Shown: in pieces, positions 1 to 64,000 of the stretch | How positions within the stretch are numbered: position 1 is the stretch's first letter | Layout of the letters: every line of letters begins with the position of its first letter | NCBI RefSeq assembly: GCF_000970285.1 | Contig: NZ_CP009516.1 | Coordinates: 3,203,036 to 3,267,035, forward strand | Length of the DNA stretch: 64,000 nucleotides | DNA from: Methanosarcina horonobensis HB-1 = JCM 15518 | GTDB lineage: Archaea > Halobacteriota > Methanosarcinia > Methanosarcinales > Methanosarcinaceae | Direction: 5' to 3' | Notes under the pieces: generated by a model | The model's input: only the letters and a program-made list of their open reading frames with translations | Told to the model about the DNA's origin: nothing | Databases searched by the model: none | Translations under genes and position numbers: made by a program

Positions 1-38
1 AAAGAACTCATGTCAAATAAATAACAGGAGGACATATT

Positions 39-182
39 ATGTCAACTGTATTCCACGCAGGATTCATGACATATCTGTTGATTGCAATCATCTTCTTCTT
101 AGCTCTCTGCTTTGTTGCTCCCGATATTGCTGACCAGGTATTAATTGATCTGCACAATCTAGCCTCAGCGGTAAAGGTATGA
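39..182 (+). CDS. small single-span membrane protein, 47 aa
   Basis: Unrecognised. A clear AGGAGG at 27-32 precedes the ATG at spacing 6. The product has one hydrophobic helix (about residues 10-28) followed by an acidic then amphipathic tail ending in AVKV. A T-rich run directly after the stop (190-210) could be a terminator. Small hydrophobic proteins of this kind are common among virion and accessory genes of archaeal elements, but nothing specific supports a role. Confidence 0.55.
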   Translation: MSTVFHAGFMTYLLIAIIFFLALCFVAPDIADQVLIDLHNLASAVKV

Positions 183-387
183 TAAATACCTTTTTTCCTT
201 TTTTTCAATTTTTGAACAATACATAGAGGTCTGAAAATGGCTTCAAAAAAGGGTCTTAGATATTCCCATCTCTTATAAAGAACACACAAGTTTTAAGGTA
301 AAACCTGTGCATTCTTCATGATTTGGTATAATTATGCGGTAATTTTGGCTCAAAAACATCAAAAGTACGCAGGTTTAAATAAAAGCT

Positions 388-1020
388 GTGTATACTTACT
401 TTGGTGATTTTTTGGTAAAATACCCTAAATCAGGTTATGAAAAAGATTCTGAAGCTTTACATTTCTATGTGAAAGATGTAAGAATCCTTACTCCTAAAGA
501 ATATGAAGCATTAAAAGCCACTATTCCAAAAGATCAGCATAAAACAACTTTAGATATTCTTCTAATTACAGGTATGCGCTACGCAGAGCTTTTGAGGCTC
601 TATGATAATCCTGCCTGGTACAATGAGAAAAGAAATATAATTCATCTCCCGGAAGAGGCACAAAAGAAACACAAAAGAAGACAGTTAGAAAGAACTATTC
701 ATCCTTTACCTTCCATGTTCAATTATCTTCTAAAGGACTTCTGGCAGGCCCGTAAACCTCCCTTAGAAAGTACCTGGAATAAGAACCTTCAAAGATGGGC
801 TATGTCTGCAGGCATAAACCCTTATGGTCTTTCTGTAAAGTCAAGTAGAAAAACACTGGAGTCCTGGTTAATTGCTTCAGGGGTTGTTGAGTCTACCGTA
901 TGTTTACGGCAGGGTCATGATTCCTTAACCTCTATGCGTCATTATCAGGGGCTTGCCTTTTCAGATGATGAATTAAGAGACATAAAAAAGCAGCTAATCG
1001 CATGGGGTTTCTCGATATAA
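388..1020 (+). CDS. tyrosine recombinase catalytic domain protein, 210 aa
   Basis: Looks like a compact archaeal tyrosine recombinase lacking the usual N-terminal core-binding domain. Visible landmarks: TGMRYAEL near residue 63 (first catalytic Arg), a basic stretch KKHKRRQLER, SSRKTLESWLIASGV (box II region) and RQGHDSLTSMRHYQGL near residue 180 (His and the candidate nucleophile Tyr). It is unrelated in detail to the two 314-318 residue integrases further right. The start is a GTG with weak SD. It may integrate or resolve element 1, or belong to another element lying left of the window. Confidence 0.75.
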   Translation: MYTYFGDFLVKYPKSGYEKDSEALHFYVKDVRILTPKEYEALKATIPKDQHKTTLDILLITGMRYAELLRLYDNPAWYNEKRNIIHLPEEAQKKHKRRQLERTIHPLPSMFNYLLKDFWQARKPPLESTWNKNLQRWAMSAGINPYGLSVKSSRKTLESWLIASGVVESTVCLRQGHDSLTSMRHYQGLAFSDDELRDIKKQLIAWGFSI

Positions 1021-1108
1021 TCTTAAGTTCTGGAAATTCATTACCAAAATAAGTGTCCGAAAAACTGAACATGAAAAATGCTGACGTCATTTGATTTATA
1101 ACTCAGTA

Positions 1109-1128
1109 ACTCCAATATATATTGGAGT
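1109..1128. promoter_or_regulatory. perfect 20-bp palindrome, operator candidate
   Basis: ACTCCAATATATATTGGAGT reads the same on both strands. It lies 44 bp before the ATG of the small membrane-protein gene at 1172, with the AT-rich centre able to double as a TATA element. A dimeric repressor site is the simplest reading. Confidence 0.45.
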
Positions 1129-1171
1129 CTGATTAATCGAGTGTACTATGAAATAATAGGAGTTTTCAATA

Positions 1172-1327
1172 ATGGGTCTACGGTTAACAGTTGCCATGTT
1201 ATTTTTAATGAGCTTTCTAACATGGCGTTTTTTTGATGTGGCTGGCTATATCTGGCTTGGGTTTGTACTTGGTCAAATATCATATGCTGAGCATTGGGCA
1301 TTTCCGTCCAACATCACTAAAAAGTAA
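1172..1327 (+). CDS. small membrane protein, 51 aa
   Basis: Unrecognised. ATG follows TAGGAG (1156-1161) at about 10 nt. Residues 3-37 are strongly hydrophobic with aromatic positions and probably form one or two short membrane segments; the tail ends in ITKK. It stands alone behind a 20-bp palindrome, so it may be separately regulated. A holin-like or superinfection protein is possible, but there is no sequence proof. Confidence 0.5.
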   Translation: MGLRLTVAMLFLMSFLTWRFFDVAGYIWLGFVLGQISYAEHWAFPSNITKK

Positions 1328-1732
1328 AATAAGGGCATCTTCCTGATTTTAACGTAGATGTACACTAAGAAATAGTTAATTATTTTGAGTAAACGAAATA
1401 GATGAGAAAAGCCATATTCGAGAAGTTTTCCGAGGGTATCATCCCAAGTATTGACCTCAAGACAGTGGATAGTTTCCAAGAAAATATGGGAAGCTCTTGA
1501 GAAGCACTACAAAGGTCGAATCTATTTTTTTGATGAATTGATGTCTTAATTTCAATCTATTTAATCCACCATCGTTATTTCCGCTGTTGTTTTTTTCCGG
1601 GCTTTTTTTCCTGCCTTCTGTTAGTTAGTTACATACATCTTTTATTTCAAACTTTTAAGTAAAATTACTTATTTATCTTATTTCTCTTAATTTATATTCT
1701 CTTTTTATAATCCAATTGATTAATTATTTTTT
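1328..1732. other. intergenic region, promoter side of the coat-like gene
   Basis: No convincing gene. A 32-codon open frame at 1402-1500 has no ribosome site. The last 120 bases are very AT-rich with TATA-like runs (about 1690-1715), which plausibly drive the long operon starting at 1733. Confidence 0.45.
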
Positions 1733-2029
1733 ATGATCTCAAAATTTAAAGAAAAGTTTTCCAGAAAAAACATTAAATCGGTAGCTCTAAAATCTGCCAC
1801 CGCAATATCCGGAGGCATGGCGGTACTCTCTGCCAATGCTTCTGCAGCAATAAACACAACTGCCATTACTGAGGCCATAAGTGCAGTAACCGGTATCCTC
1901 CCGGCTATGGGAGATATGGTCTCTGCTGCAATCGGTCCTATGATGACCATAGGAATTTGTATGTTCTGTCTCAGGTTCTTTGACGATATCCTGGGGGCGA
2001 TAAGCACAGGGCTTCGTTTTGGCCGTTAA
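1733..2029 (+). CDS. candidate major coat protein, signal peptide plus hydrophobic mature part
   Basis: 98 residues. A basic N-terminus (KFKEKFSRKNIK) leads to a Sec-type signal region ending in LSANASAA near residue 37. The mature part is about 60 residues, Ala/Gly/Met-rich and strongly hydrophobic, ending in the basic LRFGR. This layout is that of inovirus major coat proteins: cleaved leader, then a short membrane-spanning helix with a basic tail. It is the first gene of a tight operon with other membrane and secreted proteins. Function is inferred from architecture only. Confidence 0.6.
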   Translation: MISKFKEKFSRKNIKSVALKSATAISGGMAVLSANASAAINTTAITEAISAVTGILPAMGDMVSAAIGPMMTIGICMFCLRFFDDILGAISTGLRFGR

Positions 2030-2043
2030 AAGGGGGGCTTCTC

Positions 2044-2421
2044 TTGAATCCCTCCCGTTTATTTATTCCTCTGCTTCTTCTTTTATTCCTTCCTGGCTCA
2101 GTAATGGCTGCAGATGTTAACGTAACATTCAGCGACCTTAACTTATATCCCTCTCAGGAATTTTCTTTATATCAGGTAACTGAATCAGGCTCTCAGTACC
2201 TCGGCACTTACAACACTACTGACACAGTAACCCTGAATTCAGAGTATGAATACAATATAGTCCTAAAGCCAGGTCCTCTGTCCTGGTTTGATAACCCCTT
2301 AGATAATTTTGATCTCATATGGAACAATGCCCCTAAATCCCTTAACTTTGCAGCTTTCTTCCTGCTGATTGTAGGCGTTCCTCTCCTTACTGTTCGCTTC
2401 CTGTGGTGGGTGATGACGTGA
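2044..2421 (+). CDS. secreted membrane-anchored protein, 125 aa
   Basis: Unrecognised. TTG start, six bases after a GGGGGG Shine-Dalgarno at 2032-2037. An N-terminal signal peptide ending PGSVMAA, a roughly 70-residue beta-type extracellular segment (VTFSDLNLYPSQEFSLYQV) with several N-glycosylation sequons, and a C-terminal membrane helix. The stop overlaps the GTG of the next gene, so the two are probably co-translated. Possibly a minor virion or receptor-binding component. Confidence 0.55.
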   Translation: MNPSRLFIPLLLLLFLPGSVMAADVNVTFSDLNLYPSQEFSLYQVTESGSQYLGTYNTTDTVTLNSEYEYNIVLKPGPLSWFDNPLDNFDLIWNNAPKSLNFAAFFLLIVGVPLLTVRFLWWVMT

Positions 2422-4505
2422 AGACAAAAATAGTAATTTGCTCCTTGCTGTTGCTTTGCCTGCTGGCTGTTCCTGGTTCAGCTTGGGAAATGACAGGTTG
2501 GGGTCACTCAAATGATGAAAGTATGGAAGATGCCTTCGTGCTTGTAACTTCAGGGTGCTCAGTAGGTCTCTATGGACATCAGCAAACGTTTTATATTCCG
2601 GCTATGTCAAAAAATACTCCTAAAGCTTTCGGAATTGAACAGGACTTTCAAGATGGTTATTTGGGTTTCACAGTTCAGGCGTCATATTCGGTGTACACAT
2701 CAAATTGGGATACTGGATGTACTGTTTCTTTGTATAACTCATCAGGTGTTAAGGTTTTAGATAACTTGGGTCCTGGAAGTTATTACACTTATAACAAAGA
2801 CAACCCCATACCGTGCAGGTATGAACTTATAAAAAATGCTTATGGAACTGGATGGGATCTATACAGGAATGGGGTTTTCTTAGATTCAGAAAGTTATCTT
2901 GTTTCGAGTCCAGGCGAAATAACAAAAATAGTTTTAACCTTCAGTTCAGTTAATTCAGGATGCAATATACACGTTTATGATTTATGCACCTCTCCCGCTG
3001 TTGTAGGTTGTGATGAATCATTCGAGACTTTAGACGAATATCAATATTTTACTATCGGTCATCCATTTCCGTCAGATTGTTATTGGTTTGTCAATGTTTA
3101 CAACCCCTCTGGTTCAATAATACAAACAAACAATATTACAATTACAAACATTGAATATTCAATTGAAAATGACCTAATAACAACGGGCGGCACCTATTCT
3201 ATCAGGCTTTTCCAGCATGACAACCTCTCAAATAATAATTATTTCTATGCTTCGCGAATCTTTACATATGATAAACCCTCTGGCTGCTCTATAACTCTAG
3301 ATAAAGAACAGTACGCACCCGGCGACCAAATGCAGATTTTTACCTATATGCCAGCTTATTCTTCTGGGTATAAAGTATCAGTCTCTTACAGGACATCTTC
3401 AGGACTTACAGCTTATACTTATGATGTCACTTCAGCAGATTACACAAAATCGTGGCCTCTTCCTTCTGCAGCTCAGGGAGGTTCCTTTTTTGCATATCTC
3501 AGAGATCCTTATGATAATGTCGTAGCTTACGATTCCTTTTATATCTCTGTTCCGCTTGGGACTACTTCATTAACTCTTGATAAATCGACTTATGAAAAGA
3601 ATGACACCGTAAAAATATCTTATAAGTATCTCCCTGATAATTCTGATATTACTCTCCAGCTTCGTTCAGGCTCAACAAATGTATATACTGAATCATGGAG
3701 GGACCTCTCAGGATCAGGAGTAATATCTTTTAATATCTCTGGAAAGGCAGTAGATTCTATTTATGTAAAAGCTGTTACTCCAGTGGCAGGGGGGACTAAT
3801 ACTCTCCTTGCCGAAGCTTACGCAAAAATCCTTTCCGGAAACGGCTTTATCAGTGGGAAAGTATACGACAGTTCAACAAATTCCCCCATCTCAGGAGCCA
3901 CAATTTATATCGGCGGTTCCTCAGCAGTAACCAACGCTCTTGGATATTACGAAATGACGACCTTAACAGGTACTCAGCCTGTGAGCATCGTCTGTGATGG
4001 ATACAACCAGTATACAGGAAACGTTCAACTTTATTCTCTCTCTACTTCTAAAAACTTCTATCTGGTAAAAACAATATCGACAGGCTCTAACACACTATAC
4101 GGAACCGTAACTGATTATTATACAGGAGCTCCTCTTACTAATGCCTACGTTCAGATAAAAAACGGCTCCACTACTTACAGCATGTTAACTCATTCTAAAA
4201 CAGGTAATTATCTTTTCGATCAGGAAGGATTATCTGGCTCATGGGAAGTCACAGTCACAAAAACAGGATATGACACTCATACCAGGACTGTAACAATATC
4301 AGGAGACACTTACCTTTCAATAAAATTGGTACCTATTAATGGTTCTTCTATCCCTGATGATGATAGTTCTTCTGGATCCTCTGGTAGTTCTACAGACCGC
4401 CCGGGAAGGGAGGCAGCCAGAGAATCAATGAAAGAATTTGAAGCCCTTGCACCTGGACTTATCAGCCTGGTTGTCATCAAAGTCATTAAGGAGCTAATGA
4501 AATGA
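2418..4505 (+). CDS. large secreted surface/adsorption-like protein
   Basis: About 695 residues from the GTG at 2418, which overlaps the upstream stop; further in-frame GTGs at 2403 and 2406 would add up to five residues. Signal peptide (ICSLLLLCLLAVPGSA), then several beta-rich domains with many N-x-S/T sequons. Two carboxypeptidase regulatory-like (CarboxypepD_reg) repeats follow, GKVYDSSTNSPISGATIYI and YGTVTDYYTGAPLTNAYVQI. A Ser-rich linker (DDDSSSGSSGSS) and a weakly hydrophobic tail end the protein. The layout resembles host-adhesion or spike proteins; it fits an adsorption role for element 1. The next gene starts inside its last codons. Confidence 0.65.
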   Translation: MKTKIVICSLLLLCLLAVPGSAWEMTGWGHSNDESMEDAFVLVTSGCSVGLYGHQQTFYIPAMSKNTPKAFGIEQDFQDGYLGFTVQASYSVYTSNWDTGCTVSLYNSSGVKVLDNLGPGSYYTYNKDNPIPCRYELIKNAYGTGWDLYRNGVFLDSESYLVSSPGEITKIVLTFSSVNSGCNIHVYDLCTSPAVVGCDESFETLDEYQYFTIGHPFPSDCYWFVNVYNPSGSIIQTNNITITNIEYSIENDLITTGGTYSIRLFQHDNLSNNNYFYASRIFTYDKPSGCSITLDKEQYAPGDQMQIFTYMPAYSSGYKVSVSYRTSSGLTAYTYDVTSADYTKSWPLPSAAQGGSFFAYLRDPYDNVVAYDSFYISVPLGTTSLTLDKSTYEKNDTVKISYKYLPDNSDITLQLRSGSTNVYTESWRDLSGSGVISFNISGKAVDSIYVKAVTPVAGGTNTLLAEAYAKILSGNGFISGKVYDSSTNSPISGATIYIGGSSAVTNALGYYEMTTLTGTQPVSIVCDGYNQYTGNVQLYSLSTSKNFYLVKTISTGSNTLYGTVTDYYTGAPLTNAYVQIKNGSTTYSMLTHSKTGNYLFDQEGLSGSWEVTVTKTGYDTHTRTVTISGDTYLSIKLVPINGSSIPDDDSSSGSSGSSTDRPGREAARESMKEFEALAPGLISLVVIKVIKELMK

Positions 4506-5458
4506 CTTTTAAGCGTGGCTGTCTTTTCCTGTTTTTTATTTTTATATTTTTCACCGGGACAGCTGCAGCTGTAGAAGAGATTACACAAGAACACATTAAA
4601 TCATTTAGTCTTGAAGCTCCAGAAGGCCTTTCTCTTTCAGGTGTTGAATTATACAACCTGGATCCTAACTCAAATACCTCAATAGTCCTGAATAACTATG
4701 GAGAAATCTATACACTGCAGATAAATTCTACAAAAAACTGGGGGTTCTGGTGGAATTTTGATGTAAGCTTAACAACTCCTAACGGCTCCATAGAACATAA
4801 AACTCTAAAATCAGGCACTCTTACCGCTCTTAATTATGACGTTCATATACAGTATTATTGGCAGGCCTTAAACAGTTCAGTTGAAACTTCTTACTTTGAT
4901 ATTGACCTGTATACCGGGATCCTGCCTCTTGAAGCAACATTACAAGACTATAACCCGACTAAAACAACCCCTCTTCAGTTTTCTCAGGTCTCAGCAACCA
5001 GCACAAGCTATTATGATCTTATATGTTATGCTGTCACTCCTGAAGAGTTCGAAAAACAGCTTAATAATGATCCTCTAGCCCCTCTCACAGAACTTACAGG
5101 GGATTTCTTTTCCTGGTCCTGGAGCATGATCCTATCTTTCGTTGAAAAAATCCCAGGAGTAGGACCTTACTTGGCTTCAGTCCTTGAAATTGCAGCCATC
5201 ACCATTGATTCTATAATCTTCTATTTTGACCTGCTCTTTATCGAGTACCCGGAAACAACTTTCCTGACAATTGAATCTTTTATCCTGGGCTCTGCTTTTT
5301 GCAGGCGGGGGAATTTCTGGACAAAAATAAACCGGGTATGTAATGCACATGTCAAAATTATCGAACTTTTCATTAACCTGGTTGAAGCCGGGGTTAACAT
5401 GATGTCTAAAATTATCAGTGCAGTTGCAGACGCAATAAACGCACTAAAACCAATATGA
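4502..5458 (+). CDS. secreted protein with C-terminal membrane helices, 318 aa
   Basis: Unrecognised. ATG overlaps the preceding stop (ATGA). A signal peptide ends near GTAAAVEE; residues 25-185 look like an extracellular beta domain with several sequons. Residues about 205-315 contain several hydrophobic or amphipathic helices, including WSWSMILSFVEKIPGVGPYL and the C-terminal IIELFINLVEAGVNMMSKI. Probably anchored in the host membrane or virion envelope and made together with the surface protein before it. Confidence 0.55.
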   Translation: MTFKRGCLFLFFIFIFFTGTAAAVEEITQEHIKSFSLEAPEGLSLSGVELYNLDPNSNTSIVLNNYGEIYTLQINSTKNWGFWWNFDVSLTTPNGSIEHKTLKSGTLTALNYDVHIQYYWQALNSSVETSYFDIDLYTGILPLEATLQDYNPTKTTPLQFSQVSATSTSYYDLICYAVTPEEFEKQLNNDPLAPLTELTGDFFSWSWSMILSFVEKIPGVGPYLASVLEIAAITIDSIIFYFDLLFIEYPETTFLTIESFILGSAFCRRGNFWTKINRVCNAHVKIIELFINLVEAGVNMMSKIISAVADAINALKPI

Positions 5459-5467
5459 GGCTATGCT

Positions 5468-5986
5468 ATGTCAGAAACAGAAATGAAAACCGAAGCAACA
5501 ACAGAAACAAAATCAGAGGAAAACAAGTCTTTCCTGCCAAAAAAAATCCGCATTAAAACCTCAAAATTCAGGCGTGGAAAAATAGCCTGGGCTCTTAAAT
5601 TGTTGCCTGGCTCCTCTGAGCTTGAACTCGTAAAAATGAGGCTCATAGATGGCAGGCTCCGGAACTGGCTAGAAAATGAAGACTATGCTTTAGGATCCCC
5701 TGCCATGAAACTCAATGACGGTAAAAACCTGCATGACCTGTATATCCTGGACGCTGCCAAAGGCTGCACAGTCACGACTCACATAGTCAGGGACCCTGAT
5801 AAGTACATGTTAGACAGGGGAGATGGGACAGAAATCCATCTTGGAACAAACCCTTACCTGGTTCAGCAAATAACAGATGCGACAGTCTTACAAAATGCTT
5901 TCAAAATCAAGCCCGATGAAAAAGAAAAGCTAAAATCCATGATTAGCGGGCTTGCTATCGGGGTTCTTATTGGCTTGATGTTTTAA
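5468..5986 (+). CDS. tail-anchored protein, 172 aa
   Basis: Unrecognised. Charged, Glu/Lys-rich N-terminus, a globular middle (LPGSSELELVKMRLIDGRLRN), and a single C-terminal helix (MISGLAIGVLIGLMF) typical of a tail anchor. The globular part should face the cytoplasm. Element 2 carries a protein of similar topology at 20946 that also ends in one glycine-rich helix, so the two may play equivalent parts. Confidence 0.5.
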   Translation: MSETEMKTEATTETKSEENKSFLPKKIRIKTSKFRRGKIAWALKLLPGSSELELVKMRLIDGRLRNWLENEDYALGSPAMKLNDGKNLHDLYILDAAKGCTVTTHIVRDPDKYMLDRGDGTEIHLGTNPYLVQQITDATVLQNAFKIKPDEKEKLKSMISGLAIGVLIGLMF

Positions 5987-5999
5987 GGGGGGATAATTC

Positions 6000-6473
6000 A
6001 CGGATCCGGAAGAAAGAAAAAAGGCCTTACAAACTCAGGTAAGCCAGGATAAAGAGCAGCAAAGAAAACAGGCCTTACACGCTGCAGTTGCAGGAAATAC
6101 AGAAATAGCTTTCAGGATAGCTGCAGGGCAGGGCCTTATAGATCCCCAAACCCCAGGAATGTTTGACCTTTCAGAAGAGCAGATAACGGCTTTTTCCCTG
6201 TATTCAGCAGTTAATGAAAGTATACTCCCTCTTCCTGGAACTATGAAGTTTCTGGATACCTTCTGCAAACACTCAGCTAGTAGGGAACGCCAGGGAAGAA
6301 AAGAACTAGTGGAGCTCGCAACCCCTCACCCTATAAGCCCTCTATTCTGGCCTCGGGGAGATGAAGTTCAAGACTCCAGAACCTCCGGAGGCCTGTTCTC
6401 AAAAATAGGAGGATTATTCAAAAAACCAAAAAGGGGAGAAACTGTAAATGATGCGAAACCCGAACGGCAGTAA
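6000..6473 (+). CDS. hypothetical protein with probable ACG start, about 157 aa
   Basis: Unrecognised soluble protein. The frame is open from just after a TAA at 5994, and no ATG, GTG or TTG occurs before 6159. A GGGGGG at 5987-5992 sits exactly seven bases before an ACG at 6000, and the extra N-terminal 53 residues (TDPEERKKALQTQVSQDKEQ and on) read like a charged coil. The body ends in a Gly/Lys-rich tail (GGLFSKIGGLFKKPKRGE). A start at the ATG 6159 would leave the strong SD unused. The end overlaps the next gene. Confidence 0.45.
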   Translation, partial: TDPEERKKALQTQVSQDKEQQRKQALHAAVAGNTEIAFRIAAGQGLIDPQTPGMFDLSEEQITAFSLYSAVNESILPLPGTMKFLDTFCKHSASRERQGRKELVELATPHPISPLFWPRGDEVQDSRTSGGLFSKIGGLFKKPKRGETVNDAKPERQ

Positions 6474-6855
6474 ACCAGGTCTTCCTTTTCTTCTCGCTGA
6501 AGCTCTACGGTCCTTAATTTACACGGTTGAAGGGTCCCTTCACGGGCGGTTAAACTCCCTTTCTCTTATTTACTCCCTCACAAAAGCCATAACGGACACA
6601 AAACACAAAGGCCAGCTGGAAGATGCGGATAAGAAAATCTATGAAAGCATAAACTCGGACATAGAAGAACTAAGAAACACTTACGAACCTGACATAGACG
6701 TATCAGAAAATGCTCATGCAGCCCTTTTTAAAAGAACAGCCTTCGAAACGACCTTAGATCTGATTCAAACCCGGCTTTTATACATAATTCAAAAATACGA
6801 ATTAATAGACGGCTCCATGATCGGAGAAGTACAGGCTACTAAATGGAGGGATTAA
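6448..6855 (+). CDS. hypothetical alpha-helical protein, 135 aa
   Basis: Unrecognised. Two consecutive ATG codons (6448, 6451) after GGGGAGA; it overlaps the previous gene by 26 bases. The product is soluble and mostly helical, with a coiled segment (KIYESINSDIEELRNTYEP). It lies between membrane-associated virion-type genes and the ATPase and could be a cytoplasmic assembly factor. Confidence 0.45.
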   Translation: MMRNPNGSKPGLPFLLAEALRSLIYTVEGSLHGRLNSLSLIYSLTKAITDTKHKGQLEDADKKIYESINSDIEELRNTYEPDIDVSENAHAALFKRTAFETTLDLIQTRLLYIIQKYELIDGSMIGEVQATKWRD

Positions 6856-6859
6856 AACA

Positions 6860-7009
6860 ATGTTACCAGACACTTTTCAAATGACAAGTGAACTGTTTAC
6901 TAACTATACCTATATCATCTGCGGAATCTCGGCCCTTATAGGTTTTATAATTGGCCGTATGCCTTCCGGATGGTTTAAAAAACAGAAGAAACCGGAAGCG
7001 GAGGGATAA
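6860..7009 (+). CDS. small membrane protein in frame with the downstream ATPase
   Basis: 49 residues. A short polar N-terminus, one transmembrane helix (YIICGISALIGFIIG) and a basic tail (KKQKKPEAEG). It ends in a TAA that is in the same frame as the following ATPase, which has no canonical start. It could therefore be a free membrane anchor, or become the N-terminal membrane domain of the ATPase if the TAA is read through. Inovirus pI/Zot and FtsK-type motors normally carry a membrane segment, which gives the second idea some weight. Confidence 0.5.
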   Translation: MLPDTFQMTSELFTNYTYIICGISALIGFIIGRMPSGWFKKQKKPEAEG

Positions 7010-7012
7010 CTT

Positions 7013-8032
7013 ATATCTCTCTTAGATCTTTCAAATAAGTCCGGATGGGAAAAGGCCTTTTTTAACAACTTCGTTAAGCAACCAGGAGAGCACCTTTTAG
7101 ATGTAGCAATCACTGGCAGCGGTAAAACTAATTTCCTTTACTGGATCGTTGATGCAATTCTGGGAGCTCGGGACAAGCAGGACCCCAAAGACTGGGAAAC
7201 TGTTGTCTGGTTTGACCGGGGAAAAAGCTCAGAGATTCTGCAGCTGTGCCGGATGTCTCCCTGCAGGATAATAGTACCTGAGTCCTGCAATGTTAAGACG
7301 GAGTTCTTTGACCCGGATAACCAGTTTGATATTGAGATAGTCAAATTCTCAAACTATACCGATATGTGGCACCTGCTGGACAGGGACAGGATAAACATTA
7401 TCTCGGTATTTCCTTACCTCTCAGATCCGGCTCTCGTAGGTCCTACTACAGCTAAAATCTTTAAGGTCCTGGTCCGGGAAGCAAAAAAATACAATATCAT
7501 ACCAAAGAACACAACAAAAGGAAACAGGTCCCCGCCAATAGCTCTGTTTATTGACGAACTGCATAACATAGCCCCTAGCAGAGGGCAAGGCCTTGCAGAT
7601 CAGGACGGAGCAGGGGCAATTATACAGCTGAATGCAGAACAGTTAAGGAGCCGTAAAATCCGTTTGATAGGCAGTACTCATGGCTGGCGAAAACTGCGAC
7701 CTGGTCTCAGGGTTTCTTTTCAATGGCTTGTAATCCAGAGGGGGGCGAATTTTCCAAGCGCAGAGCAGCCAAAACTAAGCAGGTTTAACAGGGAGTTTGA
7801 AAAACTTCAGCCAGGATGGGCTATGATTGTGTTTCCTAACAGGGTATTCACGGATAAAATAAAACTCCCATTTTATGGCAGGCCTGACGAGTCAATAGGT
7901 TATGTATGGTACATAGGGGAAATACACGCAAAAAAGCGTAAACCATCAACCAACAAAACTGATATCTCAGAACTAGCTGCAGTAATTGCTGAAGCAATAA
8001 GAGCAGGCGGGCAATCTAATGCCGTTATTTAA
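7013..8032 (+). CDS. HerA/FtsK-like P-loop ATPase, probable AUA start
   Basis: About 339 residues. Walker A is ITGSGKT near residues 33-40 and Walker B is ALFIDELHN near 177-185; the middle and C-terminus resemble DNA-pumping or virion-assembly ATPases of archaeal elements. The first ATG in frame (7253) lies after Walker A, and there is no ATG, GTG or TTG between the in-frame TAA at 7007 and that point. An ATA at 7013 lies seven bases after GGAGGG (7000-7005), the spacing used by neighbouring genes. A start there, or read-through of the TAA, is required for a working enzyme. Confidence 0.7.
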   Translation: MSLLDLSNKSGWEKAFFNNFVKQPGEHLLDVAITGSGKTNFLYWIVDAILGARDKQDPKDWETVVWFDRGKSSEILQLCRMSPCRIIVPESCNVKTEFFDPDNQFDIEIVKFSNYTDMWHLLDRDRINIISVFPYLSDPALVGPTTAKIFKVLVREAKKYNIIPKNTTKGNRSPPIALFIDELHNIAPSRGQGLADQDGAGAIIQLNAEQLRSRKIRLIGSTHGWRKLRPGLRVSFQWLVIQRGANFPSAEQPKLSRFNREFEKLQPGWAMIVFPNRVFTDKIKLPFYGRPDESIGYVWYIGEIHAKKRKPSTNKTDISELAAVIAEAIRAGGQSNAVI

Positions 8033-8101
8033 TCTATCCTAGACTCAAAGCAACTTATACATTTAAATACTCTATTCTCTTTTTTATCTTGGGAGGGTAG
8101 T

Positions 8102-8470
8102 ATGTTAAGTATAGTTATGCCTCGAGTAATGGGATTTGAACGCAGAAACAGAATTCAAGTATTTACACAGATCGAAAAAGAATTATGCGACTGTGTGGAA
8201 ATGAACCTGCTGGATTTAAACGATGTTCTAAATGTGGCTCTGGAAAAATATCTGCAGGGCTCTTATTCTCCAAATACGAAGAGTATTATAGTGATACCTC
8301 GTATTAAGTCCCGGAAGTTTAACCGTGTTGCAGCCAGGCCTTATATTGAACAGGAACTCCTGAACGAAGTATCAAAAAGGTTGCTTGACCTAAAAAACAC
8401 TCTAAATCTGTCACTTGAATATTATTTACTCGAACGTTCAGATATTCTTTATTACTGTTCTATAAATTAA
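8102..8470 (+). CDS. protein of two tandem ~50-residue repeats, possibly ribbon-helix-helix
   Basis: 122 residues. Residues 3-52 and 62-111 align with each other: IVMPRV and IVIPRI, then IEKELCDCV / IEQELLNEV, LLDLNDVLNVALEKYL / LLDLKNTLNLSLEYYL. A short strand followed by two helices resembles a ribbon-helix-helix unit, so the protein could be a single-chain double-domain DNA binder. GGGAGGGTAG lies directly before the ATG. It sits between the ATPase and the integrase and could control either; the fold assignment is tentative. Confidence 0.5.
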   Translation: MLSIVMPRVMGFERRNRIQVFTQIEKELCDCVEMNLLDLNDVLNVALEKYLQGSYSPNTKSIIVIPRIKSRKFNRVAARPYIEQELLNEVSKRLLDLKNTLNLSLEYYLLERSDILYYCSIN

Positions 8471-8481
8471 CTAATATTCCG

Positions 8482-9438
8482 ATGTATGGAAAAATGATTA
8501 AATATGGTTCATATGGATGTACAGTTAGGGAATTTCCTTATACACAAATTCTTACTGATTTTTTGCTTGACTGCCAAGTCAGAAACTTTTCACCTAGGAC
8601 GGTCCAAAGCTACAAGAGCCACATAAAATATTTTCTTTCCAGATACTCTATACAGATAAATCCAGTAGATTTGAAAGACTTCCTGGTTCATATAAGGGAT
8701 GAAAAAGGTTATGCAGCCTCGACAGTGGAAAACTACTTTGCTTCTTTATCTTGTTTCTGTGATTATCTGGAATGGGAAGGAATTATTCAGGAAAATATAA
8801 TTCCCAAATTCCGAAAAAGGTATTTACGATATTACAAAGATCCTCTTCCTGAAGAAAGACAACTTATCAGCCTTGAACAAATGAAGGATCTAATAAATTC
8901 TGCTGAGGATTTGCAAACTAAAACAATATTCCTTATTTTTGCTAAAACAGGTATTCGAAGGCAGGAACTTATAGATCTGGACCGTTCAGATGTTTATTCT
9001 AAACAGAACATGATTATTCTTAAGAACCATCATTTTAAGCGATCTAATAGAACCGTTTTTTATGATAATGAATGTTCTTTTTACCTTGATAGATATATCA
9101 AGTGGAGATATAATCACAGAATAAATAAGCCTGCTCTTTTTCTCGGTGTTCAGGGTAGCCGGATTAGCAGAGATACTGTATACAATATTACTACAGAACA
9201 TGCTGAAAAATTAGGATTTCATGACCCTACAGGCAGGCTGGAAGAAAAATTTACCCCTCACTGTTTCCGGCATTTCTTTACTACCTGGATGATAAGGTCC
9301 GGATGTCCTCGAGAATATGTTCAGGAACTCCGGGGAGATTCCAGGAAGGAAGCTATAGATATTTATCATCACATTAAGCATGATGAGCTAAGAGAGACTT
9401 ATTTAAAATATATTCCAAAACTGGGAATAAAGATCTAA
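8482..9438 (+). CDS. tyrosine recombinase (integrase) of element 1
   Basis: 318 residues. N-terminal SAM-like core-binding domain (LTDFLLDCQVRNFSPRTVQS) and catalytic domain with AKTGIRRQEL (first Arg), FKRSNR (Lys region), HCFRHFFTTW (HxxR) and a C-terminal Tyr in DIYHHIKHDEL. It is closely similar over its whole length to the integrase at 27222-28166, and both lie shortly before DNA ending in tRNA-Ser 3' sequence. It probably recombines at this tRNA. An archaeal XerC/XerD-like activity is the family background. Confidence 0.88.
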   Translation: MYGKMIKYGSYGCTVREFPYTQILTDFLLDCQVRNFSPRTVQSYKSHIKYFLSRYSIQINPVDLKDFLVHIRDEKGYAASTVENYFASLSCFCDYLEWEGIIQENIIPKFRKRYLRYYKDPLPEERQLISLEQMKDLINSAEDLQTKTIFLIFAKTGIRRQELIDLDRSDVYSKQNMIILKNHHFKRSNRTVFYDNECSFYLDRYIKWRYNHRINKPALFLGVQGSRISRDTVYNITTEHAEKLGFHDPTGRLEEKFTPHCFRHFFTTWMIRSGCPREYVQELRGDSRKEAIDIYHHIKHDELRETYLKYIPKLGIKI

Positions 9439-9566
9439 TTTGTCTGAATTGCTAATCTGAGGGGGTAACTCATTGCAGAGAGAAAAGAAAAAATAAAGTC
9501 TGCAATAAGAATATATAAATAAGACTAACATAGATAGTTCGATCATACGAAAAGAAGGTATTCACA

Positions 9567-9713
9567 ATGGCAAAGCCTATTGAACTTGGTCTTGTTCTTG
9601 AAGGAGAAGATGCAAAGGAATTCTTCAGGAACGAAAAAAATCCTGTAGTTTCAAAGAAAATGGTTGAGATGTTCAAGCGAGCAAAGAAAATACATGAGAA
9701 AAACAGGTTTTAA
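9567..9713 (+). CDS. putative antitoxin of a GNAT toxin-antitoxin pair, 48 aa
   Basis: Small charged protein beginning MAKPIELGLVLEGEDAKEFF and ending in a lysine-rich helix. A TATA-like AATATATAAATA lies near 9508-9519, and AGAAGG precedes the ATG. The next gene starts two bases after its stop. Size, charge and coupling to a GNAT gene with the toxin-type N-terminus indicate an antitoxin; it is not a typical DUF1778 sequence. Confidence 0.6.
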   Translation: MAKPIELGLVLEGEDAKEFFRNEKNPVVSKKMVEMFKRAKKIHEKNRF

Positions 9714-9715
9714 GC

Positions 9716-10252
9716 TTGAACTCTATAATTTCAGACTCTGAACTTCGTACAATATCCCTTAATAAAAATCATAATCTCTCTTCTTTTAGCTGCTTAAGCG
9801 GGGAATTGAATGATTTTCTAAAAAACGATGCTCTGAATGATCAAAGTAATCTAATAAGCAGAACCAGTTTATGCTTTTGGGATGACGAACTGGTAGGATT
9901 TTTTACTTTGATAGCAGATACAATTGAAGCTAAGGCTGTAACAGATGGACTTGAACATTACGAATATCGTAAATATCCTGGGGTTAAAATTGCCAGATTA
10001 GCAGTAGATTCCAGATTTGAAAGAAGAGGAATAGGTACTTATCTGTTACTTGCAGCCATAGGTAAAACATTATCTATTTGCGATAATATAGGGTGTAGAT
10101 ATATTCTCGTAGATTCAAAAAAAGACTCAATCGGCTTCTATCAAAAAAATGAATTCAAACTTGTAGATAAATACAAAAATCGAGAGTTCGTTCCAATGTA
10201 TCTTAATATGCAGCCGATTATTTCTGAAATGAACCTTGAGAATAGTAGCTAA
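9716..10252 (+). CDS. GNAT-family acetyltransferase, probable TacT/AtaT-type toxin
   Basis: 178 residues from a TTG two bases after the upstream stop. The N-terminal FSCLSGELNDFLKNDA matches the FxCGxxxLNxFL pattern of tRNA-acetylating GNAT toxins. The acetyl-CoA loop is seen in ARLAVDSRFERRGIGTYLL, and the C-terminal strand region in GFYQKNEFKLVDK. In this family the enzyme acetylates the amino group of charged tRNAs and stops translation until the antitoxin binds. It probably stabilises element 1, lying between its integrase and right end. Confidence 0.75.
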   Translation: MNSIISDSELRTISLNKNHNLSSFSCLSGELNDFLKNDALNDQSNLISRTSLCFWDDELVGFFTLIADTIEAKAVTDGLEHYEYRKYPGVKIARLAVDSRFERRGIGTYLLLAAIGKTLSICDNIGCRYILVDSKKDSIGFYQKNEFKLVDKYKNREFVPMYLNMQPIISEMNLENSS

Positions 10253-10282
10253 ACAAATGTTTTAATTTAATCAGAGTTTCTT

Positions 10283-10425
10283 TAAGTGCCGCAACACAAA
10301 AAAAAGTAGGTTAGACAAGAAACGAACAAAAAAGACTATTTTTTTAAGGCTTCTAGTGAGTTACGCTGAGGGGGAGAACCGAACGTTTTAACCGTTCTAG
10401 TTCCCCCATCAGTTAACTTCACTGG
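10283..10425. repeat. attachment-site region between elements 1 and 2
   Basis: The sequence from 10364 (CGCTGAGGGGGAGA, then two mismatches, then CGAAC) copies the 3' end of the tRNA-Ser gene at 28606-28626. The preceding stretch shares AGTGCCGC and AACGAACAAAAA with 28519-28570, before the other copy. In addition 10402-10425 repeats the att flank in inverted orientation: its reverse complement begins CCAGTGAAGTTA, as at 28593-28604. The site is therefore both a direct repeat of the tRNA end and half of an imperfect palindrome. It is read as the junction left by two integration events. Confidence 0.65.
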
Positions 10426-10511
10426 CTGAATTTTTATCGTAAACCCTTTTGCCTTTCAGAGAAGGTCGGAAACGCACTTTTGAAAAAAGTATATTCCTTC
10501 TCAAGGCCTGG

Positions 10512-10570
10512 GACCTGTTACCAGCAGGTCGACATTCACAGCCAAACCATATATAGTGCCTTCATGGTTT
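10512..10570. promoter_or_regulatory. promoter/operator region of the element 2 early cluster
   Basis: Contains the inverted repeat GACCTG-TTACCAG-CAGGTC (10512-10530) and AAACCAT ... ATGGTTT (10544-10570), the latter enclosing a TATA-like CATATATAG (10549-10557). The first gene of the cluster starts at 10658, about 100 bases further. Layout fits a repressor-controlled archaeal promoter. Confidence 0.45.
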
Positions 10571-10657
10571 AATAATGTTCTTATATCAGTAAATTCTCAA
10601 TTACTGTTTAGCTAAGGACTTTACCAGAGTTCTTGGACTAATTTCAGGAAATGCACG

Positions 10658-11035
10658 ATGAGAAACACTATACCCGAGAGCGAAAGCTCTGTATTAGTTC
10701 CAACTAGTAACGCCTCTGAACTCAGAAACTTTTTGGCTCAGAAATCAGAAAGAACCCGAAAATGTTGTCCCTTCTGCGGATCTCTCCGGGTCGAGCGAAA
10801 GGTCAAAACAAAAGATTATCTCTGCCTCAGCTGTCTAAGATATTTTTGTTATCCTCACACTAAAATTACAAAACCGGGAGGTAATTCTGGTGCTCTTCCT
10901 AAAGCCTTAATGGCTTCTGAAACTGCGCAAATGTCGCCCTGGCTGCCAGTCGTGGTAACAGTATTTTGCTGTATTTTTATCGGTATTCTGATGCTCGCTT
11001 TCTGCCTCTCAATCCTTGCGGGGGTGAGCCTGTGA
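10658..11035 (+). CDS. zinc-ribbon protein with membrane helix, 125 aa
   Basis: A CPFC...CLSC zinc ribbon (CCPFCGSLRV near residue 36, LCLSC near 56) in the middle third and a C-terminal membrane helix (VVVTVFCCIFIGILMLAFCL). The ribbon probably faces the cytoplasm. It heads a cluster of about eleven tiny overlapping genes; the last bases hold the GGGGGTG SD of the next one. Unrecognised function. Confidence 0.6.
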   Translation: MRNTIPESESSVLVPTSNASELRNFLAQKSERTRKCCPFCGSLRVERKVKTKDYLCLSCLRYFCYPHTKITKPGGNSGALPKALMASETAQMSPWLPVVVTVFCCIFIGILMLAFCLSILAGVSL

Positions 11036-11217
11036 GAGGTCTAATGCCTGCCAGAGTCCCGGCCCACAAAGCCCGGAAAGTAGAACTCAGATCTCACCTT
11101 CCTGAACTCATCTTCCAAACAAGAGGAGAAATCAAACCTGCATACAGGAACACAATAAGAAACCTTTTCCAGACTCCAGATCTTGAAAAACTCTATCCTC
11201 AAGAGGTGCAGGCATGA
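11032..11217 (+). CDS. small basic protein, 61 aa
   Basis: Unrecognised. The GTG overlaps the preceding stop (GTGA) and lies behind GGGGGTG; an alternative ATG is at 11044. The product is basic and soluble, with many Arg and Lys. It shares start/stop overlap with both neighbours, indicating translational coupling. Confidence 0.5.
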   Translation: MRGLMPARVPAHKARKVELRSHLPELIFQTRGEIKPAYRNTIRNLFQTPDLEKLYPQEVQA

Positions 11218-11354
11218 GCCGAAGAAAAGCATTCTCTGCCTTCTTCGAAGATTCGCCTTGCTTGGAATCTGTCACTCAAGCAGAAGAATTTACGGTCCGA
11301 GAAAAAATTCTCTCAATTCGTGCCTATGTCGGAATCTGGGGGTGTGTGCAGTGA
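11214..11354 (+). CDS. small hypothetical protein, 46 aa
   Basis: Unrecognised. ATGA overlap with the gene before and GTGA overlap with the one after. Begins MSRRKAFSAFFEDSPCLESV, has a short charged helix (AEEFTVREKILSIRAY) and no membrane segment. Supported mainly by the chain of overlaps and AAGAGGTG before the start. Confidence 0.4.
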   Translation: MSRRKAFSAFFEDSPCLESVTQAEEFTVREKILSIRAYVGIWGCVQ

Positions 11355-11449
11355 ACACTCAGACAATTATTAATTACTCTGTCTATGTACTCACTGTCCT
11401 CCTGTATCTCGCTCTTGACATGCTCACATACAAGGGGGTGAGCCTGTGA
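11351..11449 (+). CDS. micro membrane protein, 32 aa
   Basis: Unrecognised. GTG start overlapping the previous stop. Nearly all of it is one transmembrane helix (YSVYVLTVLLYLALDML). Its last codons contain the GGGGGTG SD of the next gene, the same arrangement as at 11021-11034, where the surrounding bases are almost identical (GGGGGTGAGCCTGTGA). Confidence 0.4.
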   Translation: MNTQTIINYSVYVLTVLLYLALDMLTYKGVSL

Positions 11450-11574
11450 CCTGCGAAAACTGCGGAAATCCTGCCTGGAATTTCCAAAACATGAACAACG
11501 GGGAATATTACAGGTGTCCTGTCTGCGGAACATGCTATTACTCTATTCCCGTCTCACCTGCGGAGGCGGTCTAA
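11446..11574 (+). CDS. small zinc-ribbon protein, 42 aa
   Basis: GTG overlaps the upstream stop. Two Cys pairs, CENCGNPAW and CPVCGTCYY, about 25 residues apart, form a classic zinc ribbon. Such minimal ribbons bind nucleic acid or protein partners. The stop abuts the ATG of the next gene. Confidence 0.55.
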   Translation: MTCENCGNPAWNFQNMNNGEYYRCPVCGTCYYSIPVSPAEAV

Positions 11575-11766
11575 ATGGTCCGGGAATGCTGCAAAACCTG
11601 CCGGGGTTATGCTCACAACTCTATCAATCACGGCGTAGGCTGTTACGGATGTCAAAAATCTTGTGACGATTGCCTACATAATTACTGTGTGGCTTGTGGT
11701 GGCTGCACAGCTAAAAACAAAAAAACTCCTTGGCTTAATAGGCCATGCTCGGAGGCGGTCCTTTGA
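11575..11766 (+). CDS. cysteine-rich small protein, 63 aa
   Basis: Eleven or more cysteines in 63 residues, arranged ECCKTCRGY, GCYGCQKSCDDC and CVACGGC, enough for two zinc sites or an Fe-S cluster. The ATG follows the preceding TAA directly; GGAGGCGG supplies the SD. Function unknown. Confidence 0.55.
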   Translation: MVRECCKTCRGYAHNSINHGVGCYGCQKSCDDCLHNYCVACGGCTAKNKKTPWLNRPCSEAVL

Positions 11767-12059
11767 TCTCAACAGATCTTCTCCTTTCTGACGACTGCCC
11801 GCAGCCGGAAATAGATTTTAAGGGCACAGGAAAAGCAGTCATATGGAAAAGAATGTTCCAGACTGGCATTCTCCAGGACAAACTTCCCGACGGGCTTCTA
11901 TCTCTCCGCAGATATCCGGGCAGATCTGCGCAAAACGAACCCTTATACTATGTCATATTCGCCTCTCCGATCCCTGGGTACAGCTGGGTATCTGAAGAAT
12001 CCGACTATGAAACCGCGTTCTCAACATACAGTTCCCTCGTATACGAGGAATTTATCTGA
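11763..12059 (+). CDS. hypothetical protein, 98 aa
   Basis: Unrecognised soluble protein. TTG start overlapping the preceding gene, behind GGAGGCGG (11754-11761). Mixed alpha/beta with aromatic-rich C-terminal part (YYVIFASPIPGYSWV). Another reading would use the ATG at 11745, which lacks an SD. Confidence 0.45.
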   Translation: MISTDLLLSDDCPQPEIDFKGTGKAVIWKRMFQTGILQDKLPDGLLSLRRYPGRSAQNEPLYYVIFASPIPGYSWVSEESDYETAFSTYSSLVYEEFI

Positions 12060-12071
12060 GGGGGTGAAGCA

Positions 12072-12458
12072 GTGAGCGCGAATATAGAAGGGAATACCTT
12101 AGCAAGCCACAACGGCTGCCAAATGGAAAACATAATCAAATCTCTGTATCCGGAGGCTGAATTTCACTATAAAGGAGTCATCGACTTTGTAATCGACGGG
12201 GTAAAAGTCGAAAACAAATCCTGTCAGGAATACATCAATGCAACAGGGAATCACAACGGCATGAGGTCAGGTAGGTTCTGCTTTGATGCCCTGCAGCACC
12301 AAACTCTCATAGAGCAAGGAGGAGACTATTCTTTCCTCGTCCAAAAAGATTCTAACCCTATCTTTTTCGCCAGGGTCCATGCAAAAAATCTTAAGCTCGG
12401 GAAATGGTCAGGGGTCAAAGCTGTCTGCTGGAAAACTATCATGCGGATGGTGATCTGA
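12072..12458 (+). CDS. putative PD-(D/E)xK nuclease-fold protein, 128 aa
   Basis: GTG behind GGGGGTG. The segment DFVIDGVKVENKSCQE (near residues 39-54) fits the core D-x(n)-ExK pattern of PD-(D/E)xK nucleases, and the size is that of Holliday-junction resolvases or Vsr-like enzymes. A plausible role is resolving or trimming replication intermediates of element 2. The assignment rests on one motif and is tentative. The next gene starts at its stop. Confidence 0.45.
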   Translation: MSANIEGNTLASHNGCQMENIIKSLYPEAEFHYKGVIDFVIDGVKVENKSCQEYINATGNHNGMRSGRFCFDALQHQTLIEQGGDYSFLVQKDSNPIFFARVHAKNLKLGKWSGVKAVCWKTIMRMVI

Positions 12459-12634
12459 TGGGACAAAAACGCGATAAAAGCGGGCTCAAAGGTCCGCTAT
12501 TCTCTGCACTTTCGCCCGAAGATCAGCAAGAAGTCCGCGCCCTCATGAAAGTGTACAATGATACTACTCTCGATACTCCTTACTTTGAAGTTGAGCAATT
12601 TTATCACGCAGTTATCCGGGGGGTGAACACGTGA
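12458..12634 (+). CDS. small hypothetical protein, 58 aa
   Basis: Unrecognised soluble protein. ATG one base into the previous stop codon. Contains a helix LSPEDQQEVRALMKVYND. Ends in GGGGGTGAACACGTGA, which supplies both SD and overlapping GTG for the next gene. Confidence 0.45.
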   Translation: MGQKRDKSGLKGPLFSALSPEDQQEVRALMKVYNDTTLDTPYFEVEQFYHAVIRGVNT

Positions 12635-12801
12635 GGCCTTTCAGATACATCTTGCGTAATCATCGATACGAAAAACTATACGCCAAAAGTGAAAGAGCCG
12701 GACGTCTCTATTTTTCAAGGGATGTATATTCCACAGGTACAGGATCTCTCAGGACAGGTCCACGTCATCACGTCCATAACCTCGCAGGGAGGAGGGTATA
12801 A
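12631..12801 (+). CDS. small basic protein, 56 aa
   Basis: Unrecognised. GTG overlaps the upstream stop behind GGGGGTG. Very rich in Arg, His and Tyr (RNHRYEKLYAKSERAGRLYF), so likely to bind nucleic acid. Its stop shares an A with the ATG of the next gene (TAATG). Confidence 0.45.
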   Translation: MRPFRYILRNHRYEKLYAKSERAGRLYFSRDVYSTGTGSLRTGPRHHVHNLAGRRV

Positions 12802-13229
12802 TGCAGCCTCTCTATACTCGTTGCCTGCGCTGTGGACGCTCTCTCAGAGATCATAAGAGCAAAAGCCGGGGTTACGGTCCAACGTGTTGGAAAAAAGTGC
12901 TGCCCACTCTGCCCTCTTGCCCTCCTACAACAGAAATCCGGAGTATTGAAAATATCTTCGCGGTCAACTCGGTTTATGACTCTCTCCGGGTCCGTGTCTC
13001 TTCTCATTCCTGCCCTTCCTGTGGGGCTCTCCTGAGTTCTGCGGAGGTCCACAGTTACGACCATGAAGACGGGCTGAACCTTCGGGGCTTCTTGCGTCCT
13101 CAATGGATCTACATAACTTGTACTCGCTGCGGGGCAGATATTGCCCTGCACAAACTCACGCGGGACGGTTGCGGGGATCTTTGCAAGCATCACCGGCAGA
13201 TTTCGCTAGTTGAGGCTCTGAGGGTCTAA
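12801..13229 (+). CDS. double zinc-ribbon protein (DUF6011-like N-terminus), 142 aa
   Basis: The N-terminal CLRCGRSLRDHKSKSRGYG with a following PTCWKK is the DUF6011-type zinc site (CxxCGRxLxDxxSxxRGxGPxC). A second zinc ribbon follows: CPSCGALL near residue 73 and CTRCGADI near 110. GGAGGAGGG precedes the ATG. DUF6011 proteins are common in phage and plasmid genomes, with no settled role. It ends the early cluster. Confidence 0.6.
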   Translation: MQPLYTRCLRCGRSLRDHKSKSRGYGPTCWKKVLPTLPSCPPTTEIRSIENIFAVNSVYDSLRVRVSSHSCPSCGALLSSAEVHSYDHEDGLNLRGFLRPQWIYITCTRCGADIALHKLTRDGCGDLCKHHRQISLVEALRV

Positions 13230-13288
13230 TCTTTTCTAATTTTTTTTGAAACCAGAATATCACAGGTTCCTACGGGGGTATTTTGCTC

Positions 13289-14638
13289 ATGTCCATTTCT
13301 ATCGACCAACAAAAAACCATTCAGGATTTTTGCTTATCAGAACCAAGAACGGTTAATCAAATTGCAGAAAAACTAAAACTATTAGGAGAAAACGCAATCA
13401 AAAGCCTATACAACTTTTTAAAAACACAAAAAGCTAACATGCTTTTTTTCATAGAAAACGCCGGAGGGTTCGTATGGATACGAACAAACCCTTTATATTT
13501 TTTTCAAAAATCTACTAGACTTGATACTATGATAAGCAAAACGGAGAAAAAACCAGAATGTGAATCGGGAGACTCGGAATCTAAAACCGATAGCAGTAAA
13601 ACCTATAAAAAAATAGAAAATCTGAACAGGGCTTCCCCTGAGCGATTGGAGGCAATATTAAAAATGAACCGAATAAATAAATTTGGGTTTTATAATAAAG
13701 ACTCAAAACAATTCGAGTACACTACAGAAATGAAAAATGAAATCGATTCACTCTTCCGGGATTACTGCACCCGGATAAAATCTGAAAAAATCGTATTAAC
13801 TCGGTCTCCCGATGGGAACCCTGTATTCGCTCAAGACATCTATGTCAATTACAAAACCCGGTTTACGGATCAGGGCAGACAGCAGGAAAACATAGAAGGC
13901 TTTAAGCGGGCTTACTGGCAGGCAAGCCATAAGCATATGAAAGGGGTCTTCCTGACCCTAACGGCTCCTTCCTGTCCTTCTAAAACTTTATGGGCTGCCA
14001 ATACGGACCTTCTTCAAACCTGGAAAAAATTTCAAATATTTCTAACAAAAATCTTGCCGGACCGGGCAGACTGGATTTGCGTAAGAGAGTTTCAGCAGAA
14101 CGGCAGACTGCATTTTCACATCATGATTACCGGGATAAACTGGCTCGCCACAAAAAAACTAATTCAGTATACCTGGGTCAAATACGGCGGTGGTCCTATC
14201 CTGGACATCCATACAATCCATCAGGATTATAGGGGCTGGCACTGGTCAAGGTCCTGCCCTCTCGAAGCTGCAGGCTCAGAACCCCAGGACTTCTTAGAAT
14301 CATATCTCGAAAAAAGTATGTCTGGTTCAGGGGGCTCTCTCTATTGGGTCATGGGCTGTAGAAACTGGACCTGCTCTAAATCCCTTCTTCCAAAAAAAGA
14401 AAAAATTCACGAAAACAAGCCCGTAAAACCTTCTAAAAATAAATATTTTCTTAAGGGGGTAATTTCAGCCCTTTCTGGCTTCCGGGCATCTCGTAGAAAG
14501 GACTCTCTGAGTCTCTTCTCAGGCTCTCTCACGAGTTCAAAAAAGAGGGCAATAGAACAGAAGGCAGAACAAAAAATAAAAAAGCCTGCTCAAAATCTGA
14601 GCTTTAGAAGAGCTACAGATCTAAGCTATCAATGTTAA
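13289..14638 (+). CDS. rep: HUH-family rolling-circle replication initiator (Rep)
   Basis: 449 residues from the ATG at 13289 (a TTG at 13283 is too close to the GGGGGT SD). Residues 1-75 form a winged-helix-like domain. The nicking domain shows motif I VFLTLTAP near 219, the HUH motif LHFHIMI near 274-279 and motif III YLEKSM near 339, where Tyr339 and Lys342 fit the catalytic Tyr/Lys. Such enzymes nick the double-strand origin, stay bound to the 5' end and start rolling-circle synthesis. This indicates a circular, probably single-strand-intermediate replicon. The C-terminal 60 residues are Lys/Arg/Ser-rich. Confidence 0.8.
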   Translation: MSISIDQQKTIQDFCLSEPRTVNQIAEKLKLLGENAIKSLYNFLKTQKANMLFFIENAGGFVWIRTNPLYFFQKSTRLDTMISKTEKKPECESGDSESKTDSSKTYKKIENLNRASPERLEAILKMNRINKFGFYNKDSKQFEYTTEMKNEIDSLFRDYCTRIKSEKIVLTRSPDGNPVFAQDIYVNYKTRFTDQGRQQENIEGFKRAYWQASHKHMKGVFLTLTAPSCPSKTLWAANTDLLQTWKKFQIFLTKILPDRADWICVREFQQNGRLHFHIMITGINWLATKKLIQYTWVKYGGGPILDIHTIHQDYRGWHWSRSCPLEAAGSEPQDFLESYLEKSMSGSGGSLYWVMGCRNWTCSKSLLPKKEKIHENKPVKPSKNKYFLKGVISALSGFRASRRKDSLSLFSGSLTSSKKRAIEQKAEQKIKKPAQNLSFRRATDLSYQC

Positions 14639-14652
14639 ACGGGGTGTTCTCA

Positions 14653-14811
14653 ATGTGTCTTCCTGAATCAATGCAAGATTTTTATCAGTTCAACATTTAT
14701 AAAATTTATAATGAAATTGGCCTTTCTGAAAAAGCCAGGATTTACGCGGAAACGTCAGCTTTCCTTTTCTGGGGTTACTTTGAACTTTATAAGGAATTCA
14801 TGCCGGAGTAA
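14653..14811 (+). CDS. small protein with GLSEKAR motif, 52 aa
   Basis: Unrecognised. ATG behind GGGGTG. Shares the segment Y-x(n)-EIGLSEKARI with the next gene (LDELGLSEEARI), so the two are paralogues. No membrane segment. Confidence 0.45.
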   Translation: MCLPESMQDFYQFNIYKIYNEIGLSEKARIYAETSAFLFWGYFELYKEFMPE

Positions 14812-14817
14812 TTAATT

Positions 14818-14937
14818 ATGGCTCTCAACCTAATTGAATTCGACAACTACAGCAAACTCTTAGATGAGCTCGGCCTCTCAGAAGAGGCCCGTATCATAGA
14901 CGAATATGTCTCGTACAGAATAGTTGATCTCGGGTGA
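14818..14937 (+). CDS. small protein with GLSEEAR motif, 39 aa
   Basis: Unrecognised. Starts six bases after the previous stop. Contains SKLLDELGLSEEARIIDEYV, related to the preceding 52-residue protein. Acidic and helical. Confidence 0.4.
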   Translation: MALNLIEFDNYSKLLDELGLSEEARIIDEYVSYRIVDLG

Positions 14938-14941
14938 TCCT

Positions 14942-15184
14942 ATGAAACCAAACATGGAACAAATCAAGTACTTAGAAGATTACTGGGAAATCATAGAAGA
15001 AGACATCATAGTAGAAGCAAACATTAGAGCAGAAGAAGATCTCAGAGCAGAAAAATATCATATCTCAATCATGCAGGCTCAGGGCTCTAAACAGCCCTGT
15101 AATGATCTTTCACGTGAAGCCGAGATAGCTTTACGTTCTGCTCCTTCTCTCAGCTGGTCAGAATTTATCCAAAAATGGGGGTAA
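14942..15184 (+). CDS. hypothetical acidic protein, 80 aa
   Basis: Unrecognised. The chosen ATG (14942) follows CGGGTGATCC; an upstream in-frame codon at 14924 would overlap the previous gene. Very acidic helix (EDYWEIIEEDIIVEANI). Acidic small proteins may be DNA mimics or antitoxins, but nothing identifies it. Confidence 0.45.
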   Translation: MKPNMEQIKYLEDYWEIIEEDIIVEANIRAEEDLRAEKYHISIMQAQGSKQPCNDLSREAEIALRSAPSLSWSEFIQKWG

Positions 15185-15190
15185 AAAATA

Positions 15191-15553
15191 ATGATTAAAA
15201 GAAATGAAAGAATACGCATAGCTGATATGTCGCCAATTCAATCCTCATCAGAGTGTGAATATTTTGGGAGTCAAGACGAATGTATAAAATTATATGCTCT
15301 GTGTAAAGCATGCCCGTGTAATCAGTGCTCGGTACGCGAAGACTGCAGAGAAACACAAAATGAAATGTACGATTATATAGAGGGGATACATGGTATTTCT
15401 ATAACTTGCCCTAAAGAATATGCTCTAGAACTATCTGAAATCATGCTTGGTATAGATAAGTATGTTAAACGAAAAGTAAAGATGATTCCTGGGTGTAAAG
15501 TGGATTATAATTTTTTAAACTCTTTTGAGTATGTCAATGATATTGATAACTAA
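15191..15553 (+). CDS. cysteine-rich hypothetical protein, 120 aa
   Basis: Unrecognised. ATG behind GGGGGTAAAAAATA. The first half holds seven cysteines (ECIKLYALCKACPCNQCSVREDC), which would bind zinc or an Fe-S cluster; the second half is mixed alpha/beta. It closes the left gene block and is followed by a hairpin. Confidence 0.5.
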   Translation: MIKRNERIRIADMSPIQSSSECEYFGSQDECIKLYALCKACPCNQCSVREDCRETQNEMYDYIEGIHGISITCPKEYALELSEIMLGIDKYVKRKVKMIPGCKVDYNFLNSFEYVNDIDN

Positions 15554-15614
15554 TTTATCTCAATAAGAGGACTGCTTTCTTTTCGGTTTTGTATTCCTGG
15601 CCGCACAACCGTAG

Positions 15615-15634
15615 AAAGTTAGATTTCTAACTTT
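15615..15634 (+). terminator. hairpin after the left gene block
   Basis: AAAGTTAG-ATTT-CTAACTTT gives an 8-bp stem, followed within 25 bases by AAAATTTTTT. It lies 60 bases after the last stop and probably ends the transcript. Confidence 0.4.
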
Positions 15635-15767
15635 TAATGGATACGGGAACAAAATTTTTTGCAGAAAAAGATACTTTCCTGAAAATCAGAGTAAACAAAC
15701 TAGTCTTTTTTTACTCGTCTAATTTTCTCTTATTTTCCTCAGTAAACTATTTATTCTAATAGTTACG

Positions 15768-15789
15768 TTACTATTAATTGTAATAGTAA
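15768..15789. promoter_or_regulatory. operator-like inverted repeat before the AbrB-like gene
   Basis: TTACTATTA-ATTG-TAATAGTAA has perfect 9-bp arms. A further half-site (TAATAGTTA) lies directly before it at 15757-15765, giving three related half-sites within 35 bp. It sits 36 bases before the regulator start at 15825 and may be its autoregulatory operator. Confidence 0.45.
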
Positions 15790-15824
15790 GTAAGGAAGAT
15801 GTACAAATCTACGGGGCTTAACCT

Positions 15825-15986
15825 ATGGATGCAAATAAAGTAAAGGTGCAGCAATTGAAAACAGGTCAGCTTATCATAACTATCCCTAGATCTATTGCAG
15901 CCTCTAAAGGTTGGGGAAAGGGCACAATCTTAGAATATAAAGAAGATCGTTTCGGAGCTCTCACTCTTCAGGAGGCAAAAGAATGA
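15825..15986 (+). CDS. AbrB/SpoVT-type regulator, 53 aa
   Basis: Short swapped-hairpin DNA-binding protein: VKVQQLKTGQLIITIPRSIA followed by SKGWGKGTILEYKEDRFG has the beta-strand/turn pattern of AbrB domains. Such dimers regulate promoters and often serve as antitoxins. It overlaps the next gene (ATGA) and lies behind an inverted repeat. Confidence 0.65.
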   Translation: MDANKVKVQQLKTGQLIITIPRSIAASKGWGKGTILEYKEDRFGALTLQEAKE

Positions 15987-16180
15987 GACCTGCATTTGAA
16001 AACCTGGGCTTCATAGAGTCTCATATTGAATTAAGGTCTTTGTATACACAAACAGAAGCATTATCACGCCTTCATGAAGTCAAAGAGTACATTCTCAAAC
16101 TGGAAAAATATATATTAGAAAAAGACGGGCTTGATAAATTCTATGAGCTGCGTGGAGAAGATAAGGAGGTTAAGGCTTGA
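15983..16180 (+). CDS. small hypothetical protein, 65 aa
   Basis: Unrecognised. Overlaps genes on both sides. Helical with leucine-rich coil (ALSRLHEVKEYILKLEKYIL). Its position between regulator and serine recombinase suggests a shared regulatory role. Confidence 0.45.
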   Translation: MRPAFENLGFIESHIELRSLYTQTEALSRLHEVKEYILKLEKYILEKDGLDKFYELRGEDKEVKA

Positions 16181-16713
16181 TCAGAATCTATTATAGGGTC
16201 TCAACAGAAAAACAAGATTTTGATATGCAGTATAAGGCTATTAGGGACCTCTGCACAAGCAAAGGAATAGATTACATGTCCTGCCAGGTATATCAGGACT
16301 TTGGGATCTCTGGAACTACAGCAGACCGTCCGGACTACAAAAGATTATTATCTGAGGTACAACCCTTCGACACTCTTATTGTCTACGAAGTCTCAAGGCT
16401 TTGGAGAGACCTAGAAGAACAATCAAGAGCAATGAAAGCCTTACTCAAAAACAATGTAAATATAATATCCGTAGCTGACGGAGAAATAAAATCATTAACG
16501 GACACTCTCTTTGCTGATATCAAAGGGTCAGTAAATCAGTTCGAGGCCCGCAGGCTAAAAGAGCGAATTAATGCAGGCATCCGGGCTAAAAAAGAAAAAG
16601 TCGCTAAAGGTGAAGATTCATGGAATGGCAGGGGGCCAGATAAAGAAAAAAGAAAAACAGACGGCTATAAAGTAAGATGGGCTCGATACAGGGAGGCAAA
16701 AAATAATGTCTGA
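16177..16713 (+). CDS. serine recombinase (resolvase family), 178 aa
   Basis: Resolvase catalytic domain from the first residues: YYRVSTEKQDFDMQ with the nucleophile Ser in RVST, then YQDFGISGTTADRPDYKRLL, IVYEVSRLWRDLEE and the long helix SVNQFEARRLKERINAGIR. TTG start after AAGGAGG. The C-terminal 30 residues are basic but no clear HTH is visible. Probably resolves multimers of the replicating element or inverts a segment. Confidence 0.82.
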   Translation: MIRIYYRVSTEKQDFDMQYKAIRDLCTSKGIDYMSCQVYQDFGISGTTADRPDYKRLLSEVQPFDTLIVYEVSRLWRDLEEQSRAMKALLKNNVNIISVADGEIKSLTDTLFADIKGSVNQFEARRLKERINAGIRAKKEKVAKGEDSWNGRGPDKEKRKTDGYKVRWARYREAKNNV

Positions 16714-16752
16714 AATAGATAACCATTATTTTAATAATTATTCTACTTCCTC

Positions 16753-16866
16753 TTTTTTTTCAAAAGCGATTTAATTAATATCCTCTTCTTCTTTTCTTGG
16801 GTTCACTCTTAACATTCTTTTCTCTCTCTTTTTTCAAAAGCGATTTAATTAATATCCTCTTCTCTT
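16753..16866. repeat. two copies of a 35-bp direct repeat, 74 bp apart
   Basis: The core CAAAAGCGATTTAATTAATA followed by TCCTCTTCT occurs at 16761-16789 and 16835-16863, each after a T run. It lies between convergent genes just after the resolvase. It may be a resolution site, replication iterons, or a duplicated terminator (T-rich and TTAATTAA). Confidence 0.55.
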
Positions 16867-17000
16867 TTTGTCTATCTTTCATGGGGATCTGGTAGATCTC
16901 CCGGAAACCTCACAGCAGGCCAAAACAACAACAAAAAAAAGAGTCTTCAACCAGGCTTCAACCCGGCGAAAGGTTATTTTTTGGGTTAGATATAATCATT

Positions 17001-17921
17001 TCAAAAAACATTCGTTGTCGTTGTTTCTTCGTCAAAAACTCTACCTATCAGGCTTGGCGCTTCCTCAGCTTTCGACAGCCAAACGTTCAAAGTCGAAACA
17101 GGGATATCTGATAGTTCTGCTACCTTTCGCTTCGTGATACCTTCATCACTCACAAGCTTGCTCACCAGGTTCAGGTATGCCTGATTCACTCTTGTAAGGG
17201 TCTTAAGCTCCCTCTTAGAAAATATCTCTTCTTCTGGCTCTTTCTCTTCCTCTCCAATCTCCCTGAAATACTCATCTTTCTTCTTCAAGTAATTCTTGTA
17301 TAGGCTCTTAGAAACTCCTGTAAGCTCAAAAAGCTCATCCATCTGTGGGAGAGGTATCTGTCCTATCTGCTGATATGTCCCGTCTTTCTCGACCTTATAC
17401 GGGGCTATAAGGGGTTCCTGAATATAATCAGTCACAATTGCATAAGGCATTGCATACGTTTGCGTGAACGGCTTCCTATTTTGATCTATTACGTTCACAG
17501 CCTTCAACTTGTGGAAACAATCCAGCTGCAGCCGGATATCTCCATCAAGGAACTTAAGGTGCTGAAAATTTCCGAATAAGGCAATTTTCCGGTATCCGTA
17601 AACCTGCAAAGTCTTCGAAATTATCTTGTTTCGCTCGTCCATAAAATCACGAGAATACGCAGAAGCCCCGGCTTCCTCCCATACTACAGCGGCCTCAGTT
17701 TCCTCATTCAGTGTTTTCTTAAGCTCATCAATCCCAAAACAAATCTTTTCCTCTGAAAAATCCGGATCTACAGCCGAAGCAGCAGCCAAACAAAACACAC
17801 TCTTCCCGGATCTCCGCTTCCCTATGCACGCCTGGAACGAAGAATTTTCAAAAAGAAATGCGTTCTTCGCAACATCTACAAAATACCAGAACCAGTTGAA
17901 CAATACACTATTTTCGCTCAT
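17001..17921 (-). CDS. Zot-like P-loop ATPase with C-terminal HTH, 306 aa
   Basis: Walker A GKRRSGKS near residues 34-41 and Walker B AAVVWEE near 77-83 follow a short aromatic N-terminus (FNWFWYFVDVAKN). The domain resembles Zot/pI and related virion-morphogenesis ATPases of filamentous and other single-strand viruses. Residues about 260-295 (ITKRKVAELSDIPVSTLNVW) form a clear helix-turn-helix, an unusual fusion. No strong transmembrane helix is seen, in contrast with bacterial Zot. Transcribed leftward from the divergent promoter at 18437-18533 after the overlapping gene. Confidence 0.65.
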   Translation of the reverse strand: MSENSVLFNWFWYFVDVAKNAFLFENSSFQACIGKRRSGKSVFCLAAASAVDPDFSEEKICFGIDELKKTLNEETEAAVVWEEAGASAYSRDFMDERNKIISKTLQVYGYRKIALFGNFQHLKFLDGDIRLQLDCFHKLKAVNVIDQNRKPFTQTYAMPYAIVTDYIQEPLIAPYKVEKDGTYQQIGQIPLPQMDELFELTGVSKSLYKNYLKKKDEYFREIGEEEKEPEEEIFSKRELKTLTRVNQAYLNLVSKLVSDEGITKRKVAELSDIPVSTLNVWLSKAEEAPSLIGRVFDEETTTTNVF

Positions 17922-18436
17922 AACTTCACCTCAAGCGGAGAAATCTCGTTCTCTTCTAGGGTCCTGTTATATGCGGCAACAACCTGTCTCAGGTCCCGTT
18001 CAGACTCATAATATATGTTGCCTGACTGAGCGTTCGGAATCATGTCAGCCAAAATCGTCTTTCTCAGGGCTGCAATACATATTCTCTCAATTATTCCGGA
18101 AAATCTATACTCACATAAAATTTTCAGGTCAATATTTCTATTATATATAGAATTGATGTTTTCTATTGAATATATCTCGCTAGTGTTCATTTTAGCTTTA
18201 GATGTCTGGTCTATATACTTTTTATAGTTAGACACAATATTTTCAATCTTTTCAAGCAACTCTATATCTTTTTTATCAAAAGACAGAATTGCCATATTTT
18301 TTAAATGGCCAACAAGATCTATATAAGAAATATACTCTTGATTTTTCAGGGCCTCAGTCATAGAAATCATAATGTCCTGATACGGGTACATAAAACTAAT
18401 CGGCTTACTTCCGTCTATAAACTTATATGCGCTCAT
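17918..18436 (-). CDS. hypothetical protein co-transcribed with the ATPase, 172 aa
   Basis: Unrecognised. First gene of the leftward operon; its stop overlaps the ATG of the ATPase. Mostly helical and soluble. The middle third (about 18090-18330) is AT-richer with many ATA codons. AAGGAGGTT precedes the start. A partner of the ATPase is likely from coupling alone. Confidence 0.5.
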   Translation of the reverse strand: MSAYKFIDGSKPISFMYPYQDIMISMTEALKNQEYISYIDLVGHLKNMAILSFDKKDIELLEKIENIVSNYKKYIDQTSKAKMNTSEIYSIENINSIYNRNIDLKILCEYRFSGIIERICIAALRKTILADMIPNAQSGNIYYESERDLRQVVAAYNRTLEENEISPLEVKL

Positions 18437-18470
18437 ATGCTAACCTCCTTGTAACATATAATTCCGTTTT

Positions 18471-18517
18471 CGAATAACTATTACAATTATATAGTATATG
18501 TACTCTATAGTTATTCG
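18471..18517. promoter_or_regulatory. divergent promoter with perfect 11-bp inverted repeat
   Basis: CGAATAACTAT (18471-18481) and ATAGTTATTCG (18507-18517) are exact reverse complements around an AT-rich centre ATTATATAGTATATG. The region separates the leftward ATPase operon from the rightward coat/spike operon. A repressor bound here could control both, as in a lysogeny switch. Confidence 0.55.
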
Positions 18518-18533
18518 GGAGGTGTATAGTATA

Positions 18534-18899
18534 ATGAAGAAAGTAAACACTTATCTGTCAAATTGTTATAATCGCGGATTCACCGCCGTACTCGAATCTA
18601 AATCCGGAAAAGGCTTCCGTGCATTTTCCAGAAACGAAGGTGGGTATATGGCAGGCAATGCCATTGGAATCCTGGTCCTGCTCGTAACTCTAATGCTCTG
18701 TGCTCTCCTGTTCGGTACTTTACAGGGCCAGACAGACAGTAAAATAGCTGTCCTGCAGAGCGAAGAGGCAAACGCCAGCTATGCCAACATTAAGACCACT
18801 GGATGGGGATCTATTGACCTCTTCGGCATGGTCCCGTACGTGGCGGTCTTTATCGTAATCCTCGGCATGCTGATGGGGCTCACCAGAGAAAGCCGCTAA
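18534..18899 (+). CDS. small two-span membrane protein, coat candidate, 121 aa
   Basis: ATG at 18534 sits ten bases after GGAGGTG. Basic 30-residue N-terminus, GGYMAGNAIG, a long hydrophobic helix (ILVLLVTLMLCALLFGTL), a short polar loop with NAS sequon, and a second helix near the C-terminus (VPYVAVFIVILGMLMGL). First gene of the rightward structural run, the usual place for an abundant coat or membrane virion protein. The Gly-Gly before the helix could suggest pilin-like processing, but the fit is weak. Confidence 0.5.
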   Translation: MKKVNTYLSNCYNRGFTAVLESKSGKGFRAFSRNEGGYMAGNAIGILVLLVTLMLCALLFGTLQGQTDSKIAVLQSEEANASYANIKTTGWGSIDLFGMVPYVAVFIVILGMLMGLTRESR

Positions 18900-18917
18900 A
18901 AGGGGGTGTTCCACCTC

Positions 18918-19232
18918 ATGGAACAAACTTTTTTTTTATTTCTCGAAATCACAGCCTTCCTGATCTTCTTCTACGGAATTGAAAGAGACAGCTGGCATGG
19001 TCTTCTTATCTTTCTAAGCTCTGCAATATTTCTTGCTCTCTCTCTCGCATCATTCGATATTGAAAAAATATACGTACTCTTCAATGAAACAAGCGGAGCA
19101 ATAGAAAGCTACTCGACAACTCAATATGATTCTGTTTTCGGTTACCTAAACAGCATCATGGGTCTATTCTCTATAGCCCTTGGCCTCATCAAAATAATAG
19201 TCTATAGAGAATCAATGAAACCACAAGACTAA
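18918..19232 (+). CDS. multi-span membrane protein, 104 aa
   Basis: Unrecognised. ATG at 18918 lies 11 bases after GGGGG; a GTG at 18906 falls inside the SD. Three or four hydrophobic stretches, separated by an acidic loop with an NET sequon. Confidence 0.5.
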   Translation: MEQTFFLFLEITAFLIFFYGIERDSWHGLLIFLSSAIFLALSLASFDIEKIYVLFNETSGAIESYSTTQYDSVFGYLNSIMGLFSIALGLIKIIVYRESMKPQD

Positions 19233-19244
19233 GGGGGTCTTACT

Positions 19245-19409
19245 CTGAAATCTTTCTCTGAATTATCCCTTATTTTCTTTTCAGGATCTATGACAGGAGT
19301 CTCAGCCACTTTCGCAAGCCTTGAAAACTATTCTTTAGCTATAGGGTTTTTTCTGATAGCTATAAGTCTTACATTATTTAGGGGGGCTTCTCATGCTCAA
19401 AAAATCTGA
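19245..19409 (+). CDS. small membrane protein with possible CTG start, 54 aa
   Basis: Frame open between the previous stop and 19409. GGGGG at 19233-19237 is seven bases before a CTG at 19245; the alternative ATG at 19290 has only AGGA close by. One or two membrane helices (LAIGFFLIAISLTLF). It overlaps the next gene by 17 bases. Start and even existence are uncertain. Confidence 0.35.
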   Translation: MKSFSELSLIFFSGSMTGVSATFASLENYSLAIGFFLIAISLTLFRGASHAQKI

Positions 19410-19581
19410 AATCCCGAACGGGGAAATTATGTCTCAAAAAATTTTCTATCATTTTGTAAATATCTGCTTAATAGTAGCTGCTTTAGCAAGTGCTATACAA
19501 GGTGATTTTATCCTTTCTATTATTTTCTCTATGGCACTCGGATTTATACTTCTTGGGTCAAGGGGGGATAACAACGACTGA
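19393..19581 (+). CDS. small membrane protein, 62 aa
   Basis: Unrecognised. GGGGGG at 19381-19386 six bases before the ATG. Charged N-terminus, then two hydrophobic helices (ICLIVAALASAIQ, FILSIIFSMALGFILL). The end of the gene carries the SD for the next one. Confidence 0.5.
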   Translation: MLKKSEIPNGEIMSQKIFYHFVNICLIVAALASAIQGDFILSIIFSMALGFILLGSRGDNND

Positions 19582-20005
19582 AGAACTCAAAAAACCCGCT
19601 CCATTTTCAATGGACGTTATAGCCTACGCAGGAACCCCTAACGGAATCCCAAACGACGAACTTTCAAAAAATTGGGGGCCTCTCAACAAGCAGCTTGCCT
19701 TTTCAAACCTTTCAGAAAACGACATCCTTGACATCGAAGACACTCTAAGAATCAGAGAGCTAAAATCATCTTCAAGCCTCAGAGACTATGAACTTAGAGC
19801 CCTTGACCTCAAAGGGGCAGACCAGAGCAGCATTATTTCAAAATGCCTCAGCAGCCTTGGAAAAGGCGGGTTCCTTATAAAGCGTGCAACAACAGCAAGT
19901 CACGAGATCACAAACAAAACCGAAGAAAACAAAAAATCAAGATTCTTCGGTCTCGGATCTCCAAAACAGCAGCCTCAACAAATCCCACAGCAGGGGGGAA
20001 GATAA
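19574..20005 (+). CDS. hypothetical soluble protein, possible ACG start, about 143 aa
   Basis: Unrecognised. The only canonical in-frame start (GTG 19490) has no SD and would add a hydrophobic leader read out of frame through the previous gene. GGGGGG at 19562-19567 instead points to ACG at 19574, giving a protein starting TTEELKKPAPF. The ACG-start protein of element 1 (6000) begins TDPEERKKAL and has the same size and a similar Gly/Lys-rich tail (RFFGLGSPKQQ), so they may be counterparts. The stop shares its last A with the next ATG. Confidence 0.45.
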   Translation, partial: TTEELKKPAPFSMDVIAYAGTPNGIPNDELSKNWGPLNKQLAFSNLSENDILDIEDTLRIRELKSSSSLRDYELRALDLKGADQSSIISKCLSSLGKGGFLIKRATTASHEITNKTEENKKSRFFGLGSPKQQPQQIPQQGGR

Positions 20006-20946
20006 TGGACCTAAAACCAGTCCTCTTTCTCGCTGTCCTCAGTTCCCTGCTCTTATCCTCTCCCGTGGCCTCTGCGGCTCCATGGTCGCAGGTATCCTAC
20101 AATTCTAATATTAATCTGGGAGAATCATTCACTCATGGAGACTACACAATCACCCTTACCGACATAGCGCGAAACTGGGACGGGGATATCTATGCTCTCA
20201 TGTTCACAGTCTACAAAAACGGAATAGAAGAAGATAGAATAGCTGTCAACCTCGGCCAGAGCACAGAATTCGCAGATGGAAAATACAAACTTACATTCTC
20301 AAAATATCAATTCAAAAAAATATCAGGCAGACTCGAAGCTGCCTTAATTCCTAATTTCGAGATCTCTTCAACTACAACCCAACTCAAAGACTACAACAAA
20401 ACAACAGTTTGCGCAAAACTAACAACAGCAGAAGCAGAAAACATTAAGATAACCTGGAAAACTTCTGGGGTAGAACTTCAAAACAAACCCACATCAAAAC
20501 GCTACGAATCGCTTTCAAAAGATGGCAATCTCACAAACTCAACTCTCAAATGGTCCGGATCTGGTAGCATCATCCTCGAACTCACCTATCAGGATGTTGA
20601 CGGAAAAAAATACAATCAGTCCTATAACGTCCTGCAAAACTCAGTATACGAAGAAACAGGATTGGGAGTAAGCCCAGGACGGATTTCAGCCGAAAAAACA
20701 GTATTCAAAAACGCAGCATTCCGGGCTATGACCTATGCAAATCTCTCTCAAGCGTCAATCTCTGACCTTCGCAGCATCACCCAAACCGGGAAAGTTTCCC
20801 CTATAACCGTAAACAAATACCGTGAAAACATAGAGAAAAAACGCTTAGAAGCTGCAATCATCCGATCAATGAACTACATTCCATACTCTGAATCTGAAAA
20901 AGCAAAACTCAACAACATTCTTCATGAACTCGGGGGTAATCAATAA
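20005..20946 (+). CDS. secreted protein, 313 aa
   Basis: Signal peptide LFLAVLSSLLLSSPVASAA, then a beta-rich extracellular domain (about residues 30-230) with several sequons, followed by a helical C-terminal third (VNKYRENIEKKRLEAAI). GGGGGGAAGATA precedes the ATG. No C-terminal membrane helix is obvious. Could be a periplasmic/pseudoperiplasmic assembly or virion surface protein. Family not recognised. Confidence 0.55.
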   Translation: MDLKPVLFLAVLSSLLLSSPVASAAPWSQVSYNSNINLGESFTHGDYTITLTDIARNWDGDIYALMFTVYKNGIEEDRIAVNLGQSTEFADGKYKLTFSKYQFKKISGRLEAALIPNFEISSTTTQLKDYNKTTVCAKLTTAEAENIKITWKTSGVELQNKPTSKRYESLSKDGNLTNSTLKWSGSGSIILELTYQDVDGKKYNQSYNVLQNSVYEETGLGVSPGRISAEKTVFKNAAFRAMTYANLSQASISDLRSITQTGKVSPITVNKYRENIEKKRLEAAIIRSMNYIPYSESEKAKLNNILHELGGNQ

Positions 20947-21689
20947 TGTCTACTGCTAATACAATCGCCTCAATGCTCATACTCGAAAGCCTTATACTCG
21001 GCTTTCTCGGCTTCCTAACATTTTTCGGATATCCATCATGGATGAAAATAGCCCTTGCAAGAGTCAAAGGCAACCAGTATGTAATCAAACTCACAAGAGA
21101 CAATGCTCTGGTCCTCGAAGGAGCAAAAGAAACCGAAGGGATTTATCAAACAGCAAACGGAGTATATGAACTCGAACCGGAGGACGCTTTCAGCTTTAAT
21201 GGCTCAACCGGTGCTCTCTGGTATGCTCCGTATAATAGGGCAGTACACGCCAGGGTAATGCCTCTTCTCAAGGATCTCAAAAAATTCGGAATCGATAACT
21301 ACGGCCAGCTAATGTTTTTCTACAAAACCCCAATAGAAGAAATTCAAAAAACTAACGGAGATTCAGCTGCAGAGATCGCCTCAGTAATCCAGGGCTATGA
21401 CGGAAAAATCCTCCAGGACCTGGAGATAGTCCGGATATCCGACCTAAAAAACTTTCTAGAAAGCAGAAGCCCTGCGGCTGAAAACGGGATAATCGAACGC
21501 TATGTTAACATCGAAAGAAGAAAGCTCGGCAACCCACTCAAAAACGGAAACGTAGTCATGATGCTTATAATGGCTGCCCTTCTCGGCCTTGCCTTCGGCT
21601 ATATAATGGCAGGCGGGGGAGGAGTAGAAACGCCGGCAGGTATAGCAGCAGCCTCAAACGCTGCAAGCGGTCTAACTCAACTTCAGTAA
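20946..21689 (+). CDS. bitopic membrane protein with cytoplasmic core, 247 aa
   Basis: ATG shares its A with the previous stop. N-terminal helix (LILESLILGFLGFLTFFGY), a central globular domain of about 150 residues (YELEPEDAFSFNGSTGALWY), and a C-terminal glycine-rich helix (MMLIMAALLGLAFGYIMAGG). Similar in topology to the tail-anchored protein of element 1 at 5468. Function not recognised. Confidence 0.5.
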   Translation: MSTANTIASMLILESLILGFLGFLTFFGYPSWMKIALARVKGNQYVIKLTRDNALVLEGAKETEGIYQTANGVYELEPEDAFSFNGSTGALWYAPYNRAVHARVMPLLKDLKKFGIDNYGQLMFFYKTPIEEIQKTNGDSAAEIASVIQGYDGKILQDLEIVRISDLKNFLESRSPAAENGIIERYVNIERRKLGNPLKNGNVVMMLIMAALLGLAFGYIMAGGGGVETPAGIAAASNAASGLTQLQ

Positions 21690-21703
21690 GGGGGTATAAA
21701 AAT

Positions 21704-21952
21704 ATGGGAGTAGTAGGAGCATGGATAAAAGTACTAACAGGCTTCTTTATCCTCGGAGCAACCTTCATCTTAAATCAGCCTATCTTTGACTTTCTTTTCG
21801 CCCTTGGCACTGCAATGGGAGGCAACGCAGCCCACACAGCCGAAACACTTGACGGAGAACTGCGTTACCTTCCTGTCATAATGTCCTTGTCCTTAATTCT
21901 TTGGGGCTTCCTAGAAGCAACAAGATCAGAAAATAGTAGTTTCTGGAAGTGA
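21704..21952 (+). CDS. small two-span membrane protein, 82 aa
   Basis: Unrecognised. GGGGG seven or more bases before the ATG. Two hydrophobic helices with a polar loop between (GNAAHTAETLDGEL). Another coat or envelope candidate in the structural run. Confidence 0.5.
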   Translation: MGVVGAWIKVLTGFFILGATFILNQPIFDFLFALGTAMGGNAAHTAETLDGELRYLPVIMSLSLILWGFLEATRSENSSFWK

Positions 21953-21956
21953 GAAC

Positions 21957-24254
21957 ATGAAGAAAATTCTTCTTTCTTTCTTTCTTCTTCTCTTTCTTCC
22001 ATACACAGGAGGTGCGTTTGAAGATAATTGTGAAAGGGGGGTAATCTCGGATTATTGGGTTACAGGATATTATATCTCATCATACTATACAGATCCATCA
22101 GGCAGATCTGATACAGTATTGTATATCGGCGCCGGGGGCTCAGGCGATGATGTATCAATAACATCTATAAATACTCTTAATCCTGCGTACTTCTCATTTA
22201 TTTTTCTAGACGGAGCTTGCGGTGCATCTAATAAATATAATATAAATTATTTAAATCCTACAACAGGAGCTACACAAGTACAAATCAGTATTACCGATGC
22301 TACAAATAAAATTTCAGACAACTCAAAAGTAGAAATAATACGTGAAGGGTCATATTTTAATGTATATTCTAACGGAGTATTAATATCAAGTACTGCAGAT
22401 CCCGGCGGGGTATCGGAAAACGTGAAAGTATCGTTTTCTTTCTACTCAGCATCATCTTTTACGAAGTGGATGTATATAGATGATATAACTGACGGATCTA
22501 TGATCGGTACAGGAAAAATATATTATGAATCTGCAACATCAATTCCTATAACATGGTCTGCTAAATTAATGAGGAGTTACGAAACACAACATGAGATCTC
22601 ACTTTACAGTATTACAAATCCAAATAACGCAGGCAAAATTATATCATGGAATATTCCTCAAGATGATAATGCTACTACAAATGAATACGGTTATTTCTCG
22701 TTTTCTCGCTCTGGTGTTCTTGGGGATAATCACGGGCTTTACCTGTTAGAAATGACAAGAGGGAGCATAGTTCTTACAGATACATATTTCTATTACGATC
22801 AGCTAGCAAACCCTCAAGGATATCCAGAAGTCCTTTTCCTCGCGTCCTCTGATGTGGACGCAGAAATAATAGATGAAGACGTCAACGGGGGAGAAATAGC
22901 AGGCGGCGGTTCTGTCTATCTATACCCTGAAATCAATGAAAACGGAATTTATAACATCACTTACAACATCAAAGAAACCCCTTTCAGCATCTCTGTAACA
23001 CTAACAAAAATATATAATAACACAGCCCTGAACGGCACTAATATACACTTCACCGGGTTATCAGGTCAAAACTATTACGTTTCAGTAGACAGCACACCGA
23101 TAAACGGTACTAATGGCGCTGATACCTGGGACTGCTCCCTTACATGGGACCAGAACACACACATTATTTCCTTTGCTCCAGATTATACTTTGCCGGGGGT
23201 ATGGGGTTATGTCAAAAACGCAGACACGCAGGCAGCAATAAAAAGCGCTACTGTAACAGTAACTAACGGATCACTGTTCACTGAATACCTCTATACTGAC
23301 AGTAACGGCATGTATTACCTTACAAAAGGGATATCCGAAGGTCCATATAACCTAACAGCAGCCAAAACCGGATATACAACCTCAAATCCCTTCCTGCTCA
23401 CCACAACAGCAGGGACAACAACCAGAAAAGATATTTTTCTTGAAAAAACGTCTGGATCTGGGGTTTATTACGCTCCTCACGATGTCACTTTCACGGTCCT
23501 AGAATTCTGGTATAGCTCTATAGGTCTTCCCGGAGTATCCTATGCAGTCTATGATGATGAAAATGAGTCAATAAAAAACGGCACTACAGGCAGTAAAGGA
23601 ACATTCACAGTAAAAGAAATGGACCAGGGCATAAACTATACCATAACCCTCACTCATAACGGAAACACTTATACTGAGTACATAGAACCCGGACTAACAG
23701 AATACAATATCGTCCTTAATAAGGAAGGCATAATCCACCAGTATTATAATCCATGGCTGAATCTCTCGTACTCAGAAACTCAAAATAACGTAACTGTAGC
23801 CTACAATAGTAACAAAACAGTATCAACAGCTTCTTTTACTGTTATAGCTTCTAACGGGTCCCAGGTCCAAGCTGACACTCTAAACACAACTTCAGGCTCT
23901 TTCCTTTTCTCCTTCACAGAAGGAGATTACATCATGCAGTTCGGTATAGAAGCCTCTGACGGGTCCACAGCAGCGCAGGCATGGTCTATAAGCTCGCCTC
24001 CTGTAGTAACTCTTTTTCCCGCTTCATACCCGGCATGGCTCAAAAACATGCTATTCGTAGCCATAATAATAATTTTCCTCCTGGCATTCGGAAAAGCGAA
24101 AAACGATATAGCCTGTGGATCTGTCGCAGTCCTTACGAGCCTGGCATATTATTTTGAGTGGCTATCCTGTAGCTTCAACTTCGTGGTCCTAATCTGGATC
24201 ATAGCAGCAGGCGCAATATTCCTACATTACAAAAGAACGGGGGCGGTAGGCTGA
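21957..24254 (+). CDS. large spike-like surface protein, 765 aa
   Basis: Signal peptide KKILLSFFLLLFLPYTGGAF; long beta-rich ectodomain with more than a dozen possible N-glycosylation sites; a carboxypeptidase regulatory-like repeat (GVWGYVKNADTQAAIKSATV) about residue 415 and a second related unit near 515. The C-terminus has two or three membrane helices (MLFVAIIIIFLLAFG and further). Element 1 has separate genes (2418 and 4502) that together give the same layout. Likely receptor-binding or fusion protein of the virion. Confidence 0.65.
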   Translation: MKKILLSFFLLLFLPYTGGAFEDNCERGVISDYWVTGYYISSYYTDPSGRSDTVLYIGAGGSGDDVSITSINTLNPAYFSFIFLDGACGASNKYNINYLNPTTGATQVQISITDATNKISDNSKVEIIREGSYFNVYSNGVLISSTADPGGVSENVKVSFSFYSASSFTKWMYIDDITDGSMIGTGKIYYESATSIPITWSAKLMRSYETQHEISLYSITNPNNAGKIISWNIPQDDNATTNEYGYFSFSRSGVLGDNHGLYLLEMTRGSIVLTDTYFYYDQLANPQGYPEVLFLASSDVDAEIIDEDVNGGEIAGGGSVYLYPEINENGIYNITYNIKETPFSISVTLTKIYNNTALNGTNIHFTGLSGQNYYVSVDSTPINGTNGADTWDCSLTWDQNTHIISFAPDYTLPGVWGYVKNADTQAAIKSATVTVTNGSLFTEYLYTDSNGMYYLTKGISEGPYNLTAAKTGYTTSNPFLLTTTAGTTTRKDIFLEKTSGSGVYYAPHDVTFTVLEFWYSSIGLPGVSYAVYDDENESIKNGTTGSKGTFTVKEMDQGINYTITLTHNGNTYTEYIEPGLTEYNIVLNKEGIIHQYYNPWLNLSYSETQNNVTVAYNSNKTVSTASFTVIASNGSQVQADTLNTTSGSFLFSFTEGDYIMQFGIEASDGSTAAQAWSISSPPVVTLFPASYPAWLKNMLFVAIIIIFLLAFGKAKNDIACGSVAVLTSLAYYFEWLSCSFNFVVLIWIIAAGAIFLHYKRTGAVG

Positions 24255-24637
24255 ACGGTGACAAAATAGAAGGATATGCATTTTCAATGCTGCTCTTGCA
24301 GCTGTCCTTCGTCCTCGTAGGTCTGGCTGGAATCTTTCCTTACAGCATGGAGTTTGCAGGTTTCAACCCTGCAGAAGACATCCAGGACACGGTAAACAGC
24401 ATGCAAGTAATGTATGAACGCCTCGCAGGCGAAGGAATCCTGTCAAGCGCAGCCCTAACGGCCTATGTCCTGATTATGGGCGTGAAAATTGTCTTAGAGT
24501 TCCTTCTAATGACCTTAGTAGGGGCTTATCCGCTTCTGACAGCAATAGGACTACCCGCAGCCTTTGCGGTCCCTATCTCAATGGTCCTCGGGGCCGTCTG
24601 CGTATATGGAGCCGCAGTAAAATTCTTGGGGAGGTAA
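24251..24637 (+). CDS. multi-span membrane protein, CTG or ATG start
   Basis: From the CTG at 24251, which overlaps the preceding stop and lies seven bases after GGGGG (24239-24243), the product has 128 residues; from the ATG at 24287 (AGAAGGA 12 bases before) it has 116. Four hydrophobic segments, with an amphipathic loop (DIQDTVNSMQVMYERLAGEG). The pattern of helices separated by a short polar loop resembles internal membrane proteins of pleomorphic archaeal viruses. Confidence 0.5.
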   Translation: MNGDKIEGYAFSMLLLQLSFVLVGLAGIFPYSMEFAGFNPAEDIQDTVNSMQVMYERLAGEGILSSAALTAYVLIMGVKIVLEFLLMTLVGAYPLLTAIGLPAAFAVPISMVLGAVCVYGAAVKFLGR

Positions 24638-24639
24638 TT

Positions 24640-25080
24640 ATGAATCCTTGGCAAGACTACAACAAATCAGAAGCTTTCAAAAGCATCAACAACATGCATG
24701 GAAACTATAATTACACTTTCAACCTTTCAGACTACCCGGCACTCTCAAACATGACCAATGCGTCAGTCCTCGACGATCCAGAGCCAGCCGGGGCAGTCGC
24801 AAACAGTATCTTCACACCAATAAACTCCTTCTGGGCCTCTCCTGCAGTATGGGGCTCGTGGTTCTATGTCCTGCTAATTTTCTTGACAGTAGGGACCGTA
24901 TACATCAAGAGTCAGAGCCTTCACAGGACCAGTATAATAATGCTCTTCATGTCTCTGCTCGCAGTAGTCCCAGGCTCAACAGGAGCTATATACATCCCTG
25001 CAACAGCCCTTCACACACTCTACATTTTCTCTGCAATAGCCCTAATGGGGGTACTATATTCATTCTGGGTAGGTGACTAA
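24640..25080 (+). CDS. multi-span membrane protein, 146 aa
   Basis: Unrecognised. Two bases after the previous stop, with GGGGAGG as SD. N-terminal 60 residues polar with sequons (likely outside), followed by three membrane helices (GSWFYVLLIFLTVGTVYI, IIMLFMSLLAVVPG, TLYIFSAIALMGVLYSFW). Confidence 0.5.
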   Translation: MNPWQDYNKSEAFKSINNMHGNYNYTFNLSDYPALSNMTNASVLDDPEPAGAVANSIFTPINSFWASPAVWGSWFYVLLIFLTVGTVYIKSQSLHRTSIIMLFMSLLAVVPGSTGAIYIPATALHTLYIFSAIALMGVLYSFWVGD

Positions 25081-25081
25081 A

Positions 25082-25219
25082 ATGTCAGGCAGAAGAAAAA
25101 GAATCGAAATCCGCGAATGTGATATTCCTAACGTCCAGGTTCGTGTACTCTCCAACGACTTCAGGCCGGTAGGGGATTATTCCCTCCAAAATTTCTTCAA
25201 AAAATACAGGAGGGTATAA
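25082..25219 (+). CDS. small basic protein, 45 aa
   Basis: Unrecognised. Begins MSGRRKRIEIRECDIPNVQV; soluble, basic at both ends (KKYRRV). Its stop shares an A with the next ATG. Confidence 0.4.
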   Translation: MSGRRKRIEIRECDIPNVQVRVLSNDFRPVGDYSLQNFFKKYRRV

Positions 25220-25344
25220 TGATCGTAATTATTTTAATCGAACGTCCTGCATATGAATCAATAAAAGACGTTCCACATAATCCAAAGTATCAATGTATAA
25301 AAACTCCTAAATTTTATTCTCCGAATTATCTTAAGGGGGTCTAA
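25219..25344 (+). CDS. small hypothetical protein, 41 aa
   Basis: Unrecognised. TAATG overlap with the preceding gene; AGGAGGG lies seven bases before. Ends in LKGV, where the GGGGGT is the SD of the next gene. Confidence 0.4.
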   Translation: MIVIILIERPAYESIKDVPHNPKYQCIKTPKFYSPNYLKGV

Positions 25345-25346
25345 AC

Positions 25347-27083
25347 TTGGCATACGTAAACAGCAGCGGAAAAACTGTAGTATCTCTATCTGAAGCCTCA
25401 AGTGGTCATGCAGCACAGACCACAGCCAGCAGGGACGCAGCCGGAAACGTTGTAGGCACATCAAAAGGTTCTCAATACGTCCGGGCTCAAGAAGCCGTCA
25501 GAGCAGCAGAAGCAGCAGAAACAGAACAGCAAAGCAAATACAGCAGCATGGTACAATATAATACAGGTATACCATCCTGGGCAACTGCACCCGGAGAAAC
25601 AGCCGGGATTGATAGAAGCCAGCTTCAAAAATTCAAAACAGTAGATCAGCTGGAAGAAGAAAAAAACAGAAGTGTAGTATCAAGAGCCGTATCCTCATTC
25701 AAAGAAGGCCACAAAGCAGGCGAAGGCAAGGATTACTCTCTTGAAGGTCTTCAAGCCCCCAAAACACGGGCTCAAGACATGGCCACATATTCTTTATACG
25801 AGAAAAGCAATAAACTCTCTGAGGGATATAATACAGTACAAAACGCCCTTCTATCTCGTCTCTCTCCTGGGACAACAAAAGACGTCATAACAGGAGTATC
25901 AAACATTCCTGAAATGGCTATAGGGGCAGTGGGGGCGGTCCCTCTCGGGCTAGAAACAATAGCCCGAAATCCTACTTCTATCTCAGACTCTATAGGCTTC
26001 GGACTCGGAGCTATGGCAGGCTCAACAGTAGAAAAAGCAAAAACTCACCCAGGGGAACTTGCTGGGGAATTAGTAGGAGCTTACGCACTTGGGAAAGTAG
26101 GCGGATCACTTGAAGGAAAAATCAAGCCGGGAATATCTTCTAAAGGATTAAAAGAATTTTCTATAGATGAACGCGCATCACTCGGCGCTCAAAAGCTCGT
26201 CTATAAAGAGCAAAACTTTAAATCGACTGAACTCCCTAAAGTAAAACAAGAAATAGAAACTTATCATGTAGTGGGGGATGAAATTATACCAGAATCATTA
26301 ATGAAAATAAACCGTATTCAATTGCCCGACGACTTTGTTCTAACATCTGAAATGGAGGAGGTCCTATTCAGTAGATCTTCAAAAACACCAGAAATAAAAT
26401 TAGATACATCAAGACTAGATGCTAAACTTCAACGAAACATCTTCTCCTCAGAACTTACACAGCCAACTGATTCTATTATCAGCTCTGTTCAGGCTCAGGA
26501 ACTTGTAATTGGGTCAATAAAAGCCTCAAAAATAGAAAGTCTGGCAGTAGAAGCTGGGAGGTTTGCACCATCTCCAGGTATTGCAGTTCCCTCCTTAGCT
26601 TACTCTCTACCCTTTGCAGGCCAAGGGCTCCAAGTACAGGGTAAACAAAAAAACGAATCTATATTTATGGCTGCCTCTCTCCCTGTAATACCTATTTCCT
26701 TCTCATCAGCTGAGGCTCAGTTCTTACCAGATCCAACACTCCAAAAAGAAAAGGACAAAGGCTCTATTTATACTACTCAACTTCCTGACATCAGCTCAAT
26801 AGAATCTCAGAGATCAAAGCCTATAATTATCCCGGACACACTCCCAGATATTCCTCAAGATATACCAGCTTTCAACGATCCTTTACCACCTGGGAACGAT
26901 CCAGGAGGTTTTACTCCTCTCCCTTTCCTGCCTGGCAGAGGCGGTAAAAAACCAATCATGCTATCAGATGATTTCGATATCCTAGGGGAGTCTACAACCA
27001 GCAAACCGAAACACAGAAAAACTAAAAAGAAAATGACAAAAAATGTATACGGAGATCCATTTAATGTAAAACTAAAATTCTAA
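25347..27083 (+). CDS. 578-aa structural-type protein with hydrophobic Gly/Ala centre
   Basis: TTG start seven bases after GGGGG (25335-25339). N-terminal 130 residues are Ala/Ser/Glu-rich and probably coiled. Residues about 185-260 contain Gly/Ala-rich amphipathic helices (AIGAVGAVPLGLETIARN, HPGELAGELVGAYALGKVGG) as seen in membrane-penetrating or pilot-type virion proteins. The C-terminus has a proline-rich part (DTLPDIPQDIPAFNDPLPPG) and a basic end. Last gene of the structural operon. Not a recognised family; a virion or DNA-delivery role is inference. Confidence 0.5.
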   Translation: MAYVNSSGKTVVSLSEASSGHAAQTTASRDAAGNVVGTSKGSQYVRAQEAVRAAEAAETEQQSKYSSMVQYNTGIPSWATAPGETAGIDRSQLQKFKTVDQLEEEKNRSVVSRAVSSFKEGHKAGEGKDYSLEGLQAPKTRAQDMATYSLYEKSNKLSEGYNTVQNALLSRLSPGTTKDVITGVSNIPEMAIGAVGAVPLGLETIARNPTSISDSIGFGLGAMAGSTVEKAKTHPGELAGELVGAYALGKVGGSLEGKIKPGISSKGLKEFSIDERASLGAQKLVYKEQNFKSTELPKVKQEIETYHVVGDEIIPESLMKINRIQLPDDFVLTSEMEEVLFSRSSKTPEIKLDTSRLDAKLQRNIFSSELTQPTDSIISSVQAQELVIGSIKASKIESLAVEAGRFAPSPGIAVPSLAYSLPFAGQGLQVQGKQKNESIFMAASLPVIPISFSSAEAQFLPDPTLQKEKDKGSIYTTQLPDISSIESQRSKPIIIPDTLPDIPQDIPAFNDPLPPGNDPGGFTPLPFLPGRGGKKPIMLSDDFDILGESTTSKPKHRKTKKKMTKNVYGDPFNVKLKF

Positions 27084-27221
27084 TTTTATTTAATTACTCT
27101 TTTTTTCTCTTCTTTTCTTCGTAGACAAATCGCAAAACGTATATAATTTAATGTTTTATAAAACTTGAAATTTGGCTTATCGAGGATTATATATTAAAAA
27201 AATAAAACTGTTTATTTTTAT

Positions 27222-28166
27222 ATGTACGGTAAAAATCTGTCTTTAGAATATGGTATTCGGGATCTTCCAGAAACGACACTTTTAAACGATTTTTTACTTG
27301 ATTGCTCAGTAAGAAACTTTTCTCCTCGGACAATTCAGTCCTACAAAAGCAATCTAAAATATTTCCTCTCTCGTCATTCTGTCCAAATCAACCCGGACGA
27401 CTTAAAAAATTTCCTCATCCATATCCGGGACAAAAAACACTATTCTCCTTCTACTGTCGGAAACTATTTTGCTGCTCTCTCTTCCTTCTATGACTGGCTT
27501 GAATGGGAAGGAGTAATCGAAAAAAACATAGTCCCACAATTCAGGAAACGGTACTTAAGATACTATAAAGAGCAGAGGCACGAAGAGCGCCAATTAATCA
27601 ACTTGGAACAAATGCGGGCCCTGATCGATTCAGCTGAATGGGTAGGCTTCAAATCAATGTTTATCTTTTTTGCAAAAACAGGAATCCGCAGGCAGGAATT
27701 AATAGACCTTGACCTCAAAGATCTCTATCTTGAGAATAGGTATGCAATCCTAAAGCCTCATGCAAAACGAAGCAACAGAGTAGTATTCTTTGACAACGAA
27801 TGCGCTCAGGTCCTTGAAGCCTGGCTATCCTGGCGCCAGGAAAACAAAATAAGGAACAAAGCTCTTTTTCTCGGCACACATGGCTCCCGGATCAACCGAG
27901 ATACTGTCTATGACGTCACAACAGAACACGCCCAAAGCTTAGGCTTTCACAACCCTGCAGGCCGATTGAATGAAAAATTTACACCGCACTGCTTCAGACA
28001 CTTTTTCACTACATGGCTCCGGCGCTCTGGCTGCCCTCGCTCAATCATTCAAGAGCTCCGGGGAGATGCAAGAAAAGAAGCAATCGACATCTACGACCAC
28101 ATCACCCAGGCAGAACTAAAAGAAAGCTATATAAAATATATTCCACTTTTGAATATAAAAATATAA
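27222..28166 (+). CDS. tyrosine recombinase (integrase) of element 2
   Basis: 314 residues, nearly colinear with the integrase of element 1 (8482). Core-binding domain LNDFLLDCSVRNFSPRTIQS; catalytic landmarks AKTGIRRQEL, AKRSNRVVFF, HCFRHFFTTW and the C-terminal Tyr in DIYDHITQAEL. A TATA-like CGTATATAATTTAA lies near 27138-27151. It is 440 bases from the intact tRNA-Ser, the expected place for the integrase of an element inserted at a tRNA 3' end. Confidence 0.9.
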   Translation: MYGKNLSLEYGIRDLPETTLLNDFLLDCSVRNFSPRTIQSYKSNLKYFLSRHSVQINPDDLKNFLIHIRDKKHYSPSTVGNYFAALSSFYDWLEWEGVIEKNIVPQFRKRYLRYYKEQRHEERQLINLEQMRALIDSAEWVGFKSMFIFFAKTGIRRQELIDLDLKDLYLENRYAILKPHAKRSNRVVFFDNECAQVLEAWLSWRQENKIRNKALFLGTHGSRINRDTVYDVTTEHAQSLGFHNPAGRLNEKFTPHCFRHFFTTWLRRSGCPRSIIQELRGDARKEAIDIYDHITQAELKESYIKYIPLLNIKI

Positions 28167-28173
28167 ATTTTAG

Positions 28174-28470
28174 TTACTGATCTGGGGAGGTACAGTAACA
28201 GCTTACTATGGTATTTATTGCGGCCGCAATTTGCTTTCCTTGTTCCGTAATCTCTAATATATACTTGGGCTTCTGCGGCTGCTCTCTAATTATAATTAAT
28301 CCAAAATACTGGTATTGGTATGCTATATCTCTACAGGCTGCTTTATTCATTCTCATCTCGTCAGAAAACTTTTGGAGATCTATTACTTTGTGTGAGGCAA
28401 TAGTTAACAGTCCCTCGGTTCTGTTTTCTTTGAAAAAATATTGAAAAAACTTATACTGCTCTGAAATCAT
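28174..28470 (-). CDS. winged-helix regulator candidate, 98 aa
   Basis: Convergent with the integrase, eight bases away. Helix-turn-helix-like stretch VIDLQKFSDEMRMNKAACRD followed by a wing-like KPKYILEITEQGKQIAAAI typical of PadR/MarR-like small wHTH proteins. It could be an excision factor or a repressor. TTTCGGG and an att-flank sequence precede its start. Confidence 0.5.
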   Translation of the reverse strand: MISEQYKFFQYFFKENRTEGLLTIASHKVIDLQKFSDEMRMNKAACRDIAYQYQYFGLIIIREQPQKPKYILEITEQGKQIAAAINTIVSCYCTSPDQ

Positions 28471-28518
28471 GAACTAATAATCTAAGTATTTCCTTATCTT
28501 TCTTTCGGGAAACTCTTG

Positions 28519-28626
28519 ATAAGTGCCGCGACTTAGAGTCGAAAACTTGTTAAGGCTCAAACGAACAAAAACGAGAATTTTAGTATTGTTAACCAGTGAA
28601 GTTAGCGCTGAGGGGGAGATTCGAAC
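28519..28626. repeat. right attachment region at tRNA-Ser 3' end
   Basis: AGTGCCGCGAC at 28521, AACGAACAAAAA near 28560, then CCAGTGAAGTTAG and CGCTGAGGGGGAGA (28606-28619) continuing into the tRNA. The same series, with changes, occurs at 10283-10384. The shared tRNA part is 20 of 22 bases (10364-10385 against 28606-28627). The flanking motifs may be integrase arm sites. Confidence 0.65.
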
Positions 28627-28690
28627 TCCCGTAGCGCGTAGCGCTACCGGTTTTCAAGACCGGCGCCGTGGTCCGCTGGGCTACCTCAGC
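28606..28690 (-). tRNA. tRNA-Ser (anticodon UGA)
   Basis: On the minus strand it begins GCTGAGG and ends CCTCAGC plus discriminator G, giving a 7-bp acceptor stem. The anticodon loop is CTTGAAA with anticodon TGA, between CCGGT and ACCGG. A long variable arm (GTAGCGCTACGCGCTAC region) and GTTCGAATC T-loop fit class II tRNA-Ser. CCA is not encoded. It is the integration target of the elements to the left. Confidence 0.93.
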
Positions 28691-28839
28691 ATGTTGAAAT
28701 GACAAGTTCTTCTGGCTTTCCGTATATAATCTGGCAAATCGCCCTGACATTCCGGGAAGCGTATACAGAGAACCTGATTATTATATATAAAATTTGCGAA
28801 GAGAAAGGACTCTTCGCTTTTCCTTAAAGTACGACAGAT

Positions 28840-29583
28840 TTATTCCTGGGATTCCGAAGGCTCTTCTTCAGCTTCGGGTTCAGCCTTGACCTCAGGCTCT
28901 GCTGGTGCAGGGACTTCAGCTTCGGCTGTGAGTTTTTCGATAAGCTGGACTTCTTTAAGGCCGGCGTACTTGAAGAGTTCGGATGCAACCCTGTTCTTTG
29001 CCATGAGCCAGCGCTGGTTGAAGGTCAGGCCTGTCGGGACATTGATCTTTGCAACTCCGTCAGCTATTTCTACTTCCATGTCACGAATGCCGGTATAGAG
29101 GGCGAGAAGACCCTGTATTTTCTCCACATCGTCTTCAAGAAGCTTTTCAATAGCGTATTCGTAGGTAACGGTCTTACCTGCTAGAGGGCTGTTATAGTCT
29201 ACAGTAACCCTGCGGCCGATAACCCTGCTGACAACTCCTCTCCTGCCGTCAATTTCTACAGGCATGCCCGGATGAACGTTTCTGTCCGGGAGCTTTGTTA
29301 TGGAAACTGTCTCTACGAGCTTGGGATTGCTCGGACCGAATGCCTTCTCCGGCGGGATTGAAACTGTTCCAGAGTAACCGGCTTCCTTTCCTTCAAGGTC
29401 TTCGTCAAGGCCCTCAATGGTGTGCCCTGCCCCGACAATAACGACGTCTCCGCCATAAAGTCCGCGAGGGTTAAAGATCTCTTCTTGCTTGGCAAGTTCT
29501 TCGTCTGTTGTATCAAAAATCCTGCCATCCTCAAATCTACCTGTGTAGTTTAACTTTATGAAATCGCCTTTCTGGATTGCCAT
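28840..29583 (-). CDS. FKBP-type peptidyl-prolyl cis-trans isomerase (long archaeal, SlyD-like)
   Basis: 247 residues from ATG at 29583. The FKBP domain reads GDFIKLNYTGRFEDGRIFDT, then VGAGHTIEGLDEDLEGKEAG and VSIPPEKAFG; an inserted IF (chaperone) domain follows near residues 90-150 (VHPGMPVEIDGRRGVVSRVI). The C-terminal region is about 90 residues, ending in a Glu/Pro-rich tail. It catalyses proline isomerisation and acts as a cytoplasmic folding factor. First chromosomal gene beyond the tRNA. Confidence 0.88.
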   Translation of the reverse strand: MAIQKGDFIKLNYTGRFEDGRIFDTTDEELAKQEEIFNPRGLYGGDVVIVGAGHTIEGLDEDLEGKEAGYSGTVSIPPEKAFGPSNPKLVETVSITKLPDRNVHPGMPVEIDGRRGVVSRVIGRRVTVDYNSPLAGKTVTYEYAIEKLLEDDVEKIQGLLALYTGIRDMEVEIADGVAKINVPTGLTFNQRWLMAKNRVASELFKYAGLKEVQLIEKLTAEAEVPAPAEPEVKAEPEAEEEPSESQE

Positions 29584-29592
29584 AATTCTCAA

Positions 29593-30292
29593 CTCTTCTA
29601 TTAAATTAATTAAACGTGATAAGCAAGGAAATTATCCTTTCGAGTTAAATTTCTGATATTCAAAGTAAACGCGTTCCACGCTATAGAACTCTGGCTTTAA
29701 TAAGCTTTTTGGGAATCAACGGAGTTACTTGAAAACTCGCATGTCATTATAAAAATATTAGCCTGCAATAAATTACATCTGAACCCGTGTCTGCCGCCAC
29801 TAAAAGGAAGTATAGAAGAAATTTTTCCTGAATACTGGAAAAAAAGTCATTCTCATTTATACATTCGAAAGATACCCTTTGAGATAAAGTTGCTTTTCTC
29901 ACACTAATGTGAGAATATGACCCACCAGGAGAGGCTTTTCCGGAGAGGTCTGTCAAGCGTATCTCGTAAATTGAGTTTTCTGTATCAATCTGATCTGTAT
30001 TACTCTTATTCTCGAATCAAAAACCTATTTTAGGACCACTTATTTCATCTATCTATTTTCGTCCTCTTATCCTTATTCTCTTATCCTTATTCTCTTAATC
30101 CTTATTCTATTATTTTTTATGTCTCTGAATGTGATAATATATTAAATATAACCTTGAATACTATATTTATTGGGGCAAGGAAACACATAGCGGACTTTGT
30201 CTGTCTGGGTGGTTATTATGATTTTTCATTCAATTGAATAACTGCAGCCGCAGAAACCTTGTAGAAAGAGTTTTCACTTTCAGGAGGGGTGT
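29593..30292. other. intergenic region with nikR promoter
   Basis: No convincing gene. It contains a 30064-30107 microsatellite of CTTATCCTTATTCT units and a promoter-like AATATATTAAATATAACC near 30138-30155. AGGAGGGG lies directly before nikR. Any NikR operator would be here, but I could not identify a clear palindrome. Confidence 0.4.
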
Positions 30293-30715
30293 ATGGAAAA
30301 GAAGCTTATGAGAATAGGAGTTTCCCTACCAGGGGACCTTCTGGACAAATTTGACAAAACACTTATGAAAAGAGGGTATTCCTCTCGTTCGGAAGGGATC
30401 AGAGATGCCATAAGGACATATAATCAGCACTATGAGTGGATGCAGCAGATAAGGGGTTCAAGAGCTGCAACAATTTCTATTGTATATGACTGCTCAAAGA
30501 AAGGAGTAACAAGTACTCTGGCAGCAATTCAGCACGAGTATATGGATATGATAAACTCTTCAGTACATTTCCATATGGAAGGAAGTCTCTGTTTTGAAGT
30601 TATAATCCTTGCAGGGGAAGGAGAAAAAATAGTAGAGCTTGCCCAGAGAATCCTGAGTATAAAAGGAGTTAAACATTCAAGACTGACAACTGTACCTGAA
30701 GAAAGGAAAGAGTGA
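30293..30715 (+). CDS. nikR: nickel-responsive regulator NikR
   Basis: 140 residues. N-terminal ribbon-helix-helix (MRIGVSLPGDLLDKFDKTL, then RGYSSRSEGIRDAIR) and C-terminal ACT-like domain with the nickel ligand pattern QHEYMD, VHFHMEG and SLCFEVIIL (His, His-x-His, Cys). It represses nickel uptake genes when Ni is bound; methanogens need nickel for coenzyme F430, hydrogenases and CODH. No nickel transporter gene is adjacent. Confidence 0.92.
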   Translation: MEKKLMRIGVSLPGDLLDKFDKTLMKRGYSSRSEGIRDAIRTYNQHYEWMQQIRGSRAATISIVYDCSKKGVTSTLAAIQHEYMDMINSSVHFHMEGSLCFEVIILAGEGEKIVELAQRILSIKGVKHSRLTTVPEERKE

Positions 30716-30911
30716 ACAGGACAATAAAGATAAACTTATCTAACTGCACAGATGATTATAATCATCTGTTTAATCATCTGTTCATTACTTACAAGATAAA
30801 CTTCTAGATATTTTACAGTTTATACTATAAAAATTTGGGTTTCTACACTTAGTTTTCCTGGCTTTATTTCGACAGATGCTTCTTCCAATTCCAGTCGCTT
30901 AAGGGAAGAAC

Positions 30912-31481
30912 ATGAATTTGACAGAAATCTGTGAAGAGTTTTGTTTATATTCAAGAAGTCTTAAAACCATGCTTAGGAATACGGCAGGAGTTTTTCTTTT
31001 AACAAGATGGAAGCAAGTAGAGAAAGAAAATGTTGGAACTGTTGACGAGACCACACTTCCGGAAGTCCTTAGAATTCAGGCCGAAGGGTTTGAAAATCAA
31101 AGGCAGGGAGATCTTATAAAACATTCAAAGAAGTTCAGAGAAATCTTTTATACAATTAAGAGCCGGGATAGTGTAATAGGCTACTGCACTTACTACCTGA
31201 AACCATCTTTTTCGCTTAGGGGATTTGAGAAAGAATCCGTAATTTATTCAGTTGCAATAGATAGAAAATTCAGAAACAAAGGATTTGGCAGAAAGCTCAT
31301 GGAGGAAAGTATTCTAGAGATGAAGCATAACGGAGTTCAATCCATTTTTTTGTATGTAAATGTAAACAATACTCCTGCTATGAAATTATACAAAAAAACG
31401 GGCTTTCTGATAATCAAAGAAGTGAAAAACATATGCGGACAAAAAGAGAGATGCTACAAAATGAAACTGAAACTTTATTGA
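30912..31481 (+). CDS. GNAT-family N-acetyltransferase (RimI-like)
   Basis: 189 residues. A 50-residue N-terminal part is followed by the GNAT core: SVIYSVAIDRKFRNKGFGRK contains the V-x-x-x-(R/K)xxGxG acetyl-CoA signature, then LYVNVNNTPAMKLYKKTGF. The protein after it at 31698 is a close paralogue, so this is a recent tandem duplication. Substrate unknown. Confidence 0.8.
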   Translation: MNLTEICEEFCLYSRSLKTMLRNTAGVFLLTRWKQVEKENVGTVDETTLPEVLRIQAEGFENQRQGDLIKHSKKFREIFYTIKSRDSVIGYCTYYLKPSFSLRGFEKESVIYSVAIDRKFRNKGFGRKLMEESILEMKHNGVQSIFLYVNVNNTPAMKLYKKTGFLIIKEVKNICGQKERCYKMKLKLY

Positions 31482-31697
31482 TTTAATTTCCTGAAACTGG
31501 CGCTGAGCAGGATTTTTCTTATCCAATAATTAACGCGACCTCTTAAACAAAACATATTTACAACAGCTTTTTTATATAATAGTAACTTTCAGGCTATTAT
31601 GCAAAATGCTTCTCTATAGCCGCTTTTGTGGTAGTTCTTGACTACAAGGAGTGCATTTAAACAAGATGCGGTTTGAAGTCCAGTATGCCTTTAATTC

Positions 31698-32369
31698 ATG
31701 ATTCTGTGCCTCGGACAAAGGAAACAGTATCTTTTAATGGTAGTAGCAACAAAATTTATAGAGAATTATAATAACGACTTTCCACTTAAAGGTGATTTTA
31801 TAGGTTCAACACAAGTTTACTCGAGGTTAGTTTCATACTTTGAGAGTTTTATGAAATTGCTGCGAGATACTATCGGTGGTTTCATCCTTAATGAATGGAA
31901 ACATATTGACAAGGAAAATATTGTACCTGTAGATGAAACTATGCTTTCTGAGATTCTTAGAATTCAGGCAGAGGGATTTGATAGTAAGAATCAGAAAAAA
32001 CTTCTGAAGTACTCTAAGAAACTAAGAAAAATCTTCTACGTAATTAAAAAACAGGATAGGATTGCAGGTTACTGTATATACTACCTGAAACCGGAACTTT
32101 CGTTCAAAGGGCTGAAAAAGAAATCCGTAATTTACTCAATTGCAATTGACAAAGAATTCAGAGGAATGGGTTACGGAAGGAAGCTTCTTGAAGAAAGTAT
32201 AAAGGAGATGAAGCTTAATGGCGTATCCTCTACTCTCCTGTACGTAAATGTAAACAATACTCTTGCCATAAGACTGTATAAAAAAATGGGTTTTAAAATA
32301 ATCAAAAAAATAGAAGGCATATGTGGCCAGAAAGAAGAGTGCTATATAATGGAGTTAAAACTTACCTGA
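31698..32369 (+). CDS. GNAT-family N-acetyltransferase, paralogue of 30912 gene
   Basis: 223 residues from 31698, or about 210 from ATG 31737 (MVVATKFIE), which is nearer the length of its paralogue. Matches the neighbour from DTIGGFILNEWKHIDKEN on, including YSIAIDKEFRGMGYGRKLLE and LYVNVNNTLAIRLYKKMGF and the ending GQKEECYIMELKL. Substrate unknown. The start is uncertain. Confidence 0.75.
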   Translation: MILCLGQRKQYLLMVVATKFIENYNNDFPLKGDFIGSTQVYSRLVSYFESFMKLLRDTIGGFILNEWKHIDKENIVPVDETMLSEILRIQAEGFDSKNQKKLLKYSKKLRKIFYVIKKQDRIAGYCIYYLKPELSFKGLKKKSVIYSIAIDKEFRGMGYGRKLLEESIKEMKLNGVSSTLLYVNVNNTLAIRLYKKMGFKIIKKIEGICGQKEECYIMELKLT

Positions 32370-32576
32370 TTGATCCCCTGTTATTTAAAAATAACTTTTT
32401 TTGAAAGTAGTCCTCATTTAAGTAAAAATAATTGTAAAGTAAAATTAATTATAAGGTCTTGCCCTTTTCTTACAGTTTATCATCTTCTTATCTTTCACTT
32501 ACAATCTATCGTGTTATCTTGGAATTCAGAAATCTTAAAGGATATATTTAAATAAAACTCGAGTTCACAGTTTCTT

Positions 32577-33821
32577 GTGTACCTGATTAACGTCTTTATG
32601 TTTGTCGGTGGCCTGATACTGCTTGTAAAGGGAGCAGACCTTTTTGTAATGTCTTCTTCCCTGATTGCGAAAAGGTTTGGAGTCTCAGAGTTTATAATCG
32701 GGTTAACTCTGGTATCGATAGGGACATCCGTGCCTGAGCTTGCCTCCTCCCTTACCGCATCCTTCGAACAGGCAAGCGGAATAGTCATAGGTAACATACT
32801 CGGATCAAACATAGCAAACATAGGACTTATCGTGAGTACTGCTGCCCTTCTGTCCAATGTGAGGACTGATGAATTAATGCTTAGAAGAGATGGCTATATA
32901 ATGCTATTCTCCGCCTTTCTTTTTTTTCTGTTTGTTCTGGACTTCAGAATCTCAAGGATTGAAGCCTTTACTTTTCTTCTGCTATACTTTGTTTATCTTC
33001 TTTTCCTGCTCGATAAGGTGAAGAAACACGAAGAAGACATATACTTTAAAGATTTTATGAATTACTTTTTCAAGTTTGAGTATATCTTCGATTTGAAAGC
33101 AATTATTGAAACAGGTGTCAAAGGGCGAATAAAAGAAAAAAGATTAAAGAAAACTGGAAAAAAAAGCTATGAAGAAAGAGAAAACGGAACTTCGGAAGAA
33201 AACCGGGAAGAAAGTAAAACTGGCCTTAAAACTAAAACCGAAAACGAAATTGAGACTGAGAACGAGATAGGAAATGAAATTGAGATCAAAAGCGAGATAG
33301 AGGTAGGAAATGAAATTGAGATCGAAAACGAGATAGAGATCGAAAATGAAGCTGAAAGTCTCTCTGAAAGCAGCCTCTTGATGGAGTTTATCAAACTGGT
33401 TGCAAGCGGAATTGCCATAGTTGTTGGAGCCAGGTACTTTGTAGAACAGTCAATATTTTTTGCCCTTCTTCTGGAAGTTCCGGAAACTCTAATCGGTATA
33501 AGTCTTGTTGCAGTTGGGACTTCCCTTCCCGAACTAATGGTTACTGTTTCTGCAGCCCGCAGCGGCTATGCCAGCATAGCTCTTGGGAATGTTATAGGGT
33601 CAAACATTACGAATATCCTTTTGATTCTTGGCTGCTCCGGGCTTGTCCATCCCCTAACAGTGACTGAAATCAGCATCAATTACATAACCCCTTTCATGCT
33701 CTTCTTTAGTCTCCTGCTCCTTCTCTTTATCCGGACAGGCTGGCGGATCAAAAGGTTTGAAGGGCTTATTCTTTTCCTTCTCTACTCCGGGTTCATGATT
33801 TTTATCCTCAGCCTCGGATAA
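32577..33821 (+). CDS. sodium/calcium exchanger family protein (CaCA, YrbG-like)
   Basis: 414 residues with GTG start. Two alpha-repeats carry the ion-binding motifs: LVSIGTSVPELASSLTA with GNILGSNIANIGLI, and LVAVGTSLPELMVTVSA with GNVIGSNITNILLI. About ten membrane helices. The cytoplasmic loop between the halves is enlarged by a repetitive Glu/Ile/Asn stretch. It should exchange Na or protons for Ca or a similar cation. Confidence 0.88.
   Translation: MYLINVFMFVGGLILLVKGADLFVMSSSLIAKRFGVSEFIIGLTLVSIGTSVPELASSLTASFEQASGIVIGNILGSNIANIGLIVSTAALLSNVRTDELMLRRDGYIMLFSAFLFFLFVLDFRISRIEAFTFLLLYFVYLLFLLDKVKKHEEDIYFKDFMNYFFKFEYIFDLKAIIETGVKGRIKEKRLKKTGKKSYEERENGTSEENREESKTGLKTKTENEIETENEIGNEIEIKSEIEVGNEIEIENEIEIENEAESLSESSLLMEFIKLVASGIAIVVGARYFVEQSIFFALLLEVPETLIGISLVAVGTSLPELMVTVSAARSGYASIALGNVIGSNITNILLILGCSGLVHPLTVTEISINYITPFMLFFSLLLLLFIRTGWRIKRFEGLILFLLYSGFMIFILSLG
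33235..33355 (+). repeat. coding minisatellite for E-I-E-N repeats
   Basis: Degenerate 12- to 30-base units such as GAAATTGAGATCGAAAACGA produce a run of alternating Glu with Ile, Asn or Val. It lies wholly within the loop between the two halves of the exchanger and keeps the frame. Confidence 0.7.
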
Positions 33822-33926
33822 GAAACTGACCTGAAAAACTCTGTAATAGTATCAACCGATTGATAAGACCCAATTGATAAAAGCCACCAGGAAAAAGTAT
33901 CCAAAAAAAATTAATTTTCCCTATCA

Positions 33927-34330
33927 TTAGGGACTTTTGAATTCGTAGCCTTTATCTTTAAGGACCCTTACTGAAAGTTCCAGATCTCTTTCCTTTACCA
34001 GGATATAATCGGTATCATATGTCGAGACCGCGAATATGCTTACCTTGTTCTCTGCCAGTACCCTGCTGATTCCTGCAAGGATACCTGTAAGCCCGAAGTC
34101 AAGAAGGCCCTCCACTTTCAGGCAGCTCCAATCCCTTTCAGCCCGGATATTGGCAGGAACATTTGCAGGAATATTACTTTCCTGGCAGACAATCGAAAGT
34201 TCTTCATAGGTTCGCGTAATCGAGAAAAAGCTACTCTCATATACCCATGCAGGCACTTCAAAGTCTTTTTCCAGCCTTAAAATGCTGAACCTGCCTTCAA
34301 AGATGTTTAAAGTGAGCTTTTTTGTTTCAT
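33927..34330 (-). CDS. ACT-domain protein with disturbed 5' end
   Basis: The readable frame gives 109 residues from a GTG at 34256, with two ACT-like halves (SSFFSITRTYEELSIVCQES, then GLTGILAGISRVLAENKVSIF). The same frame continues upstream as KLTLNIFEGRFSILRLEKDF, as expected for the N-terminus of this CASTOR/ACT family, but has no start codon. An ATG behind GGAG at 34330 is in another frame; one extra A in the run of six (34318-34323) would join them. So there is a one-base deletion, slippage or sequence error. Amino-acid sensing is the family role. Confidence 0.65.
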
Positions 34331-34497
34331 ACAGAGCTCCTTTTTTGTATCAGGTTTTTGCCTCAAATTCCGTGCTTTTCTGAGTTTCTGTTTAATTTAG
34401 TACTTCTTGGCTTTACGGATCATTTTTTAGATCAGGAAACGACAGCGCCAACTTTTAAGACCAACCTCAAACAAATACTTAATTAAAACCATTTCAT

Positions 34498-34558
34498 TAT
34501 CTCTTAATCTTTATCTCTTAATCTTTATCTTTTAATCTTTATCTTTTAATCTTTATTT
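34498..34558. repeat. short tandem repeat before the AGCS gene
   Basis: Four to five units of about 14 bases (ATCTCTTAATCTTT, later ATCTTTTAATCTTT) directly precede the gene. Pyrimidine-rich, no spacers. Could influence promoter activity through length variation. Confidence 0.6.
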
Positions 34559-34576
34559 TAACCGGGAGTGAGTTTA

Positions 34577-35986
34577 ATGGAACTGCTGGGTATGAACTTA
34601 CTTGACACCCTTACGAGAATAGATGAGCTAATCTGGGGACTTCCTCTTCTGGTTTTGCTTGTGGGGACAGGAATTTTCCTGACCTGGCGCCTGGGCCTGA
34701 TCCAGATTTTCAGGCTGCCTCTTGCTCTCAGGTACGTTCTTAACTCGCGGAAAGCCGAAATTGGAGTACAGGGAGACGTCTCAAGCTTTGCCGCACTCAG
34801 CACTGCACTTTCTGCAACAATAGGGACAGGAAACATAGTAGGAGTTGCAACCGCAATAAAAACAGGAGGACCCGGGGCGCTGTTCTGGATGTTTCTTGCG
34901 GCTTTTTTCGGGATGTCGACCATGTATTCCGAAGCCCTCCTGGCAGTCAAATACAGAACAGTTGACGCAAACGGGCAGATGTCTGGGGGTCCCATGTATT
35001 ACATCAAAAACGGGCTGGGACACAAAAGGTACAGCAAGGTTCTTGCCTCCCTCTTTGCCATCTTCGGAGTAAATGTGGCACTCTTCGGGATAGGGACCTT
35101 TCCCCAGGTAAACGCTATCGTGGACTCGGCAAGGATTGCTTTTGACATCCCTGAAATCCTGACCGCAGCCGTGTTGAGTCTGCTTGTGGCTTTTGTGACA
35201 CTCGGCGGGATCAGGAGGATTGCGGCTGTTGCTCAGTTTATGGTACCTTTTATGGCGATGGCTTATGTGCTGGGTTGCTTTGTGATTATCGGGCTGAACC
35301 TCGATAAGCTCCCGGAAACGTTTGCTCTGATCCTCAGTTCCGCCTTTTCCGAAACAGCAGCAAAGGGAGGGTTCCTTGGAGCAGGCGTTATGCTTGCAGT
35401 CAGGATGGGAATTGCAAGAGGAATATTTTCAAATGAGTCCGGTCTCGGGAGTGCGCCCATTGCAGCTGCAGCCGCAAAGGTTAGAGAACCGGCAAGACAG
35501 GGCCTTATTTCCATGACAGGGACTTTCTTCGACACCATTGTTGTCTGCCTGATGACAGGAACCGTACTCATTATGACAGATTCCTGGACTGAGGATCTCG
35601 CAGGGGCATACATGACGAGCTACGCCTTCTCAACAGCACTTGCGGAAGCCGGGAGCTATATCGTAACAGTCGGGCTCATATTTTTTGCCTTTACAACAAT
35701 TCTCGGATGGAATTATTATGGTGAACGCTGTACTGAATTCCTCTTCGGGGTAAAAGGGATCCTTCCCTACAAAATAATCTATATTCTTATCGTCGCCTCA
35801 GGCGCCTTTCTGACTCTTGATGTTATCTGGGTTCTTGCAGATATTGTAAATGGACTGATGGCAATTCCAAACCTTATAGCCCTTCTTGCGCTTAGGAAAG
35901 TTATTGCAGCAGAGACCACACAATACTTCGAAAAACTTGAGTCGAGGGATTCTGAGCCAAAAAAACTGAATTCTTGTGAATCTTGA
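34577..35986 (+). CDS. agcS: AGCS-family sodium:alanine/amino-acid symporter
   Basis: 469 residues from ATG 34577; a GTG at 34568 is closer to GGGAG. Around eleven membrane helices. AGCS landmarks: VSSFAALSTALSATIGTGNI, GGPGALFWMFLAAFFGM, MSGGPMYYI and NESGLGSAPIAAAAA. Such carriers import alanine or glycine with sodium. Isolated gene with its own AT-rich promoter. Confidence 0.9.
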   Translation: MELLGMNLLDTLTRIDELIWGLPLLVLLVGTGIFLTWRLGLIQIFRLPLALRYVLNSRKAEIGVQGDVSSFAALSTALSATIGTGNIVGVATAIKTGGPGALFWMFLAAFFGMSTMYSEALLAVKYRTVDANGQMSGGPMYYIKNGLGHKRYSKVLASLFAIFGVNVALFGIGTFPQVNAIVDSARIAFDIPEILTAAVLSLLVAFVTLGGIRRIAAVAQFMVPFMAMAYVLGCFVIIGLNLDKLPETFALILSSAFSETAAKGGFLGAGVMLAVRMGIARGIFSNESGLGSAPIAAAAAKVREPARQGLISMTGTFFDTIVVCLMTGTVLIMTDSWTEDLAGAYMTSYAFSTALAEAGSYIVTVGLIFFAFTTILGWNYYGERCTEFLFGVKGILPYKIIYILIVASGAFLTLDVIWVLADIVNGLMAIPNLIALLALRKVIAAETTQYFEKLESRDSEPKKLNSCES

Positions 35987-36111
35987 AAAACAAAAAATAT
36001 TGAAGGAAAAAAATACAACCTGATAGGGGTTGCAAACAAAGTGTAACGGTTATAAGCTAGTCCTGAAGATTGTTAATTATAATTCACCAAATCAGACAGG
36101 GATTGTTAATC

Positions 36112-37407
36112 ATGAAGTTCACCTTACCAGAAAAAGACCCGGGAGCTGTAAAGGCAAGAGTAAAAATATCACGCTTTAGAGTTGTACTGCTTTTGATAGC
36201 TGCCCTGATTTGCCTCCTGACAGCTCCGGCATCTGCAGTTGTCATTTCGGGAGACACACATCTTCAAGTTGAGGTCTCGGAAATAACCCCTAACCCTGCA
36301 AGACCCGGAGAAGACCTGCTTATAAAAATCAATATAGAAAATACCGGTGACGAGCCGGCAGAGAACGTGATAATAGGAATTGAAGAACTTGACCCTTTTA
36401 TCTTTAAGTACAGCGCATCAGGCGTGTACGGCTCAGGAACAAATACGGAACGCACTTTTCGAATTGAACAGATAAGACAACGTTCGAAGGTCGAACTGGA
36501 CTTTCATTTCAGAGTAAGCTCAGAAGCAAAATCGGGAGTTTACCAGCTTGAGTTTACTATCAAAGACGATGGCGGAACAAGCTTTTCAAGAAGGATTCCT
36601 ATACGTGTGGAGGGAAACCCTGATCTTGTGCTTGTAGGCACTGAAATCTTTCCTGCAAATGAGGATAATTCTTCTTCAGGAGCTCTCATCCCTGGAGAGG
36701 AATTCTACCTCAGGACCACAGTTAAGAACGCAGGAAACGGGAATGCAAAAAATGTCCGTGTGATTCTTGATCTGAACAGCTCTTCACCCATGATTCCCCT
36801 TCAGGATAACGTCTTTTTCCTTGAGAACCTGAGTGCTGGAAGCTCTGAAAACCTGTCGTTCAAGCTCCTTTTAGGGAGCAATGCAGGTGTGCAGCCTTAC
36901 ATAATTCCTCTCCGGATAACCGCCTCAAACGAAGCTGAAACCCTTCAGATCAATAAATCCCAGGAAATCGGAGTAAATGTGCTGAACAGGGCAAAAATCA
37001 ATATTGCAAGCCTGAAGTTTGATCCTGAAATGCCTGAGAGAGGGCAGCGGGTTTCCATGATCCTGCGACTTGAAAACGTAGGAGAAGGAGAAGCCCGTTT
37101 TGTGAAAGCCAGACTAGAAGGGCTTGAAGGAAGTGGCAGCACAGACGCTTTTTTAGGACGGCTTGAAAAGGATGACGACGCCCCTGCGGTTTTTACCTTT
37201 ATTCCTCAAAAGGCAGGAGAACAGGAGGTTACCCTGCTTGTTGAGTATGAGGACGATTTTGGAGATCACCGGCTCAGTGAGGATCTGAAGTTCAATGTCA
37301 TCAGAACGCACGATAGTATTTTTCCGTTTGTACTGGTGGCAGTCCTTGTTCTTGCAGTTGCACTCCTTTATCTGAAAAAAAAGGTAAACTCTAAAGGTAA
37401 ACTCTAA
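36112..37407 (+). CDS. CARDB/COG1361 S-layer-type secreted protein
   Basis: 431 residues from ATG 36112. N-terminal signal/anchor (VVLLLIAALICLLTAPASAV), three or so CARDB-like beta domains (EITPNPARPGEDLLIKINIE, then ALIPGEEFYLRTTVKNAGNG) and a C-terminal membrane helix with basic end (FVLVAVLVLAVALLYLKKK). Followed by an FtsX-like permease and ATPase. In methanogens such triplets form predicted export or envelope-stress systems, with this protein as the extracytoplasmic part. Confidence 0.8.
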   Translation: MKFTLPEKDPGAVKARVKISRFRVVLLLIAALICLLTAPASAVVISGDTHLQVEVSEITPNPARPGEDLLIKINIENTGDEPAENVIIGIEELDPFIFKYSASGVYGSGTNTERTFRIEQIRQRSKVELDFHFRVSSEAKSGVYQLEFTIKDDGGTSFSRRIPIRVEGNPDLVLVGTEIFPANEDNSSSGALIPGEEFYLRTTVKNAGNGNAKNVRVILDLNSSSPMIPLQDNVFFLENLSAGSSENLSFKLLLGSNAGVQPYIIPLRITASNEAETLQINKSQEIGVNVLNRAKINIASLKFDPEMPERGQRVSMILRLENVGEGEARFVKARLEGLEGSGSTDAFLGRLEKDDDAPAVFTFIPQKAGEQEVTLLVEYEDDFGDHRLSEDLKFNVIRTHDSIFPFVLVAVLVLAVALLYLKKKVNSKGKL

Positions 37408-37457
37408 CTGAGAAACGAAAAGAAAAAGTTTCAATAAACCAGTAAGGACGCCCTATT

Positions 37458-38663
37458 ATGCTTGAAAAGGCTAAAGTCTCCTTTTTTCTTGCCAGCCGTT
37501 CAATTATGCGGGGCAATAAAGGGATTACAATCTTTACCGTCTTCGTGCTGACCCTAATATTTGTTCAGCTCGTTCTTTTCTCAAGTATGCTGGCAGGAGT
37601 TACCCTCAAGTTTAATGAGCTTATGGTGGACTTCCAGACAGGAAACGTGGTAATAGAGCCAGAGGAAGAAGAACGTTACATAGAGGACACATCAGCCCTG
37701 CAGAAGAAGATAGAAAGCCTTCCTGAGGTCGTAGGGACTTCTGCTCGTCTTAAAACTACAGGTAACTTCCGTTATAAAGAAAAAGAAATAGGAGGTACTG
37801 TTTACGGGATTGACCCTACGGATGAAGCCTTTGTCACCGGCCTGGAGGGCGCCGTAATAAGCGGAGAATTCCTGAGCAGGCCTGATAGAGGAGAGATTAT
37901 TTTGGGCAGGGAGGTCTCAGGAGGTTTTGATGCCCTGATGGAATCAAGGTCTCTTGGAGGTGTTGAAGTAGGCGATACCGTTGAACTAACAGTCAGCGGC
38001 AAAACCCGGGAATTCAGGGTAAAAGGGATCTATACAACTCTTTTTTTCATGGCTGATGCCGGAGCCTACGTTAGCCGGGCTGATATGGAAGAGATGCTTG
38101 GCATAGAAAATAGGGATCTTGCCAGCGAAATAGCTATCAAAACTACTGCAGGCACGGACGAGTACGGGACACGTATATCCTTACTCTCCCTGGGGATAAG
38201 AGAAAATATTCGTACCTGGCATGAGTTTGCAGGCATTCTTCGCCTGATCGAAAACACCCTTGGGCTTGTAAGGAATATTATGAACGCAATAGGACTTTTG
38301 ATTGCATTTGTGATCATCTTCGTGGTTATTTACGTTAATATTGTGAATAAGAAGAGGCAGATCGGAGTCCAGAAAGCAATCGGGATAGAGCAGAATGTGA
38401 TCGTTGCCTCTTTTGTGCTTCAGGCAATGCTTTATGCCGGCACAGGGATCATACTTGGTTACTGCTTTGTTCGTTTCGGGCTTGTGCCTTATACTATCTC
38501 TAATCCCATTCAGGTACCTTTGGGAGCTATGAGCCTCAGGCTTGACGATGCTGAAGCCATAAATCGGGCAGTCCTTCTTTTTCTTGCCTCCATTATAGGA
38601 TCTGTAATTCCTGCCTATAAACTGGCTCAGAAGGACCTTCTTGACCTTATCTGGGGCAAATGA
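37458..38663 (+). CDS. ABC transporter permease, FtsX/MacB type
   Basis: 401 residues. N-terminal helix (ITIFTVFVLTLIFVQLVLF), an extracytoplasmic MacB-like domain (about 45-250) and three C-terminal helices (MNAIGLLIAFVIIFVVIYVN and on), with the cytoplasmic motif KKRQIGVQKAIGIEQ. Works with the ATPase starting 13 bases downstream. Probably mechanotransmits or exports lipoproteins or peptides. Confidence 0.88.
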   Translation: MLEKAKVSFFLASRSIMRGNKGITIFTVFVLTLIFVQLVLFSSMLAGVTLKFNELMVDFQTGNVVIEPEEEERYIEDTSALQKKIESLPEVVGTSARLKTTGNFRYKEKEIGGTVYGIDPTDEAFVTGLEGAVISGEFLSRPDRGEIILGREVSGGFDALMESRSLGGVEVGDTVELTVSGKTREFRVKGIYTTLFFMADAGAYVSRADMEEMLGIENRDLASEIAIKTTAGTDEYGTRISLLSLGIRENIRTWHEFAGILRLIENTLGLVRNIMNAIGLLIAFVIIFVVIYVNIVNKKRQIGVQKAIGIEQNVIVASFVLQAMLYAGTGIILGYCFVRFGLVPYTISNPIQVPLGAMSLRLDDAEAINRAVLLFLASIIGSVIPAYKLAQKDLLDLIWGK

Positions 38664-38676
38664 GGAAGGTGACGAA

Positions 38677-39447
38677 ATGGAAAATGAGATTAACAGGGAA
38701 AAGAGACCCGAGATGAAAAATGAGGTGAGAGACGGACATGAGGTTGAAATGAAAACAGCCTCTGAAAAGATCGGCGACATAATTATTGAAGGAACAGACA
38801 TAGTCCGCACCTTCAAAATGGGGGAAGTGCAGGTTAGAGCTCTCAGGGGCGTAAACGTAAGCATCCGTCGCGGAGAGTTTGTTGCTATTATGGGCCCAAG
38901 CGGCTCCGGAAAAACCACTCTTTTAAACCAGCTGGGCCTTCTCGATACCCCAAACTCCGGAAAAGTCATTATAGACGAGGCAGACACTTCCCGCATGTCT
39001 GATAAAGAAAAAGGCAAATTTCGCCTTCACAATCTGGGTTATGTTTTTCAGGACTATGCCCTGCTTCCTGAACTTGATGCTTCGGAAAACGTTTATATCT
39101 CCCTAATGATGCAGGGCAAAACAAAAGATGAGTATGAATCAGCAGCTGCGGAGATCCTTAAGGCAGTCGGGCTTGGCGACCGCCTGCACCAGTTGCCCTC
39201 AAAAATGAGCGGCGGCCAGCAGCAGCGTGTTTCAATTGCCCGTGCCCTTGCCCATAACCCGAGAGTTCTTTTTGCAGACGAGCCCTGCGCCAATCTGGAT
39301 TCTCAAACCTCAAAGGAGGTTCTTGACCTTTTTAAGAAATTTAACGAAGAAAAGGGCCAGACGATTGTAATGGTTACACATGAGGAATGGCATGCGGCAT
39401 ACGCCGACAGGGTGATAAGGTTAAAGGACGGGGTCGTTGTAGGGTAA
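38677..39447 (+). CDS. ABC transporter ATPase, LolD/MacB type
   Basis: 256 residues from ATG 38677 after GAGGAAGGTG. A charged 35-residue N-terminal extension precedes the domain. Walker A GPSGSGKTTL, Q-loop YVFQDYALLPEL, signature MSGGQQQRVSIARAL, Walker B RVLFADEP and H-loop VMVTHEEW are all intact. Forms the energy unit for the preceding permease. Confidence 0.92.
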   Translation: MENEINREKRPEMKNEVRDGHEVEMKTASEKIGDIIIEGTDIVRTFKMGEVQVRALRGVNVSIRRGEFVAIMGPSGSGKTTLLNQLGLLDTPNSGKVIIDEADTSRMSDKEKGKFRLHNLGYVFQDYALLPELDASENVYISLMMQGKTKDEYESAAAEILKAVGLGDRLHQLPSKMSGGQQQRVSIARALAHNPRVLFADEPCANLDSQTSKEVLDLFKKFNEEKGQTIVMVTHEEWHAAYADRVIRLKDGVVVG

Positions 39448-40015
39448 TATTGAAGGGTTGAAGGGCTAATTTCCAGGTAAAAAGAAAACACTGGCAGAGG
39501 CAAATTCCTACCTTAATTCTACCCGTAAAACCTTATCCCTATACCAACCCATTCCTGTCTCACTCGATGAAGGAGAGTGGCTTTCTTTTTCAGTTTTTTT
39601 CTTTTCACCCTATTTTATAGGCCGGATATCGTATGTTTGGCGAGTGCATACTGTAAAGGGCAGACTATAATAGATAGATTTCACAGAGTTTTGCAGGCGC
39701 AAGGGAGTTATTCTCAGTCCTTACTGCATAAAAATCAGATCTAATTTTCTGATCACGCGATAAAAGTTACAAAAGTTACAGAATGAAAAATATGCTTCTT
39801 ATACAATTATATAGTTTTTCTATTATACATGATATGGCAGGAGATTAAAGGGGAACTTGTCGGGTCATTATCCTGCTTATTTACCTTTGTACTAGTTGGA
39901 TAGTTGTTACTATATTACTGAAGATCTGCCAGAATTATAATTAAAATATTGGAAAAGTTTTTTAGTAACATCTGCAATATAATTAGTAAAAATTACAAAT
40001 GTGGTTTGAGATTAT
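39448..40015. other. intergenic region
   Basis: No gene seen. AT-rich sequence with possible TATA boxes (ACAATTATATAG near 39803-39814). Probably carries the promoter for the operon beginning at 40016. Confidence 0.5.
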
Positions 40016-40882
40016 ATGCTCGTAGTGCCTCTTCTGGAGAAGTATAAAAAGTACCTCAAGTTGTCCTATCGTACCCTCGAGTTCCTGCAAACAGCCGGAA
40101 AATTTACATTTTTATTTTTATTAATGATCTTATTTAACCTGTATGAACTTGCTTATTATGTCCCCGGCATGGATAAACTGAGCAAATCCCAGGAATATCT
40201 GAACACTTACTGGTTTAATCTCTGTTTAATGGCCGCAGGGGCACTTGTGCTTACCCTTCTTATTGGTTTAATTCACAGGTTATTTGATAGGAGAAGTAAG
40301 TTTAATCTGATAAATCTGCTTGAAACCAGTTTTCCGGAATTCAGGACGCGACTGAGTACGGCATATGATAACAGCCAGAACGTCAACATCGTTACAAAGA
40401 ACCTGCTGGAGGATGTGCACAGGCAACTAACTGCCATCAAAATAAGGAAAGTAGTCCCGAAAAACCAGATTTTTAAGTCATTCTTGGTACTTCTCCTAAT
40501 TTCTGCAGCGGTCACCTTCTGCATACATGAGGGCTTCAGCTTTAATGTATTTCCTGGAAAGATAATCGATAATATCCGGGACAGTGCTCATAATCTGAAT
40601 GCCAGAGCGACTTATGAAGAAAATGAAGAGGTTGTCCCGGACCCCAGGTACAGGATAGAAGCCCTCATCGTAAAGAACGGAGAACAGGTTGAAATGAAAA
40701 TCAATCCTACCCTCGGACTCGGATTCACAAGCCAGATAGACGCAGACACGGAACAAAAATTCAATGAGAACTCAGACAGTTCTAATGAAGAATTCAAGTA
40801 CAGTCAGACTTACTCTGAAAACCTGCCAGAAGAGTATGAACCTCTGATCAAACAGTACTTTGAGGAGCTTTCGTCCAAGTAA
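40016..40882 (+). CDS. membrane protein of the MoxR operon, 288 aa
   Basis: Family not recognised. Two N-terminal membrane helices (FLFLLMILFNLYELAYYV, LCLMAAGALVLTLLIGLI), a cytoplasmic region of about 70 residues, a third helix (SFLVLLLISAAVTFCI) and an acidic extracytoplasmic C-terminus. It precedes moxR by 75 bases and is likely part of the same complex as the vWA proteins. Confidence 0.6.
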   Translation: MLVVPLLEKYKKYLKLSYRTLEFLQTAGKFTFLFLLMILFNLYELAYYVPGMDKLSKSQEYLNTYWFNLCLMAAGALVLTLLIGLIHRLFDRRSKFNLINLLETSFPEFRTRLSTAYDNSQNVNIVTKNLLEDVHRQLTAIKIRKVVPKNQIFKSFLVLLLISAAVTFCIHEGFSFNVFPGKIIDNIRDSAHNLNARATYEENEEVVPDPRYRIEALIVKNGEQVEMKINPTLGLGFTSQIDADTEQKFNENSDSSNEEFKYSQTYSENLPEEYEPLIKQYFEELSSK

Positions 40883-40956
40883 ACGTCCTCAAAGCGTCAG
40901 ATATGTTCGAATTTACAGCAAATTCATGATTTACGTAAAAATAGTGGAGTTGCAAT

Positions 40957-41958
40957 ATGAGAGAATTACAGGAAATCCAGCTTGAAAATTCAGAACTTAA
41001 CTTAAAATCCACTTATGAAAAAGCTCCCAAAATTTTTGAAGTCATTTTTAGAGAAATTGGCAATTCTATTGTCGGCCAGAAAGAAATGATCCGGCAGATT
41101 CTCATAGCTATGCTGTGTGAAGGACATGTTCTCGTAGAAAGCAACCCTGGGCTTGGTAAAACCCTGACAATATCCACTATTTCCCAGATCATGAGCATGA
41201 GATTTAGCAGGATTCAGTGCACGCCTGACCTTATGCCTGCAGACATTACAGGAACCGACATCATAGAAGAAGATGAAAGAGGCTCAAAGCACTTTAAGTT
41301 CAAGCAGGGACCCGTTTTTGCAAACATCGTACTTGCGGATGAAATTAACCGTGCCTCTCCAAAGACCCAGTCTGCCCTGCTCGAAGCAATGCAGGAAAAA
41401 CAGGTAACTGTGGCAAGTACGACATACACGCTTGACCGTCCCTTCTTTATTCTTGCTACCCAGAACCCTATTGAAATGGAAGGGACCTATGCCCTGCCCG
41501 AAGCCCAGCTTGACAGGTTTCTAATGAAGATTCGCCTGGATTACCCTGATCCCGAAGAAGAATTTGAGATTGTAAACCGTTATGCAGAAGCTTTCAGACC
41601 AGCTGTAAGGAGATGCATAGAAAAACAGACCTTTCTCGAGTTGCAGCAGATAACCCGCAGGATTCCTATCTCAAACAAGCTCAAAAAATATGCAATTGAT
41701 ATCGTGAACCAGACTCGAAAAATGCCTGATATGATAGAAGCAGGCGCATCACCGCGTGCCTCAATTGCACTTATTCTCTGCGCAAAAGCAAATGCGTTTC
41801 TCGACGACAGAGGGTATGTTGATAAAGAGGACATTGACTCCATGGCTCTTCCCGTCCTTCGCCACAGAATAATTCTATCTTTTGACGCTGCAAGAAACAA
41901 CATTACGAGCGACAGAATCATACAGAAAATTCTGGAGGACAGAAAAACAATTATTTGA
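40957..41958 (+). CDS. moxR: MoxR-family AAA+ ATPase
   Basis: 333 residues. Walker A NPGLGKTLT, Walker B VLADEINRASPKTQSALLEA, sensor 1 ATQNPIEMEGTYALPEAQLD and a C-terminal lid (ASPRASIALILCAKANAFL). MoxR proteins act as chaperones that activate or insert cofactors into target complexes, using vWA proteins as adaptors; those follow here. Confidence 0.92.
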   Translation: MRELQEIQLENSELNLKSTYEKAPKIFEVIFREIGNSIVGQKEMIRQILIAMLCEGHVLVESNPGLGKTLTISTISQIMSMRFSRIQCTPDLMPADITGTDIIEEDERGSKHFKFKQGPVFANIVLADEINRASPKTQSALLEAMQEKQVTVASTTYTLDRPFFILATQNPIEMEGTYALPEAQLDRFLMKIRLDYPDPEEEFEIVNRYAEAFRPAVRRCIEKQTFLELQQITRRIPISNKLKKYAIDIVNQTRKMPDMIEAGASPRASIALILCAKANAFLDDRGYVDKEDIDSMALPVLRHRIILSFDAARNNITSDRIIQKILEDRKTII

Positions 41959-41998
41959 TTCAGCCAGCGGAAAAAAAGGCTGGAGGCAGTGATCAGAC

Positions 41999-42880
41999 AT
42001 GGCTGGCTCAAAACATACAATAGATACGTCGTTCCTGACCCAACTTGACAGATATGCAATCCCGCTCAGCAGGAGAGTTTCAGCAGTTCACACGGGCAGT
42101 CACCAGTCAACAAGGACAGGGTCAGGGATTGATATCATAGATCATAGAAAATACAATCAGGGAGACTCATTAAAAAGAATAGACTGGAACCTTTATGCCC
42201 GTACGGAAAAACTCTACATACGCAGGTTCGAAGAAGACAAAAATCTTAACATGGTCATACTGCTTGATGCCAGCAGCAGCATGCTTTTTCCCGACAGTAC
42301 TCCAAACAAATTTGAGTATGCGTCAACAGTAGCCACAGGAGTTTCTTACATTGTAATGAAACACAACGACGTATACACAGTTGCAACGTTTGCAGACGAC
42401 GTGGATTACACAAAAGCCCGTAAAGGAAGGGACGATTTCCTGCGGACAATAGATAACCTGACCCGGATTTCAGTCAATGGAAACACAAAACTCGCAGATT
42501 GTGCAGACTCGATATACCTGAGGATAAAATCGAAATCAATGGTCTTCATAATTTCGGATTTCCTGGATAATCTTGATTCGGTCCGCAATGCAGTTAACAG
42601 GCTGTCAAGGCACGAGCTGGTACTTGTACATATCTATGATGAGAACGAAATGAACCTGCCTGAAACCGTGGACGGAGCAGTAAAATTCATTGACAGCGAG
42701 ACAAACGCAGAAATCAGTTTTACAGTGGGACCTAACTTTAAAAAAGAGTATGCTGCCGAATACTCAAAGCATATAGCTGAACTGGAGAAAATTGCATACG
42801 ATTTTAAAATCCCTTATTTCCGTGTCAGCATAAAAAACGAGCCGCTTGATACTGTCCTTAAAATCATAGGTGAAGGGTGA
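41999..42880 (+). CDS. DUF58 / vWA-like protein
   Basis: 293 residues. The DUF58 signature is YNQGDSLKRIDWNLYARTEK followed by a vWA fold with MIDAS motif LLDASSSM. It is soluble. In MoxR operons this protein links the ATPase to the membrane vWA subunits. Its stop overlaps the next start (GTGA). Confidence 0.88.
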   Translation: MAGSKHTIDTSFLTQLDRYAIPLSRRVSAVHTGSHQSTRTGSGIDIIDHRKYNQGDSLKRIDWNLYARTEKLYIRRFEEDKNLNMVILLDASSSMLFPDSTPNKFEYASTVATGVSYIVMKHNDVYTVATFADDVDYTKARKGRDDFLRTIDNLTRISVNGNTKLADCADSIYLRIKSKSMVFIISDFLDNLDSVRNAVNRLSRHELVLVHIYDENEMNLPETVDGAVKFIDSETNAEISFTVGPNFKKEYAAEYSKHIAELEKIAYDFKIPYFRVSIKNEPLDTVLKIIGEG

Positions 42881-44775
42881 TTCTGCCTATGGACTTTGAG
42901 TTCTCTCAGGGCCTCGCTGCACTTGCAGGGATAATTCCCCTTACAATCATATACCTGCTCAGGCCCCGCCCAAAAAACATTATTCTGCCTTCCCTTATGT
43001 TTGTTCGAAGGATAAGCCAGAACAAGCTTGATTCCAGGCGCACTATCACTAAAAGAATAACAGATCCCTTATTTTACTTACAGTTACTTGCTCTTATTCT
43101 CCTTTCAACAGCAATTGCGGGCCCGCTTATAGATGACGTTAAAGCAGATGCTCAAAAGGTAATAATTATAATAGACTCTTCTGCGAGCATGACAGTTCCT
43201 GACCGTATCGGTGAAGCCAGGTCAATAGCAATAGACAGCCTGGGTGAGGAAAACACGATTACCGCTGCAGAAAGCATGCCTGTAGTGCTTGCAAAGAATC
43301 TGAATGCAAAGGATGCGGAAAAAGTAATTAACGGCATGGAGGTAAGAGACACCCCCTCGGATGTTCCCAGAGCCATTTTGACAGCTATAAACGAAAAGGA
43401 GAACGAGTATGGGAAAATCGTAGTCATATCCGATTTTGAAACCTGGGAAGGAAGGGTTCCTGAAACATACATAAGAATCGCAAACACGAAAAATATGGAG
43501 CTTGAACTCAGGCAGGTAGGTAATAGAACTGCCAATTATGCAATTGTAGACGGTTATTTGAAGGACAGCAATGACGGGACATATGAATATACATGTACTA
43601 TCAGAAACTTTAATGACAGAAGCGCAAAACTTGATGTGCAGCTGGAGAGTAACTCTGATACTGCTTCCGGTACAAAAGTCAGCAATTCTGTACAGCTTGC
43701 AGAGTACGGATCTCAGCAGATAAAGTTTTCAAATATCCCTCAGGGTATATCAACTGTGAAAATCCTCAATGAGGATGCAGTACTCTGTGACAACATCGCT
43801 TACATCTCAATCCCTGAGGTCAAACCCAAAAAAATCCTGGTATTGACAGATCCTGAGAAGGCTGCAGGCAAGTCTCCTCTGATAACTGCAATATCCCTGC
43901 TGCCCGATATTCAGGTCGATGTACAGCAGGACCTTCCTGATAATGCTACAGAATATGATACTATAATTGTAAACTCAAAACATAAATCTCTTCCAGCCAA
44001 AGATGCCCTGGAAATTGCAGCTTATGCAAAGAACGGAAAAGACATTATTGTCATCGGAAACGAGTGCCTGTATGATTCATTACAGATGCATGGGCTTTAC
44101 TCCGTCCTTCCGGTAGATATAGTTTCAATAGAAGAAAAAGGCAGTTACACAATAGAGACCGTGGGAAGTGGAAAAGCTATTTTTGATGATGTATCATTCG
44201 GTGAGGTCTATCTGCGCAAATTGCTTGCCACTATACCTAAAGAGGATGCTGCAATCCTTGTAGAAGCCGGAGGAGCTGGACCTCTGGTCTGCATGCAGAA
44301 CATAAACGAAGGAACAGTAACCTATGTAGGGTTCAGTGACACTACCGAGACCGACGCATGGAACAATTTCGCTACTACTCCTACCTACCCTGTGTTCTGG
44401 GCAAAACTCCTCAGATACATGTGGGGAATCGATGATATAAGCGAAACAAATGTGAAAACGGGCAGGTACCAGGCATTTGACCAGACCGTCAGAGTTAAAA
44501 CCCCTACGGAAACTGTCAGCAGTGATTTCGTCTATTACGATGAATGCGGATTGTACGACCTTAACCAGAAGATAATTGCTGCCAACCTGTATGATTCCGG
44601 CGAATCAAATACCTTTACCGAAAAAAGGCTAAACCTGACAGGTGAGAATGGAGGTATCGAGAAACAGGACCTTCATACAGTATCCCCTGAAAGACCCAGG
44701 AAGTACATTATTTACATCTCATTTCTGCTCCTTATAGTTGAGAGTGCAGTTATGTTAAGGAGGAAGATCATATGA
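42877..44775 (+). CDS. BatA-like membrane protein with vWA domain, 632 aa
   Basis: GTG at 42877 overlaps the upstream stop; ATG 42889 is an alternative. N-terminal BatA region with helix (LAALAGIIPLTIIYLLRPRP, then YLQLLALILLSTAIAG), a vWA domain with DSSASM near residue 97, a long extracytoplasmic or cytoplasmic body, and a C-terminal helix. The stop overlaps the next ATG (ATGA). Confidence 0.82.
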   Translation: MILPMDFEFSQGLAALAGIIPLTIIYLLRPRPKNIILPSLMFVRRISQNKLDSRRTITKRITDPLFYLQLLALILLSTAIAGPLIDDVKADAQKVIIIIDSSASMTVPDRIGEARSIAIDSLGEENTITAAESMPVVLAKNLNAKDAEKVINGMEVRDTPSDVPRAILTAINEKENEYGKIVVISDFETWEGRVPETYIRIANTKNMELELRQVGNRTANYAIVDGYLKDSNDGTYEYTCTIRNFNDRSAKLDVQLESNSDTASGTKVSNSVQLAEYGSQQIKFSNIPQGISTVKILNEDAVLCDNIAYISIPEVKPKKILVLTDPEKAAGKSPLITAISLLPDIQVDVQQDLPDNATEYDTIIVNSKHKSLPAKDALEIAAYAKNGKDIIVIGNECLYDSLQMHGLYSVLPVDIVSIEEKGSYTIETVGSGKAIFDDVSFGEVYLRKLLATIPKEDAAILVEAGGAGPLVCMQNINEGTVTYVGFSDTTETDAWNNFATTPTYPVFWAKLLRYMWGIDDISETNVKTGRYQAFDQTVRVKTPTETVSSDFVYYDECGLYDLNQKIIAANLYDSGESNTFTEKRLNLTGENGGIEKQDLHTVSPERPRKYIIYISFLLLIVESAVMLRRKII

Positions 44776-47351
44776 CCTTCGATTTTCCTTATGGTTTTAA
44801 TTTTTTACATATAAGCGAACTTATGCTACTGGGTCCTCTGGCACTGTTTGTGTTTTTGGGTCTCTGGAAAAAGATTGATAGAAGACATCTGTTCGTCCAT
44901 TCCCTTGTAATCTTTTTCCTCATTATTGCTCTTGCTGCACCTTATTCCGTGGAAATGAGCTCTCCAAAAACCAACCAGTCAAGAATAACCATAATCTCTG
45001 ATGAAAGTGCCAGCATGGATCTGCTGGAAAAGGGAGTCTCCAAAGAGGTTGCAGATGAGCTCAATACAAGGGTCCCTGTTGCAGTTACAACGATTTCAGG
45101 GATTCATACCTCTCTTGGGGATGCTATTATCCAGCAGGCTTCACCTGAAAATTATGTGCTTGTAATATCGGACGGACAGAGCAATTCAGGGACACCGGTT
45201 GAGGAAGCTCTCTCCTACTGTTATAAAAATAATTTTCCTGTCTCTGCTCTTATCCCCAGGACTGTTGAAGAAGATCTGAGTGTGGAGATTGAAGGAGAAA
45301 ACGAGGCTGTAATCGATAATAAGGCTTTTTTCAAGGTTAATGTCCGGAAATCAATTGAAGACAGGATGAGTTATCAGGTAAGAATTACAATCGACCATCA
45401 AAAAGTACTGGAGAGAGAAATTACCCAGACAGGAAGAGTAGAAAGCATAGAATTCAATCACACGTTTGAAACGCTTGGGCCTCACACCGTAAAGGCAACC
45501 CTCCATCCTGCCAGTATCAGTGTTAAAAATCTGGATTATTTCGAGAACAATAACCAGTATATGAAAAGTGTATACGTAACTCCCAAACCAAAAGTCCTGC
45601 TCGTTACAAATGAGCCCGACTCTCCTCTTGCAAACACAATGAAAGAGATCTACGACGTAAGAATAGCCGGATCCTTCAGTTCTCTTAACAATATGGATGC
45701 CGTAATAATTGACAATCAGGCCGCATCAACTATATCGGATATTGAAACCCGAGCCCTCAGAGATTATATCATTAACGGAGGCGGCATGGTAGTGATTGGA
45801 GGTGGGTCCTCTTTTGATTTCCCTGCGGAATATACATACAAGGACACAAGGTTTGAGGAACTCCTTCCTGTTACCTCGGAGCCCTCGAGCTGGAGAGGAG
45901 GCAGAAACGTTGTCCTTATGCTTGATGTTTCTCCCAGTACTCTGCAGAGCAATGGTGTAGGAGGGAGGGTTCTTGACGAGATTCTGTCAAATGCAGTTGT
46001 CCTTCTTGAAAGTGATCTTCTTAAAGATGCAAGAGTCAATGTGATCACTTTCGGGAGTAAAGGACAGGATATTACAAACGGGTTCGTAGATATGTCAAAA
46101 GAGTCCAATAGACTCTGGCTTGATGCTGAAATCCGCAAAATATCGCCTACTGGAGACTCCACGTCTCTTGAAAGGGGGCTCATGACTGCACGAACACTGC
46201 TTAAAGAGCAGGAAAACAATTCAGAAGCTGACATCATAATCGTATCTGATGGCGGGATAGGTAACATAGCTGAAGGGGATCTGAGGTTCGAACGGGCAAT
46301 CCAGTGTGCGGAAAATCTTCACGAAAACAGTGGCATTGGAATTCACTTTGTTCACATACATGCTCCAAAAACCACCAGCCAGGTAACTCCAAAGGGGCAG
46401 TACTATGCCGAACTCTTCATGAACAAAATAGGCCTGTCACAAAATTACAATAGAATAGAGCCCGGTGAGAGGATAAAAGTAAGTTTCTCTAAAAATCCCG
46501 AGGAATCCGAAGAACTGGAGAACGAATACTCTAGCGGGTCAATTGTTGTTTATGACCCTAAACATTTCATTACCCGGAACATTTCCGACATACAGCATGA
46601 TATTCTGGGATATAATGAGGTCACCCCGAAACCAGAAGCAAATCGCCTGGTTATAACAAGGCTGGGCAAGCCTATAATTACAGTCTGGAGACTGGGACTG
46701 GGCAGAGTTGCTGCGATTACAACCGACAACGGAAACGGAAATGGAATCCCCTGGGCGGCATCCCTGTACTCAGGAAACGACAGTCTGATAATTACCAGGA
46801 CTCTGAACTGGGCAGTTGCAGATACGGAGATGTCTGAAGGTATCCAGCTGGAGGTGCCTGACCTTAAAATGAGTCAGCCTGGTAGAATCCTGATTACGAC
46901 AGGAGGAACAGGTGTGCCTGAACTTTATTTTGACAAAAAGCCAATGGAAATCACATCCATTGGAAATAACATGTACGAATCATACGTTACAGCCAATACT
47001 TTCGGACTCCATAAAATTTCAGAAACCCCTCTTGAAGCAAATCTGACCGAGGAGTTAATGTCCGAAGTTTCTGGAGTTAAGAACGTATCCTGGAGACCTG
47101 CTGCTGTAAACCGTCCAGACGAATATACGTACGTAGGAGAAAACTTTCTCTTCAGAACAGCAATACTTGAAAATGGCGGGAAAATCTATACAAAAGGAGA
47201 TGTCTACTCAAGGATAATAGAAGACGCTTCGATCAGTACAAAGAAAAAAATCCTGACAAAGGTCTTTTATACAAAATATTTCCTTGTGCTCGCTTTCCTG
47301 ATATACCTGCTCTACACCCTGCATCATACATATAATACACGCATGAAATGA
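44772..47351 (+). CDS. large vWA / glutamine-amidotransferase-like membrane protein, 859 aa
   Basis: N-terminal helices (LLGPLALFVFLGLW, FFLIIALAAPYSV), a vWA-like segment with ISDESASMDLL, an amidotransferase-like fold (GGGMVVIGGGSSFDFPAEYT) and a second vWA with MLDVSPSTLQ. Ends with a helix (FLVLAFLIYLLYTLHH). Last gene of the five-gene MoxR operon. Related to BatB/DUF1355-type proteins; substrate unknown. Confidence 0.8.
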   Translation: MTFDFPYGFNFLHISELMLLGPLALFVFLGLWKKIDRRHLFVHSLVIFFLIIALAAPYSVEMSSPKTNQSRITIISDESASMDLLEKGVSKEVADELNTRVPVAVTTISGIHTSLGDAIIQQASPENYVLVISDGQSNSGTPVEEALSYCYKNNFPVSALIPRTVEEDLSVEIEGENEAVIDNKAFFKVNVRKSIEDRMSYQVRITIDHQKVLEREITQTGRVESIEFNHTFETLGPHTVKATLHPASISVKNLDYFENNNQYMKSVYVTPKPKVLLVTNEPDSPLANTMKEIYDVRIAGSFSSLNNMDAVIIDNQAASTISDIETRALRDYIINGGGMVVIGGGSSFDFPAEYTYKDTRFEELLPVTSEPSSWRGGRNVVLMLDVSPSTLQSNGVGGRVLDEILSNAVVLLESDLLKDARVNVITFGSKGQDITNGFVDMSKESNRLWLDAEIRKISPTGDSTSLERGLMTARTLLKEQENNSEADIIIVSDGGIGNIAEGDLRFERAIQCAENLHENSGIGIHFVHIHAPKTTSQVTPKGQYYAELFMNKIGLSQNYNRIEPGERIKVSFSKNPEESEELENEYSSGSIVVYDPKHFITRNISDIQHDILGYNEVTPKPEANRLVITRLGKPIITVWRLGLGRVAAITTDNGNGNGIPWAASLYSGNDSLIITRTLNWAVADTEMSEGIQLEVPDLKMSQPGRILITTGGTGVPELYFDKKPMEITSIGNNMYESYVTANTFGLHKISETPLEANLTEELMSEVSGVKNVSWRPAAVNRPDEYTYVGENFLFRTAILENGGKIYTKGDVYSRIIEDASISTKKKILTKVFYTKYFLVLAFLIYLLYTLHHTYNTRMK

Positions 47352-47610
47352 CAGTATCCAGAAGTAATCCCGAACCAAAGGCAGCCAGGAAGTGCAGGCA
47401 GTATAAGAACACACATCCAGAGAACAGTAAACTCAGAGATATGAAGTAACTTGCAGTTAAACACTTAGCAATAATTAGATACCTTAGTAATAAATATATT
47501 TTTGTTATATCTGCAATTACAGTAGTTTAATGGTATAATATTAAACTAATAAACTAAAATTAGAGAGATCGGCTAAAAAATAGAGCATTACTATAGTATT
47601 ATGTGTTAAA

Positions 47611-47622
47611 AATATTATATAT
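47611..47622 (+). promoter_or_regulatory. TATA box of ncRNA copy A
   Basis: AATATTATATAT begins 31 bases before the predicted 5' end of the RNA at 47642. The matching element of copy B begins exactly 31 bases before its 5' end, supporting both as promoters. Confidence 0.5.
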
Positions 47623-47641
47623 GATGAAGATCTTGTATAAA

Positions 47642-47809
47642 TTGCGTTCTCATCTCTGAACACCCCACTAGCAAACACCTACTTCAAAACCTACTCCACA
47701 GTAAAGAGATGAAATAAAACTCTCACCCACAATACCTCAAACCTCTTCCCAAACAAAAAAATCTCTCAGTACCTAGGAACTTCCAGATATTTTTCAGATG
47801 GGAACGCAA
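47642..47809 (+). ncRNA. structured non-coding RNA, copy A
   Basis: 168-nt segment without an open frame. The ends TTGCGTTCTCATCT and AGATGGGAACGCAA pair over 14 bp with one G-U. Inside, AGAGAT (47704-47709) can pair with ATCTCT (47761-47766), and GGAACTTCC forms a small hairpin. A homologous copy lies 970 bases downstream with the same pairs. Loops are rich in A and C with conserved ACTAGCAAA and ACCTCAAACCTCTTCCCAAA. Function unknown; not recognised as RNase P, SRP or a snoRNA. Confidence 0.65.
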
Positions 47810-47933
47810 CCTCATTTTAAAACCATGCATGTCTCAAGCCTTTTTGGTATTTCTTTTTAGCAAAGAGCTCAACAAGTATAGTTTTTTCAGTGGTTAAATT
47901 AATAAAAATGGTATTGGATAATGAACGAAGCTG

Positions 47934-48332
47934 TCAGATTAAAAGAAGAGGAGTTGAACAGTAAAGAAAAGCAAAACCGGGCTGGAGTATTTCCGTATTG
48001 CAATCGTAGTAAACAGAAAAAAGATTGGAAGGACAGATCCAGAGAACTCCAGCATCAGGGTTTCCGGAAATAAAGCTGTCACTACTTTTGTTAAAACATA
48101 GAGTTTCGTTTTCAGGCCAGGTTGTATTTGAAAAGTTGCCTGATGCTTTTGTGCTGTTATCGTCTCCGTAATCTTCGAGACTCAATAGAAGGGGATCTTC
48201 TGTGAGATAAGGCCCTGCAGGATATGTCAGTACTCCTTCTTTAATTACAGTCCCTTGTGGCACGGCATCAGCAGAGTTTGCTGCTATCAATATCCCAATG
48301 GTCAGTATTAGAATTAAATTAAATCTTTTTAT
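47934..48332 (-). CDS. secreted hypothetical protein with apparent AUA start
   Basis: About 132 residues. From the ATA at 48332 the product begins with an ideal signal peptide (KRFNLILILTIGILIAANSA, then DA). GGAGGG lies six bases before it. The first canonical in-frame codon is TTG 48290, which would cut away the signal sequence. The rest is acidic with sequons (NSTKASGNFSNTTWPENET). Family not recognised. It lies between the two ncRNA copies on the opposite strand. Confidence 0.5.
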   Translation of the reverse strand: MKRFNLILILTIGILIAANSADAVPQGTVIKEGVLTYPAGPYLTEDPLLLSLEDYGDDNSTKASGNFSNTTWPENETLCFNKSSDSFISGNPDAGVLWICPSNLFSVYYDCNTEILQPGFAFLYCSTPLLLI

Positions 48333-48582
48333 GCCTCTCCCTCCGCAGGTTCAGGAAAACGATACTGATTAAAGATTAATTTTAGCTCAAAATCTTATCT
48401 AAGAAATAGGTTAAGTATTATATATCATTTTTTAAAAACTCGAGTAAATATATTTCTAATGATGCGTTTTTATTGAATGGAAGCCACACACGATTTATGT
48501 ATTTCTATATGATTATATTGACGATGGAATATTATATGCATACACTAATGAATATACGGTTACAATTATATTAGTAGTTGGA

Positions 48583-48595
48583 AATAATATATATA
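48583..48595 (+). promoter_or_regulatory. TATA box of ncRNA copy B
   Basis: AATAATATATATA starts 31 bases before the predicted RNA 5' end at 48614, the same spacing as copy A although the bases between have diverged. Confidence 0.5.
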
Positions 48596-48613
48596 GTGAA
48601 TGCGTAGTATAGT

Positions 48614-48814
48614 TTGCGTTCTCATCTTAACACCAAACTAGCAAAGACCTATTCCAAAAGACCTACTTCAACATCCACTCCGAAAAACTACCCCACAAGC
48701 AAAGAGATAACACAAAACTCACAGCCTATGAGTCAAGTACCTCAAACCTCTTCCCAAAAACAAATACATCTCTTATAAATATTCGGAATTTCCAAGATTC
48801 AGGTGGGAACGCAA
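48614..48814 (+). ncRNA. structured non-coding RNA, copy B
   Basis: 201-nt homologue of copy A. Terminal stem TTGCGTTCTCATCT with GGTGGGAACGCAA keeps all pairs; one A-U has become G-U. The inner AAGAGAT/ATCTCTT helix and GGAATTTCC hairpin are preserved, while a 30-base insertion lengthens the left half. A T run (CCTTTTTT) follows the stem at once, as expected for archaeal termination. No open frame. Confidence 0.65.
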
Positions 48815-49172
48815 CCTTTTTTCAAAAACGAAATCATTCTTCAGGATTTTTAGACAAACACTCACATTATTACAGATATATTTGATGGATAAAAGGATCT
48901 TTAAGATATGTGAAGGATAAACAAACGTATAAGTATAATCAAAACTGCTTTTGAGATATTTAAGTTGCTTTTGAGACGATGCTTAAAAAACAGGAGAGCA
49001 TGATTTTAGAAAGTCAATCATGCAGCTGATATGTTTGAAATAAACGAAGAAGATAACTAAAAAGTACGGAAACACTATAGAAAAAAATAGCACTAAAAAA
49101 GGAAAGTGAATTAATAAAGGAAAGTGGATTAATTTTAGTAGTGTTGATGTAACTCAGTTACATGGATAACAC
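48815..49172. other. intergenic region
   Basis: AT-rich, no supportable gene. The only short open frames lack ribosome sites. Confidence 0.5.
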
Positions 49173-49370
49173 TTAATAACGGTTCTCTCTGGGAGTCCTA
49201 TGGTTAGGAAGGCAGTCTCTGCAGTAGACTGGTCTTTCGGGGTCAGGTTTAAATGGTACCTGAGTCTCGACGTTACAGTCAGAACAAACTGCGGTGTGCA
49301 TTTCCCTGGGACCGCTGTTACCGCGGAAACCTCCGGAATTCCCTCTGAAATTTCTGTCATTAAAAGCCAT
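49173..49370 (-). CDS. small CxxC...CxxC zinc-ribbon protein
   Basis: 65 residues from ATG 49370, eight bases after GGAGGTG; the frame could extend six residues more. N-terminal Gly/Arg/Asn-rich segment (NFRGNSGGFRGNSG) like an RGG box, then CSDCNVETQVPFKPDPERP with CRDC 17 residues later and PNHR. This is the CxxC-x17-CxxC family, common in methanogens and probably RNA-binding. Confidence 0.75.
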   Translation of the reverse strand: MAFNDRNFRGNSGGFRGNSGPREMHTAVCSDCNVETQVPFKPDPERPVYCRDCLPNHRTPRENRY

Positions 49371-49606
49371 TTTCGTTTTCACCTCCACTTATAGCGGATA
49401 GTCAATAGTTTAAAAATAAGATTGTATAGAGCTCTTTGATTAAAAACAAAAATGAGTTTTTAATAACAGATTATACGTCTCTTTATTTTTAATACACCTA
49501 CCAGACAGATATATTATATAAAGATATCTGTAAAGCCTGGAGACTGTGAAGATACATCTCTTCCAGAGGTTAGATTCATACAGCTTTTTCTTTATCACTC
49601 CACAGG

Positions 49607-50782
49607 TTAATTTCCTGACTGAAAATGCGGACTGGAAGTCTCAACTGGCTTTTCAACTGTTTTTTCAATCTGGAATTCAACCGGCCTTTCTATCATTCTT
49701 TCTGGTGAGTCCTCAATTGAGCTTGTAGCCGAGCTTTCGGGCTGGATGGAGGATGTCCCGATTATTTTCCTTGTCCTGAAGGCTGCAAGCAAAAATCCGT
49801 ATGTAAGAGGACCTATGATGATTCCTATCGGACCGAGAACGAAGACAGGAGCTGCAAAGGCAACAAGAGTAACTGCCGGGTGGATTGCAGCCCTGCTTCT
49901 GGCAAGCTTCGGCCTTATTACAAAGTCAGGTGCAAGGCTCAGGAGGATAATTCCCAGGAAAAACAGAGCTCCTGCTGTAAAATAGTCCTCTATGAGGACG
50001 TAGTAAAGGGCAAGGAGACCATAGACCGTGCCTGCTCCGACAACAGGCAGAAGAGCCATTATGAAGGTCACAATTCCCCATATAAGAGGGTAAGGTACTC
50101 CAAGGGTCCAGTAAAGAACCCCTCCAATTATGCCGGTCATGAGACAGGTCAGGAAGTAGACTATGAAAAGATTCTGGTAGATATAATTGAGCTCCCTGAG
50201 GAATACGACTCCCACTTTCCTGTCAGGAAAGAGATTCGGAAGTTCGGCTGCAATAGTTTCGCTTTCCACGAGAAAGTAATAGGTCAGGACAACAATTACG
50301 ATCAGCTCTATAATCAGGATCGAAAGGTTTGTTGAAATCTGGAGAACGTTACTCTGGATTTCAGGAACATAATCCGTGACAAGAGAGTTCAGATATGTGC
50401 CTATGCTTGCGGTCAGCTTCCCTGGATGGGTCTGGATAAAAGGCTCAAAAAGTCCGACTATCCGTCTTAAATCCATATTTGCAAATCCGTTAAGAGTATT
50501 GGGAATTTCTAAAATTCTTGAGATCTCATTCATTAAAGCCTTCACTATCATGACGCCTGAGGAAACTGTAAGAAGAAAAATCGCGCCAAGAGGAATCAGA
50601 GCGCAGATCTGCTTGCTCTTTACGAATCTGAGACAAAAAAAGTACACAGGATGGATGATGTAAGCAAAAAGAGCACTGAGAATAATAACATAAAAAAATG
50701 CTGATGTTATATATAAAGCAAATAATGAAACCAGTATAATTATAACCGCATAAGTGGCCTTTACAGAATTGTAATTTTTCAT
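49607..50782 (-). CDS. AI-2E family transporter (PerM/UPF0118)
   Basis: About 391 residues. Seven to eight membrane helices: N-terminal pair, a central amphipathic domain (NTLNGFANMDLRRIVGLFEP) and C-terminal helices including GVPYPLIWGIVTFIMALLPV. VVGAGTVYGL and GPIGIIIGPLTYGFLL are typical of the family. Variable C-terminal tail with repetitive EKPVE motifs. Members export small molecules or ions; substrate unknown here. Confidence 0.85.
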   Translation of the reverse strand: MKNYNSVKATYAVIIILVSLFALYITSAFFYVIILSALFAYIIHPVYFFCLRFVKSKQICALIPLGAIFLLTVSSGVMIVKALMNEISRILEIPNTLNGFANMDLRRIVGLFEPFIQTHPGKLTASIGTYLNSLVTDYVPEIQSNVLQISTNLSILIIELIVIVVLTYYFLVESETIAAELPNLFPDRKVGVVFLRELNYIYQNLFIVYFLTCLMTGIIGGVLYWTLGVPYPLIWGIVTFIMALLPVVGAGTVYGLLALYYVLIEDYFTAGALFFLGIILLSLAPDFVIRPKLARSRAAIHPAVTLVAFAAPVFVLGPIGIIIGPLTYGFLLAAFRTRKIIGTSSIQPESSATSSIEDSPERMIERPVEFQIEKTVEKPVETSSPHFQSGN

Positions 50783-50977
50783 ATACACAAAATACTGAAG
50801 AAGTAGATAAATAACTTACTGTCAATATAAAAGAACTCATTTTACGAAAAACTATGTCCGTTTTCCTGATGTGCATAGCATTATAATTAGAAGAGACTTG
50901 TTTACAGAAACAGGAAGTTAAAATATAAAGAAATTGAAGATTATAGAATATTCAGAGAGAATTTAAAGGATTTTCAA

Positions 50978-51163
50978 TCACAGAGATATTGTCTCTTGCT
51001 TCTCCCGTTTGAAAATTGCGGTTACTGTTCCTTCATCGTCGACGTCATCCTTTATCTGAACAAGCTCCCAACCCTCGTTCCCGATTCTTTCAAGGTCGCT
51101 CATCAATTGTGGCATGTTCCTACCATTAATCCTGCGAGAATCATATTCCCATAGATGTATCAT
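50978..51163 (-). CDS. DUF4177-like small protein, 61 aa
   Basis: IHLWEYDSRRINGRNMPQLM followed by LERIGNEGWELVQI and VTAIFKREK is the DUF4177 pattern (strand, helix with G-W-E-L, strand). Soluble, function unknown. Stands alone. Confidence 0.7.
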   Translation of the reverse strand: MIHLWEYDSRRINGRNMPQLMSDLERIGNEGWELVQIKDDVDDEGTVTAIFKREKQETISL

Positions 51164-51355
51164 CCAATACCCCCTTACAATAAAGAGAAATTTTGTAATG
51201 TTAAATATTGTAATAAAACTATAAATAACCCGAACAAAAGGAAAAAACCAATCGGGTTCTTTTAGTTCTCTTATTTCAAATGCAATTGGATAGAAACTGC
51301 TTTTTCAGATCCGGATTTTTACATTTGTCTTAATCATTTTATTTTGGTTGTTTTT

Positions 51356-51661
51356 TCAAGAATCAGAAAGTCTCGAAACTGCAGACCTAAAAAGCACACC
51401 TCTTTCATACCTTATCCTTCGAATTCTTTCACGTGCCATGAAATCGAACACAAGTTCAATATCTTCAGGATATCCGCCTCTGGCATGTAAGGGCATAAGG
51501 GGTTCCGAGTTCTGCCTTGAAACATAGAACATGTTCCCTCCGAAATAGGCAATATACTCCAGCTGATATTTTTCGAATACGAGGCGAATGAATTTTTTAG
51601 AAAGAGGATGCTTTGAGAATTCAAAATCTTCTTCCGTTAATTTAATGCCCGTTTCATACAT
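51356..51661 (-). CDS. hypothetical protein, 101 aa
   Basis: Unrecognised. Mixed alpha/beta and basic at the C-terminus (MARERIRRIRYERG). It follows the HEAT-repeat gene on the same strand by about 70 bases and may be co-transcribed. Confidence 0.5.
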   Translation of the reverse strand: MYETGIKLTEEDFEFSKHPLSKKFIRLVFEKYQLEYIAYFGGNMFYVSRQNSEPLMPLHARGGYPEDIELVFDFMARERIRRIRYERGVLFRSAVSRLSDS

Positions 51662-51732
51662 AAAAGGGGATTGGCAGGATAGGATATAAACTGAAGGTAA
51701 ACTGCGGATAAACCTGGAGGGTAGAAAAATCC

Positions 51733-54700
51733 TTATTTACCTGAAGCTCTTGATGGCATCCTCACTCCGGGGATCAGACCTATGAACCTGCCAACCCGCC
51801 TGTAGCGCTCAAGAAGGTCCTGCTCCTGTCTGATGTCCTCAAGTTTCTCAAAAATGTACGTATTTTCAGGAACATTGGGAATCTGGGCTCTAAGGATATT
51901 AAGTAAAGAGTCAAGCTGCCTGTCCAGTTCTTTTCTATCTTTTTCAAGGTCCTGGAAAATCCATTCTCTTACCTTTTGACTTACAGTACATGTAATTTTT
52001 TCCGTAGGTGTGCCTTTTGCCTGAAGACAGGCTGTCCTTGCTTTATACCTGATTCCGGAAAGAGTCTCTTTCAGTTTCTGCTCCAGGACTACCTTTCCAA
52101 TCTTCGGATACTCTTTTTTCACACTTTTTTGCGCAAGAATGGCGTCTTCTTCCACAGCCTCAAAGAGTCCTGAAGCCCTGTCAAAAGCCCCAATACAGGC
52201 CTCAAGAAGTTCCTTCTGGGCAGGCAGATCCCCGGGAATCAGGTTTCCTGCTGCTCGAAGAAGCCCTGCGAATTCTTCCAGAGCTTCGAGGAGCTTCTGG
52301 TTTTCTTCAAGATCCTTTATCTCATGGGTTACCTCTGAGAGATACCGTTCACTTTCGAATCTGAAAGACCTCTCATTGAAAAGGATCTGCAAGAGAGCTT
52401 CATAAAAGGGATAGTAGAACTCGGGAATCACATTGTCAATAGAGGTTTCAGCTGCCTCTTTAAAGTATTTGACTGCCTCTTTAAGTCCGAAAAGATAGGT
52501 AGCCTCGTTTTCCGCCCTGAGCGCTCTCCAAAGGGAAGCCCTTCCAAGGGAGCGGAGTGCATATCTGCGAACATAAATGTAAGGGTTGTCAATAAGAACC
52601 TGCAGGTCTCTCCATGCCTGTGTTTTATCAGGCACATCGAAGAAGGCAGGCCCGAGAGCTCGTGTTGCTGCACGTTGCACAAAACTGTCGCTGTGAGCTG
52701 AAAGCCTGATAAGGTCGCTCCAGGCTTTTCCTTTATCCGGAACTCCTGAGTAACCGGACGAAAGAGCAAGTGCCGCCCCTTTCCTGACTTCTCTGTCCTC
52801 AACTGAAGTAAGCCTCAAAAGATCTTTCCATGCCCTTTGCTTATTATCGGAATATGCAAATGCGACAGCAAGAAGCTCTACCGCTCTTTTTCTAAGCTGG
52901 GCGTCCTGGCTTTCAGTGAGCCTGACAAGGTCAAAAAAAACTGAGGATTTTTCCTCAACCGCTGGAAAAACATACGAAAGCAGGCCTGCGGTACCCTTTC
53001 TAACGCCTGTATCTCCATCTCCGGACATTTTAAGGAGTTCACGCCAGACGTCCTGTGTTTTGCCTGATTTCCGCGAATAAAGAGCAAGAAGGGATTCAAT
53101 TGCACCCCTTCTCATCTGTGGGTCGGGATCCGAACTGAGCCGGATGAGCTCTTCTACAATTTCTTCTTTTTCCGGAAGCCCGGAGTATGCTCTTGCAAAA
53201 GATTCTGCCGCATCTTTCCGCACATATTCGTCTCTATCCCCTGTAAATTTCAGGAGGTCAAAGACAGGTTTCTTGTTTTCCTTAACCTGCTCATTTTCTA
53301 TCTTCTCTTTCCCCATTACTTCTCTTTCCCCCATCATTCCTTTTTTCTTTCCTCTCTTCTCTTCAGAGAGAGCATACCCCAGAGAATTAGCTGCATCCCT
53401 TCTTACGAAGGCAGCTTTTTCAGATGCAAGTTTGTAAAACCCTGCAGACTTAACTTCTTTCTTTCCCTCCCATATCTCTTTCTCCTTCGTTTCTCCATTT
53501 TCCGCTTTTACTTCACTTATCTTATACCCTTCATAAAATTGAGGATCGATCAAAGCAAGAGTTTTCACAACTCTCCTTAGCACATAACTGTCCCTTTTTT
53601 CAGCCAGATTCATAAGATCCGAATATGCCTGGCTTTTATCGGAAACATAAGGGAAAACCTTACTGAGGGTATCAGCAGCCGTTCTCTGAATATACTCATC
53701 CTCGTTTCCGGTAAGTCCCATGAGTTCTTTCCAAACCGCATCTTTATCTTCAAGGTACGGGAACACACTGACAAGTGCATCTGCAGCAGTATCTCTGACA
53801 TACCTATCCCATGCTCCTGTTAGCTTAAGAAGATCAGACCATACTCTGTTTTTATTCGGCGTGTCAGGAAAGATCGAAATAAGAATATTTGCAGCCTGCT
53901 TTCTTACAGGCCCTCTTTCATCTTCTATAAGCCTTAAAATGCTGTTCCATGCCCTGTTTTTATCAGGGACCGTAGAAAAGATAGAAGGCAGAGCAAGCAA
54001 AATTTCCTTTTGAACTGCCTGATCTACGGATTTTCCTGCGATCTGCAGCATCTCTTCCCAGGCCTCATCTTTCTTTTCATCAGGCAAAAAAGAAAAAACC
54101 TCTCCAAAAGTCTTTGAAGCCTGTTCTCTAACCTGTATATCTCCGGCTTCTCCTGCCATCTCAAGGAGGTCCTCCCATGCTTTACCTTTTTTCTCTTCAG
54201 GGAGCTCCGGAAAGACCATGCTTAAAAAAGAAGCAGACTTTTCCCGGACATAGAGATCGTCTGATGCTGTCATTTCAAGTAAGTCCTTCCATACCTGTCC
54301 CTTATCCGGAAATTCAGAAATGGCATTTGGAAGCGAACGAATAATTCCCCTGCTCACATCCTCAAGGCTTGATTTTGAGTTTACTAGCTCAATCAGGTCT
54401 TTCCATGCCCTTTTTTTATCCGGCATGAGAGGAAAAACAGCAATCAGGGAGTTAACTGCCGTTCTGATAATTCTTTCAACAGGATAAGCCGTAAGGTTTA
54501 CAAACCTCTCCCAGGCCAGCTCCTTTTCCGGCACGTTAGGAAAAACCGTTGTAAGGGAATTTACAGCCTCTTCCCTCACCTCGCTGTCCCTGTCAGAACA
54601 GAGTCTCAAAAGATCTTCAAATGCCTGTCTTCTATCAGGAAAAACCTCAAAAAGGGTTCCCAGCTGTCTTGCAGCTTTTATCCGTTCATTCGATGCCTGA

Positions 54701-54738
54701 TTGAAAGTCTTATCATGTATCTCGGGCTGGTCACTCAA
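51733..54738 (-). CDS. large HEAT-repeat protein, 1001 aa
   Basis: At least sixteen HEAT-like repeats of about 35-40 residues with a strong consensus AWxDLLxLTxxxDxxVRxxAAxxLxxVFPxxPDK, for example AWKDLLRLTSVEDREVRKGA. Interrupted near residue 420-490 by a charged insert (EKRGKKKGMMGEREVMGK). Residues about 750-1001 are a non-HEAT helical domain with coiled coils. HEAT solenoids are scaffolds for protein complexes. A 296-residue paralogue with the same N-terminus is at 60764. Confidence 0.85.
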   Translation of the reverse strand: MSDQPEIHDKTFNQASNERIKAARQLGTLFEVFPDRRQAFEDLLRLCSDRDSEVREEAVNSLTTVFPNVPEKELAWERFVNLTAYPVERIIRTAVNSLIAVFPLMPDKKRAWKDLIELVNSKSSLEDVSRGIIRSLPNAISEFPDKGQVWKDLLEMTASDDLYVREKSASFLSMVFPELPEEKKGKAWEDLLEMAGEAGDIQVREQASKTFGEVFSFLPDEKKDEAWEEMLQIAGKSVDQAVQKEILLALPSIFSTVPDKNRAWNSILRLIEDERGPVRKQAANILISIFPDTPNKNRVWSDLLKLTGAWDRYVRDTAADALVSVFPYLEDKDAVWKELMGLTGNEDEYIQRTAADTLSKVFPYVSDKSQAYSDLMNLAEKRDSYVLRRVVKTLALIDPQFYEGYKISEVKAENGETKEKEIWEGKKEVKSAGFYKLASEKAAFVRRDAANSLGYALSEEKRGKKKGMMGEREVMGKEKIENEQVKENKKPVFDLLKFTGDRDEYVRKDAAESFARAYSGLPEKEEIVEELIRLSSDPDPQMRRGAIESLLALYSRKSGKTQDVWRELLKMSGDGDTGVRKGTAGLLSYVFPAVEEKSSVFFDLVRLTESQDAQLRKRAVELLAVAFAYSDNKQRAWKDLLRLTSVEDREVRKGAALALSSGYSGVPDKGKAWSDLIRLSAHSDSFVQRAATRALGPAFFDVPDKTQAWRDLQVLIDNPYIYVRRYALRSLGRASLWRALRAENEATYLFGLKEAVKYFKEAAETSIDNVIPEFYYPFYEALLQILFNERSFRFESERYLSEVTHEIKDLEENQKLLEALEEFAGLLRAAGNLIPGDLPAQKELLEACIGAFDRASGLFEAVEEDAILAQKSVKKEYPKIGKVVLEQKLKETLSGIRYKARTACLQAKGTPTEKITCTVSQKVREWIFQDLEKDRKELDRQLDSLLNILRAQIPNVPENTYIFEKLEDIRQEQDLLERYRRVGRFIGLIPGVRMPSRASGK

Positions 54739-54861
54739 AAATTCCCACCAACTGCTGCTCTAATCCCTTCCAGTTATGATATATTCCAGTTTGGCAGGTT
54801 TATCTTTTATAAGTATTGATTTTGAATTTTTGCTGGCAGCAAAAGAGCGTTCAACGTCAGG

Positions 54862-55397
54862 TCATGGAAGAGAAATTGAACTGGATAAGTCTATAACAGC
54901 TATTTTCCAGAATAATGTTTTCTCAGACAGGATACTTTTCATAATTCTCAAACTGGATGAGTCTAATAAATATAATCTAAGAAAAATTAGACAGGTTTTT
55001 AATTTGGTTTTTGGAGATTTTTTCAGTCCTTTTCTGGATTTTTTTAACCATCGTTCCCATACCCTGCCGTCCAAAGGATGCTCCAGTTCATCTACTAATT
55101 GATAATCCGGTTTTCTGAGTATACTGGTTGATGCGTTTTCTTCAGAAAGTTCTATGCGACGATAGTCATTTCCGGAACTCCCTCGAATGCGATTTGCACG
55201 AGTACTTTGGCCATGCATGTAGCTGCATAGCTCTCCTTGTAATCCAGAAAAGTAAGGTATGCAATTTCCATACGATTATTTCTCAGAGGCGACTTAGGCG
55301 TCCACATGCCTACACAACTATTTGATTCAATCGCCAGATAGCCAATCCAGAGAGAAACATATCCCACATTTGCATACAGCTCGGCAGTTGAGCTCAT
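54862..55397 (-). pseudogene. frameshifted GNAT acetyltransferase (RimJ/RimL type)
   Basis: The first part (55397 down to about 55152) reads VSLWIGYLAIESNSCVGMWT then MEIAYLTFLDYKESYAATCM and stops after EMTIVA. The continuation is in another frame as ELSEENASTSILRK then DELEHPLDGRVWERWLKK. Together they match a RimL-like GNAT; one lost base near 55155 breaks it. The first 30 or so residues also appear to be missing, so the gene is dead or mis-sequenced. Confidence 0.65.
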
Positions 55398-55798
55398 TAA
55401 ATCTTTAATTATGTCAGTAAGACCATTATTGGTTTTACAGCCGTGCTATTTTTGGTAATCTCGATGAGTTTTATTAAAATCACTCATTAAGTAGAAAAAG
55501 GATCCAGAAAGAGACACTCTATTATTTACCTGGACTTTCACTTAAGGTCAATCTGAATTGAAATATAATGAAGAAGGTATCTCAGTATAAAGATACAGGA
55601 CTATATACTGACATTTTCATATTTATATCTACAAGAATATCGTTGTAAAGTATGTATATATAGGATAAGTCATATATAAGTAGTAACCAATAGTATAGAG
55701 TTTTTTGCGAAGAATATAATGCTTTTAAGATTTCTAGATTTTTGATTGATCAAGCTACAGAAGGCTGAAAAGTAAAGACATTATCTAAGGAGCTTTTT
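55398..55798. other. intergenic region
   Basis: AT-rich, no gene. Contains the presumptive promoter of the small gene at 55799 (several TATATA stretches near 55650-55675). Confidence 0.5.
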
Positions 55799-55984
55799 AT
55801 GGAGTTAATGGATTCTTCGATAACTTTTAGACAAAAAAGTATCTTAATAAAATCACTTCGGTATATGGAAAGACATAAAAAAATTAGTCAGTATTGCGAT
55901 GAATATAAGAAGAACTGGACTGAATTATCCTTTGATGAAGCGAGCGACTTAATCAGGATGCTAGATAAGATGTCATGGCAATAA
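55799..55984 (+). CDS. small hypothetical protein, 61 aa
   Basis: Unrecognised helical, charged protein (ERHKKISQYCDEYKKNWTEL). AAGGAGC lies six to seven bases before ATG. No membrane segment or metal site. Confidence 0.45.
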   Translation: MELMDSSITFRQKSILIKSLRYMERHKKISQYCDEYKKNWTELSFDEASDLIRMLDKMSWQ

Positions 55985-56353
55985 CTGTTCTTAGCTTTTT
56001 CCACTTATTCTTATTGTTTCAAACTTGTTTTTGCTTCATGCTGCTATATTAGATAACTAGAGAAAGGTTGTGCTGATTTGCTTCAGCACTGGAGTCCGAT
56101 GGCTCGAGGAGTTTGTTGAGAGCTAAAAAGGAAGTAAAACTCTGGCTTGAGTATGCCTGAGGAGAAGTACTCCATGAGCAGGTCGATAAGTGGGATTTGC
56201 TTACGGCTATTATACAGTTGTCGGAATGAACAAAAAGCGTATTCTCTCAGAAAATAAAAACCGGCGACGGTTTTTCCTGAAAAATGAAAAAAAGGAGATT
56301 CTTGAAATCTAAAATCTCAGCAGGTCTTTATTTAGCTATTTTTTGCTATTACT
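55985..56353. other. intergenic region with possible gene remnant
   Basis: No intact gene. A broken coding-like stretch near 56120-56230 (EVKLWLEYA, stop, then LHEQVDKWDLLTAIIQLSE) could be a decayed frame, but I cannot name its source. Confidence 0.35.
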
Positions 56354-57652
56354 TTAAATCTCTTCAGTCTCCTCATACTCAGGGTATTCAACTTTCCCCA
56401 TGAAAAGGATGCAGTTTGTCCTTCTGTCCTCTATGAAGAACATGAAAGGATGGTCGGCTTTGAACTCTTTTGGTTTGGGATCCCATGAGATGCTCATGCC
56501 CCTCTCCATCACAACCGCTGTTGCTGCGGCAGCTTCCGTACCCTCTTCCTTCACATCTATAAACGTTTGATGAATCACTCTGGAAATCGATAATGGATCG
56601 TCACTAATTCCTGAAAAATTTGCCGGACCGAAGGCATCCACAACGCCCATATCGATGAGAGAATTAGTAAGTTCGGTTTTAGTCTCAAACTTAAATTTAG
56701 GAATTGAAACCTTTACTTCTTCTACGGATTCCATGTCATTTTTAAGTTTAGTGTAATCGTTTAGTGTGAATCCTGTCTCAAACTTTTCAATATTGTTGTT
56801 TTTCGGAAGCACAATGTACATAGATAAGTCGTTGCCTTTATAAGGCAATTCTATAATCTTCGCCTTTGAGTTTTCGCCATAGTTAAATCTGTTACATATG
56901 TACATCGTGTCCAGAGAGATTTCTTCTCCTCCAGTCGGATAAAAGGGTTTTTTATCCGTCATTTCCTTATCAAATTCATACACCCATTTTCCGTTAAAGT
57001 AAATCGCATTTGTAATAATTACACGCGTGTCAGCTGTTATTGAATTTTTCGGGACGAGATCTTTGATTTTATCACTGGTTTTGTCTTCGACCCACTTATT
57101 AATAGTATTTCTGGAAGCGTCAGGTTTTCTTACAAAATCAAGATTTGTTACTTCTCCGTCATAGTATTTTTTCACGTTGTAGATGTATGCTTCCTTTACG
57201 GGATACCCTTCCTGAATCCATAATGCATTTGCAGTTTGAAGTTCATAATCACTATTTACGGAATTTATCGTGTTGTTCGTTCTCTCCATACGAACCTTCA
57301 AAATCGTTTTATTGGCAGGGAAATAGAATACATTTGATGTCTGCTCTTTTGTAGTGCCTTCAGCTCCCTCATAACAGATTGCCATGGCAGTATATATGCT
57401 GTGTGGAGAAAAAAAGACGTTTCTCTTATTTCCGCTTTCATTTCCGCTTTCCAGTTGTGCCAGTTGAGAATACATATCAAAAGCAAAAGCATTATTTGCA
57501 GCTGCAATGTCATAATCTTTAACTGAGTCAGCACTTATCGTATTTTCCGGAACGACAGTCGTATTTTCTTTAATCACAATCGTATCTTCGATGCAGCCTG
57601 TGCAGAGCAACGTCAGGGTAAATAAAAGAAAAACAATTTTCACTTTGACCAT
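56354..57652 (-). CDS. serpin (serine protease inhibitor), lipoprotein
   Basis: 432 residues. Signal peptide with lipobox LLCTGC. Serpin fold signatures: NVFFSPHSIYTAMAICYEGA, TNAIYFNGKW, VSIPKFKFETK and, in the reactive-loop hinge, VKEEGTEAAAATAVV, followed by FKADHPFMFFIEDRRTNCIL. The small-residue hinge indicates an inhibitory serpin. Presumably guards the cell surface against proteases. Serpins are rare in archaea but known from Methanosarcina. Confidence 0.93.
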   Translation of the reverse strand: MVKVKIVFLLFTLTLLCTGCIEDTIVIKENTTVVPENTISADSVKDYDIAAANNAFAFDMYSQLAQLESGNESGNKRNVFFSPHSIYTAMAICYEGAEGTTKEQTSNVFYFPANKTILKVRMERTNNTINSVNSDYELQTANALWIQEGYPVKEAYIYNVKKYYDGEVTNLDFVRKPDASRNTINKWVEDKTSDKIKDLVPKNSITADTRVIITNAIYFNGKWVYEFDKEMTDKKPFYPTGGEEISLDTMYICNRFNYGENSKAKIIELPYKGNDLSMYIVLPKNNNIEKFETGFTLNDYTKLKNDMESVEEVKVSIPKFKFETKTELTNSLIDMGVVDAFGPANFSGISDDPLSISRVIHQTFIDVKEEGTEAAAATAVVMERGMSISWDPKPKEFKADHPFMFFIEDRRTNCILFMGKVEYPEYEETEEI

Positions 57653-57957
57653 GCATTCTAATATTTTTAAACTGTTACTAAAGTTTATTTATATATTATT
57701 AAGAAAAATATCTTTTTCCGTAAATAAGACAAGATGTTGGATCCAAAAACAGAGGTAGACTTTTTTCGATTGTTTTGATCTCTTTCTGGCAACCGAGTTT
57801 TAAATAATCACTTCTTATAGATCATCTAAAGATCATAGGAGCATTCTAAAGCTTCCAACAAAGTATTTATCTGTTATTATATTTATTCCAGTAAAGGTAT
57901 TGCACTTATTGATATTACTTTATTCTGGAACCAAACCAAAGAAAGGAACGTAATGTT
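57653..57957. other. divergent intergenic region
   Basis: Separates the serpin from the rightward gene at 57958. AT-rich near 57680-57700 (serpin promoter). Nothing else seen. Confidence 0.45.
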
Positions 57958-59217
57958 TTGCAAACGAAGGATGAAATAATGCAACAGAAGGATGTAATAA
58001 TCAGTCAACTGGCAAACAGTCAATTAACAATAAGGCAACTGGCACAAACAGTTACGGATTTTCTTGAGCCTGTAATTCCCTATCTGGTCATCGGGTCTAA
58101 AAAAGCGGACGAAGAAGCTATCAAAAAAGCAGGACCTGAGGTATGGGTGGTTAAGAAAAAGATGTGGGAAAAACTATGTTCGAGAGAATGTCTCGAATTA
58201 AAAGAAGCCGCAGGAGATATGATCATTGCACCCTCTGATCCGGAAGTAAAGCTGGCTCTGGTTCAGAAGATACTGAAATCATTTGAAAAATATCCTGCTC
58301 TGGAAAAAGAAATTTCATCATTTATTGAAAACGGACAAATAAAGAAGATAGCAGTCGAAGAGAGTTCAAACATGATCACTGCACAAAATTCAGATGATAA
58401 AATCAGAGTACTTGAAGAATTTAACGAACTGCTTGAAAAATTAATAGCAACAAATAGTGATGTCGGTTTTATCAGTGATATCAGGGATTTTAATAGTGTC
58501 AACTCTGACAATGCTGTCCGGAATTCAGAGCTTTCAGAATGCAGGCAAGGAAATGAAAAAATTCTAGAAAAAACCCTTGACTTTGCCTGCCAGATCCAGT
58601 ACGGAGACCTGAGATCCCAGGCCCTTTCACTGATTGTTCCTTATCTGAAAGGTCCAAAAAAGGGAGAATACATAAAAAAGGTTCTTTACTCTACATCCAA
58701 TATTCAGGACGAATCAGAGAGGGCAAGAATTCTTTCTCCGCTTGCTTCTTACCTGAAGGGAATGGGAAAAGAAGAGCTTATTGAAGATATTTTTGATTTC
58801 TCTCCTCATATTCAATATGACGATGCAAAGTTTCAGATATTTTCCTTACTTATTGAGCATCTTGAAGGCTTAAGGAATGAAATTCTTCTTGAAAAAGCCC
58901 TCGAAATGACAGCCGGAATTCAATCCGAGTTTCTGAGGATTCAGGTTTTTTCGATGCTTATCCCCTGCCTCAAAGGGCAAAGAAAAGAGGAAATCATAGA
59001 AGAAGCCCTTCAGTTAGCTTTCAGCCTTAAAGACAAAGACATGAGACCGCAGGCTCTTTCATTCATAATTCCATATCTGGGTGAGGCAAGAAAAAAAGAA
59101 ACTCTGAAAAAAACCCGCGAGATTGCTTCCGCGATTAAATCTGAGTATCGGAGGTTACAGGCCCTTTCTTCACTTGTATCCTATACTGAAGAACAAGAAA
59201 ATGGAGATATCATGTAA
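57958..59217 (+). CDS. helical repeat protein, about 419 aa
   Basis: Start is TTG 57958 or ATG 57979. N-terminal coiled part (QQKDVIISQLANSQLTIRQL), a globular section around residues 40-180, then from about residue 195 five to six repeats of roughly 38 residues with pattern A-x-x-I-x-x-(E/D)-x-x-R-x-Q-x-(L/F)-S-x-L-x-x-Y/H-L-(K/E)-G, for example AGIQSEFLRIQVFSMLIPCL. This is a HEAT-like solenoid different from the W/PDK type at 51733. Function unknown. Confidence 0.6.
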   Translation: MQTKDEIMQQKDVIISQLANSQLTIRQLAQTVTDFLEPVIPYLVIGSKKADEEAIKKAGPEVWVVKKKMWEKLCSRECLELKEAAGDMIIAPSDPEVKLALVQKILKSFEKYPALEKEISSFIENGQIKKIAVEESSNMITAQNSDDKIRVLEEFNELLEKLIATNSDVGFISDIRDFNSVNSDNAVRNSELSECRQGNEKILEKTLDFACQIQYGDLRSQALSLIVPYLKGPKKGEYIKKVLYSTSNIQDESERARILSPLASYLKGMGKEELIEDIFDFSPHIQYDDAKFQIFSLLIEHLEGLRNEILLEKALEMTAGIQSEFLRIQVFSMLIPCLKGQRKEEIIEEALQLAFSLKDKDMRPQALSFIIPYLGEARKKETLKKTREIASAIKSEYRRLQALSSLVSYTEEQENGDIM

Positions 59218-59586
59218 AAAAATCCTTGTCTCAGGCACTGTTGCAAATTAATCTTATCAGTTCTCAGCAGCAGGATCGAAAACACTGGGTTACTCGTTCG
59301 AATTTGGATGAAAAAAGAAATGGATATTTTTCAAAATTTCTTTAATTCTGAAAACCAGATTGAACTTCATACTTCAAACTAAACTTTGCACTTCACACTA
59401 AAACCTATTCTTAATGAAGATTAACTATTTATAAACTGATAATGATATTACTCGAATAGTATTTAATTGACATTTATTTAATTCTTATACTAATCTAAAC
59501 TTCTTTATTAATTTATTTCATTATTTAATTGCTTTTGTAGTCCAGTCTAAATAAAATGGCTGAGTTTGTACGTGGGGGGTTGAAGA
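59218..59586. other. intergenic region
   Basis: No gene seen. AT-rich with TATA-like sequences near 59455-59500; GGGGGG directly precedes the next gene. Confidence 0.5.
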
Positions 59587-59925
59587 ATGAAAATGAAATC
59601 GATATTTTCTCTGCTAGTAGTCTGCTTGGTTTTTTCTCCTGGATTAGCTCAGGCACAGAATGAAGAGAGCAGCTGTAAATCTATAACATTTGTTAACGTT
59701 ACACCTGACGCGTTTGAGTGCATGAAGAACAGGCTTCAGAATTATGGCATCGATGTCCCGCCTGGAAATGAAGGAAAGCTTTCAGAAAGAGGGGTTACCG
59801 GGAGATTCGAGTGGGATGGTAGGTCTATTCTTACCACTACAATCGAGGAAAAACCTTTTTTCGTCAGCTGTGAGACCGCAGATGAGAGAATGATACTATT
59901 CGTAGACGAATGCAAAGGTGCGTGA
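59587..59925 (+). CDS. small secreted protein, 112 aa
   Basis: Unrecognised. Signal peptide (MKSIFSLLVVCLVFSPGLAQ) with AQA cleavage site; the mature part has four cysteines able to form two disulfides. GGGGGGTTGAAGA precedes the ATG. Confidence 0.55.
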   Translation: MKMKSIFSLLVVCLVFSPGLAQAQNEESSCKSITFVNVTPDAFECMKNRLQNYGIDVPPGNEGKLSERGVTGRFEWDGRSILTTTIEEKPFFVSCETADERMILFVDECKGA

Positions 59926-59981
59926 GGGAAAAACTGGAGAGAGGTAGAAGTTTTTTCTGATTTCCCGAGAAATCAAATTGC

Positions 59982-60575
59982 GGGCGGCCACCCCACCCTA
60001 AAGGATGGGGTATGCTTCGGGCCGCCCGCCCGGTTGTTCTGGTAATTAGAAATCATCAAGTCTTCTTTGCTTGGATCTCATGAACCTATGCAATCGAGAC
60101 TCTTCACTCGGTTTTCCTTGCGATTCTTTAATGTAATGCTTAATTGTATCAGCAGTTACGTTTCCAACGGATCGATAGAACTTTCCACTTGACCATAGAT
60201 TTCCACCCCAATATCGTTTTTTAAGATCAGGATGAAGCTTGAATAAGCTGTAAGAACTACCTCCTTTCAAATACTGAATTACCTCTGACAGAGAATTACT
60301 TGGATGAAATTCAAGAAACAAATGAACATGATCATCTACTACTTCCATTGCATGTATTTTGTAGCTATTTTTAGCACAAATTATACTGAGAATCAACTCG
60401 CAATCCTTTTTAATTCTCTTATTGTAGAATATATTGTATCGATACTTAGGCACCAACACGATGTGGTAAGTAATCTGACCATAGCCATGGCTAAAACTGC
60501 GTAATTCCAACTTATATCACATCCTAGCCAAAGGTGGCTGGCACCACCTCTGGTTATGGTGCCAAAAAAACCTTA
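59982..60575 (-). mobile_element. IS200/IS605-family insertion, tnpA only
   Basis: A single Y1 transposase gene flanked by hairpins instead of inverted repeats. On the left, GGGCGGCC ... GGCCGCCC encloses ACCCCA ... TGGGGT (59982-60027). On the right, GGCACCA ... TGGTGCC occurs at 60539-60563. No tnpB accompanies it. Exact ends are not determined. Confidence 0.65.
60046..60510 (-). CDS. tnpA: IS200-type transposase TnpA (Y1 HUH)
   Basis: 154 residues. HUH motif DDHVHLFLEF near residue 62 and the catalytic Tyr region in RSVGNVTADTIKHYIKESQ near 126. The N-terminus GQITYHIVLVPKYRYNIF is typical. The enzyme moves single-stranded IS DNA through subterminal hairpins. Full-length, so possibly active. 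Confidence 0.92.
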   Translation of the reverse strand: MELRSFSHGYGQITYHIVLVPKYRYNIFYNKRIKKDCELILSIICAKNSYKIHAMEVVDDHVHLFLEFHPSNSLSEVIQYLKGGSSYSLFKLHPDLKKRYWGGNLWSSGKFYRSVGNVTADTIKHYIKESQGKPSEESRLHRFMRSKQRRLDDF

Positions 60576-60629
60576 TTTTACAAAAAAAGTGAGGATTTAG
60601 ATAATTAAAGTGAAAAAACGAAGAGGCGA

Positions 60630-60674
60630 GGGTTCACTTCATCCCCGACCTGAAGGACGGGGTATTCGTGACCC
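60630..60674. repeat. additional IS605-like end hairpin
   Basis: GAGGGTTCAC ... GTGACCCTC with inner CCCC ... GGGG. Its CATCCCCGACCTGAAGGACG core resembles the left hairpin of the adjacent IS (CCACCCTAAAGGATGGGGTA). Probably the relic of another IS insertion. Confidence 0.45.
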
Positions 60675-60763
60675 TCTGCGCTCCCTTAGTAATGAAGAAA
60701 AAAGGGGAAATAGGGGCCAAAAAAGCATCAGATAGCATCAGGCTTATTTCAATTTGATAAAAA

Positions 60764-61654
60764 TTACTGCTTTTCCCCTGTTCTTTCTTTGCCGGAAGCT
60801 CTCTGCCCCTTTCCTGCTGTGCCGGAACCCTTCCTTCTCGCATATGGGGCCTTTTTTGCTGCAAGCCTGTAAAGCTCTTCAGCCGGGTTTCCTGCTTCGG
60901 AAAGCTCGGGATAATCGTCCCTGAGTGCTTTCAAAGCCCGCCGGGATATGTAGTCCATTTGTCTCAGGGTCAGGTTTTCGACATCTTGCATGGCTTTTTT
61001 TTGATCAGGGAGCTGGTGGAAGATCCGTACCATAATATCTCCTGCTCTGTCCCGCACATGGCTGTCCCCGCTCCCTGAAAGTTTCAGCAGGCTTTCCCAG
61101 ACCTGTTTTCTATCTTCCATGTAAGGGTATATCAAAATAAAGGCATTCGAGGCGAGTTCACGGACTTCCCCATGCTCGCTCCCTGCAAGAGCTATAAAAT
61201 CAGCCCAGATCTTTTCTCTATCCGGCATGGAAGGGAAAAGCAGGATTAAAACTTCTACTGCACGTGTTCTGACATAACTGCTCTCGTCCTCAGCCAGCCG
61301 AAGGAGAAAGTCCCATGCTTTTCTTTTCTCCGGCATATAGCCGAATGCAGAAACGATAGACAAGGCTACGGCTTTCCAGACTTCCGGGTCTTCGGTCCTT
61401 AGAAGTTCAAGCAGGCGGTTCCAGACCTTTTCTTTTTCCGTACCCGAAAGTTCTATGAAAAATGTTCCAAGGGTGTTTATTGCTTTTCCCCTGAGAGTTT
61501 TATCTTCATCGGAACAAAGCCTGATAATGTCCTCCAGAGCTTGCTGCCTGTCTGGAAGGAACCCAAAACATGTTATGAGCTGCTGTAAAAAGTCTGTTCT
61601 TTCATCTAAACTCGGGCTAAATGTTCTTTCGTGTACGTTGGACTGATCGACCAA
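60764..61654 (-). CDS. HEAT-repeat protein, 296 aa, paralogue of the 1001-aa protein
   Basis: Starts with the same pattern as the large HEAT protein (VHERTFSPSLDERTDFLQQL against IHDKTFNQASNERIKAARQL), then five to six repeats with PDRxxxWxxLxxLxxxxxxxVRxxA. It ends soon after with a basic Gly/Arg/Lys tail (RRKGSGTAGKGQRASGKERT) in place of the large protein's C-terminal domain. Likely a scaffold. Confidence 0.82.
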   Translation of the reverse strand: MVDQSNVHERTFSPSLDERTDFLQQLITCFGFLPDRQQALEDIIRLCSDEDKTLRGKAINTLGTFFIELSGTEKEKVWNRLLELLRTEDPEVWKAVALSIVSAFGYMPEKRKAWDFLLRLAEDESSYVRTRAVEVLILLFPSMPDREKIWADFIALAGSEHGEVRELASNAFILIYPYMEDRKQVWESLLKLSGSGDSHVRDRAGDIMVRIFHQLPDQKKAMQDVENLTLRQMDYISRRALKALRDDYPELSEAGNPAEELYRLAAKKAPYARRKGSGTAGKGQRASGKERTGEKQ

Positions 61655-61803
61655 GAGTCCTCACCAGCAATAGCACAAATTTTATGAAACTAAACACTTT
61701 ACAACGATTTTACTTTGGTTAAGTATCCTGCTTGTTGAGAAAAATGAGAAAAATATAATATTCAGGTACTCTATAAAAAGAAAAAAGTACTGTATAAGAA
61801 ATT

Positions 61804-62391
61804 TTATTTTTCCGAAATCTTAAACTCGTATGTGAAATCTCCACCAGCTTCTCCATCTTTATCTCCATCAAAAGGAGCACCTTTAGCATCTTTGATAACC
61901 CCTGATCCCGTGTCAGTTCCTATCAAAGTAATAGAGATTTTAGTCTCTTCTTCTCCCACAGGATACTCTTCAGAAGGCCTGAACGTCAGCGTTCTGGTAC
62001 TGGCATCAAGAGTACCTTCTACAGGATTTTTCGAAGCTGAACTCCTGACAATAACTGTATCCTTCGTGACAGTAGAACTGTCGATAGAAGAATCGAACTC
62101 AATCCAGATAGGGGACTTCGGGTCCTTGGAAAATATTTGTCGATCTGGATAAACAGACTTCACAGTAGCAGGGTATGGGCGTTTAAGTACCTTCTTTGGA
62201 ACTACATGGAATTTTTTGTACGCTTTTTTCTCTTTAATATATTTATCATAAGCATATCTCGCCGTAACACCGGCAACAAAGCCTACCGCAGCTCCGGCGG
62301 CTGTCCCAACTGTTGTCCCTACTAACAGGCCACCAAGTAAATGATGTTTCTTTTTAAGCACATATTTCTTTGTCAATTCTTTACCCCCCAT
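61804..62391 (-). CDS. membrane-anchored Ig-like (Big_5) protein, 195 aa
   Basis: Basic N-terminus (KKYVLKKKHH), a Gly-rich helix (LLVGTTVGTAAGAAVGFVAG), then a Big_5/SbsA Ig-like domain: TVKSVYPDRQIFSKDPKSPI, IEFDSSIDSSTVTKDTVIV and LTFRPSEEYPVGE. Acidic C-terminal loop (FDGDKDGEAGG) may bind calcium. Probably at the cell surface. GGGGGG precedes the start. Confidence 0.7.
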   Translation of the reverse strand: MGGKELTKKYVLKKKHHLLGGLLVGTTVGTAAGAAVGFVAGVTARYAYDKYIKEKKAYKKFHVVPKKVLKRPYPATVKSVYPDRQIFSKDPKSPIWIEFDSSIDSSTVTKDTVIVRSSASKNPVEGTLDASTRTLTFRPSEEYPVGEEETKISITLIGTDTGSGVIKDAKGAPFDGDKDGEAGGDFTYEFKISEK

Positions 62392-63430
62392 ATTTTTACC
62401 ATTTTTATTTACTCAACCTGAATTTTACTCCATCTAGTAAATCCTCTCCAAACATGTCTCCTGGCTGAAGTTTACAACTTAAATATCATGCTTCCTTCAG
62501 AGATGAATGAAAGAAATTACCAGTTAGTTTTGAGTTTGACTACGTGTTTCTTGGATATATATATTTGATCATATTATTAGCATATATAATATACGTTTGA
62601 TAAATAATTGTAGTAGCCTGTTTACTTCTTTTGTTAGCTTTTTATCTTCATGAATGCAGGAATAAATTCAATGATTAAAGAAAAAAGAAAAACTTTGAGG
62701 TCTATGGAAAGCATTTTTTTTATTTAAGTAAGACACTTCGCTGAAAACTAGCGGGGTTTATCAGCGCAACTTTGATTTAAAGTACTGTTGCGGGTAATGC
62801 AAACAGTCTTTTCTTCTTACAATTCAGGTGCTGATGTTCTCATCGGTTACGCGCACGCTGAGGGACAGCCTTCTAGAAAAATAAGTAAGGTTCATACAAT
62901 CCTTTAATATAATGAATAACTTGCGTGTAAGAACGCGTAAATCCAGTTGCATCAATTGCTAATAGAAACATCTTCTCCATGTAAGTAAAATAGCTTCAGG
63001 ACTCTTGACAAGATTAGATTAAATGATAAAGAAGGAATTCTGCAAAAGAAGGAATTCTGGATATAAAATTTCGAAGAGTAGTGTACTGACGAATCTTATC
63101 AAGGTCAAGTTTTTCCTTTATTTTTATGAGATCAATAAGTTCTACAAAATCACGATAATCTGTACTTATATACTCCTTCGATAAAGCCAGAACAAGAAGT
63201 TAATGTTGAGTATAAACGTGTTTGAAATATTTACAGGAGTAAAAAAGGTTCAATCTGGGAAGTCGAACCTTTTTAAGACTGAGATTAACAAATTTAATAT
63301 ACTTATTTGATGACAATAGAGATTGCTTCTCTTTTCTGTGGGGGAAAAATAAGGAGCAATTTTGAAACCTGATTTTTATAGATTTTTGGGTAAAAATAAG
63401 CAGTTAGAGGATTTCTACAGAGCCTTTCAA
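62392..63430. other. long intergenic region
   Basis: About 1 kb of AT-rich DNA without a supportable gene. A coding-like fragment near 62830-62900 (ADVLIGYAHAEGQPSRKISK) stands isolated and may be a relic. TTTTT tracts and possible promoters are scattered. Confidence 0.45.
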
Positions 63431-63643
63431 ACTATATCACATACAGGAAACCTGGACACAAGACCGGGGATTATATACTGGAATTTCTGGACGAACTACA
63501 TGCAAGAGAAAGAAAGACGATTATCATTATTACCATGATCTTGACCTGGTAAAATACGCAACAAGGGTTGTATACATCAGGGACGGAGAGATAGAAAAAA
63601 AACCAAGGAAAGCAAGAAAAGTGAAGCGGAGGAACAAAAGTGA
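63430..63643 (+). pseudogene. remnant of an ABC transporter ATPase C-terminus
   Basis: Reading across three frames restores GNLDTR, GDYILEFLDELHARERKTII, IITHDLDLVKYATRVVYIRD, GEIEKK and a tail ending SKKSEAEEQK whose TGA overlaps the next GTG. These are the D-loop, H-loop and C-terminus of a LolD/MacB-type ATPase. The Walker A and signature parts are absent and about three single bases are lost (near 63465, 63534 and the A run at 63592-63599). Confidence 0.75.
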
Positions 63644-64000
63644 AGAAGTTCTCTTTACTTACAATCTTACTGGTATTTTCAGCATTTACATGCCTTGGAG
63701 CCGGAACAGCACTGAGTGCATCAAACGGAAATATAAACTCTGCATCTCTGGATGTAAATTTAACCAACCAGAACCCTAACACTGCCCGCCCTGGGGAACC
63801 TGTTGAACTCACTGTCAGCGTGCAGAATGTGGGAACAAAGGATCTGAAGGACATTACTGTCACCGTCAAACCGGAATATCCCTTCACTGGGATTTCCGGA
63901 CAGTCCCTTGGAAAAAACATCTCTTATCTGAATGCACGGCAGGATACTAAAGAGGGAGGCGTCCTTAAATTCAAGCTAATGACAGATGCCAACGCATCTG
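63640..64000 (+). CDS. CARDB/COG1361 S-layer-type secreted protein, 5' part
   Basis: GTG behind CGGAGGAAC. Signal peptide (FSLLTILLVFSAFTCLGAGT), then a CARDB-like domain (DVNLTNQNPNTARPGEPVEL, TVSVQNVGTKDLKDITVTVK). Same family as the protein at 36112. The window ends inside the gene. By analogy an FtsX-like permease would follow, leaving this copy of the system with a broken ATPase. Confidence 0.75.
   Translation, partial: MKKFSLLTILLVFSAFTCLGAGTALSASNGNINSASLDVNLTNQNPNTARPGEPVELTVSVQNVGTKDLKDITVTVKPEYPFTGISGQSLGKNISYLNARQDTKEGGVLKFKLMTDANAS

Follow-up and report, generated by a model that had tools for sequence, protein, structure and literature searches.

A genus-wide, multicopy family of probably regulatory non-coding RNA genes in Methanosarcina

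Mechanisms are known for few archaeal regulatory RNAs, and Methanosarcina, a methanogen amenable to genetics, is a genus in which they can be pursued. In M. mazei, sRNA162 and sRNA171 are intergenic, about 190 nt long and present as duplicated homologous copies, and sRNA162 masks a ribosome-binding site (PMC3510493); sRNA154 and sRNA41 are further regulatory precedents from the same genus, as reviewed (PMC5867862). The LhrC1-5 RNAs of Listeria monocytogenes are five homologous copies, each with three redundant CU-rich sites placed in loops and in a single-stranded stretch, and the copies appear to act additively (PMC4132741).

The locus described here resembles sRNA162/sRNA171 in belonging to the same genus, in being intergenic and duplicated, and in the similar length of its RNAs, and sRNA162 likewise contains a single-stranded linker. 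The window (the whole 64,000-nucleotide stretch of Methanosarcina horonobensis DNA that was analysed) carries two RNA copies, A and B, between a gene with a von Willebrand factor A (vWA) domain (44772-47351) and a zinc-finger/AI-2E-transporter gene group. The initial annotation regarded them as twins with long conserved blocks, and the two are indeed alignable over most of their length and share an identical 18-mer. Their parts are as follows.

47595-47640 (+): promoter of copy A, with operator-like ATTATGTGTTAAAA, BRE/TATA (AATATTATATA from 47611) and proximal TATAA (85-copy upstream profile)
47642-47812 (+): RNA copy A, the A-type gene on the upstream side of the tandem pair
47642-47655 (+): copy A, terminal stem P1, 5' strand (fold and family stem pairing)
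47678-47698 (+): copy A, two CCTACTYCA boxes spaced 12 bases (box counts against shuffles)
47703-47710 (+): copy A, purine segment AAAGAGAT, which could pair either with ATCTCT 5' (47652-47657) or with ATCTCT 3' (47761-47766)
47733-47750 (+): copy A, conserved loop box TACCTCAAACCTCTTCCC, the shared 18-mer (CTCTTCC counts)
47776-47784 (+): copy A, conserved GGAACTTCC box (45-copy alignment; GGAACTT in 47/85 copies, 1.1 expected)
47796-47809 (+): copy A, terminal stem P1, 3' strand (fold and family stem pairing)
47810-47818 (+): copy A, T-rich putative terminator CCTCATTTT (family T-run profile)
48567-48612 (+): promoter of copy B, with ATTAGTAGTTGGAAA, AATAATATATATA from 48583 and proximal GTAGTATA (family upstream profile)
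48614-48817 (+): RNA copy B, the B-type gene on the downstream side of the tandem pair
48614-48627 (+): copy B, terminal stem P1, 5' strand (fold and family stem pairing)
48648-48670 (+): copy B, boxes CCTATTCCA and CCTACTTCA (box counts against shuffles)
48701-48708 (+): copy B, purine segment AAAGAGAT, with partner ATCTCTT at 48768-48774
48738-48755 (+): copy B, conserved loop box TACCTCAAACCTCTTCCC (shared 18-mer; box counts)
48785-48793 (+): copy B, GGAATTTCC box (45-copy alignment)
48801-48814 (+): copy B, terminal stem P1, 3' strand (fold and family stem pairing)
48817-48822 (+): copy B, putative terminator T6 (sequence; family profile)

A short, secreted-looking ORF lies between the two copies on the opposite strand (47934-48326, -); it is kept in close relatives (L080, L081) and has no Pfam match.

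The home genome (G000, 5.02 Mb) holds six copies, not two: besides A and B there are three clustered at a distance of about 58 kb and a single one at 1.37 Mb. A covariance model of the kind suggested in the initial annotation was built from 45 copies and run over 186 genomes of the order, where it found 145 copies in 35 genomes, 1-9 per genome, with RNA lengths of about 170-210 bases. Copies are present in 31/31 Methanosarcina genomes and in 4/4 genomes of the sister genus, and none was found in the 151 other genomes of the order, including the other 77 of the family. Copies A and B, both of which were in the model's own training set, score 153.9 bits (E 2.2e-29) and 171.5 bits (E 5.4e-33). 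In a pattern scan of one genome each from 84,980 species, matches fell only in Methanosarcina-titled records or unclassified Euryarchaeota bins. An exact-pattern scan of the IMG/VR viral contigs gave no match, and a virus origin was rejected on this ground. The initial description of a pair thus understates the case, because the home genome has six copies and the family is genus-wide; judged from sequence, this is a real multicopy family of non-coding RNA genes. One genome (G010; L095 and other contigs) carries nine divergent copies, some apparently distant from the three usual loci, which looks like a local expansion.

The three usual loci are distinct in their neighbours. Locus 1 is the tandem A+B pair adjoining the vWA gene, locus 2 is a cluster of 1-3 copies convergent with an FAD-dependent oxidoreductase gene, and locus 3, common to both genera, has one copy, with an HTH gene and a CobW GTPase gene nearby. 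In the home genome, two locus-2 copies are separated by an IS200-like transposase gene (L076:7402-7866, -). At locus 3 (L077:7708-9796) two small winged-helix-like proteins flank the CobW GTPase gene beside the RNA in both genera, and the first of them has weak Pfam similarity to HTH_45. Copy A has orthologues at the same locus in other genomes, and copy B is 87-92% identical to its orthologues in 10 species. In 20-base windows, orthologue identity is mostly 75-99% within the element and quickly drops to 20-40% in the downstream flank, while upstream the conservation reaches about -130.

The following statistics on stem, promoter, boxes and reading frames, as well as the tree, are based on 85 distinct copies. 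The 14-bp terminal stem seen initially in both copies is a property of the whole family: the 11 core pairs of UUGCGUUCUCAUC/GAUGRGAACGCAA form standard pairs in 99.0% of cells, where slid controls give 29-51%, and the homologues, whose loss of pairing would have spoken against the initial reading, keep this stem. Its variation is mainly U-A/U-G exchange, with both sides changed in seven cells. The exchange of A-U for G-U noticed between the twins is real and common, one pair being U-G in 49 copies, U-A in 34 and C-G in 1. The plus strand is the RNA, because a U-G on this strand would be an A-C on the other. Compared with 200 dinucleotide shuffles each, the fold of copy A surpasses all of them (z -3.64) and that of copy B surpasses 194 (z -2.24). 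Selection on an RNA with its pairing kept, as expected of an independent small RNA gene, is seen in the stem and in the drop of conservation outside the element.

Inside the stem the picture is different from one lineage to another. When RNAalifold was applied to 45 copies, the terminal stem was the sole predicted element, and one universal inner fold was accordingly rejected. For the purine segment AAAGRGAU there are three possible partners: a 5' AUCYCUUU, with a perfect 8-bp match in 14 copies (A-type, locus-3-type and sister-genus); a 3' AUCUCUU, mainly in the species group of the home genome; and the CUCUUCC box itself, among the B copies from the second main species group. The AUCYCUUU/AAAGRGAU helix shows C-G/U-A exchanges; over all copies its pairing is no better than in controls, and this second helix is a possible switch. 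The AGAGAT/ATCTCT helix of the initial annotation is favoured mainly in relatives of the home species and is variable or broken in several; it competes with the 5' ATCYCTTT pairing of the same strand. The sequence of the GGAANTTCC hairpin, also proposed there, is strongly conserved, and the hairpin has no covariation support. The inner helices are thus lineage-specific, with no single conserved fold.

Each gene has a conserved archaeal promoter to itself, and its end is rich in T. The spacing noted at the outset stands, since in both copies an A-T-rich TATA region begins 31 bases before the RNA. In the family as a whole, TTAWATA occurs at -27 in 63/85 copies and TATAA at -6 in 76/85, and the upstream profile is at least 90% conserved at most of the positions from -33 to -21 and from -9 to -3, reading ATTAtntGTTAAAAATATTATATA ... 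CATAGTATAA immediately 5' of UUGCG. Such a promoter at a fixed distance from the RNA is what an independent small RNA gene should have. A run of at least four T's lies near the 3' end in 78/85 copies, and copy B does end in a T run, of six T's, as first described. Farther upstream, ATTA/TAAT half-sites recur at roughly helical intervals to about -130 in most copies (47490-47610 in the window), with near-palindromes such as GTTTAATGGTATAATATTAAAC among them, and this region looks like a candidate multi-site binding region for an apparently dedicated regulator. In five genomes the operator-like variant TAACATTATGTGTTAYA occurs almost only upstream of family copies. The one exception (L135, G026:C51:1874-1890), with one mismatch, adjoins no recognisable RNA gene and may be a further site at which that regulator acts. 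Upstream of position 1507 in L028 the block GTTTAATGCTATAAGGTTAAACCATTAAAGAAAAA is tandemly duplicated in that species, which suggests an operator duplication.

The loop is rich in A (39.5%) and poor in G (11.7%), and it carries conserved boxes. CTCTTCC is found in 69/85 copies (2.4 expected from shuffles), TTCGGAA in 58/85 (0.6 expected), and CCTAYTYCA-like boxes average 1.38 per copy where shuffles have 0.16. The RNA is probably a regulator. Our leading reading, held tentatively and with somewhat less than even confidence, is that these are genus-wide, independently transcribed, non-coding sibling RNAs that act in trans, their boxes pairing imperfectly with a few mRNAs. Each RNA would be transcribed from its own promoter, and the 11-14-bp terminal stem would join the ends, probably protecting them, and hold open a G-poor, mostly unpaired loop of about 140-180 nt. 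The working surface would be the short, conserved pyrimidine-rich boxes CCUACUCCA (up to four per RNA), ACCUCAAACCUCUUCCC and UUCGGAACUUCCAG, which may recognise a small set of mRNAs through imperfect base pairing, like the redundant CU-rich sites of multicopy sibling sRNAs. Copies under different promoters would give an additive output, and the AAAGRGAU segment could mask or free the boxes. We favour mRNA pairing because of the analogy with LhrC (PMC4132741) and with the mRNA-targeting sRNAs of the genus (PMC3510493, PMC5867862).

The searches yielded no target, which speaks against this reading, as does the lack of a single inner fold. The proposal that the loop is an antisense surface for G-rich Shine-Dalgarno (SD) sequences found no support: the complements are not enriched and the duplexes are no better than those of shuffles. 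Loop-SD pairing over 85 copies was no better than in dinucleotide shuffles (mean z +0.39), and the same held for target prediction against the 18 real ribosome-binding sites of the window. The 10-nt complement GGGAAGAGGT, family copies excluded, gave counts of 16, 18, 17 and 11 in four genomes where the control gave 17, 19, 10 and 15, and 2 of 30 checked sites were positioned like an SD, as an SD-like sequence would be by chance. Perfect matches to the complement of the 18-nt loop box were the family's own copies only, and with three mismatches allowed the matches were no more frequent than for the reversed-pattern control, so that near-perfect long mRNA targets of this box were rejected as none exceeded chance. 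The longest complements to 16S/23S rRNA were 8-10 nt, equal to those of shuffles, and rRNA pairing was also rejected. A specific target may be reached through an imperfect duplex.

The sharing of the boxes by most paralogues would be explained equally well by protein binding, and a role as a protein-binding RNA (a sponge or RNP scaffold) comes close behind as a reasonable, somewhat less probable alternative. Here the CCUACUCCA, CUCUUCCC and GGAACUUCC boxes would bind a pyrimidine-specific protein, and the number of copies together with the control of their promoters would set the extent of its titration, in the manner of CsrB/RsmZ acting on CsrA/RsmA. The presence of the same boxes in most paralogues and in both genera fits this, as do the varying number of CCUACUCCA-like repeats (0-4 per copy, with four in tandem in L017), the lack of enrichment of the box complement in genomes, and a loop kept unstructured and G-poor. 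Against it, there is no candidate protein, and sites bound by proteins are typically shorter and more uniform than these boxes. A more specific version, which we consider rather unlikely, is a lineage-specific archaeal multicopy titration RNA in which an end-closed, G-depleted loop with repeated pyrimidine boxes sequesters an RNA-binding protein, its output being tuned by locus-specific multi-site promoters. We know of no archaeal CsrA and of no CsrB-like titration logic in Archaea; if this version were true, such logic would exist in Archaea with different motifs and a different protein.

Turning from pairing and titration to coding, we consider it very improbable that the RNAs are small mRNAs encoding short proteins, although part of the reported M. 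mazei sRNAs were proved by Ribo-seq to be translated (PMC11456600) and copy B has a mechanical 54-codon frame with a TTG start. This frame qualifies the initial statement that no open frame is present, which holds in the sense that none is kept across copies. The best frames of the 85 copies are 9-77 codons long and differ in their start codons, ATG is absent from 12/85, any stop-free frame exists in 11/85 only, and the conserved blocks are maintained by stem pairing rather than by codons. The small-mRNA reading was rejected on this analysis, and the lack of a conserved frame agrees with independent small RNA genes.

A cis-acting leader or riboswitch of the downstream gene is harder still to credit. 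In both genera the locus-3 copies do precede an HTH and/or CobW GTPase gene in the same orientation, but the locus-1 and most locus-2 copies have no close co-directed downstream gene and each copy ends in a T-rich stretch, and this locus arrangement led us to reject it.

Finally, in a tree of the 85 copies, a single clade (support 0.89) holds all 27 B copies together with four copies not assigned to a locus, all 12 locus-2 copies form an exclusive clade of their own (0.88), the six locus-3 copies cluster with seven unassigned ones (0.885), and the A copies divide into two species groups. Because the copies sit at three conserved loci and the tree groups them by locus, they are paralogues of long standing, inherited vertically, rather than a repeat that spreads. 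The least credible explanation of all is a MITE whose terminal inverted repeats mimic an RNA stem: the elements are multicopy and non-coding with inverted repeats at their ends, and the transposase gene at locus 2 might be cited in its favour, but tree grouping follows the syntenic locus and not the genome, the same loci rather than unshared, scattered insertion sites are occupied across species and genera, the promoter upstream of the repeat is conserved, the U-G at one stem pair in 49/85 copies would be a mismatch in DNA, and no viral contig matched the exact pattern; a mobile element was rejected on synteny and tree.

We regard imperfect pairing with mRNAs as the preferred reading, and a conserved, multicopy, uncatalogued RNA in 31/31 searched Methanosarcina genomes is a direct test case for archaeal regulatory RNA; the shared multi-site promoter, in addition, points to a candidate new regulator. 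Rfam release 15, the search of which had been suggested initially, misses this large lineage-specific archaeal family: at the gathering threshold the sole match in the whole window was a tRNA, under relaxed settings nothing reached E<=5 at the locus of copies A and B, and nothing reached E<=1 in loci with divergent copies. The family is not described in the open literature searched, the scope of which ended short of the primary papers on M. mazei dRNA-seq, sRNA154 and sRNA41, where individual copies may already be listed under sRNA numbers; as a family with a model, a distribution and a promoter it appears undescribed.

Compared with the closest systems, sRNA162/sRNA171 have three stem-loops and a 39-nt linker, with no terminal closing stem described, whereas the present family has a terminal-stem fold. 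They are also flanked by ArsR and MM2442-type genes, which were not found beside the present family, as checked in a 4.14-Mb Methanosarcina genome (G007) used as the nearest stand-in; this separation is by described fold and neighbours, not by sequence comparison. CsrB and RsmX/Y/Z are, like the present RNAs, multicopy with repeated short motifs in exposed positions, but their motif is GGA (PMC4132741), whereas here pyrimidine-rich boxes sit in a G-poor loop. The LhrC1-5 RNAs are bacterial, have two stem-loops, no end-to-end stem and known targets, and we claim no homology to them; what they share with the present family is homologous copies with redundant CU-rich sites.
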